Source: a virus. Taken from it: 32,278 bases of DNA. Positions 1-32,278 of the stretch are shown in pieces. The DNA lies in the IMG/VR virus record IMGVR_UViG_3300020463_000075, positions 1 through 32,278 of that record. One strand, 5' to 3'. The notes below the pieces were generated by a model. It was not told the DNA's origin. It saw only the letters and a program-made list of their open reading frames with translations, and did not search any database. The first letter of the stretch is position 1. The number at the start of each line of letters is the position of its first letter. Both the position numbers and the translations under genes were made by a program.

Positions 1-33
1 GATATAGAAACACACGCTGGATATGCTTCATAA
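1..33 (+). CDS. C-terminal tail of an upstream gene (partial)
   Basis: Frame 1 reads ten codons (DIETHAGYAS) and ends at TAA 31-33, which overlaps the next ATG as TAATG. This junction type recurs at four other gene borders in the window, so this is probably the end of a real gene that starts outside. Too little is visible to name it. Confidence 0.45.
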   Translation, partial: DIETHAGYAS

Positions 34-377
34 TGCCAACATATACTTTAGAAGATAAAGAAACAGGTGAACAACACGATGTGCTGATGACTTGGAATGA
101 CTTACAAGAATACAAGAAAGGAAACCCACATCTAAAACAAGTTATCACTGGTACGCCAGGAATTGTTTCTGGTATTGGTAATAGAAGTGGACTAGGTAAT
201 AGTGGTGGGTTTAATGAAATGTTATCTAAAGTTGCAGATGCACATCCAAGAAGTGAACTTGCAAAAGCAACTAAAAGAAGAAGTGCATCAGAAGTTAAAA
301 CAGATGCAATTATTGATAAACATGTAAAGATTCAACAACAAATGAAAAAAGAAGGGAAACCTTTAAATAAAAAATAA
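33..377 (+). CDS. Small conserved phage protein of unknown function
   Basis: A 114-residue protein opening MPTYTLEDKETGEQ, a start seen in FmdB-like small proteins of marine T4-like phages, but without the paired cysteines of a true FmdB zinc ribbon. The middle (residues about 43-62) is rich in Gly, Ser and Asn and probably flexible. The C-terminal third is strongly basic (many Lys and Arg), suggesting contact with nucleic acid or an acidic partner. It starts at a TAATG overlap with the preceding gene and ends at a TAATG overlap with the next, so it is translated within one operon. I see no catalytic motif. Reality as a gene is well supported by the double overlap; function is unknown. Confidence 0.75.
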   Translation: MPTYTLEDKETGEQHDVLMTWNDLQEYKKGNPHLKQVITGTPGIVSGIGNRSGLGNSGGFNEMLSKVADAHPRSELAKATKRRSASEVKTDAIIDKHVKIQQQMKKEGKPLNKK

Positions 378-943
378 TGGATATACAAAAATATATAAAA
401 GACGAGGGGTTCAGTCCCTTTGCAAGTGACGAGACTGTACTAGAAACTATGAAAGCCCAATCAGAAGATAGGGGATTGATTAAAGGAAAGGGTGTCTTTA
501 CTGAAACCCAAGAACAAAATAGACCTTCTGCATTTAATCAAATGATATCATGTAACTGGATTGACCCAGATTTCTTTTGGGGGTGGAGAGTCAGAGTTGA
601 AAATGAACAAGCACAAGGATTTATTACTCTTCTAACTGTAAAAGAATTTCATTCAATAGAAAATAACCCTAGGACAAAAATGGGTGGGCCTGCAAGAGGA
701 GCGGTTGGTGATGCAACTGCTGGTCTTAATTGTTTATTTGCAATGAGAAGGTTTTGTCCTATTATAGAAATTAGTCATACATATGATAAAGGTATATTGG
801 TAGGTCAAACATTAGAGACAGAAAATACATCATTTGTAAATAATGATGGTATTATAACTGAAACAGGAGTTCAACGAGTGGTTGAAACTGGAGAACAGGT
901 TGGTACATATAAAGCAATCTGTAAAGATTTACGAGGAGATTAA
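377..943 (+). CDS. Hypothetical protein, 188 residues
   Basis: Not recognised. The predicted protein is soluble with no signal peptide or membrane segment. The N-terminal third (to about residue 55) is charged; the middle holds an aromatic-rich stretch (WIDPDFFWGWRVRVE) typical of a beta-rich fold, followed by a Gly/Ala patch around residues 100-115. Cysteines are scattered and do not form a metal motif. The start shares its A with the upstream stop (TAATG), and the end lies one base before the next ATG (945), with that gene's Shine-Dalgarno (GAGGAG, 933-938) inside this reading frame. It is part of the same operon as its neighbours; they do not reveal its role. Confidence 0.7.
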   Translation: MDIQKYIKDEGFSPFASDETVLETMKAQSEDRGLIKGKGVFTETQEQNRPSAFNQMISCNWIDPDFFWGWRVRVENEQAQGFITLLTVKEFHSIENNPRTKMGGPARGAVGDATAGLNCLFAMRRFCPIIEISHTYDKGILVGQTLETENTSFVNNDGIITETGVQRVVETGEQVGTYKAICKDLRGD

Positions 944-944
944 T

Positions 945-1538
945 ATGATTTTAGAAGGACAAACTGAATCAATGTTTTCAACACCATTTTTTGTTGGTAA
1001 AATTGATTACGAATATGAAATACCAGACGACCCTAAATGGATAGAAGGAAATAATAGACAAGGTATCTATGAAGGAAATGTATTACCTTTAGAATTACCA
1101 GATTTAGAAGCTCAAATTATAGAATGTTGTGAAAATATGGTAAAAGATGTAGGGTTTGTTGCCCAACCAATGAAATGTAATCAAGTGTGGTTAAACATTT
1201 ATGATGAAAGAAGACCTTTGTTACCAGTTCATTGGCATCAAAATTGTATTTGGTGTGGGTCTTTTTATCCAGAGGATGCAAATCATTATGTCTCTTTTAC
1301 AAATCCTAATGCTGGATATCAAAATATGTATTTTCCAGAAGTTAAGAATCAATCAGATTTTAATCAAGATTATATGAGAGTTACAGCAAAAAAAGGAACG
1401 ATAATTATACATCCATCATGGATATCACACTCTGCACATTGGATGGGTGGTGAACCTTCATACTCAATATCATTTGATGTTGGATATAGAGGTGCAATTG
1501 GAAATAAAACATATGGGAGTTATAATGATGGTCAATAA
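945..1538 (+). CDS. 2OG-Fe(II) oxygenase-like protein
   Basis: A 197-residue protein resembling the small phage 2OG-Fe(II) oxygenases (2OG-FeII_Oxy_5 type). The double-stranded beta-helix signature is visible: PVHWHQN at residues 94-100 supplies candidate iron ligands, and a distal His lies in HPSWISHS (156-163), the usual 'G-x-hydrophobic-hydrophobic-P-S-W-hydrophobic-x-H' strand. The family's 2OG-binding Arg near the following 'SISF' is not obvious here (PSYSISF), so cofactor use is uncertain. Family members hydroxylate protein or small-molecule substrates with O2 and 2-oxoglutarate; the substrate here is unknown. The start at 945 is chosen over an upstream in-frame ATG (882) because GAGGAG at 933-938 sits 6 nt before it and this avoids a long overlap. 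Confidence 0.65.
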   Translation: MILEGQTESMFSTPFFVGKIDYEYEIPDDPKWIEGNNRQGIYEGNVLPLELPDLEAQIIECCENMVKDVGFVAQPMKCNQVWLNIYDERRPLLPVHWHQNCIWCGSFYPEDANHYVSFTNPNAGYQNMYFPEVKNQSDFNQDYMRVTAKKGTIIIHPSWISHSAHWMGGEPSYSISFDVGYRGAIGNKTYGSYNDGQ

Positions 1539-1740
1539 TAGTGCAATTTTGACAAGAGACGAATACAGAGAGTTCAATGATAGAGTTGCAATACTACAAG
1601 GTAAAGGGTATGAACTACCATTTGAGGTTAAGTTTGATAAAGTAAAAGATACCTATGAAGTTACAATTTATGGTAAACATAATGTAGATGAACTTGATGC
1701 AATGACAGAGGATGTAAAACCACAAAGAATATTTCCATGA
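1525..1740 (+). CDS. Hypothetical protein, about 71 residues
   Basis: Not recognised. The body (from SAILTRDEYREF) is a small alpha/beta protein with a probable beta hairpin in the second half (FEVKFDKVKDTYEVTIYGKH). Two adjacent ATGs, 1525 and 1528, both lie just after GGGAG (1515-1519); either could serve, and the longer reading frame from 1447 would overlap the previous gene by 92 nt with no ribosome site, so it is rejected. The coding region overlaps the end of the oxygenase by 14 nt and its own stop forms ATGA with the nuclease start at 1737, placing it between them in a translationally coupled chain. Confidence 0.65.
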   Translation: MMVNNSAILTRDEYREFNDRVAILQGKGYELPFEVKFDKVKDTYEVTIYGKHNVDELDAMTEDVKPQRIFP

Positions 1741-2411
1741 AAACTTTTGACATATTAGAATATGGATTTGAATCTTTACCTACTGAAAATGTAGATGGTA
1801 AAAGATATTACATTACACCAACAGGTGAGAAGTATCCATCGGTAACATCGGTCACTGGATTGATGAATAGAAAAGGTATCCAAGAATGGAGAAAGAGAGT
1901 TGGTGCTGAGAAAGCAAATAAAATATCAACTCAGGCTGCAAGACATGGAACATCTGCACACCAATTATTTGAAGATTATATTAAGAATGATAACTTTGAA
2001 GAGAAGTTTAAATCTGCAATGCCTACAACACAACAAGCATTTATTTCACTAGAAAAAGAATTAAATCAAATAGGAACTGTTCATGCACTTGAAGCACCAC
2101 TTTACTCTCATGAACTACAACTTGCTGGTAGGGTAGATTGTATTGCAGAGTGGGAAGGTAAAATATCAGTAATAGATTTTAAGACTAGTGCAAAACCTAA
2201 AGAAAGAAAATGGATACAAAACTATTTTATACAAGAAACTGCATATGCAAAAATGTTTGAAGAACTTACAGGTAAAAAAATTCATTCACTAATCACAATG
2301 ATTGCAGTGAATACAGGTGAAAGTCAATTGTTTGTAGAAAAACCGAGTGAAGATTACCACACCAAGTTATTAGAACTTAGAGACAGTTATAAAATGGAGT
2401 ATGGTTACTAG
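1737..2411 (+). CDS. PD-(D/E)XK exonuclease, RecB/MGME1-like
   Basis: A 224-residue protein with the ordered motifs of RecB-family nucleases: a His in GTSAH (71-75), an acidic motif around LEAPLYS (118-124), GRVD (131-134), IDFKT (146-150) carrying the catalytic Asp147 and Lys149, and the QETAYA helix (166-171). Family members, including mitochondrial MGME1 and homologues in T4-like cyanophages, are metal-dependent ssDNA exonucleases; the likely job here is processing of replication or recombination ends or host DNA breakdown. It starts at an ATGA overlap with the preceding gene and closes the first operon; the next gene lies on the opposite strand, with only two bases between the two stop codons. 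Confidence 0.8.
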   Translation: MKTFDILEYGFESLPTENVDGKRYYITPTGEKYPSVTSVTGLMNRKGIQEWRKRVGAEKANKISTQAARHGTSAHQLFEDYIKNDNFEEKFKSAMPTTQQAFISLEKELNQIGTVHALEAPLYSHELQLAGRVDCIAEWEGKISVIDFKTSAKPKERKWIQNYFIQETAYAKMFEELTGKKIHSLITMIAVNTGESQLFVEKPSEDYHTKLLELRDSYKMEYGY

Positions 2412-2413
2412 GT

Positions 2414-2551
2414 TTAGTAACTAGCCATCCACATTATTAGAAATGGTATTGCTAAAGGTGCTAACATAAAAAATGAGAATGAAAAGTAGTCTCGAATTTT
2501 ATCACAGATTTCGCATCGATGTTCAATAATATAATTAACAGCACGACTCAT
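2414..2551 (-). CDS. Small membrane protein, 45 residues
   Basis: Reading the minus strand from 2551 gives 45 codons ending at TAA 2414-2416. The N-terminal half is polar with a CEIC motif (residues 13-16); residues about 22-42 form one hydrophobic segment (FSFSFFMLAPLAIPFLIMW), so a single-pass membrane peptide is likely. A ribosome site (AGAGGAA) lies just upstream of the start, and a T4-type late box on the minus strand (2628-2635) lies about 77 nt upstream, both supporting expression. It fills an otherwise empty gap and converges on the nuclease gene. No family is recognised. Confidence 0.65.
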   Translation of the reverse strand: MSRAVNYIIEHRCEICDKIRDYFSFSFFMLAPLAIPFLIMWMASY

Positions 2552-2566
2552 GGGAATTGTTCCTCT

Positions 2567-2574
2567 TATAAATA
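2567..2574 (+). promoter_or_regulatory. T4-type late promoter box upstream of iscU
   Basis: Exact TATAAATA on the + strand. The predicted start site, about 5-6 nt downstream, would give iscU a leader of about 85 nt. It faces the minus-strand box at 2628-2635, so the two transcripts would overlap. Confidence 0.6.
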
Positions 2575-2627
2575 GTTATAGGGTTAAAATAGTGATATTC
2601 TATCTAGTTATAGATATTCATCACTTA

Positions 2628-2635
2628 TATTTATA
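2628..2635 (-). promoter_or_regulatory. T4-type late promoter box for the 45-residue membrane protein
   Basis: The + strand reads TATTTATA, so the minus strand carries an exact TATAAATA. Transcription would run left into the gene starting at 2551. Confidence 0.6.
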
Positions 2636-2664
2636 ATAGTTATAAACTTAATTTTTAAAAAAAT

Positions 2665-3105
2665 ATGGCATATTCAAAAAAAGTTGTAGACAGATTCGAA
2701 TCTGTTTTAAACAATCCAGAAAAACACGCAGTAGGTAGGTTCGACCCTAAAGACCCTAATGTTGCAACAGGATTAGTTGGAGCTCCAGCATGTGGTGATG
2801 TCATGAAACTCGACCTTAAGATGAATGGAGATTTGATAGAAGATGTCAAATTCAAAACCTATGGATGTGGAAGTGCAATTGCGTCATCGACAATGTTTGT
2901 TGAAATGCTCAAAGGTAAAACAATTGAACAAGCAAAACAAATTAAAGATAAAGAAATTGCAGAAGCTCTTGAATTACCACCTATCAAACTACACTGTTCA
3001 GTCCTTGCAGAAGAAGGAATCAAAAAAGCAGTAGAGAACTGGGAAGAGAAAATTGCACATAGGAAACACAACCAATGGGAAGACCCAAATGGTTATGGAT
3101 ATTAA
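2665..3105 (+). CDS. iscU: Fe-S cluster assembly scaffold IscU
   Basis: A 146-residue IscU. It accepts sulfur from the cysteine desulfurase IscS and builds [2Fe-2S] clusters for transfer to apoproteins, acting in the cytosol. All functional residues are in place: Cys43 and Asp45 (GAPACGDVMKL), Cys68 (KTYGCGSAIAS), His110-Cys111 (KLHCSVLAE) and an LPPIK motif (104-108) matching the LPPVK sequence bound by the chaperone HscA. Similarity to bacterial IscU is high throughout. Compared with the 128-residue E. coli protein it has a few extra residues near position 15-22 and a longer C-terminal tail (HNQWEDPNGYGY). There is no Shine-Dalgarno; the upstream stretch is almost pure A/T. No iscS, hscA or ferredoxin gene is nearby, so it would have to work with host partners. 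Confidence 0.93.
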   Translation: MAYSKKVVDRFESVLNNPEKHAVGRFDPKDPNVATGLVGAPACGDVMKLDLKMNGDLIEDVKFKTYGCGSAIASSTMFVEMLKGKTIEQAKQIKDKEIAEALELPPIKLHCSVLAEEGIKKAVENWEEKIAHRKHNQWEDPNGYGY

Positions 3106-3109
3106 AGAC

Positions 3110-3143
3110 TTGACAAAATAGAGTTTGGTAGTATAATTATATT
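3110..3143 (+). promoter_or_regulatory. Consensus sigma70 promoter, predicted leaderless
   Basis: Perfect -35 TTGACA (3110-3115), 16-nt spacer, perfect -10 TATAAT (3132-3137). Exactly six bases separate the -10 from the ATG at 3144, so the expected +1 is the A of AUG. It drives the operon 3144-6302. Confidence 0.8.
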
Positions 3144-3461
3144 ATGGATAAATTAAAAAGATTAATCTTTTGGGTTGTCAATTGTTGGAGACTTGTCATG
3201 GACAATCGATACAACCCACTAAGACATATTAAAGACCCCTCAATCCAAGGATACTTCACGATGGCATTATTTGTAATGTGGTCTTGTTACTTTGGTGTAG
3301 TTGCATTACACTGGATGAACTGGATAGGATATAGTATTGTTTGGTCAATCATAATTCACATGGCAGTCCTTATACCAATCATGGTAACTAATGCAGTATT
3401 CCAACAAGCAGAAAAGGATGGTGCAAATTGGGTATCATCTTGGAACAAAGGTAATAAATGA
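3144..3461 (+). CDS. Two-TM membrane protein
   Basis: A 105-residue protein with a short amphipathic basic N-terminus (MDKLKRLIFWVVNCWRLV) and two hydrophobic helices, residues about 38-58 (FTMALFVMWSCYFGVVAL) and 62-85 (GYSIVWSIIIHMAVLIPIM), followed by a charged C-terminal tail ([17 protein letters not shown]). It lies in the host inner membrane by prediction. It is the first gene of the operon holding gp33, bS21, gp59 and gp32 and appears to be read from a leaderless mRNA: no Shine-Dalgarno precedes the ATG, which sits 6 nt after a consensus -10. The stop overlaps the gp33 start (ATGA). Function unknown. Confidence 0.8.
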   Translation: MDKLKRLIFWVVNCWRLVMDNRYNPLRHIKDPSIQGYFTMALFVMWSCYFGVVALHWMNWIGYSIVWSIIIHMAVLIPIMVTNAVFQQAEKDGANWVSSWNKGNK

Positions 3462-3688
3462 TACTAACTAAAAAGAGATTTGCAGAAGCAATAGAAAAAG
3501 TTGTATTAGAAAAGGGTCTTAATTACATAGATGCAATTATATACTACTGTGAAAAAGAACATCTAGACCCAGAATCAGTAAAGAATTTGATAACACCACC
3601 TCTAAAAGAAAAAATAGAAGTTGATGCAATGTCTTATAATATGTTAAAACCAAACTCAAAGAAAGGAAAAGGTAAATTACCAATATGA
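3458..3688 (+). CDS. 33: gp33, late transcription coactivator
   Basis: A 76-residue protein matching the short gp33 of marine T4-like phages: the helical core runs [20 protein letters not shown], then [13 protein letters not shown], then [15 protein letters not shown] (residues about 8-64), ending in a basic tail. In T4, gp33 binds the RNA polymerase beta flap and links the gp45 sliding clamp to polymerase carrying the gp55 sigma factor, activating TATAAATA late promoters; such promoters are present throughout this window. T4 gp33 is longer (about 112 residues). It overlaps its neighbours by ATGA at both ends (3458 and 3685). gp55 and gp45 are not in the window. Confidence 0.8.
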
Positions 3689-3963
3689 AACCATATAACA
3701 ATCGTAGACCACAGAGGTCAAAAGAATGGGGAAGAAAACCAAAGAAACATGATGGGCCACCACCATTTGATGTTTTGATGAGAAGATTCAAAAAGAAATG
3801 TGAACGAAGTGGTGTTGTTGCAGAAGTTCGTGAAAGACAATACTATGAAAAACCATCTTCTGTAAGACAAAAGAAAATGAATGGGTGGAAAAGAAAGATT
3901 AAAATTGATAAGATTCGTGAAGAACAAGCATTGGAAGCTTATAAAAGAACGAATAGGTATTAA
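3685..3963 (+). CDS. rpsU: Ribosomal protein bS21, phage-encoded
   Basis: Residues 25-92 align with bacterial bS21: [20 protein letters not shown] (25-44) corresponds to E. coli [32 protein letters not shown] (46-58) to AEVRRREFYEKPT, then a basic tail ending RTNRY where E. coli ends RTRLY. An extra basic N-terminal segment of about 24 residues ([17 protein letters not shown]) is not in the E. coli protein. bS21 sits on the 30S platform beside the 3' end of 16S rRNA and influences initiation. Phage-borne bS21 is known from other aquatic phages. Here the gene overlaps gp33 by 4 nt (ATGA), coupling a late-transcription factor to a translation factor. High confidence in identity; the effect on host ribosomes is inference. 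Confidence 0.92.
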
Positions 3964-3965
3964 GA

Positions 3966-4577
3966 GTGAGTTGGCATGGTTATGAAAATGTCAATGCAAG
4001 GTTCGGATATGAATCGTATCAATTGTACCTCGGTATCAAATTACATTACAATTCGGATTATGATTTTAACAAATATAATGGTAAAGTTAGTGCATCGTTT
4101 GAGAGTTTTCTCAAAAGGTCTGATAAGTTTCAATTCTCTAAGTTACGAAAACAACATGGAGAAACTCTTAAAGACTTCTATGTTGCAAACTTTATGCATA
4201 AAGACTATTGGATAGGAGATTTATTCGGTGAAGACGCAAAAGAAAATTATACAGAATGGAAAAAATACAACCAATCTTTACTCTACTGTTTTGAGAAGGA
4301 TATCAGATATCTTTATTCACTTGAGACAAAACTGGACAATCTATTTGATATTGGTGATTCTAGTCATCCTATCATCGTTAACAATATTTTATCCAAATCC
4401 ATATCATTACCCACTGGAGTATTACTCGACTCCCTTATTGGATGGAGTTCCCGCATAAAGATTACAGAACAATATGTTTGGCCTGAACTACAAAGAAGAA
4501 TACAAAAAACTCAAGGGTTCATTGGATACAACAATCAAAAGTTAAAACAAAAAGTACTAGAAATATATGACAGTTGA
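3966..4577 (+). CDS. 59: gp59, loader of the gp41 replicative helicase
   Basis: A 203-residue homologue of T4 gp59 (217 residues), which binds forked DNA and gp32 and loads the gp41 helicase during recombination-dependent replication. Visible similarity is collinear: ESYQLYLGIKLHYNSDYDFN with T4 KSVYKLYLMIKQHMNGKYDV, SDKFQFSKL with RDKYFFQKL, VANFMHKDYWIGDL with VANQDAWIGDI, and FEKDIRYLYSL with FEEDIRNIYYF. The start is a GTG at 3966, two bases after the bS21 stop and without a strong ribosome site, suggesting translation by re-initiation. The end overlaps the next gene by 11 nt. The grouping with genes 33 and 32 is as in T4. Confidence 0.88.
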   Translation: MSWHGYENVNARFGYESYQLYLGIKLHYNSDYDFNKYNGKVSASFESFLKRSDKFQFSKLRKQHGETLKDFYVANFMHKDYWIGDLFGEDAKENYTEWKKYNQSLLYCFEKDIRYLYSLETKLDNLFDIGDSSHPIIVNNILSKSISLPTGVLLDSLIGWSSRIKITEQYVWPELQRRIQKTQGFIGYNNQKLKQKVLEIYDS

Positions 4578-5361
4578 AACACTAGAAAGAAGTAATACAC
4601 AGAAAGACTTTGTATCTTATCTGAACCTCTCAGAGGGTCATACAGCATATATTATAGGTAATGGGACATCTAGACAGGGATTGGATTTAAATGTCCTTAG
4701 TGGGGATGTATGGGGGTGTAATGCACTATATCGTGACTATACACCAGACTATCTCACTATTATAGATGTCAGTATTATGGGTGAGTGTTGTGAATCAACA
4801 TATCCAAAATATAATCATTGTTATTTTTCTGGTGAATGGGATGACCCATTAGGATTTGAAGAATACAATGTAATAAAAGAAACAATGGGTGTTCCAGTAA
4901 GAGAATGGATAGACCCAAGTCATTCTAAAGTGACTATGCATGGAAAGGGTAATGGTAATGTTGGTATCCTAGAAATGCAAACTATAGGGATAGAGGATGA
5001 CTATAAGATTACAAAGATAGGTGGCCCATGGGATGACTACCATCTTTTCGAGAATTGGTTTGCTGGTACTACTGCAGCTGCAATGGCATCAATGAACCAT
5101 GACTACAATAATGTAGTTTTTGTCGGATTTGATTCTATTTGGAATTACGATTCGACTAAATATAATAACATCTATGCTGGAACTCGATGTTATGGGACAG
5201 AAGACGACCCAGAAAACAACAGACTTGTTGAGACTGGTGACCAAGGTTGGATATCCCAGACAGACCAACTAAAAACTTTAGTTGACAGATTTCCAAACAT
5301 AGACTATTATATAATGAAGGATGAATTAAGTGTTTCTCCATTGGATGAATACTTGGTTTAA
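4567..5361 (+). CDS. Rossmann-like protein of unknown function between gp59 and gp32
   Basis: A 264-residue protein with an N-terminal beta-loop-alpha of Rossmann type: TAYIIGNGTSRQGLDL (residues about 26-41), a glycine-rich loop after a hydrophobic strand, then GDVWGCNALYRDY and PDYLTIIDVS. A second strand/loop occurs at NVVFVGFDSIWN. The pattern recalls DUF115/MptE-like and some glycosyltransferase-like phage proteins, in which GNG-S marks a nucleotide site, but I cannot assign a reaction. No membrane segment. It overlaps gp59 by 11 nt and is followed by 47 nt before gp32, so it belongs to the replication operon although nothing in T4 replication needs it; an accessory insertion is likely. 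Confidence 0.7.
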   Translation: MTVETLERSNTQKDFVSYLNLSEGHTAYIIGNGTSRQGLDLNVLSGDVWGCNALYRDYTPDYLTIIDVSIMGECCESTYPKYNHCYFSGEWDDPLGFEEYNVIKETMGVPVREWIDPSHSKVTMHGKGNGNVGILEMQTIGIEDDYKITKIGGPWDDYHLFENWFAGTTAAAMASMNHDYNNVVFVGFDSIWNYDSTKYNNIYAGTRCYGTEDDPENNRLVETGDQGWISQTDQLKTLVDRFPNIDYYIMKDELSVSPLDEYLV

Positions 5362-5408
5362 TACAATAATAATAAAATGCAATACAATGCTAATACGAGG
5401 AAATAATT
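5360..5408 (+). promoter_or_regulatory. AU-rich leader of gp32 with a repeated octamer (possible autoregulatory site)
   Basis: The sequence before the gp32 ATG is unstructured and A/U-rich with AATACAAT twice (5360-5367 and 5381-5388), then GAGGAAA as ribosome site (5397-5403). T4 gp32 represses its own mRNA by binding an unstructured AU-rich leader; this could be the equivalent, but only context supports it. Confidence 0.3.
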
Positions 5409-6302
5409 ATGTCTTTTCAAGACCTAAAAAAATCTAGAGGTGGATTCGACACCTTACAAAAAACACTGGAAACTACTTCTGGTGGAAATGAAACCAAATC
5501 ATACAATGATGACCGATACTGGAAAATCGATTTAGATAAAACTGGTAATGGTTATGCAGTTGTAAGATTTTTACCAGCATCCCAAGGTGAAGATATGCCA
5601 TGGGTTCAATACTTCGACCATGGTTTTCAAGGGCCAGGTGGATGGTATATAGAGAAGTCATTGACTACTCTTAACGACAAAGACCCAGTATCAGAACACA
5701 ATACTGAATTGTGGAATACTGGATTAGAGGCAAACAAAGATATTGCTAGGAAACAAAAAAGAAGGTTACACTATGTGTCTAATGTTCTTATCGTTTCTGA
5801 CCCAACTCATCCAGAGAATGAAGGACAAGTTAAATTGTTCAGATATGGGAAGAAAATCTTTGAAATGTTGAAAGACCAAATGCAACCACAGTTTCAAGAT
5901 GAAACACCTATGAATCCATTTGATTTATGGGAAGGTGCAGACTTTAAAATCAAAGTTCGTAAAGTAGATGGTTACTGGAACTATGATAAGTCTGAATTTG
6001 CAACTCCAAAACCATTATCAGAAGATGATGCACAAATGGAAGCAGTTTGGAATAGTCAACATTCTCTACAAGAGGTGATTGCACCAGACCAGTTCAAATC
6101 TTATGATGAACTGAAACAAAAACTCGATAGAGTTTTAGGAATGACAGCATCGACTGCTACTGCAGCTTCAACTGCATCAGATTTTGATGATGTTGCATTT
6201 CCAAGTCCAGAACCAACAGTTGCAGAACCTACATCTGTATCAACAGATGCAGAGGAAGACGAGTCAATCTCATACTTCCAAAAACTTGCAAATGATGTGT
6301 AA
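5409..6302 (+). CDS. 32: gp32, single-stranded DNA-binding protein
   Basis: A 297-residue homologue of T4 gp32 (301 residues), the cooperative ssDNA-binding protein of replication, recombination and repair. It shows the basic N-terminal self-association segment (residues 1-20), the OB-fold core (WKIDLDKTGNGYAVVRFLP, HYVSNVLIVSDP, FRYGKKIFEML, FDLWEGADFKIKVRKV) and a Ser/Thr/Ala linker leading to an acidic tail (DAEEDES) ending SYFQKLANDV, the part that recruits gp59 and other partners. There is no cysteine anywhere, so T4's His-Cys3 zinc site is absent; in its place reads KDPVSEHNTELWNTGLEANK, as I recall from marine homologues. A good Shine-Dalgarno (GAGGAAA) is present, unlike several neighbours. 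Confidence 0.95.
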   Translation: MSFQDLKKSRGGFDTLQKTLETTSGGNETKSYNDDRYWKIDLDKTGNGYAVVRFLPASQGEDMPWVQYFDHGFQGPGGWYIEKSLTTLNDKDPVSEHNTELWNTGLEANKDIARKQKRRLHYVSNVLIVSDPTHPENEGQVKLFRYGKKIFEMLKDQMQPQFQDETPMNPFDLWEGADFKIKVRKVDGYWNYDKSEFATPKPLSEDDAQMEAVWNSQHSLQEVIAPDQFKSYDELKQKLDRVLGMTASTATAASTASDFDDVAFPSPEPTVAEPTSVSTDAEEDESISYFQKLANDV

Positions 6303-6329
6303 GGATTGTCAATCCAAAGTAAATTGATT

Positions 6330-6337
6330 TATAAATA
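6330..6337 (+). promoter_or_regulatory. T4-type late promoter box downstream of gp32
   Basis: Exact TATAAATA, 27 nt after the gp32 stop. The predicted start near 6343 lies about 195 nt before the next ATG (6539), so the transcript begins with a long structured stretch. Confidence 0.65.
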
Positions 6338-6342
6338 TATTA

Positions 6343-6510
6343 TGCACTAAAGGGATTGACCTAGGGGACTCGTGTTATTGACGAGTGAGTTATACCAAGT
6401 AGGATGGACGAGGTTTGGGTATACAATCGAGGTAAGATATCGATGCGGCAGTGGATATCGGTTAAGTGGCGGGTTATTAGACTATTATGTCAAAATAGAC
6501 GAGGGGCCAA
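6343..6510 (+). ncRNA. Candidate structured RNA or long structured 5' leader
   Basis: This stretch is visibly G/C-richer than its surroundings and has no convincing reading frame. It holds three hairpins: ACTCGT/ACGAGT (6368-6373 with 6381-6386, 7-nt loop), TATACC/GGTATA (6391-6396 with 6418-6423, 21-nt purine-rich loop) and GATATC/GATATC (6436-6441 with 6454-6459, 12-nt loop). TTGACC (6356-6361) can pair with GGCCAA (6505-6510) with one mismatch, closing the whole element. An alternative 5-bp stem ATCGA/TCGAT (6426-6430 with 6440-6444) competes with hairpin three. A late promoter lies just upstream. It is not a tRNA or any RNA family I recognise. Confidence 0.4.
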
Positions 6511-6538
6511 TTTAACATTCTTATAATGGAGTTCTGTA

Positions 6539-6778
6539 ATGACCAAATGGCATGGTGGGAAAGGGTCAAAACAGAGACCTTCAAAAACACCAACACAATA
6601 TCAAGATAACTGGGAAACTATATTTGGTAAGAAAAAACCAGAGGTCAAACCACGCAAGAAGACACCTAAACATGGACAATCACAAATTCATGAAGATAAA
6701 ACTAAGTATAAAAGAAAAGATAAGTATCCTAAACCCAACTATGAAGGGCCTTGGGGTAAAGATATGGGATTATTGTAG
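6539..6778 (+). CDS. Small basic phage protein (GGKGS-RP type)
   Basis: A 79-residue, very basic protein: the first part reads KWHGGKGSKQRPS and QDNWETIFGKKK, a pattern I recognise from short uncharacterised proteins of many phages (GGKGS..RP followed by a short N-W-..IFG motif). The remainder is Lys/Pro-rich and probably disordered. GGAG at 6528-6531 stands 7 nt before the ATG. The 3' end overlaps the tape-measure gene, which converges from the other strand, by 9 nt. Expression probably comes from the late box at 6330. Function unknown. Confidence 0.7.
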   Translation: MTKWHGGKGSKQRPSKTPTQYQDNWETIFGKKKPEVKPRKKTPKHGQSQIHEDKTKYKRKDKYPKPNYEGPWGKDMGLL

Positions 6779-8728
6779 ACTTGGATAGTGTAAAGACGAG
6801 TGTTGACCCATCTTAGAACCAGTTGCAGTATATGATTGTCTAACATTAGTACTATTATTTTGAATAGGACTAGATATCACTTGTGAAATTATAGGTGCAT
6901 TATTAGTTGCAGTATTCTCTGGTGAATTTAATGGTGGTGTTCCAACACCAGCTGCATTAAAGTTTAAATTAACAGAAGACATCCCTCTGAGATTGTTTTT
7001 TAAGTCACCAAGTAAATCGACTTTATTACTGTCAAGACCACCTAATGCAGTTGCTATCAAATCTACACCAGTTGCAAGCTGAGATATTTCATTTCCAATA
7101 CCTGGCGTTATATCTATTGTTGCAAGATTTTCTAGTTGGTCAACACCACCGACTCCAAAGAAGTCTGCAATTGCTTGTCCCATAGTTGTTTGTGGTATTT
7201 TAAATTCTGCCAATGCACCTTTTAAACTACTTAAATTATCAATAGATTGTCTCATGTCACCATCGTAACCTTTAAGTGCTTCAGTTAATCTTGCAAGAGG
7301 ATGACCAGTAATTGCAAGTCCAACATTACTAAAAAAACTACCTTTAGTATCATCTAATAACCTGTTAATGTCTTTAGAAATTAAAGATACTTCTTTTATA
7401 TTACTTACAATTTTACTGGTATTTAAAGTTTCAAAAGGTTTAATACTCTTTGCAAAACTTCCTAAAGCAAAACCCATACCTGCTAGTGCTGTCATTAATA
7501 TTGCAATTCCTATTCCAGCTGCACCTAATGCTGGCCCTGCAAGAATAGACAATCCACCAACTGCTACCATCAATGCAGCAAGTCCACCAATTCCAAATAT
7601 AAGTCGTCCTAAGTTAAGTTTAGTAAACTCTTGCATTCCATCAAATGCACCACCTTTACTTCCTATTATAAATGCACCAAATATTGCAGTTAACCCAGCA
7701 GCTATTGCAAGACCACCTATTGCAAGACCTTTAGCTGCTTTTGCTAAACCTCGTCCAAATATTGCAAAACCACCACCAATTGCAGATAGTCCTTTACCTA
7801 TTCCAATACCAAACATTCTTGCAAGGGTTAAAATTGGAACTAAAAAACCAAATTTAAAACTCTTATCATCTATATCTGTTTCGGAAACATTACCAACCCC
7901 TGTACCACCTTCCAGTCTTTGAGAAGTTCTATCTTTTTGTTCTTGTCTGAATCTTATTTCGTCTCTCTTCGCTGCTCTTGCATTTAAACGATAATTTGCA
8001 GTATCTACTTTGACACTTCTAGCCTCTCTTGCATCTTCTTTACCTTCAAAGAATAGTTGTCTTTTCAGACCTAATGTTAATCTAGTAAGAATAGACAATG
8101 CAGATGATTTAATTAAATTTAAGACTGTTCCTAGTAAAGGTATTTGTTGTAAGATACCAACAGCAGGGCCAAAGAAACCTAATAATTTATCAAAGTCACC
8201 TTTAAGGTCATTACCAAATCCTTTTGCAATACCTTCACCAGTAAGTCTACCACCTTCTTCGATAGACTTTTTCATTTCTTCAAAAGTACCACCAGCAAAC
8301 TTAACAAAAGTCCTTTCAAATCCAGACAATGTTTTACCATATTCTCGTATTTCTTCAAGGTCTTTCTTTTGTTGTTCTAACTGTTTAAGTCCAGCATTAT
8401 CAAGTGATTGACCATTTTTTGTTAAAGTAGATTTAACTTCACTGATAGATTCATCTAGTGTTTCTATATTTGCAGTAAGGTTACTAATACCACTTTTGTC
8501 TAAAAAATCATCAATAGAATTCTTTACTAAAGTTCCAGAAGCTTTAGTTGCAATATTCAACTTATTAGAATCTGCAACATTTAACTTATTAACCTTTTCA
8601 AAAGCATCTTCTAAAGTTTCTCCAATGGCTTTTGCACCATCTTCTTGACCTTCTTTAACTTGCTTTATAATACGATTCAGTTGAATTTTTTCTAATCCAG
8701 AATTGATATTTTTAGGTTCTTCTGCCAT
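6770..8728 (-). CDS. Tail tape-measure candidate (gp29-like)
   Basis: A 652-residue protein with a long charged N-terminal helical/coiled-coil region (to about residue 170), amphipathic helices (to about 300), a Gly/Ala-rich hydrophobic stretch of several segments (about 300-430, for example GLAIGGLAIAAGLTAIFGAF), and a Ser/Asn-rich C-terminus. This is the usual make-up of tape-measure proteins, and its position directly after the gp26/gp51 frameshift cassette and one small gene matches their chaperone-then-tape-measure order. T4 gp29 is about 590 residues. The ATG has no ribosome site: GATAAATA (8734-8741, minus strand) ends five bases before it, so the late transcript should begin on the AUG. 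Low sequence conservation keeps the assignment moderate. Confidence 0.65.
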   Translation of the reverse strand: MAEEPKNINSGLEKIQLNRIIKQVKEGQEDGAKAIGETLEDAFEKVNKLNVADSNKLNIATKASGTLVKNSIDDFLDKSGISNLTANIETLDESISEVKSTLTKNGQSLDNAGLKQLEQQKKDLEEIREYGKTLSGFERTFVKFAGGTFEEMKKSIEEGGRLTGEGIAKGFGNDLKGDFDKLLGFFGPAVGILQQIPLLGTVLNLIKSSALSILTRLTLGLKRQLFFEGKEDAREARSVKVDTANYRLNARAAKRDEIRFRQEQKDRTSQRLEGGTGVGNVSETDIDDKSFKFGFLVPILTLARMFGIGIGKGLSAIGGGFAIFGRGLAKAAKGLAIGGLAIAAGLTAIFGAFIIGSKGGAFDGMQEFTKLNLGRLIFGIGGLAALMVAVGGLSILAGPALGAAGIGIAILMTALAGMGFALGSFAKSIKPFETLNTSKIVSNIKEVSLISKDINRLLDDTKGSFFSNVGLAITGHPLARLTEALKGYDGDMRQSIDNLSSLKGALAEFKIPQTTMGQAIADFFGVGGVDQLENLATIDITPGIGNEISQLATGVDLIATALGGLDSNKVDLLGDLKNNLRGMSSVNLNFNAAGVGTPPLNSPENTATNNAPIISQVISSPIQNNSTNVRQSYTATGSKMGQHSSLHYPSLQ

Positions 8729-8733
8729 ACTAT

Positions 8734-8741
8734 TATTTATC
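8734..8741 (-). promoter_or_regulatory. Late promoter box (GATAAATA), predicted leaderless
   Basis: Minus strand reads GATAAATA-ATAGT-ATG. The same box-spacer-ATG string, apart from the first base, occurs at gp25 (19249-19264). Expected +1 is the A of AUG at 8728. Confidence 0.5.
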
Positions 8742-9121
8742 TATTTGTCGTTGTTAGTAGAATGTTCTTTTGCAGCGGAGTTGACATATAGTCCAAACCA
8801 AGCAGCTCCAGCTCCAACTAGAATACTGATAAGACCAGATTGTTCCATTGTTGGTGCTTCTAATCCTATGAACCACATTACTACAAAGTAAATTAAAAAT
8901 ATGTAAACACTTAAGAATGCACGAGGCCATATTCTCCAACTATCTACTGCTCTTGCAAGGAATATCCATTTTTGCCATGGATTAACCTTATCATCATGTG
9001 TTAACTCAAATATTTGTTGTTTGAGGTCATTGTTTTCGGTAACCATCTCCATAAACTTGCTTAAGTCTATTTCGACTTCATTACGACTCATGTCACCACT
9101 GAATCTTTCTTTATCAGACAT
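8741..9121 (-). CDS. Two-TM membrane protein, holin-like candidate
   Basis: A 126-residue protein: residues about 15-45 are helical and charged (KFMEMVTENNDLKQQIFEL), then WRIWPRAFLSVYIFLIYFVV starts a first membrane helix (about 67-86) and a second follows (SGLISILVGAGAAWFGLYV, about 95-113), with a short charged tail (AAKEHSTNN). The layout resembles short holins of the gene-transfer-agent/3TM type, but a third helix is not clear and there is no endolysin nearby, so lysis is only a suggestion. AGGAG precedes the start. It lies between the gp26/gp51 cassette and the tape-measure candidate in the minus-strand late operon. Confidence 0.65.
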   Translation of the reverse strand: MSDKERFSGDMSRNEVEIDLSKFMEMVTENNDLKQQIFELTHDDKVNPWQKWIFLARAVDSWRIWPRAFLSVYIFLIYFVVMWFIGLEAPTMEQSGLISILVGAGAAWFGLYVNSAAKEHSTNNDK

Positions 9122-9135
9122 TATACTCTCCTATT

Positions 9136-9324
9136 CTATCTGTTCTGTTGTTGTTTCATCTTTAACTCCTCTTCTTCAAGATGAGCAAGTAATAAGGAAA
9201 TGTATATTTCCCTTTCCCAAGGATGCATTTCATCCAATTCGTTTAGTGACCAACCATGGTGTTGTATTAAACCAAAGTTTGTTTGAATGTAATTTGCAAG
9301 TGTCTCATGAGAAAGGGCTAGACG
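9136..9324 (-). CDS. 51: gp51-like -1 frameshift extension of gp26
   Basis: In the -1 frame relative to gp26, 62 codons from 9324 to TAG 9136-9138 encode RLALSHETLANYIQ, then LIQHHGWSLNELDEMHPWER and a helical charged end, closely resembling the gp51/'GT' half of tail-chaperone cassettes in marine T4-like phages (the HH..SL.E...M.PWER pattern). The frame has no ATG, GTG or TTG before the conserved part, so it can be made only by frameshifting. The slippery heptamer T TTT TTC lies at 9330-9324, directly before the gp26 stop, and a short inverted repeat TCTCATGAGA (9303-9312) begins 11 nt downstream. A shift gives a fusion of about 301 residues. In T4, gp26 and gp51 act in baseplate hub assembly. 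Confidence 0.8.
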   Translation of the reverse strand, partial: RLALSHETLANYIQTNFGLIQHHGWSLNELDEMHPWEREIYISLLLAHLEEEELKMKQQQNR

Positions 9325-10040
9325 AAAAAATTCTGTATTCCTTCTAATCTAGTTGTATTCTCAGTCTCACATTTACTGCATTTATATGATACATTCTTAA
9401 CCATTTTTGGTAGGTCATTAAACCATTCCATAATTTTACTAAATTGTTCTGTTGATAATTCATTAATAAAATTACTTAATTCTTCTTTTGTAAAGTCACC
9501 TTTACTATGGACTTCCTCTTCATCAAATATTGATTGAATTGATTGTCCTACAACATCAAATAGTTCTTTTGTTCCTATTTGACTTATATCACCAATTGTA
9601 CTTTGGACTTCATTAAAGTTAGGGACAGAAAGTGTAACACCAACATTGTCGGTTATCATAACTTTGTTGTCTCCAATTTCACCTTGTATTTCAATTTCAG
9701 TTAAGTCAACATCAACTTGAGTTTGACCATCACATTCATCTTTAATACAACCAAGTACAACTGTAGTTGTTTCTCCTACAGATTTTATTCTAATTTGTAA
9801 GAACAAATATTCTAAATCTGTATTTGAAAGTTCTCTTATACTGTTGTTTGATTCTGTTAAACTACAACATGAATCAACTAAATTGACAACAGTATTTGAT
9901 ATCGTTTTAGTTTCTCCATCTTCCAGTGCTTGAAGTAATACCTTTTGTTCTCCTACAGAGAATGGTCGGTATTTAGTTTCTTCACCAGAAACAGGTAATT
10001 TACAAAAATACTCTACAGTATTTACTTTAGGTAATGCCAT
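9318..10040 (-). CDS. 26: gp26, baseplate hub assembly protein / tail chaperone
   Basis: A 240-residue protein whose start (MALPKVNTVEYFCKLPVSGE, then TKYRPFSVGEQKVLLQALE) matches gp26 of T4-like phages. It carries two cysteine pairs, Cys98/Cys103 and Cys221/Cys224 (YKCSKCE), which could form a zinc-ribbon-like site. T4 gp26 is 208 residues and belongs to the hub assembly pathway; marine homologues have the layout of tail assembly chaperones. The reading frame ends in NFFV and TAG (9318-9320) directly after a U UUU UUC slippery site, giving a short product and a longer gp26-gp51 fusion. AGGAG precedes the ATG. Stop codon and slip site are part of the same functional element. Confidence 0.85.
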   Translation of the reverse strand: MALPKVNTVEYFCKLPVSGEETKYRPFSVGEQKVLLQALEDGETKTISNTVVNLVDSCCSLTESNNSIRELSNTDLEYLFLQIRIKSVGETTTVVLGCIKDECDGQTQVDVDLTEIEIQGEIGDNKVMITDNVGVTLSVPNFNEVQSTIGDISQIGTKELFDVVGQSIQSIFDEEEVHSKGDFTKEELSNFINELSTEQFSKIMEWFNDLPKMVKNVSYKCSKCETENTTRLEGIQNFFV

Positions 10041-10057
10041 AATATACTCCTATTTCA

Positions 10058-10669
10058 TTATCCGAAGATTGCGTCTTCGATTCTACCTCTAATCTCGACA
10101 CCTTTTTTAGTTAAGTATTTATCGAGATATCCAGTTATTAAATTAGACTGGTTTGAATTAACAAATTCACTAGTCCAATACCTATATCTAAATTGTGCGT
10201 TAAATTTTGTTATGTCTGCATTTTCATATCCTAGGTTTACTACACTCAATTGCAGTGGAAATGCATCAGTCATAATACAACGATAATTAACTAAATCTCT
10301 TTTATCTAACATTTCTAACATTATGACACCAACATAATCATCGTGAAACCTACTGTGAAAGTGACCACTTCTCATACCATTAACACTTGATTGCCACCCT
10401 TCTATTAATTCTCTATCTTCCATGTCATTAGTTAAATAGAATGAACAATCAAATTGGTCATATTGTGGTTTATGTGGGATTGCTCTTTTAGGCCCATATT
10501 CTGATTCCTCATTAGTAAAGAATCCTCGGCCAGGAACAGTTGCAGTATCACATCTTAGTCCTCTAATATTAATACCAGATGTTTTTGCACCAGTACCAAA
10601 GAATGCAATATTATATCTATTATTTCTTTGCAATCCATCTATATTTGCTTTAAATCTATCTATTTTCAT
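10058..10669 (-). CDS. Tail-tube-fold protein (gp19/gp54-like)
   Basis: A 203-residue protein with a tail-tube-like pattern: a hydrophobic strand early (RYNIAFFGTG), a proline-turn segment (LRCDTATVPGRGFFTNEES), a conserved mid-section (FDCSFYLTNDMEDRELIEGW), then VGVIMLEMLDKRDLVNYRCI and a final beta strand (FNAQFRYRYW). Tube subunits and the tube-initiating gp54 share this fold. Because the major tube gene gp19 normally sits with gp18 and gp20, which are not here, and baseplate genes surround it, a gp54-type role (first tube ring on the baseplate) is more likely. It overlaps the preceding gene's stop by 4 nt (ATGA at 10669-10666) in the minus-strand late operon. Confidence 0.6.
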   Translation of the reverse strand: MKIDRFKANIDGLQRNNRYNIAFFGTGAKTSGINIRGLRCDTATVPGRGFFTNEESEYGPKRAIPHKPQYDQFDCSFYLTNDMEDRELIEGWQSSVNGMRSGHFHSRFHDDYVGVIMLEMLDKRDLVNYRCIMTDAFPLQLSVVNLGYENADITKFNAQFRYRYWTSEFVNSNQSNLITGYLDKYLTKKGVEIRGRIEDAIFG

Positions 10670-11250
10670 CCGCTTATTTTCTTCCTACTTTCTTTCCAGA
10701 CATTCTCCATAGAAGACTTCTTAAATGATTCAGTTGGTAGAAAGATTGCAATCTCCCAATCTGCTGAGTCTACTATTGCAAAACTGCTTCGTATCTGACT
10801 TGTTAAATAATGTTTTACACATGCTTTAAAATATGGTTTACCACTTAATCCCTTTAACATTTTATATGTGACACTAAACCTTGTAGATTCATCGAACTTA
10901 GTGTTATTTGTTCGGTCATATAACTGGTCTAAAAACTGAGCTCTTAGTGTTTGTGGTAAATAATGCAAGTTTAACCCTAAAAAACCACCTTTTGCTGGTT
11001 CTATAGGTATTGTAAGAGGGAATCTATCATAGTAAGGTAAAGTTCGTTTATGTTTAGGGTCATACATGTACATATACATGTCACCATAGATGAACCTCTT
11101 TCTATTCCTTGCATCTTTCATTAATGAAGTTCTATTAACACTCTTCATTTGAGAGACACGAGTTCTAAACCATCTCATGGACTCTTTAGTCCTTGCTTGG
11201 ATTCCACCTCTAAAGGCTTCTCTTTCTAACTTGTCGAATAATCCTGCCAT
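10666..11250 (-). CDS. Conserved T4-like marine phage protein, possibly head completion (gp2-like)
   Basis: A 194-residue basic protein that I recognise as a family conserved in marine T4-like phages: MRWFRTRVSQMK (25-36), MYMYDPKHKRTLPYYDRFPL, GGFLGLNLHYLPQTLRAQFL and WEIAIFLPTESFKKS. Some relatives may be annotated as the DNA-end protector gp2, and in T4 gene 2 lies beside gene 4, which here is just 0.8 kb away; I cannot confirm that assignment. No enzymatic motif is seen. It is the first gene of the minus-strand tail operon. The start has no ribosome site; TATAAATA on the minus strand (11256-11263) ends five bases before the ATG, predicting a leaderless late mRNA. Confidence 0.65.
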   Translation of the reverse strand: MAGLFDKLEREAFRGGIQARTKESMRWFRTRVSQMKSVNRTSLMKDARNRKRFIYGDMYMYMYDPKHKRTLPYYDRFPLTIPIEPAKGGFLGLNLHYLPQTLRAQFLDQLYDRTNNTKFDESTRFSVTYKMLKGLSGKPYFKACVKHYLTSQIRSSFAIVDSADWEIAIFLPTESFKKSSMENVWKESRKKISG

Positions 11251-11255
11251 ATATG

Positions 11256-11263
11256 TATTTATA
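11256..11263 (-). promoter_or_regulatory. T4-type late promoter box, predicted leaderless
   Basis: Minus strand reads TATAAATA-CATAT-ATG. Expected +1 is on or next to the A of the AUG at 11250. It heads the operon running down to 6770. Confidence 0.65.
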
Positions 11264-11268
11264 CCACT

Positions 11269-11307
11269 TTGACAGGTGGGTACATATTTTAGTATAATAC
11301 TCTTGTT
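11269..11307 (+). promoter_or_regulatory. Consensus sigma70 promoter, near-leaderless
   Basis: Perfect TTGACA (11269-11274), 18-nt spacer and perfect TATAAT (11293-11298). The ATG at 11308 lies nine bases after the -10, so the leader would be about 3 nt. It diverges from the late promoter at 11256-11263. Both sigma70 spacers in the window end in TAG before TATAAT. Confidence 0.75.
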
Positions 11308-11472
11308 ATGAACAATGTAGATAAAAAAGTTGGTAGAAAAAAAGCAGGAACTTGGGGTCGTACCACTGGTGGTTATTCTCCTAAAGCTGCAAAAATCTCC
11401 AAAAGAGCAGGTTCTAAGGGTGCAAGAAGAGTTGCAAAAAATGATTTAAACAAAGAGGAAAAAATATGTTAA
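11308..11472 (+). CDS. Small basic protein, 54 residues
   Basis: Fifty-four codons from ATG 11308 to TAA 11470-11472. The product is highly basic and Gly/Ser-rich (KKVGRKKAGTWGRTTGG, then KISKRAGSKGARRVAKN), of the kind that binds nucleic acid; it ends in a short acidic stretch. A consensus sigma70 promoter stands immediately upstream with almost no leader and no Shine-Dalgarno. The last codons overlap the next ATG by 7 nt, and the AGAGGA that serves that next gene is within this reading frame. No family is recognised. Codon content and promoter make a real gene likely. Confidence 0.65.
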   Translation: MNNVDKKVGRKKAGTWGRTTGGYSPKAAKISKRAGSKGARRVAKNDLNKEEKIC

Positions 11473-11732
11473 GTAAAACTTTAATTAAAGAACTGTCAAA
11501 ACTGAGTTCTGTATCTCAATTGAATGAGGTTATAGAACTTGCAAAGGAAGTAGTTAATGCACAGACTAAAGCTGCTCTTTTTGTAGGTCAAAAAGTTTAT
11601 GTGGTTCAAAAGACTAAACGAACTCTTGGTACAATTACTAAGATTGCAATCAAAAAGGCAGTGGTTGAACTTCCTACTGATAATGGTCTCCAATTGTACA
11701 GAGTTCCACTTTCAATGTTGGAAGTTGCATAG
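11466..11732 (+). CDS. Small protein with SH3/KOW-like C-terminal half
   Basis: An 88-residue protein with a helical N-terminal half (IKELSKLSSVSQLNEVIELA) and a second half that looks like a small SH3/KOW-type beta barrel: FVGQKVYVVQKTKRTLGTIT, then AVVELPTDNGLQLYRVPLSM. Such folds bind RNA, DNA or proteins; this one resembles short uncharacterised proteins of T4-like phages. A good ribosome site (AGAGGA) lies upstream inside the preceding small gene, which overlaps by 7 nt. It is transcribed from the sigma70 promoter at 11269 with its neighbour, so expression is probably early. Confidence 0.7.
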   Translation: MLSKTLIKELSKLSSVSQLNEVIELAKEVVNAQTKAALFVGQKVYVVQKTKRTLGTITKIAIKKAVVELPTDNGLQLYRVPLSMLEVA

Positions 11733-11784
11733 GTTATATTTTATAAGTGAGGTTAGGAGATATGGATTTATAATAAAGTAACGG

Positions 11785-11906
11785 CATAACCCCATAGGTC
11801 GTAGGGGATAATCCCAGACAGGAGAATAATGAAGTGGTCGCTCCCTTCCCTAGGTCTGGAAGAGATAAGAAAGACGAATGAAACATAAGAACCCTCGTCT
11901 TTCTTG
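11785..11906. terminator. Structured stretch with a strong, probably bidirectional terminator hairpin
   Basis: The gap between the + strand gene ending at 11732 and the minus-strand gene ending at 11907 is G/C-richer than its surroundings. It contains CCCC/GGGG (11790-11793 with 11804-11807), CCAGAC/GTCTGG (11814-11819 with 11854-11859) enclosing GGAG/CTCC (11821-11824 with 11841-11844), and a perfect 11-bp stem (11867-11877 with 11895-11905, 17-nt loop) lying between the converging transcripts. The last hairpin fits a terminator for both strands, though no long T tract follows. The earlier helices may be part of a separate RNA. Confidence 0.5.
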
Positions 11907-12056
11907 CTATATAATAGACAATACTACATAAATCAATAATGACACAGTTCCAAGAAAACTTGCAACCAAAAGTATTCCGATAATAAAAAGGTTCATGGGT
12001 GTAGGAGTAAAGTCTTCCCTATTACCCAATCCCAATAATAGTTTTAATATAATCAT
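11907..12056 (-). CDS. Small membrane protein, 49 residues
   Basis: Reading from 12056 on the minus strand gives 49 codons ending at TAG 11907-11909. The ATG overlaps the gp4 stop as ATGA, the same coupling used between other genes here. A short hydrophobic N-terminus (MIILKLLLGLG) is followed by a polar linker with TPTP and one clear membrane helix (FIIGILLVASFLGTVSLLIY, residues 23-42). An internal ATG at residue 21 would give a pure membrane peptide of 29 residues. No family recognised; the frame coupling and membrane character make it likely real. Confidence 0.6.
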   Translation of the reverse strand: MIILKLLLGLGNREDFTPTPMNLFIIGILLVASFLGTVSLLIYVVLSII

Positions 12057-12487
12057 TTCGGTACTAAATGGTCTTCGGTTAATATTCTAAATCTATATCC
12101 TCTATCTAAACAAAACTCTCTCGCTGCATCCCATTTAGACTCATTAATTGCATAGGTTCTTGCCTCACGAAGATACTTACCATAATGTTTACCTTTCTTA
12201 CTAGGTCTGATACATTGTTTCTTAGGTTTGACCTCTATTATCTCTTGAATCATTGTACCATCATATTGTTTGTATTTAATCCAGAAGTCTGGGTAATATC
12301 GATGGACTTTATTATCAATAGAACGATAAGGTATCACAATCTCTTCACTACTCCATTCTAGAATAGAATCGTTCTTATCACAATACTTCATAAACCTTAA
12401 TTCCCACATAGAACGATATACGACCTTAGTTGGGTCACCTTTATACTTTTTATAGTTCTTTGGTTTGAATCTTCCCTTGTAACTCAT
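12053..12487 (-). CDS. 4: gp4 (gp50/65), head completion protein
   Basis: A 144-residue homologue of T4 gp4, required to finish DNA-filled heads before tail joining. The family's features are all visible: MSYKGRFKPKN start, YRSMWELRFM (24-33), EWSSEEIVIPYRS (44-56), YYPDFWIKY (64-72) and EIIEVKPK (82-89). The last two form a PD-(D/E)xK nuclease-like site (Asp67, Glu85, Lys87). The late box that transcribes it lies at 12523-12530 on the minus strand, giving a leader of about 30 nt containing AAGG before the ATG. It shares that intergenic space with gp48 on the other strand. Confidence 0.9.
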   Translation of the reverse strand: MSYKGRFKPKNYKKYKGDPTKVVYRSMWELRFMKYCDKNDSILEWSSEEIVIPYRSIDNKVHRYYPDFWIKYKQYDGTMIQEIIEVKPKKQCIRPSKKGKHYGKYLREARTYAINESKWDAAREFCLDRGYRFRILTEDHLVPK

Positions 12488-12494
12488 ATAAATA
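12487..12494 (+). promoter_or_regulatory. T4-type late promoter box for gp48
   Basis: Exact TATAAATA on the + strand, sharing one base with the gp4 start codon. The predicted transcript starts near 12500 and has a leader of about 30 nt with AGAGAG (12517-12522) before the gp48 ATG. Confidence 0.7.
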
Positions 12495-12522
12495 CCTTAT
12501 ACATACATTAACTTATAGAGAG

Positions 12523-12530
12523 TATTTATA
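12523..12530 (-). promoter_or_regulatory. T4-type late promoter box for gp4
   Basis: The + strand reads TATTTATA, so the minus strand has an exact TATAAATA. Its last + strand base is the A of the gp48 ATG. It mirrors the + strand box at 12487-12494. Confidence 0.7.
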
Positions 12531-13978
12531 TGAACTTTTTCAAATCCCTTAAATCAAGATTACTTGGTTCAGTCAAGGAAGACTTAAATTCAGCACTTAG
12601 TGGTGGAAGATTAGATTTTAATTCAAAAATAGAAGATGCCTTAAAGGACTTAATTTCATTAAAAACAGGTATTAGGTTATCTAATGTTCCATCTATAATA
12701 TCAGAACAAGCATCACAGAATGCAGAAAACAGAAGAGCAATAGAAAAAAATTTAGGAGATTCAGCAATGACAGTTGGGGTATCAACAACAGACCCCAAAG
12801 GGAGAGATGTTCTTAGATTTCCAACAGATAACAATAGATTTGTAGATAACTGGATTATTTTTAGAACTATACCTAAGAATATAAAGCTTATGCCCCATGC
12901 TGAAGGTGACACTCCCATTGACCAACAATCATTTCTTGGAGATAGAGGAGTAAGTCAAGCAGATTCAAAATTTGCAACAAAAGATTACACTATTGCATTA
13001 TATTTTCCAAACAATGTGAAGGATACTGTGTCAGTTAGTTATGAGGCAGTAGATATCGGTCTTAATGATGTAATGTTTAATACTCTTATGAATGAAGGTA
13101 TTTTTGAAGCAGCTGGAGATATAGCACCAGCAGTAGATGAGGCTTTTGCAAAAGCAGCTAGAGGATTAGATTCAACCAGAAGTTTTCAAACAGGTGTTGT
13201 AGCTCCTAAACCTAAATTTAATACTTTTAGTGGGGTTGAATTCAGAGACCATAGTTATACTTTTCAATTAAACCCATATAATGTTCAAGATGCAAAAGAA
13301 ATAACTCGTATCATCCATGTATTTAAGATGATGATGTTACCTATGCCACTTGCAGATAATAAAAGATTACAAGCAATGCCAGCTGAATTTAGTATCAATT
13401 TCAAAGGGCCTATATTAGGTAATATAGAACATCCACAAAATTGTTTTCTAAAATCATGTGATGTTGACTATTCTGGTGGTAAAGATATGTCATTTATTGA
13501 AGACAATTTAGGTTATAAGCAAGAGGAAAGAGGATTTCAAAATGAAAAGATACCAAAACATTATCCTAATGGGATTACTTTATCACTTGTTTTCCAAGAA
13601 ATACTCAACTTAGATAGATTGAGATATCATAATAGAGTATCTGCAGCTGCAAAAGGTAATTCACAAAATGTTGATGACGAAATTAGGAACTTTGAAACAG
13701 AACTTGAAGGTGGTATAAAGAATTTAACTGTGGAAGAGACAAACGAGTATAATAAAATTACAACTGGTAGTTTCTTTAAGCAAGAAACTTATGGTTCAAT
13801 GGCAGAAGCACAAGAGGTTCTAACAAGACTTAATCTTGCTGGTGAATATGAAGTAAGAATGCAAACCTCGCCAGGAAGGTCTCATGACCAAAATCTCACA
13901 CAGTTAGACATAGACATGTATAAAGAAGCAGGATATAATGTGACACCTAAGTATAGAATCTTTAAGAAAGGAGACTAA
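12530..13978 (+). CDS. 48: gp48-like baseplate tail-tube cap
   Basis: A 482-residue protein with the pattern of gp48 in T4-like marine phages: a helical N-terminus, then FPTDNNRFVDNWIIFRTIP, TIALYFPNNVKDTVSVSYE, a Gly/Ala-rich helical insert (DIGLNDVMFNTLMNEGIF onward), YTFQLNPYNVQDAKEITRII, MPAEFSINFKG and a final YPNGITLSLVFQE strand. In T4, gp48 and gp54 cap the hub and start tube assembly; gp48 is 364 residues there, so this one is longer, mainly at the N-terminus and in the C-terminal Glu/Asn-rich tail. The ATG is supported by AGAGAG and the late box at 12487. It opens the rightward baseplate operon. Confidence 0.75.
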   Translation: MNFFKSLKSRLLGSVKEDLNSALSGGRLDFNSKIEDALKDLISLKTGIRLSNVPSIISEQASQNAENRRAIEKNLGDSAMTVGVSTTDPKGRDVLRFPTDNNRFVDNWIIFRTIPKNIKLMPHAEGDTPIDQQSFLGDRGVSQADSKFATKDYTIALYFPNNVKDTVSVSYEAVDIGLNDVMFNTLMNEGIFEAAGDIAPAVDEAFAKAARGLDSTRSFQTGVVAPKPKFNTFSGVEFRDHSYTFQLNPYNVQDAKEITRIIHVFKMMMLPMPLADNKRLQAMPAEFSINFKGPILGNIEHPQNCFLKSCDVDYSGGKDMSFIEDNLGYKQEERGFQNEKIPKHYPNGITLSLVFQEILNLDRLRYHNRVSAAAKGNSQNVDDEIRNFETELEGGIKNLTVEETNEYNKITTGSFFKQETYGSMAEAQEVLTRLNLAGEYEVRMQTSPGRSHDQNLTQLDIDMYKEAGYNVTPKYRIFKKGD

Positions 13979-13980
13979 TA

Positions 13981-14706
13981 ATGTCAGAGAAATATTTTAA
14001 ACACTTTCCAACTATTGACTTCGATGTCAAGGATGATGGTAATTTAATTCAAGCAAAGGATATCTTTCGTAATATTCGTGTCAGTTCGGATGCAGAAGAT
14101 GCTATTACAGGGTATGAATATTATTATGTCAATGACCAAGACAGACCAGATGTACTTGCATCTAAACTGTATGGAGATAGTACTTTATACTGGCTATTCT
14201 GGATGGTGAATGACCAATTTGCAACTTACAATGATTGGCCAAAATCTCAATCAATCTTAGATAAATTTATTAGTCGTAAATATACTGGTAAAGCACTGGT
14301 TGCAAATCAGCAGTCGGATATCGTATCCAGTTCGGACAGCAAATTTCTCCAAGGAGAGAAGGTAGTAGGTTCTACCAGTTCGGCATTTGGGTATGTCACC
14401 AAGATAGACCCTACTAATAAGCAATTAATTCTCAATGATGTCCAAGGTATATTCCAAGATAATGAAACTGTCACAGGCTCCCAGTCGACCAAAAGTTTCA
14501 TTATTAGTTCGGTTCGGAATTTTTCAGATAGTCCACACCATTATATCAACTCAGATGGCAACAAAACAACCTCAGAGACTACTACTATGGTCACCAATAG
14601 AGACTATGAGCAGACTTTTAATGATTCTAAGAGAAGTATCAAGTATATTAAGACTTCGATGATACCACAATTACTCAGAGAATTTAAGAGTATGATAAGA
14701 GAATAA
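13981..14706 (+). CDS. 53: gp53, baseplate wedge protein
   Basis: A 241-residue gp53 homologue. The N-terminal 95 residues carry the family signature: YFKHFPTIDFDV, DIFRNIRVS, YEYYYVNDQDRPDVLASKLY and STLYWLFWMVNDQF, a LysM-like wedge domain that joins wedges into the ring. Residues about 118-178 are an added beta-rich module (FLQGEKVVGSTSSAFGYVT, then ETVTGSQSTKSFIIS) resembling modules in gp7 and gp8 of this phage; T4 gp53 (196 residues) is shorter. The C-terminal part (SIKYIKTSMIPQLLREFKSM) resumes the gp53 pattern. AAAGGAG lies 7 nt before the ATG; the gap to gp48 is two bases. Confidence 0.88.
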   Translation: MSEKYFKHFPTIDFDVKDDGNLIQAKDIFRNIRVSSDAEDAITGYEYYYVNDQDRPDVLASKLYGDSTLYWLFWMVNDQFATYNDWPKSQSILDKFISRKYTGKALVANQQSDIVSSSDSKFLQGEKVVGSTSSAFGYVTKIDPTNKQLILNDVQGIFQDNETVTGSQSTKSFIISSVRNFSDSPHHYINSDGNKTTSETTTMVTNRDYEQTFNDSKRSIKYIKTSMIPQLLREFKSMIRE

Positions 14707-14710
14707 TACT

Positions 14711-16222
14711 ATGGCAATGCTAGTAGGTAGAAATCAACCTAATTCATATCGTATTGAGAGTATTACTATTAGTAATAGTGAAGGTAATTCCTATGAAGTA
14801 AGTAATATGATGCAATCTTTTCAGATAACTGAGAGTATCTATCAGATGTTTCTTACTGGGAATATCGTACTCTTAGACAATATTAATTTATTTAATCGTA
14901 TCGGATTTAGTGGTCAAGAATATATTCGAATACATATCGGTGGTATTCAAGGGGAAGAAGAAATAGTCCCAGAAGACCAGCAAATTAATCAAGTATTTCG
15001 AATATTTAATGTAACAAATCATTACAGAGACATAGAGAACCCTAAAAATCAAGTATATTCTTTGGAATTTTGTAGTCCTTTATTATATCTTGCACGAACT
15101 CAGAGAATATCTCAGTGCTACAGAGGCAAGACAGGGACTATATTAAATAAAATATGTGAAGAAAAATTAAACTTTAAAAAGAATAAAAACCGCTTGAATG
15201 TGCATGTGAAGGGGGGGAGTGAACTCGGTAACCACTTCGGTGTCTTTGCAAATCCAGGCGATGAGAGTGGTATGATTGTACCTAACTGGAGTGTCTATAA
15301 GACCTTAGAGTGGTTGAGAGACCACACCAGTGACGACTCAGAGAGTGCAAGACCTTGGGGTGACTCTTATTACTTCTATCAGACTGCTCTCAATGGCTTT
15401 AGATTTCACAATGTTGAATCTATGTTGAGTATAGAGTATCTTAATGGTAAGGTTAAGTTCTCTCCTCGTATGGGAGATGGTGATGACTCCTTTAATTACG
15501 ACTTTGTAGAAGGTAGAGGTAATGATATACTCTCCTTCAACAAGAATAACACACATAATGTCATTCATAACCATCAAATGGGCCTCTACAGTGGTAGTAT
15601 ACAGGTATTTGACCCAAAAAACAAGACTTTAGTGACCATTGATAGTCAATTTACTCAGCAATTTCCTTTAACAGAGGGCTCAGAGGGTGAATATAAGAAG
15701 AAAAATGCTTTCAGTGTTGCACCAAACTTCCGATTAGGTGTAGAAAACATTAAAATACCACCAGATGGGGGTGTTGGAACTGTCTTAGACCCCGCTTCTG
15801 ATGCATTTAAGGGTGACAGTATCATAGAAAACCATGGTGCATCGATTAATTTTGATTATAACAACCCTTTTACCATGGGTCAAGGGATTAATATCAGTGG
15901 TCACAGTCATATGTATGGTACAGAGAGAGTTAAATTCGATAGAGATAGAGTAGAGCGCCTCTTTGCAAGTAATAGAATGAACATTCAGATATCTGGGAGA
16001 ACGAATCTAAGCGCTGGGATGGTAATTAATATAGATTTAAAGCAACCAACTCCGAGTACCATGGTGAAGGATGAAGTGACACATAATGGTAGGATGCTCG
16101 TAGAAGGTATTACTTGGTTGGGAACTCCAGATGCCTTAGAGACGCAACTCTCAGTCACCACCGATGGGTATCAAGTCAACTTAGATAACTATGAAGACCA
16201 CGAAGGGTTTGCTGAGGAATAG
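14711..16222 (+). CDS. 27: Baseplate hub protein, gp27-like
   Basis: A 503-residue protein placed between gp53 and gp5, where a hub protein is expected. The N-terminal region (YRIESITISNSEGNSYEVSN, then FQITESIYQMFLTGNIVLLD and IRIHIGG) fits the first beta domain of gp27-type hubs; the C-terminal region (SGRTNLSAGMVINIDLKQPT, then LVEGITWLGTPDALETQLSV) fits the closing barrel domain. A middle helix-rich part (TGTILNKICEEKLNFK and NWSVYKTLEWLRD) resembles the insertion found in hub proteins. T4 gp27 is 391 residues. Direct sequence similarity to gp27 is weak, so the call rests on position and domain pattern. The gene is followed by a 172-nt gap and the panD cassette. Confidence 0.62.
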   Translation: MAMLVGRNQPNSYRIESITISNSEGNSYEVSNMMQSFQITESIYQMFLTGNIVLLDNINLFNRIGFSGQEYIRIHIGGIQGEEEIVPEDQQINQVFRIFNVTNHYRDIENPKNQVYSLEFCSPLLYLARTQRISQCYRGKTGTILNKICEEKLNFKKNKNRLNVHVKGGSELGNHFGVFANPGDESGMIVPNWSVYKTLEWLRDHTSDDSESARPWGDSYYFYQTALNGFRFHNVESMLSIEYLNGKVKFSPRMGDGDDSFNYDFVEGRGNDILSFNKNNTHNVIHNHQMGLYSGSIQVFDPKNKTLVTIDSQFTQQFPLTEGSEGEYKKKNAFSVAPNFRLGVENIKIPPDGGVGTVLDPASDAFKGDSIIENHGASINFDYNNPFTMGQGINISGHSHMYGTERVKFDRDRVERLFASNRMNIQISGRTNLSAGMVINIDLKQPTPSTMVKDEVTHNGRMLVEGITWLGTPDALETQLSVTTDGYQVNLDNYEDHEGFAEE

Positions 16223-16394
16223 CCACAGTGTTTTGGGACTCCTAGGGTATTTTTTTATGCCCTTTGCCACCCCCTAAAAAGTCGTGGGAAGTTTTTATTA
16301 AAAATAATAAAAGCTTTTATATTATTATGGGACTCCTAGATTATATTCTGGGACTCCTACTAAATATATAATGGAATAAACATAGGAGAAATAT
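16223..16394 (+). promoter_or_regulatory. 172-nt intergenic region: hairpins and three GGGACTCCTA repeats
   Basis: After the hub gene come a hairpin (AGGGTAT/ATGCCCT, 16244-16250 with 16257-16263, one G-T wobble, loop of six T) that could attenuate transcription, and an AT-rich palindrome ATAAAAGCTTTTAT (16307-16320). Three copies of GGGACTCCTA sit at 16235, 16329 and 16350; the last two are 21 bp apart, two helical turns. AGGAG at 16384-16388 serves the gene at 16395. No exact sigma70 or TATAAATA box is seen. The arrangement could be an operator or a recombination footprint of the inserted cassette. Confidence 0.5.
16235..16359 (+). repeat. GGGACTCCTA direct repeats, three copies
   Basis: Exact copies at 16235-16244, 16329-16338 and 16350-16359, all in the same orientation in non-coding DNA upstream of the panD cassette. 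Confidence 0.8.
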
Positions 16395-16535
16395 ATGTTA
16401 GAAAAAATAATGACTGCACATAAAGAAATGATGTATAAATTTATTGATTTAATGGAAATAGATACTTATGAATTGTCATGGATTTGTTTTATGAAAGGAG
16501 TAATAATTACTGCTTTATTATTTTGGATATTTTAA
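16395..16535 (+). CDS. Small membrane protein, 46 residues
   Basis: Forty-six codons from ATG 16395 to TAA 16533-16535. The N-terminal half is amphipathic and Met-rich (IMTAHKEMMYKFIDLM); residues about 29-46 (WICFMKGVIITALLFWIF) form a membrane helix that ends at the C-terminus, as in tail-anchored peptides. AGGAG stands 6 nt before the start. The stop overlaps the next ATG (TAATG). First gene of a three-gene insertion ending in panD, within the baseplate operon. Function unknown. Confidence 0.6.
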   Translation: MLEKIMTAHKEMMYKFIDLMEIDTYELSWICFMKGVIITALLFWIF

Positions 16536-16705
16536 TGACAAATTGGATATATAATAAACTTGTACCATATGCTCTAAGATTCAGAGAGTGGTCAAAAAAT
16601 AAACTCTGGGTGCAGATACCTTTATTCATATTAATATTATGGATGTTAGGAATATTTAATCCCTATTGGTGTGTCTACCCAGTGTGTTGGATACAAGGAA
16701 GTTAG
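16535..16705 (+). CDS. Small membrane protein, 56 residues
   Basis: Starts at the TAATG junction 16533-16537; an in-frame ATG at 16478 would lie inside the preceding gene and has only a weak case. The N-terminal half is basic and aromatic (NKLVPYALRFREWSKNKLW), followed by one membrane helix (VQIPLFILILWMLGIF, residues about 25-40) and a Trp/Tyr/Cys-rich end (NPYWCVYPVCW). The positive-inside rule would place the N-terminus in the cytoplasm and the cysteine-bearing end outside. The stop ends one base before the panD ATG. No family is recognised; a regulator, exclusion or envelope peptide are all possible. Confidence 0.6.
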   Translation: MTNWIYNKLVPYALRFREWSKNKLWVQIPLFILILWMLGIFNPYWCVYPVCWIQGS

Positions 16706-16706
16706 T

Positions 16707-17093
16707 ATGATTAGAACTTTTTTAAATGCAAAGATACATGGTGCAATTTGCACTGAGGTTGATTTAGATTACGAGGGTTCTATACTTATAGACGAAGACT
16801 GGATTGATGAGGTGGGACTCCTAGTTAATGAACAGGTAGATGTCTATAATAAAACCAATGGTAACCGACATACAACTTATGTCCTACCATTACCCAGAGG
16901 TTCAAATGCAGTGTCAGTCAATGGTGCTGGTGCTCATTTGACCGAAGTGGGAGACGAACTGATTATTTGTTCTTACATACAATTAAATGACAATGAAGAA
17001 ACTCTATCAAATAATATATTATCCCACGAACCGAAAATTAAAATAATAGACCCCAAGGATAAACTCTACAGGGAATTACTGGAATTAGAATAA
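16707..17093 (+). CDS. panD: Aspartate 1-decarboxylase PanD, phage-encoded
   Basis: A 128-residue PanD (E. coli: 126). The enzyme decarboxylates L-aspartate to beta-alanine, the precursor of pantothenate and CoA. It is a proenzyme that cuts itself between Gly24 and Ser25 to make a pyruvoyl cofactor; YEGS is at exactly residues 22-25. Lys9, His11, Arg54, Thr57, Tyr58, Asn72 (SVNGAGAH, 70-77) and the MIRTFLNAKIH start all match the active-site positions of E. coli PanD. AAGGAAG (16695-16701) supports the ATG at 16707 rather than an upstream in-frame ATG. Its stop overlaps the gp5 start (TAATG), so it is embedded in and translated with the baseplate operon. No other pantothenate gene is in the window. 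Confidence 0.94.
   Translation: MIRTFLNAKIHGAICTEVDLDYEGSILIDEDWIDEVGLLVNEQVDVYNKTNGNRHTTYVLPLPRGSNAVSVNGAGAHLTEVGDELIICSYIQLNDNEETLSNNILSHEPKIKIIDPKDKLYRELLELE
16814..16823 (+). repeat. GGGACTCCTA copy inside panD
   Basis: Exact copy; GGA CTC CTA is in frame and encodes Gly-Leu-Leu. Confidence 0.8.
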
Positions 17094-18175
17094 TGGCAAA
17101 ATTTACAGGATTACAATCAAACTTCTATACAGGTGTAGTCGAAGACCGAAATGACCCCTTAGAAGTTGGTCGAGTGCGTGTCCGAATTTATGGGTTACAC
17201 ACCGATGACAAAACACTTATTGCAACTCCAGACTTACCTTGGAGTGATGTCCTTATGCCGACCTCTACAGCATCCTTGTCTGGTCTAGGTATGTCTCCGC
17301 ATGGTTTAGTTGAAGGTACAACTGTCATGGGGATGTTCCGAGATGAACAGGATATGCAAGACTTTGTAGTTATGGGTTCATTGTTTGGGTTACCGAATGA
17401 TACCTATAAAATTCCGAATGGTGACTCAACTAAAGCAATTCCTCGCAGTGCCGAACATGGATTCAATGACCCTCGCAGAGATACTCAGTCTGATTATATC
17501 AAATCAAAAGATGGTGTTAAAGCAAGTACTAATGGTCGTAACTGGCAACTGTTTGGTGCATTAGATACTTCTCCTAGGATTCCTACTGAGATAGACTTAA
17601 GAGAGGATGGGAGTGGTGCATTGATTGTTAATCCAGAGAAGGGTGAAAGATATCCTTTGGACTCCTATACTAAATTATCGAGAACCGATGTAAATAAACT
17701 TGCAACCACTGGTGGAGCTCCAAACGATTATCCAAATAATCTTATCAAGAAAACCGAAGGAAGTCAAGTCAAAGAACTTCCTCGTAGGGGTAATGTTAAA
17801 CCAGTATATCCTTACAATCATGTAATACAATCTGAGTCTGGTCATGTTCTAGAATTAGATGATACTCCTAAGACTGAAAGACTGCATTTATATCATAGGT
17901 CTGGAACTCGTTTAGAAGTCCTTGCTGATGGGTCACAAACTATGAAGGTAGTTAATGATTCTTATGAGATTATCTTAAAGGATAAAAAAATATTAATTGC
18001 TGGTAATGCCGATATAGAACTTATGAATGGTAGTTATGTTTTAAATGCTAAAAAAGGTAAGTCTAATGATGGTGGTAATGTCTTTATTAATACCGATGCT
18101 GATTGTAATATTAGTTCTGGTGGTGCAATTAAATTAAAAGGTAAAGTGTCAATCAATGGTACTAAGTACGATTAA
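17093..18175 (+). CDS. 5: gp5-like baseplate hub/spike without lysozyme domain
   Basis: A 360-residue gp5-type protein. Residues about 10-100 form the N-terminal OB fold (FYTGVVEDRNDPLEVGRVRV, then PWSDVLMPTSTAS, GTTVMGMFRDEQDMQDFVVM). After a polar linker the C-terminus (HVIQSESGHVLELDDTPKTE, then LHLYHRSGTRLEVLADGSQT and MKVVNDSYEIILKDKKILIA) has the repeat pattern of the trimeric beta-helix spike. T4 gp5 is 575 residues with a lysozyme domain between these two parts; no lysozyme-like catalytic motif is present here, so cell-wall digestion must be supplied otherwise. It begins at a TAATG overlap with panD and ends at a TAATG overlap with the next gene. Confidence 0.85.
   Translation: MAKFTGLQSNFYTGVVEDRNDPLEVGRVRVRIYGLHTDDKTLIATPDLPWSDVLMPTSTASLSGLGMSPHGLVEGTTVMGMFRDEQDMQDFVVMGSLFGLPNDTYKIPNGDSTKAIPRSAEHGFNDPRRDTQSDYIKSKDGVKASTNGRNWQLFGALDTSPRIPTEIDLREDGSGALIVNPEKGERYPLDSYTKLSRTDVNKLATTGGAPNDYPNNLIKKTEGSQVKELPRRGNVKPVYPYNHVIQSESGHVLELDDTPKTERLHLYHRSGTRLEVLADGSQTMKVVNDSYEIILKDKKILIAGNADIELMNGSYVLNAKKGKSNDGGNVFINTDADCNISSGGAIKLKGKVSINGTKYD
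17658..17667 (+). repeat. TGGACTCCTA (9 of 10) copy inside gp5
   Basis: One base differs from GGGACTCCTA. Here the motif is out of the Gly-Leu-Leu frame (Leu-Asp-Ser-Tyr is encoded), which argues against protein-level conservation as the reason for the repeat. Confidence 0.6.
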
Positions 18176-19239
18176 TGTCTACTACTACATCACAACCAAT
18201 TCCATGTCCACAGGTAATTGTTCCGACTGCTGACGATTTAGAACAAATAATAATCTCTATTGGTAATACTTTTGGTTGGGAATATATTAAACCAATTGAA
18301 GATATCTTAGGTGCATTCCCTTTATCTCATTCTTGGAATAAAGAATTAGATATTCCAGAGTTAGAGTGGGAAGGTAAGATACAATGTTGTATAGAAGAAT
18401 TTAAATTATTTCCAGTCATTAAAATTGCAGAGTTTCTTAAAGTTCCTTTAGTAGTTCCAATTCCAATCCTTGATATTTCAATTGACTGTGAAAGATTAAT
18501 GTCCGACCCTAGTTATAAAACTGAAATATTAAAACAGATTGAAGCAAAGGGAGCTCCAGTATTAGATTTATTTCTTAGTAAAACCACTAAAGAAAATTGG
18601 GATGGCACAGATGGTGTTGATTCACCAGATATTAAATTAAGTAAAGCATGGAAAGAGATATGTGAAAAGATTCAAAAATATTTACAATCTGGTGGAGTAG
18701 CTGCAATGTCAGATATAATAGGTAAGAGTCCAGTCGATGAAATAATAGACTTATTAGAAGAAAGTTTACCAGCTGAAGTTGGTTTTTTTCTGGGACTCCT
18801 AAAGTCTATTCCAGCAGGTGGTTATGAATTTGATGTTGATGGATTATTTCAAAGTTTAAAAAAACAAGCAGAAGAAGAAGGTGTTGCATTTCAAGAATTA
18901 ATATTAAATTTTGAAATACCTTTTGTATCTGATGTTCCATCTTTTTTAGGATTGGGTGATGTGTTACCAAAGACTCTAGGTGATTTAATTGACTTAGATA
19001 AAACTAGAGAAGTAAAAAATATAGATATGCCTAATTGGGAAATACAAAAGTTATATGAAAAATTTAGAACCTTTATAAAAGATTTACCACAAATACTATT
19101 AGAATCAGTCTTATCAATACTTAGTAAATTAATTGAATTTTTAATACCACCAGAAATTCCATTACCATTTACATTCTGTACTTTCTTATCAGTAATTGGT
19201 TTTCCAAAAGAAATTTCAGTTAGTTCTCTAACCTCTTGA
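18175..19239 (+). CDS. Putative baseplate/virion protein of unknown role
   Basis: A 354-residue mostly helical protein located between gp5 and gp25. The N-terminal part is hydrophobic with Pro-rich turns (VPLVVPIPILDISIDC, residues about 88-103); the C-terminal part holds long hydrophobic helices (LPQILLESVLSILSKLIEFL) followed by a Pro/Phe-rich stretch (PPEIPLPFTFC). No signal peptide or catalytic motif is seen. Marine T4-like phages often carry an unnamed structural protein at this point in the hub operon. It starts by TAATG overlap with gp5. A GGGACTCCTA repeat lies at 18792. Structural role is inferred from context only. Confidence 0.65.
   Translation: MSTTTSQPIPCPQVIVPTADDLEQIIISIGNTFGWEYIKPIEDILGAFPLSHSWNKELDIPELEWEGKIQCCIEEFKLFPVIKIAEFLKVPLVVPIPILDISIDCERLMSDPSYKTEILKQIEAKGAPVLDLFLSKTTKENWDGTDGVDSPDIKLSKAWKEICEKIQKYLQSGGVAAMSDIIGKSPVDEIIDLLEESLPAEVGFFLGLLKSIPAGGYEFDVDGLFQSLKKQAEEEGVAFQELILNFEIPFVSDVPSFLGLGDVLPKTLGDLIDLDKTREVKNIDMPNWEIQKLYEKFRTFIKDLPQILLESVLSILSKLIEFLIPPEIPLPFTFCTFLSVIGFPKEISVSSLTS
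18792..18801 (+). repeat. GGGACTCCTA copy inside the 18175 gene
   Basis: Exact copy; GGA CTC CTA encodes Gly-Leu-Leu here. Confidence 0.8.
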
Positions 19240-19248
19240 GTAATGGTG

Positions 19249-19256
19249 CATAAATA
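19249..19256 (+). promoter_or_regulatory. Late promoter box (CATAAATA), predicted leaderless
   Basis: Reads CATAAATA-ATAGT-ATG; spacer and start codon are the same as at the tape-measure gene on the other strand. Expected +1 is the A of the gp25 AUG. Confidence 0.5.
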
Positions 19257-19261
19257 ATAGT

Positions 19262-19672
19262 ATGAGTATGCAAAACCAAAATAAAATAACTGCAAGAAGA
19301 TGGTATACAGATATAGATTTAAATCTAACTCCACATCCTTCTTCTAAAGACTTAACTCTTAAGTATGATAAGGATGCAGTTAAAAGGTCATTAAGAAATA
19401 TTATGTTAACCAATGATTATGAACGACCTTTCAAACCAAATTTTGGTGCAAATTTAAGAGGACTCCTATTTGAACTTGCAGATGATATCACTAAATTAGA
19501 AATTAGAAATCAAATTACAGAAGCAATAGAAAATTATGAACCAAGAGTGGCAATAGATATAATATATTTAAACGAAGACAGGTCTAATAATATGTTTATT
19601 AATATACACTATGGTGTTAGAGGTGTTAGAGAACCACAGGAATTAGAAGTAATACTACAGAGAGTAAGATAA
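19262..19672 (+). CDS. 25: gp25, baseplate wedge protein
   Basis: A 136-residue gp25 (T4: 132). The family signature is clear: RRWYTDIDLNL (12-22), the VKRSLRNIMLTNDYERPFKP segment containing the N-D-Y-E-R-P-F motif, GANLRGLLFEL, EIRNQITEAIENYEPRV and a final IHYGVRG strand. gp25 forms the wedge core with gp6, gp7 and gp53 and nucleates the sheath. The start has no ribosome site and lies five bases after a CATAAATA late box, so it may be read from a leaderless late mRNA. One base separates it from gp6. Confidence 0.93.
   Translation: MSMQNQNKITARRWYTDIDLNLTPHPSSKDLTLKYDKDAVKRSLRNIMLTNDYERPFKPNFGANLRGLLFELADDITKLEIRNQITEAIENYEPRVAIDIIYLNEDRSNNMFINIHYGVRGVREPQELEVILQRVR
19459..19468 (+). repeat. 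AGGACTCCTA (9 of 10) copy inside gp25
   Basis: One base differs from the exact repeat; GGA CTC CTA is in frame as Gly-Leu-Leu within the conserved LRGLLFEL of gp25. Confidence 0.6.
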
Positions 19673-19673
19673 A

Positions 19674-21545
19674 ATGGCAACAGTAAAAAGTTCACAAGTC
19701 AATATTACCGATTTAGATTTCGATGATATTGCATCCAATTTAAAAAATTATTTAAAGGGTCAAACGACTCTTAAAGACTATGACTTCGAAGGAAGTAATA
19801 TTAGTTTACTAATAGACCTTCTTGCATATAGTTCACATGTCTCAGCATTCAATGCAAACATGGTTGCATCTGAATTGTTTTTAGACACTGCACAAATAAG
19901 AAAGAATGTAGTATCTCGTGCAAAGGAAATTGGTTATACTCCTACTAGTGCAACTGCTTCAACAGCAACAATAGATTTACAAGTTAACAATCCTTTGATT
20001 GGTGGTAATACACCTACATCATTAACTCTTAATAGAGGACATAAATTTAAAACAGTTTATGATGGATTTAGTTTTCCTTATGTACTATTAGAAACAAAAA
20101 CCATTTCACCTTTAAATGGTGTATTTAAATTTGAAGACCTTAACATATCTCAAGGAACTATGAATTCAGATTTATTTGCATACAATGGTCAAATACAAAA
20201 TCAAAGATTTCCACTTACAGAAGAACTAGTAGACACATCTAGTATTACAGTTACAGTGCAATCAACAGGTGGTTCATCTTCTGCATGGTCAAGGTCAACA
20301 GATATAAGTGCAGTAAATTCAAATAGTACAGTATGGTATGTACAAGAAAATGACCAAGGATTATTTGAAGTTTACTTTGGTGATGGTGTTGTTAGTGCAG
20401 AACCTTTAGATGGAGATACAATTACAATCTCATATCTTGTTAGTAATGAAGTTCATACAGATGGTGCATCTGTATTTAGTATGACCGACTCAATTGGTGG
20501 TAATAATGATGTTACATTAATAACCAAAGTAAATTCTTCTGGTGGTAAAGGAAAAGAATCAATTGACTCAATTAAGTTTGCAGCTTCTAAATTCTATACT
20601 TCACAAAATAGATTAGTTACAGTAGACGATTATAAATCTAAACTACAAACTTTATATCCAGGCGCAGATTCTATTTCAGTCTGGGGTGGTGAAGATAATA
20701 ATCCACCACAATATGGAAAAATATTCATTGCAATTAAACCAGCACAGAATGTAAATAAATTAACAAGTTCTGAAAAAGTTTTACTTAGAGACAAATTAAA
20801 AAGACTAAATATGTTGACAGTCAGACCAGAATTGATTGATGCAGATGTCATAGACATTTTAGTGAATACTACATTTAAGTACAATCCTAGAGCAACAACA
20901 AAAACTGTATCTGAACTAGAAACACTTGTAAGGGCTGCAATCGTTACACACGACAGTACTTATTTAAGTGGGTTTGATGGTATCTTTAGGCACTCAGTTC
21001 TAGCGAAAGACATAGACAGTGCAGAATCCTCGATTCTTTCGAATATCACAACTGTCAAACTTCGTAAAACCATAACTCCGACTTTCGGTCAGAGTAAAGG
21101 ATACACTATCGACTTTGGTGGTGGTAATGCCTTTTACAATCCTCATAGTGGACACAACAAAGCTGGTGGTGGTATATTAGATACTACAGGATTCCTTGTA
21201 TCTGGATTTACAGATACCTTCTACTATGATGACGATGGAAATGGAAATCTTAGAAGATATTCATTCAGTGGTGCAGAAAGAATTTATGCAGATAATCAAG
21301 CAGGAACAGTAAATTATTCCACTGGACAAATTACAACAACAGGTATTAATATTACAGAAACATCTAATACCAATGAAACAATTCACTTTACAGTGAAACC
21401 GAATTCAAATGACAGTGTTGCATTTAGAAGTAATCTTCTAGATATCAATACTGCATTGATAAATGTGACTGGTGCAACAGACACCATCGCATCTGGTGAT
21501 ACGAGTGCTGGGGTGGGATATACATCCTCGTCTAGTTACTCCTAA
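19674..21545 (+). CDS. 6: gp6, baseplate wedge protein
   Basis: A 623-residue gp6 (T4: 660). The N-terminus (ITDLDFDDIASNLKNYLKGQ, then DYDFEGSNISLLIDLLAYSS and ELFLDTAQIRKNVVSRAKEI) and the central part (ESIDSIKFAASKFYTSQNRL, then VTVDDYKSKLQTLYPGADSI) are typical of the gp6/gpJ family. gp6 dimers close the inner baseplate ring. The C-terminal segment has the aromatic/Gly-rich beta pattern of the family (YTIDFGGGNAFYNPHSGHNK). AGAGAG (19659-19664) precedes the start. Two hairpins follow the stop. Confidence 0.93.
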   Translation: MATVKSSQVNITDLDFDDIASNLKNYLKGQTTLKDYDFEGSNISLLIDLLAYSSHVSAFNANMVASELFLDTAQIRKNVVSRAKEIGYTPTSATASTATIDLQVNNPLIGGNTPTSLTLNRGHKFKTVYDGFSFPYVLLETKTISPLNGVFKFEDLNISQGTMNSDLFAYNGQIQNQRFPLTEELVDTSSITVTVQSTGGSSSAWSRSTDISAVNSNSTVWYVQENDQGLFEVYFGDGVVSAEPLDGDTITISYLVSNEVHTDGASVFSMTDSIGGNNDVTLITKVNSSGGKGKESIDSIKFAASKFYTSQNRLVTVDDYKSKLQTLYPGADSISVWGGEDNNPPQYGKIFIAIKPAQNVNKLTSSEKVLLRDKLKRLNMLTVRPELIDADVIDILVNTTFKYNPRATTKTVSELETLVRAAIVTHDSTYLSGFDGIFRHSVLAKDIDSAESSILSNITTVKLRKTITPTFGQSKGYTIDFGGGNAFYNPHSGHNKAGGGILDTTGFLVSGFTDTFYYDDDGNGNLRRYSFSGAERIYADNQAGTVNYSTGQITTTGINITETSNTNETIHFTVKPNSNDSVAFRSNLLDINTALINVTGATDTIASGDTSAGVGYTSSSSYS

Positions 21546-21552
21546 ACTATGA

Positions 21553-21597
21553 TTCATGTGTATGCATGAAGTAGAATTCCCACATGGTGTGGGTTTT
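21553..21597 (+). terminator. Tandem hairpins ending in a rho-independent-type terminator
   Basis: TTCATG/CATGAA (21553-21558 with 21565-21570, 6-nt loop) is followed by CCCACA/TGTGGG (21579-21584 with 21588-21593, 3-nt loop) and TTTT (21594-21597). It lies between gp6 and the small structural gene, so it could end or attenuate the hub transcript. Confidence 0.65.
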
Positions 21598-21626
21598 AAC
21601 AATGCTTAATTAGAGAGGAAACTAAA

Positions 21627-22094
21627 ATGGCAGATAAAAAAGTAACGGCCTTATCGGATTTAGGTACAGGCATCGCAGGTGAAGACTTGCTTCATGTTAT
21701 TGACGACCCAGCTGGAACTCCAGTAAACAAAAAGGTTTCAGTCAGTAATGTTTTAAATAACCTTCCAGACTACCTAGGATTTGCACAATCAGCAGAAGCT
21801 GTATCATTCAGTTCAAACGCTGCAACTGCAACAGTAGGTAAGTTTGCACACTATGCTACTTCAAGTTCAAGTGGTACTGATATCCTAACTTTAGGAAATG
21901 GTTCTACTGGACAAGTCAAGTATGTGGTATTAGTATCCGATGGTGGTGCTAATGTTCGTGTGACTCCATCTGGTACTTTTACTGGTGGTTCATATGTGCA
22001 ACTTGATTCAGCTGGTGACAGTGTACAAATGTTGTATACTGGTTCAACATATGGTTGGGTTGTTTTAGGTGGTAATTCTTACACTATTGCATAA
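21627..22094 (+). CDS. Small structural/fibre-like protein
   Basis: A 155-residue protein beginning [20 protein letters not shown], then [20 protein letters not shown], a leader found at the start of many phage tail-fibre and decoration proteins. The remaining 100 residues are Ser/Thr/Gly-rich with alternating beta pattern ([20 protein letters not shown], then [20 protein letters not shown]), as in a small trimeric head or tip domain. It sits between gp6 and gp7 after a terminator, with its own strong ribosome site (AGAGGAA, 21614-21620), suggesting it is needed in many copies. The precise role is not known. Confidence 0.65.
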
Positions 22095-22106
22095 GGATAA
22101 TTAATA

Positions 22107-25100
22107 ATGCCAATTCTCAATGATAGAATAACCGACCAAATTCATGAGCTCTTACCAGAGTACATGAATGAAGAAGGCCAAGGTTTTAAACAGTTTATAA
22201 CTGCATACTTTGATTTCTTAGAGAAAGGTATTCTTATCTTTGAACAAGGCACAGACCTTGAGACAATAGGAATGGAAGATGGGGAAGGTGCAATCTTACA
22301 AGAGACTGCAACCTTCTCTCCATCACCTTTAGATAAAGCAAAATTATTATTCGAACAAAATGCTGTAGGTCAGACACAAACAGGGTCTTGGGAGATAGGT
22401 GAATATGTCGTTGGTTCTACATCTGGTGCAACTGCAAGAATTGATGTTCTTGCAACTGTAGATAACAAACTTTATGTAGAGACATTTACCGAATCACAAT
22501 TCTTACCATCAGAAACAATCGTAGGTCAAAATAGTGGATACACTGCAAAGGTAAATAAATTTGAAGGTGGTGCATTATTCGCTGCAAATAATTTATTAGA
22601 CTATGCAGATGTTGATAAAACTACAGGAGACTTTTTGGAATACTTCCGAAGAGACTTCATGCCTTCAATCGATTCAAAAATAATTGCAGATAAAAGATTA
22701 CTTGCAAAACACATTAATAATATTTACCTAACAAAAGGTAGTATGGCATCATATGATTTCTTATTCAGAGTATTATATAACGAAGATATAGAAGTTAGTT
22801 ATCCTAGAGATAACATGATAAAACCATCTGATTCTAAATGGACAGAATCAACAATATTGAATTTATTTTCAACAAACAATTTACTTGAATACTCACAGGG
22901 TAAAATAGTAAAACGAAACAACGAACAAAACATAATCACTGAAATACAAGCAGACACAATTACAAGAGCAACGAGTGGGGAAGGAGACAATGTTTACCAA
23001 GTAGTAATCATGGAGCCCTATACTGGAAGTTTATTAATCGGTGATACAATAGAATTACAATCAAGAACAAATCCACTTAAATTTTACAGTGCAACAGTTA
23101 GAGGTATTGTTTCCGACATGGACGAAACAAGTGGTTCAGTTCTTATAAAAATGGAATCTGGAACAGGATTTGTTTCATCTGAGTCAGATGATTCCGAAGG
23201 ATTCCAATTAGAAACTGCAACTGATAGTTTGGTTGCTGGAACAAACAATCTTATTCTTCTAGAAACAGCAACACAAACAGACAATAGTATAAACGAAGTC
23301 CATGGTAAAACACCTATCATAGTCAGAGAAACAGTTAATACTGTAAATACAGAAGCTGTAATTGGTGGTTCAATGAAATCAGAAGAAGCATCTACTGGTT
23401 CATTATATACACAATCAGAAAATGTTGTTGTTAATTTACCACAATCAGAATTAGGTGTAGGACAAGCTGCAAAAGCATTAGTAGGTAATGTAGAAGATAG
23501 TAAAATAGAAAAAGTTATAATTGACCCAGCAGTTAGAGGAACAGGTTATAACGATGGAGACATAGTTGTCTTCGATAATACAGGGAGTGGTGGAACACTT
23601 GCACAGGGTGAGGTTACATCTATTTCTGGAGATATACTTTTAGAGTCTGGAACAACATTTGGTTCATTTGAATTTACTGCAACAAGTGGACAAACAACAT
23701 TCTCTGGACGAGATAAACATAATAGTTTATTAGTTTATGACCCAGACAAAGTTTTAGTCAGAGTTAAAAGGTCAGATGCATCACAGACAATTGCATCTCA
23801 AGGTGGTGGTGTTTCTTTTTCAGTATTTGAAGAAGTAAGAGGAAGTGCAAATGTAGGTCTTAATGGACAATCAATTGTCTTTACAGGAACTTATGCACAA
23901 AATGGACATGCAAATTATGTAGGTGCAGCTGGAACAGTTATAGAAGTATTTGCAGAACCAGAAGAAACTACTTTAATTTTAGAAGATGGATTGCAATCAA
24001 CTGGAGAAAACAAATTGTTATTTGACCAGTCTGGTGCAAATCCAACAGGTGCAATTGCAAGAGTCAGAATTACAACAAGTGGTATTGGATATACCTCACT
24101 TCCACAAGCATATGTTGGTGGAGAGGTTTTCTATAGTGAAACCACAACTCCTAATTTTACAATAGGAGAAACAATTACATCTGGAACTACAACAGGTAAA
24201 TTAGTCGACCATGACAAAGGTGCAAAAAAACTTGTTATTGCTAAACTACAAACTACCACTGATACAACTACCTTTACAGTAGGAAGTACTTTAACAGGTT
24301 CAGCCTCTGGTGCAACAGCAACCTCAATACAAAATAGTTTTACTACAGGAGTGGGTGCAAGACTTTTACCATATGGTGATTCAATTGGTTCAATAGGAAA
24401 ACTAAGAGTAATAGAAGCTGGAAATCATTTTAATAAATCACAGGGTATTCCAAATTATGCTCATCATTTTATAATAGGTAGAATGAGTGCAAACCCAGTT
24501 GCTGGTGCAACTGTTACTGGTGGTATTAGTAATGCAACTGCAACAATACAATCATTTAATGGTGATACTGGAGTTATTTCATTAGAAGACATTACAGGAT
24601 TCTTTAAACTAGGAGAAGATGTTACAGTATCCGATGGAAAAACATTTACTATATTAGAAGGAAACCCAGCAACAGTTAGTGCAAAAAATAGTCCCATATC
24701 TAAAGTAGATGGAAACTATACAAGTGATATAGGTTTCCCAAGTGTAACTGCACAAAGAATTCAAGACTCATTATTCTACCAAGATTTTTCATATGTAATT
24801 AAAGTTGGTCAAAGTATTAACAAGTATCGTTCAGTGGTACAACAATTACTAAACCCAGCTGGTACAATATTCTTTGGTGAAGTTGCAATCAGTAATAAGA
24901 TAGATGGTAGTGCAGAAACATATCGTTCTGGTTCTAATACCGAAGGATTTGATGGTGATAGAATTACAAGGTCATTTATACCAACACTTTATATTGGTTC
25001 AAAGATTGACCCAGCAAAAATTATTTTAGAAGAAGGAACAGTTGCATCTGGAGAAGAAGATGTATTCTATGCAGAAGAACAAAATGTAATATTAGAAAGT

Positions 25101-27062
25101 GGTGATGGTGTTGCAGTAACAGAAAGATTTATTGCAGACGATAGATTATCATTGACAGTTAGCACAACAGACATGTCACCTTCTGGTTCAACAACATTTA
25201 CTGTTGGAGAAACAGTATCACAAAATTTATTTAAAACTGCAAGTGGAGACATTGCAACTATTACAGGTAGAGTTATCTCAAGTAATTCTACTACATTAGT
25301 TATTGACCAAATCAGACCAGATAATACTGCAATAAAACAACTTGCATCCGAAGGTGGAAGAGCAGGTATCTATAGTCTCTTTATGGAGACTGGGGGTGCT
25401 TGGAAAACAGCACAATCAGACACAGGTATACAATTTGTGCATGGTATTGTTGGTGCATCATCTGGTGCAAAAGCAATTGTTAATTTAGTTACAGATGCAA
25501 GTGTTAAAACAGACCAAGGTTCTGGACAAGCATTTATTGTTGGAGAAGATATTACAGAATCCGATGTAGGATTATACGATAGAATTATTCGTGCAAATGT
25601 AACTGCACATGGTCATGAAGTTGTAAAAGAAGTAGACATACTACCACACTATGCACATACTAGATTATATTATACCACATTAAACAATGCAATTACAATA
25701 GGTCAAACAGTTAAAGGTGCATCATCTGGTAAGTTAGGTCGTGTCATGGAACACGATACAGTCAATAAGTTTATTATTGTTTGGGAAGGTTCAGATTCAC
25801 TTGGTGCAAATTTAGGAAGTTTTACAACTGAAGCAATCACAAATGAATCTGGTGGAACAACACACTTTACTGCAACGACAGTAGAAGAGCATCATGTTAA
25901 TGAAGGAATAGTAAAAGTTGACATAGGACATAACTCTCCAGTAGTTACACCACCTCAAAACCAAGTGGTTGACCCTAATAATGAGTATGACCCGCCAGGA
26001 ACACTTGACCCTAATGCATTCTTTAAAGCATCTGAATTCTATGAAGGTGCAAACAGACAACAAAGAAAGAACATTACAATATTAAAAACATTTGCAAGTG
26101 CAAATACTAAATCTGGTAGAACATTAACAGTAGTTCCAATATCTAAAGAAGATTTAAATCAACAAGGATTAAGAGGTAGTGCAAATGCAACTACGATTGC
26201 ATATACAGGTGGATTAGATTGGGGTGAAACAATTAAGAGTGCAACCAGTGATTCTATAATCAATAACCTTTCAACAGGAAATAGTAATCACTTAGTTCCA
26301 TCCGATGCAAAAAGAATTAACTCAGTTGCAAATGTCGATGAAGAGTTTATCGTAACAGAAGATGGTTCATATCTAATAGAAGAGATTGACTATGGTTTCT
26401 TAATGGCAGAACCAGAACCAGAAAAATATAATTCATATAATACTACAGATGGTCATTATTATGTTGGTGATTTATGGTCAGTAGACCCAACCGAAGAATT
26501 AACTTTAGAAGATGGTGGTAGACTTGCATTAGAAGACTTTGATTATGGAACAAACTTAGATAAAGACACAGAAAAACATGAAAGATTTGTGACTGAAAGG
26601 TCATATAACTTGGGTTCATACTTCATAAAAACCGAAGAACAAGATACACTTGTCCTCGAAGATGATAGTAGACTGATTCAAGAAAACGCAATATCATTTG
26701 GTGAACCAGTTGAAAGACTAGGGCCAACACTAGGTGACCTTGCAAAAATAGGTTTCTCTCAAACACTTGAGATTGAAGATAGACTTAGATTGGAATCTGG
26801 AAACGCAGTTGGAACTACACCTAATCAAGGAAACAACTTTGATAAAGGTGATTTAATCCTTATGGAAAATGGTGTTCCAAATGGACATTCAGACTATGAA
26901 AGTTCAAAAGGTGGAAGGATTCTACATGAAGCACCTTATGAAGGTGTTAAAATTAGTGATATAAGTACTTTATATCCAAAAGAAAGTGTTTCTGATTTAC
27001 AGGAACATGTAGGTAGGACAATGATATTAAATTACCCAGCTTCTGTACAATCTGGTGTATAA
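22107..27062 (+). CDS. 7: gp7-like baseplate wedge protein, very large
   Basis: A 1651-residue protein (T4 gp7: 1032). The N-terminus (NDRITDQIHELLPEYMNEEG, then GFKQFITAYFDFLEKGI) and the block at residues about 185-245 (EYFRRDFMPSIDSKIIADKR, HINNIYLTKGSMASYDFLFR, YPRDNMIKPSDSKW) match gp7 of T4-like phages; this block occurs across the family. Much of the rest is repeats: a G-E-x-V-x-G-x-S-G-A-x-A module (for example VGSTSGATARIDV, VGSTLTGSASGATA, IGQTVKGASSGKLG) and an L-x-L-E-D-G-x-R-L module towards the C-terminus. gp7 spans the wedge and controls the sheath switch. AAGGAT (22093-22098) precedes the start. The stop overlaps the first of two tandem late boxes. Confidence 0.82.
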   Translation: MPILNDRITDQIHELLPEYMNEEGQGFKQFITAYFDFLEKGILIFEQGTDLETIGMEDGEGAILQETATFSPSPLDKAKLLFEQNAVGQTQTGSWEIGEYVVGSTSGATARIDVLATVDNKLYVETFTESQFLPSETIVGQNSGYTAKVNKFEGGALFAANNLLDYADVDKTTGDFLEYFRRDFMPSIDSKIIADKRLLAKHINNIYLTKGSMASYDFLFRVLYNEDIEVSYPRDNMIKPSDSKWTESTILNLFSTNNLLEYSQGKIVKRNNEQNIITEIQADTITRATSGEGDNVYQVVIMEPYTGSLLIGDTIELQSRTNPLKFYSATVRGIVSDMDETSGSVLIKMESGTGFVSSESDDSEGFQLETATDSLVAGTNNLILLETATQTDNSINEVHGKTPIIVRETVNTVNTEAVIGGSMKSEEASTGSLYTQSENVVVNLPQSELGVGQAAKALVGNVEDSKIEKVIIDPAVRGTGYNDGDIVVFDNTGSGGTLAQGEVTSISGDILLESGTTFGSFEFTATSGQTTFSGRDKHNSLLVYDPDKVLVRVKRSDASQTIASQGGGVSFSVFEEVRGSANVGLNGQSIVFTGTYAQNGHANYVGAAGTVIEVFAEPEETTLILEDGLQSTGENKLLFDQSGANPTGAIARVRITTSGIGYTSLPQAYVGGEVFYSETTTPNFTIGETITSGTTTGKLVDHDKGAKKLVIAKLQTTTDTTTFTVGSTLTGSASGATATSIQNSFTTGVGARLLPYGDSIGSIGKLRVIEAGNHFNKSQGIPNYAHHFIIGRMSANPVAGATVTGGISNATATIQSFNGDTGVISLEDITGFFKLGEDVTVSDGKTFTILEGNPATVSAKNSPISKVDGNYTSDIGFPSVTAQRIQDSLFYQDFSYVIKVGQSINKYRSVVQQLLNPAGTIFFGEVAISNKIDGSAETYRSGSNTEGFDGDRITRSFIPTLYIGSKIDPAKIILEEGTVASGEEDVFYAEEQNVILESGDGVAVTERFIADDRLSLTVSTTDMSPSGSTTFTVGETVSQNLFKTASGDIATITGRVISSNSTTLVIDQIRPDNTAIKQLASEGGRAGIYSLFMETGGAWKTAQSDTGIQFVHGIVGASSGAKAIVNLVTDASVKTDQGSGQAFIVGEDITESDVGLYDRIIRANVTAHGHEVVKEVDILPHYAHTRLYYTTLNNAITIGQTVKGASSGKLGRVMEHDTVNKFIIVWEGSDSLGANLGSFTTEAITNESGGTTHFTATTVEEHHVNEGIVKVDIGHNSPVVTPPQNQVVDPNNEYDPPGTLDPNAFFKASEFYEGANRQQRKNITILKTFASANTKSGRTLTVVPISKEDLNQQGLRGSANATTIAYTGGLDWGETIKSATSDSIINNLSTGNSNHLVPSDAKRINSVANVDEEFIVTEDGSYLIEEIDYGFLMAEPEPEKYNSYNTTDGHYYVGDLWSVDPTEELTLEDGGRLALEDFDYGTNLDKDTEKHERFVTERSYNLGSYFIKTEEQDTLVLEDDSRLIQENAISFGEPVERLGPTLGDLAKIGFSQTLEIEDRLRLESGNAVGTTPNQGNNFDKGDLILMENGVPNGHSDYESSKGGRILHEAPYEGVKISDISTLYPKESVSDLQEHVGRTMILNYPASVQSGV

Positions 27063-27075
27063 ATACATATAAATA
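27058..27075 (+). promoter_or_regulatory. Tandem late promoter boxes upstream of gp8
   Basis: Two exact TATAAATA boxes, 27058-27065 and 27068-27075, separated by two bases; the first overlaps the gp7 stop codon. Predicted starts lie near 27071 and 27081, giving leaders of about 35-45 nt. Confidence 0.7.
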
Positions 27076-27115
27076 CTTACTAGTATTAATTTTTTAACTT
27101 AGAGGAAAGGATAAA

Positions 27116-28549
27116 ATGGCAGCGATAATTACCGAAAAATTTCGTCTCCACAATGCAAAGGAATTCAAACAAAGTGCAACCGAATCTGGTAATGCAATGT
27201 ATATGTTTATTGGAAGACCTTTATCGTGGACAGATGATAACAACCCGCCTACTCCAGTAGACTCTCTAAATGATGAGTATGATGCATATGCAAATATGGT
27301 TGCTTTGAAGAAAGTTTCATCTACAGATGTAAGTCATGCCATTATCCGAAGAGACTGGACATCAGGCACAGCATATGACGAGTATCGTCATAATTATACT
27401 TCAAGCAACACTGCAACTAGTGGTGCATCAACTTTATGGGCATCAACATTCTATGTTGTTACCAGTGATTACAATGTATATAAAGTAATCTCAAACAATG
27501 GTGGTGCAAACTCAACAGTAATGCCTACAGGTACTTCAACAAACATTCTAACAACAGCAGATGGATATAAGTGGAAATTTATGTTTTCAATATCTGCATC
27601 CGATGTTATTAAATTTGTAACATCTGATTTTATACCAGTAAAAACTATTGGTGCAAAAGCAGCGGTAGATGGAGATGTTGGTGGACTAGGAACTGCAGCT
27701 TCAGATGATAACTCTGCACAATGGGATGTAGAGAATGGTGCAACAGATGGTACTATAGAACATGCAAGAGTCACAACAGGTGGTTCTTCTTATGGTTCAG
27801 ATGGTAACTATAATGTTGCAATCAGTGGAGATGGTGCAAGTGGACAACTTCAAGTAACAGTATCGTCTAATGCAATTACAGCAGTAACAGTAAATGCAGT
27901 GGGTAGTGGATACTCAGTTGCAAGTATAGATAATACTTTACTTCAAACTGCAACAAGTTCTTCTGGAACTGGTGCAGTATTTGACATAATTATAAGTCCT
28001 AAGAATGGACATGGTGCAGACCCAGTAGAAGAACTAGGTGGAAACTATGTTATTGCAAACTCTAGATTAGAATACGCAGAAGGTTCTGGTGACTTCCCAA
28101 CAGATAACGATTTCAGACAAATAGGATTGATAGTAAATCCAACAGATGCTGGTGGTAATACTTTATCAACTGCAACCACATTAAGTGCATTAAATAGAAT
28201 AACATTAAACACTGGTGCAACAATGCCAGTAGTTGATGACACTATTGCAAATGCAGCTTCAGTTGTAGCTGGAACAGCAACAGGAAAAGTTGTTTCTATA
28301 GATGCAACAAACAGATACATATACTTTTTACCAAGTGTAGATTCAGTTGGAAACTTTAATAGTTTTTCTGCAGCTGATACAGTTCATGTAGGTTCTACAT
28401 CTAAGGGAGTAATCTCAAGTGGTGGTGTAAGTGGTGCATATCCAGAAGTTGCAAGAAACTCTGGGGATATTGTCTATTTAGAAAATCGTGGTGCAGTAGC
28501 AAGGGCAGCTGACCAGATTGAGGATATTAAACTAATAATTGAAATGTAG
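27116..28549 (+). CDS. 8: gp8, baseplate wedge protein
   Basis: A 477-residue gp8 (T4: 334). The N-terminus is typical of marine T4-like gp8: TEKFRLHNAKEFKQSATESG, then AMYMFIGRPLSWTDDNNPPT and WKFMFSISASDVIKFVTSDF. The C-terminal end (VYLENRGAVARAADQIEDIK, then LIIEM) is also conserved. Between them are Gly-rich beta repeats (ITAVTVNAVGSGYSVASI) and a module (TIANAASVVAGTATGKVVSI) resembling those in gp7 and gp53. gp8 forms an external wedge dimer that contacts gp6 and gp7. A strong ribosome site (AGAGGAAAGG, 27101-27110) and two late boxes precede it, consistent with high late expression. Confidence 0.85.
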   Translation: MAAIITEKFRLHNAKEFKQSATESGNAMYMFIGRPLSWTDDNNPPTPVDSLNDEYDAYANMVALKKVSSTDVSHAIIRRDWTSGTAYDEYRHNYTSSNTATSGASTLWASTFYVVTSDYNVYKVISNNGGANSTVMPTGTSTNILTTADGYKWKFMFSISASDVIKFVTSDFIPVKTIGAKAAVDGDVGGLGTAASDDNSAQWDVENGATDGTIEHARVTTGGSSYGSDGNYNVAISGDGASGQLQVTVSSNAITAVTVNAVGSGYSVASIDNTLLQTATSSSGTGAVFDIIISPKNGHGADPVEELGGNYVIANSRLEYAEGSGDFPTDNDFRQIGLIVNPTDAGGNTLSTATTLSALNRITLNTGATMPVVDDTIANAASVVAGTATGKVVSIDATNRYIYFLPSVDSVGNFNSFSAADTVHVGSTSKGVISSGGVSGAYPEVARNSGDIVYLENRGAVARAADQIEDIKLIIEM

Positions 28550-28560
28550 GATAACTAACA

Positions 28561-31500
28561 GTGGCTCAAAAAACAGACCTTAATGTTAGTCCTTATTATG
28601 ATGATTATGCAGATTCGAAGAATTTTCATCGAATTTTGTTTAAACCATCAGCAGCCATACAGGCTAGGGAACTAACACAATTACAATCAATACTTCAAAA
28701 TCAGATTGAAAGATTTGGTTCTCACATGTTTAAAGAGGGTGCAATCATCCTTGGTGCAAGAACTAATTATGATAATCAATATTTTGGAGTAAAGATTGAA
28801 GATACAAATCCAAATGGAAGTGGTATTTCAGCTGCTGAATCTTTTCGTGTAGACTCAGTTGGTAAATTTTACAAAGGTGCAACCAGTGGAGTTGTAGGTA
28901 AAGTTTTAAATACAAGTCAGAAAACTACAGATGACCCATTAACACTTCATATTAAATATCAAGCAACAGGTAACTCTGGTTCTACATTTTATACAGAATT
29001 TGAAGATGGTGAAATATTAGATGAAGTAACACAAGACACTAATGGTCTTGGTGGTTATACATCTGCTGGTTCTAATAATCAATTTAAAGTTTTTTCAATA
29101 GCAGGTTCTATTAATGTAGGGTCTACGGCAGGTTCGTCTGCAAGTATATCCGAAGGTATTATATACACTAGAGGTATGTTTGTCAAGGTGCCTGCTCAAA
29201 CAATTATTTTAGAAAAATATTCTAATACTCCATCCTACAAGGTTGGTGTAGATATTGCAGAAACACTTACAACATATACAGAAGATACAAGTCTACTAGA
29301 TAATGCAGCTGGTTCATCAAATGAAAACGCTCCAGGCGCAGACAGACTTACATTTACATTATCTCTTGCAAAGAAATCTTTAACTGCAACCGACTCAACA
29401 GACTTTATTGAATTAATGAGATTAGCTGCTGGTGAAGTAGTTAGAAAACAAGAGATTACAGAATATAACAGAATACAAGAAACACTTGCACGAAGAACTT
29501 TTGATGAGTCTGGTGACTATACTTTAGAACCTTTCACTCTTGCATATAGAGAACACTTAAATGACTTATCAAATAATGGTGTATACACTTCAACATCATC
29601 TCCAGCTGGAGATGATTCTAAATTTATTGCAGTAGTATCTGCTGGTAAATCTTATGTAAGAGGATTTGAAGTAGACAAACAAACACCTTCATTCTTAACA
29701 TTTGATAAAGCAAGAACAACTGCATCAAAAGATAATGTTGCATCTGCATTTAGAATAGGAAACTTTTTAAAAGTTAATAATGTATATGGTTTACCAGACA
29801 TAGGTGATACTGGTGACCTACAAGCATTTTCAACAGTTACACTTATGGACACTGCAAAAGGTTCAGTTGCAAGTGACGATGGTGGTGGAAATAAAATAGG
29901 TTTTGCAAGAGTAAGAGCATTCGAACAGTTTAATTCATCAAGTGATGCAGTACATTTATTTGATGTGCAAATGTTCACTAAATTAACAACTGCATCGGTA
30001 TCCTTATCAAAAGGAATGAAAGTAAAAGGAACTGTATCTGGTGCAACAGGTATTGTTGCAGAAGCAGTTTCAAGTGGAACAACAGTTTTACTACACAGTG
30101 TTGTAGGAACATTTAATACAAGTGATACATTAAGAAAACACCAGAACTCATCTGGTGGTGTAGCAGTTAGTGCAATAAGAACATATGATATAGGAAGAAT
30201 AAGAAGAGTACATCAAGATAGAGGAACAGGTGTATTCCAAGAATTTGGTGGAGATGTCGTATTAGAAGACAACTTTACATTGACAGGAAGTGGAACAGTT
30301 ACAGTAGATGGTGATTCAAGTAATGATACAATAACAGGTATTGCATCTGTATTTACTAACGAACTTGTCGAAGGTGATAATTTACTACTTTCAAATGGTG
30401 CAACTACATCTGTAGTGTCAGTAACAGACAACGATACAGTAGTTGTCACAGATATTGCTGGAACAACCTCAGATGTTATTAGTGGTGCAATCGTAAGACA
30501 AAGAGCAAAATTCTACAAACCAGACCAAACAGTTGCAATATCTGGGTTACCTAACTCTGGTATAAAAGATATTTCAATTGAAACAGAAGTAGTACGAAGA
30601 GAAGTAATAGTACAATCAAGTGGAACAGGAATATGCACAGTAACATCATCCGATGGAACATTTGTTGCATTTAGTGAAGATGATTACCATGCATCTAGAA
30701 GTGATAATGGTGCAAAAATATCTTTAACATCAAGTGATTTATCAATCAGTAATGGTTCAAATACTGGTTCAGTAGATATTGATGTAGGTGTTAATAGTAC
30801 AAATTGTAAAATTATTGTAACAGTACAAAGAGGTTCAGTATCAGAATCATCTAAAACCTTAGTTAAAGGTGCAGTATTAAATGTTGATACTGCAAACTCA
30901 ACTGCAAATTATGGAACATCATATCAACACCAAGATATTACATTAGGTGTTGCAGATGTATTTAAAGTAAGAGGAATATTCGAAGGTGGTAACGCAATAT
31001 CATCTGGTGGTGCAACTGCATCAACAGCTCCAGTCCCACCATCATTTACATATACAGCAGATGCTGGAAGTAATGCATTATCTACAGGTGGTGTAGAAGT
31101 TATTGGTGATGTTTCAAATGCAAGAGGTATTTTAATTGAAAACGATTCTAATACTTGTTTCTTTTACTACAAAGATGGTTCTGGTAAATTTCAAGAAGGT
31201 GAGGGAATAACCTTTATAGATGGAGTTGCAAAAGCTGGAACAATTAGTAATTTATCAAATGGTTCAAAAGAAATTACAGACAATTTTGTATTTGATGATG
31301 GTCAAAGAGATAGTTTTTATGACATATCTAAAATATCAAGAAAAACAGGAGCTCCAGCACCAACAAATCCATTAATGATTATTGTTGATTTCTTTACACA
31401 TTCTGGTGCTGGTAATGTATTTACAGGTAATTCATATGGTACTCTTGCATTTGCTGAAATACCAAGTTATGTTGCAGATAGATTTGACCCAAGTGCATCC

Positions 31501-32278
31501 TTTGATGCAGATGGTGAATTCCATCTTGCAGACTCAATCGACTATAGACCAGTTGTAGCAAGATTGTTGACTACACAACCATCAGCTGATGTAGGAACTA
31601 CAAATAATATTTCTGGAATTAGTGCTTTACCAATGTCATACAGTTCGTCTGCATTTGAAGGTAATGGTTCTTTTAATCCAGACTTAGCAAAAATTGGTTC
31701 AAACATTACAGTGGATTATGAACACTATCTTGCAAGACTTGATAGATTGTTCTTAACAGCATTAGGAGAATTCGTTATAGTAACAGGTGAACCTTCCGAT
31801 GCACCTAAGAAAGGTGCAAAAGTTGATAACGCAATTGAGGTTGCAGAAATATTTGTACCAGCATTTACTCCAGATGTAGGAGAAATACAATCACAATTAG
31901 TACAACATAGACGATATACCATGAGAGATATAGATGGTATGCAACGAAGATTAACACAATTAGAAACAGCAGTATCACTTTCTATGTTGGAAGAAAAAAC
32001 AGAAACATTACAAGTTTTAGATGACGAAGGATTTGATAAATTCAAATCTGGTTTTGTTGTCGACCCATTTAAAGGCCATGGAGTTGGAGATGTATTCCAT
32101 CCAGACTATGGTATTGCAGTAGACCAAGCAGAAGGTATTGCAAGACCAACACATAGAACAAATTATTTTGATATGCAATTTAATACTGGTATATCATCTA
32201 ATGTTACAAAAAGTGGTGATATAATAACATTACCATTTACCGAAGAAGCACATATTACTTCTAATAAAGCATCACAAC
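28561..32278 (+). CDS. Large DUF4815-like baseplate/fibre structural protein (partial, runs off window)
   Basis: Open reading frame from GTG 28561 to the window end, 1239 codons with no stop. The N-terminus (AQKTDLNVSPYYDDYADSKN, then FHRILFKPSAAIQARELTQL and QNQIERFGSHMFKEGAIILG) is typical of DUF4815-containing proteins found after gp8 in marine T4-like phages, where they may take the place of T4 gp9/gp10 as fibre-attachment or outer baseplate proteins. Later parts are Ser/Thr/Gly-rich beta sequence. An AGGA-containing leader precedes the GTG, 11 nt after the gp8 stop. The 3' end is outside the window, so full length and C-terminal domains are unknown. Confidence 0.7.
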   Translation, partial: MAQKTDLNVSPYYDDYADSKNFHRILFKPSAAIQARELTQLQSILQNQIERFGSHMFKEGAIILGARTNYDNQYFGVKIEDTNPNGSGISAAESFRVDSVGKFYKGATSGVVGKVLNTSQKTTDDPLTLHIKYQATGNSGSTFYTEFEDGEILDEVTQDTNGLGGYTSAGSNNQFKVFSIAGSINVGSTAGSSASISEGIIYTRGMFVKVPAQTIILEKYSNTPSYKVGVDIAETLTTYTEDTSLLDNAAGSSNENAPGADRLTFTLSLAKKSLTATDSTDFIELMRLAAGEVVRKQEITEYNRIQETLARRTFDESGDYTLEPFTLAYREHLNDLSNNGVYTSTSSPAGDDSKFIAVVSAGKSYVRGFEVDKQTPSFLTFDKARTTASKDNVASAFRIGNFLKVNNVYGLPDIGDTGDLQAFSTVTLMDTAKGSVASDDGGGNKIGFARVRAFEQFNSSSDAVHLFDVQMFTKLTTASVSLSKGMKVKGTVSGATGIVAEAVSSGTTVLLHSVVGTFNTSDTLRKHQNSSGGVAVSAIRTYDIGRIRRVHQDRGTGVFQEFGGDVVLEDNFTLTGSGTVTVDGDSSNDTITGIASVFTNELVEGDNLLLSNGATTSVVSVTDNDTVVVTDIAGTTSDVISGAIVRQRAKFYKPDQTVAISGLPNSGIKDISIETEVVRREVIVQSSGTGICTVTSSDGTFVAFSEDDYHASRSDNGAKISLTSSDLSISNGSNTGSVDIDVGVNSTNCKIIVTVQRGSVSESSKTLVKGAVLNVDTANSTANYGTSYQHQDITLGVADVFKVRGIFEGGNAISSGGATASTAPVPPSFTYTADAGSNALSTGGVEVIGDVSNARGILIENDSNTCFFYYKDGSGKFQEGEGITFIDGVAKAGTISNLSNGSKEITDNFVFDDGQRDSFYDISKISRKTGAPAPTNPLMIIVDFFTHSGAGNVFTGNSYGTLAFAEIPSYVADRFDPSASFDADGEFHLADSIDYRPVVARLLTTQPSADVGTTNNISGISALPMSYSSSAFEGNGSFNPDLAKIGSNITVDYEHYLARLDRLFLTALGEFVIVTGEPSDAPKKGAKVDNAIEVAEIFVPAFTPDVGEIQSQLVQHRRYTMRDIDGMQRRLTQLETAVSLSMLEEKTETLQVLDDEGFDKFKSGFVVDPFKGHGVGDVFHPDYGIAVDQAEGIARPTHRTNYFDMQFNTGISSNVTKSGDIITLPFTEEAHITSNKASQ

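Follow-up and report, generated by a model that had tools for sequence, protein, structure and literature searches.

The locus described here raises the question of why a phage would carry panD, a gene for aspartate 1-decarboxylase, between two structural genes of its baseplate hub. The window (the whole stretch of DNA analyzed, 32,278 nucleotides, IMG/VR record IMGVR_UViG_3300020463_000075) had been read in an initial annotation as containing an enzyme that could lift a CoA limit during infection, and the gene was thought either to serve late metabolism or to be a recent insertion. The features discussed below, from the hub gene to the last repeat copy, all lie on the plus strand.

Locus layout and the PanD protein

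The left neighbor of the slot is a 503-aa hub-like tail protein (14711..16222) matching phrog_350 (E 6.6e-44), and the right neighbor is a gp5-like hub protein (17093..18175), for which PF06714 and phrog_430 confirmed the earlier identification. While the left-hand product is a tail protein, the label "gp27-like" that it had been given comes from position alone, and a profile of eight sequences found no solved relative in the PDB. The insert between hub and gp5 spans approximately 870 bp (16223-17092), in which panD (16707..17093) is preceded by sm1 (16395..16535), a 46-aa ORF with a TM-like segment at its C-terminus, and sm2 (16535..16705), a 56-aa TM-like ORF that overlaps sm1 through a TAATG. 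Both of these small TM-type ORFs, as first annotated, are present upstream of panD and have conserved homologues; sm1 was found 5' of panD in all slot-type loci for which the upstream side is available, and sm2 shows 77-98% identity where found and is missing or swapped for other short ORFs in some relatives.

The 128-aa panD product matched PF02261 along the domain with an E-value of 1.2e-34 (119 bits, compared to a Pfam cut-off of 25). Residues K9, H11, Y22, G24, S25, R54, T57, Y58, and N72 are those of E. coli PanD and are retained in all aligned phage homologues, which bears out the earlier description of an intact enzyme with a Gly24-Ser25 cleavage site and Lys9, His11, Arg54, Tyr58, and Asn72; Trp47 of the E. 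coli protein is replaced by Tyr. When an AlphaFold model (mean pLDDT 80) was searched with Foldseek, solved PanD structures ranked first (1pt0, E 7e-9), with a TM-score of 0.68-0.74 between the predicted model and 1pt0. The Pfam score, the Gly-Ser cleavage pair with the catalytic residues, and the predicted fold all place the product in the PanD family, and a chance match can be excluded because of the PF02261 E-value and the recurrence of the gene in 41 contigs. The gene probably encodes a pyruvoyl-dependent aspartate decarboxylase, with self-cleavage and activity being predicted properties.

Distribution and age of the cassette

Scanning IMG/VR with the PanD protein of the window yielded 45 loci, and in 41 of these panD lies in the baseplate region, with the order hub, small ORFs, panD, gp5 in every such locus where both flanks are present. 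The gp5 proteins of the 41 contigs are only 56-95% identical to that of the window, which indicates that the panD clade is diverse, while PanD itself shows 73-98% identity, as a rule above gp5. In L038-L041, the same PanD clade occurs at a different place, beside a PhoH-like gene. The panD-bearing contigs are genuine phage (41 have panD in the baseplate region, one of these contigs being 146 kb long), and cell contamination as the source of panD was ruled out by the phage genes on both sides of it. An 81% PanD match in a Synechococcus MAG (Synechococcus sp. CPC35; L051) is a contig of this same phage type. In addition, the 146-kb relative of L019 (G001) encodes proteins at 106426-108938 that, as judged by eye, have curlin-like repeats.

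Since a single-protein gp5 scan recovered too few relatives, gp6 and hub alignments were used instead, the hub alignment recruiting 44 loci without bias toward panD. Thirty-two of these contain panD, seven end inside the hub or no more than 370 bp past it, four are relatives at 36% hub identity that lack panD (in one of them the sequence stops 250 bp beyond the hub), and another, L308/L141, is devoid of panD despite continuing for 5 kb; panD is thus kept in 32 of the 33 testable contigs. In L141/L308, positions 2420-3512 hold the hub, repeats, sm1, and a 61-aa ORF, with neither panD nor gp5, and the contig then jumps to genes that in the 146-kb relative are approximately 32 kb distant, a junction that may be a rearrangement or an assembly chimera.

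The initial annotation had asked whether the hub gene directly adjoins gp5 in relatives that lack panD. It does so in a sister group recruited via gp6 (51-64% identity), which has neither panD nor sm1, sm2, or a cluster of repeats. In L227, L228, L264, and L303, the start of gp5 is overlapped or touched by the hub stop (TAATG or ATGA), while in the nearer relatives L337, L338, and L340 the slot contains other small ORFs. Baseplate genes related to those of the window also occur in the pelagiphages HTVC008M and Mosig and the methylophage Melnitz (Kyanoviridae). HTVC008M and Mosig share the gene order, with two unrelated small ORFs between hub and gp5 in the former and one in the latter; panD is absent from the whole records of HTVC008M, Mosig, and Melnitz, as is the repeat motif GGGACTCCTA described below, which is also absent from those of T4 and P-HM2. 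Because relatives carry either an empty site or other small ORFs, the slot is one that takes cargo. The possibility that the cassette genes are universal core genes of the group holds within one clade but not outside it, where they are absent. Either the panD cassette is therefore a derived trait that became fixed in one clade, or the sister group has lost it, and panD is accessory in the manner of an auxiliary metabolic gene, being a host-type enzyme carried on a phage genome and missing in relatives.

Comparison of the window with its relatives gave a dN/dS of approximately 0.1-0.2 for panD, which indicates purifying selection. In a tree with cellular PanDs, of the kind that the initial annotation had called for, the phage copies form one deep clade (100/99) with a long stem, L038/L039 fall outside the baseplate-located copies, and the sampled Alphaproteobacteria form a separate group (support 87/89); the cellular sequences in this tree were picked with phage-based patterns. 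Phage PanD is approximately 48% identical to its nearest true cellular relatives. The idea of a recent insertion is contradicted by the fixation of the cassette in a diverse clade, the low dN/dS, and the single deep PanD clade. Instead, the cassette is an old feature, fixed in one clade of uncultured T4-like marine phages.

Repeat array and expression

The earlier account overlooked an array of 11-bp direct repeats at this locus. Copies of TGGGACTCCTA lie right after the hub stop (16234..16244) and at 16328..16338, both unchanged in 21 leaders, and a third copy (16349..16359) follows 21 bp past the second and adjoins late-promoter-like DNA, CTAAATATATAAT; the repeat is invariant at three places in these leaders, with varying sequence in between. 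A fourth copy is located within panD (16813..16823, codons V36-L39), and a motif search identified an extra copy in a downstream 354-aa gene (18791..18801). Five exact copies of GGGACTCCTA occur in the window, or seven if one mismatch is allowed, compared to 0.85 expected. The copy in panD reads GTG GGA CTC in all 31 distinct panD sequences, followed by CTA (25) or CTT (6) at L39, whereas other Val and Leu codons of the gene vary.

Long records (146, 138, 112, and 54 kb) contain essentially one repeat cluster each, with zero control matches, and a few records have extra scattered copies within approximately 3 kb. The orientation is near-uniform (194:5) and two copies are spaced at 20-21 bp; direct repeats with mostly regular spacing in a single cluster per genome constitute an iteron-type layout. 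The paired repeat pattern was found in 81 IMG/VR stretches compared to two for a scrambled pattern, and about half of the 81 fall outside the panD clade (L163 and L210 were left out of the repeat analysis as coding repeats). Homology links 34 of the 39 paired-pattern stretches examined into a second T4-like phage group, in which gp17/gp20-type genes were recognized by eye in those inspected and the motif lies shortly 5' of operon starts. Regions of approximately 1 kb that contain few convincing ORFs along with 4-7 copies of the repeat are also found in L340 (9254-10311) and L337 (9488-10791), between the gp5 region and gp25 and without panD, and the repeat element is therefore not bound to panD. 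One copy, in L177 (601-653), lies between TTGACA and TATAAT, which suggests a DNA-level site. An Rfam search gave no match, and a literature search for the repeat 10-mer gave, among the matches listed, only unrelated ones.

The T4-type late promoter TATAAATA is approximately 9-fold enriched 5' of genes in the 146-kb relative, and repeat copy 3 continues into TATAAATA in several leaders (e.g., L008, L011, L020, L029, and L051) and into a TAAATA-like sequence in others. Because the array abuts this enriched promoter type, the cassette is likely expressed late, as the initial annotation had supposed. The translational coupling of panD to gp5 by TAATG, also proposed there, is visible in the window but is not general, with gp5 starting 3 to approximately 175 bp past the panD match in related loci.

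Judging from its sequence and placement, the repeat may act as a late-promoter operator, an iteron-type origin, or another single-site signal. It is conceivable, if somewhat doubtful, that the array marks an iteron-type origin or other single-copy cis site (partition, packaging, or recombination) and that the cassette simply rides alongside. The single cluster, orientation, spacing, and invariant 11-mer would all suit such a site, as would the likeness to T4 oriE, whose iterons are directly repeated and likewise belong to the gene 5 region. However, the repeats found in this part of T4 are 24 nt long, belong to the gp5 coding sequence, and are unlike TGGGACTCCTA, and homology to oriE was rejected at the sequence level. 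GC skew shows no turning point or origin signal at the array, the adjoining late-type promoter makes an operator or activator role equally plausible, and the placement of the motif near operon starts in the second group also argues against an origin. The broader proposal, that TGGGACTCCTA arrays represent a new type of single-site cis element (an iteron-like origin or comparable) in at least two marine T4-like groups and that in the panD clade this site has been built into panD, constraining its codons, is offered tentatively. Whatever its role, the shared repeat provides a concrete cis element for functional work in uncultured marine phages.

Candidate hosts, metabolic role, and known systems

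We consider it probable that the hub-gp5 insert is an old, clade-fixed cargo cassette, in which the repeat array and its late-type promoter are followed by sm1, a small membrane ORF that varies, and panD, and from which a working PanD would be made late, along with the baseplate genes. The enzyme would convert aspartate to beta-alanine, a precursor of vitamin B5, and a host with PanC and without its own PanD could then continue pantothenate and CoA synthesis during infection. This reading draws on the gene itself, its residues and predicted fold, its fixed position, purifying selection, the sites that are empty in relatives, and the existence of a candidate host group that keeps panC but has no panD. 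This group is the SAR11 order, in which SAR11 genomes were identified by means of a 16S probe: panD was found in 0 of 117 genomes and panC in 54 of 58. In the class at large (Alphaproteobacteria), 23 of 142 genomes contained panD, in agreement with a reported 17% (PMC7142369). Since Alphaproteobacteria have other routes to beta-alanine (PMC7142369), the absence of panD from SAR11 does not imply a need for it.

SAR11 may be the host of the panD phages and is a candidate only. The isolates closest to the clade, which infect SAR11 or OM43, are only 40-43% identical in gp6. Neither the window nor the records of three relatives yielded a panC. The iscU-like gene of the window (2665-3105) does not support a SAR11 host; its full-length relatives (up to 63% identical) are in other Alphaproteobacteria, compared to a 27% partial match in one SAR11 genome, and the host may thus not be SAR11. 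In the order to which the best iscU match belongs, panD was present in 0 of only four genomes, too few to be informative. A cyanophage host, suggested by the Synechococcus MAG, is not supported, as no photosynthesis gene was seen by eye among the ORFs of the 146-kb relative and gp6 is nearer to Melnitz and the pelagiphages. The expectation that likely hosts lack panD holds for SAR11, although iscU argues against that host, and relief of a CoA limit is consistent with the absence of panD and presence of panC in what is a candidate host. Late placement, however, leaves a vitamin pathway little time for pay-off.

A less probable alternative is that the slot is a tolerated cargo position (a hyperplastic site) and that panD has a non-CoA use, such as an aspartate drain or a change in amino-acid pools. 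The other small ORFs found there in HTVC008M, Mosig, L337, L338, and L340 and the variability of the small ORFs near panD fit this reading, but panD is constant in the clade and under purifying selection. It is improbable that the PanD homotetramer serves in the baseplate, alongside hub and gp5, as a structural or assembly component with catalysis incidental, despite the fixed site between two hub genes, the late-type promoter, and conservation that as a rule exceeds that of gp5. Every active-site and cleavage residue checked is conserved, which is what catalysis would require; the same hub is built by sister phages that lack PanD, and in L038-L041 this PanD clade is encoded at a different site. 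Under the favored metabolic reading, a phage enzyme for a step whose gene, panD, is missing from SAR11 and most other sampled Alphaproteobacteria would represent a virus completing, rather than boosting, a vitamin pathway of its host, and the fixed site among hub genes indicates that a metabolic gene can settle permanently in a late structural operon.

Compared to cellular PanD (PF02261; E. coli 1ppy/1pt0), the phage protein shares the predicted fold, the G24-S25 pair, and the other residues listed above, but it is only 41% identical to the E. coli enzyme, has Tyr for W47, and belongs to a separate, long-stemmed clade encoded in a late phage operon. Viral genes of the same B5/CoA pathway have been described from a marine oxygen minimum zone (PMC8940887); these, reported from viromes, are genes for pantoate transferase and pantothenate kinase, and the main text of that study does not mention panD. 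Phage panD as such is already known, having been annotated in the isolated genomes of Gordonia phage Jace and Achromobacter phage 2-1, but those genes are 34-42% identical and lie beside ParB-like or DNA polymerase genes, outside any baseplate operon. The repeat element is the most novel part of the locus.
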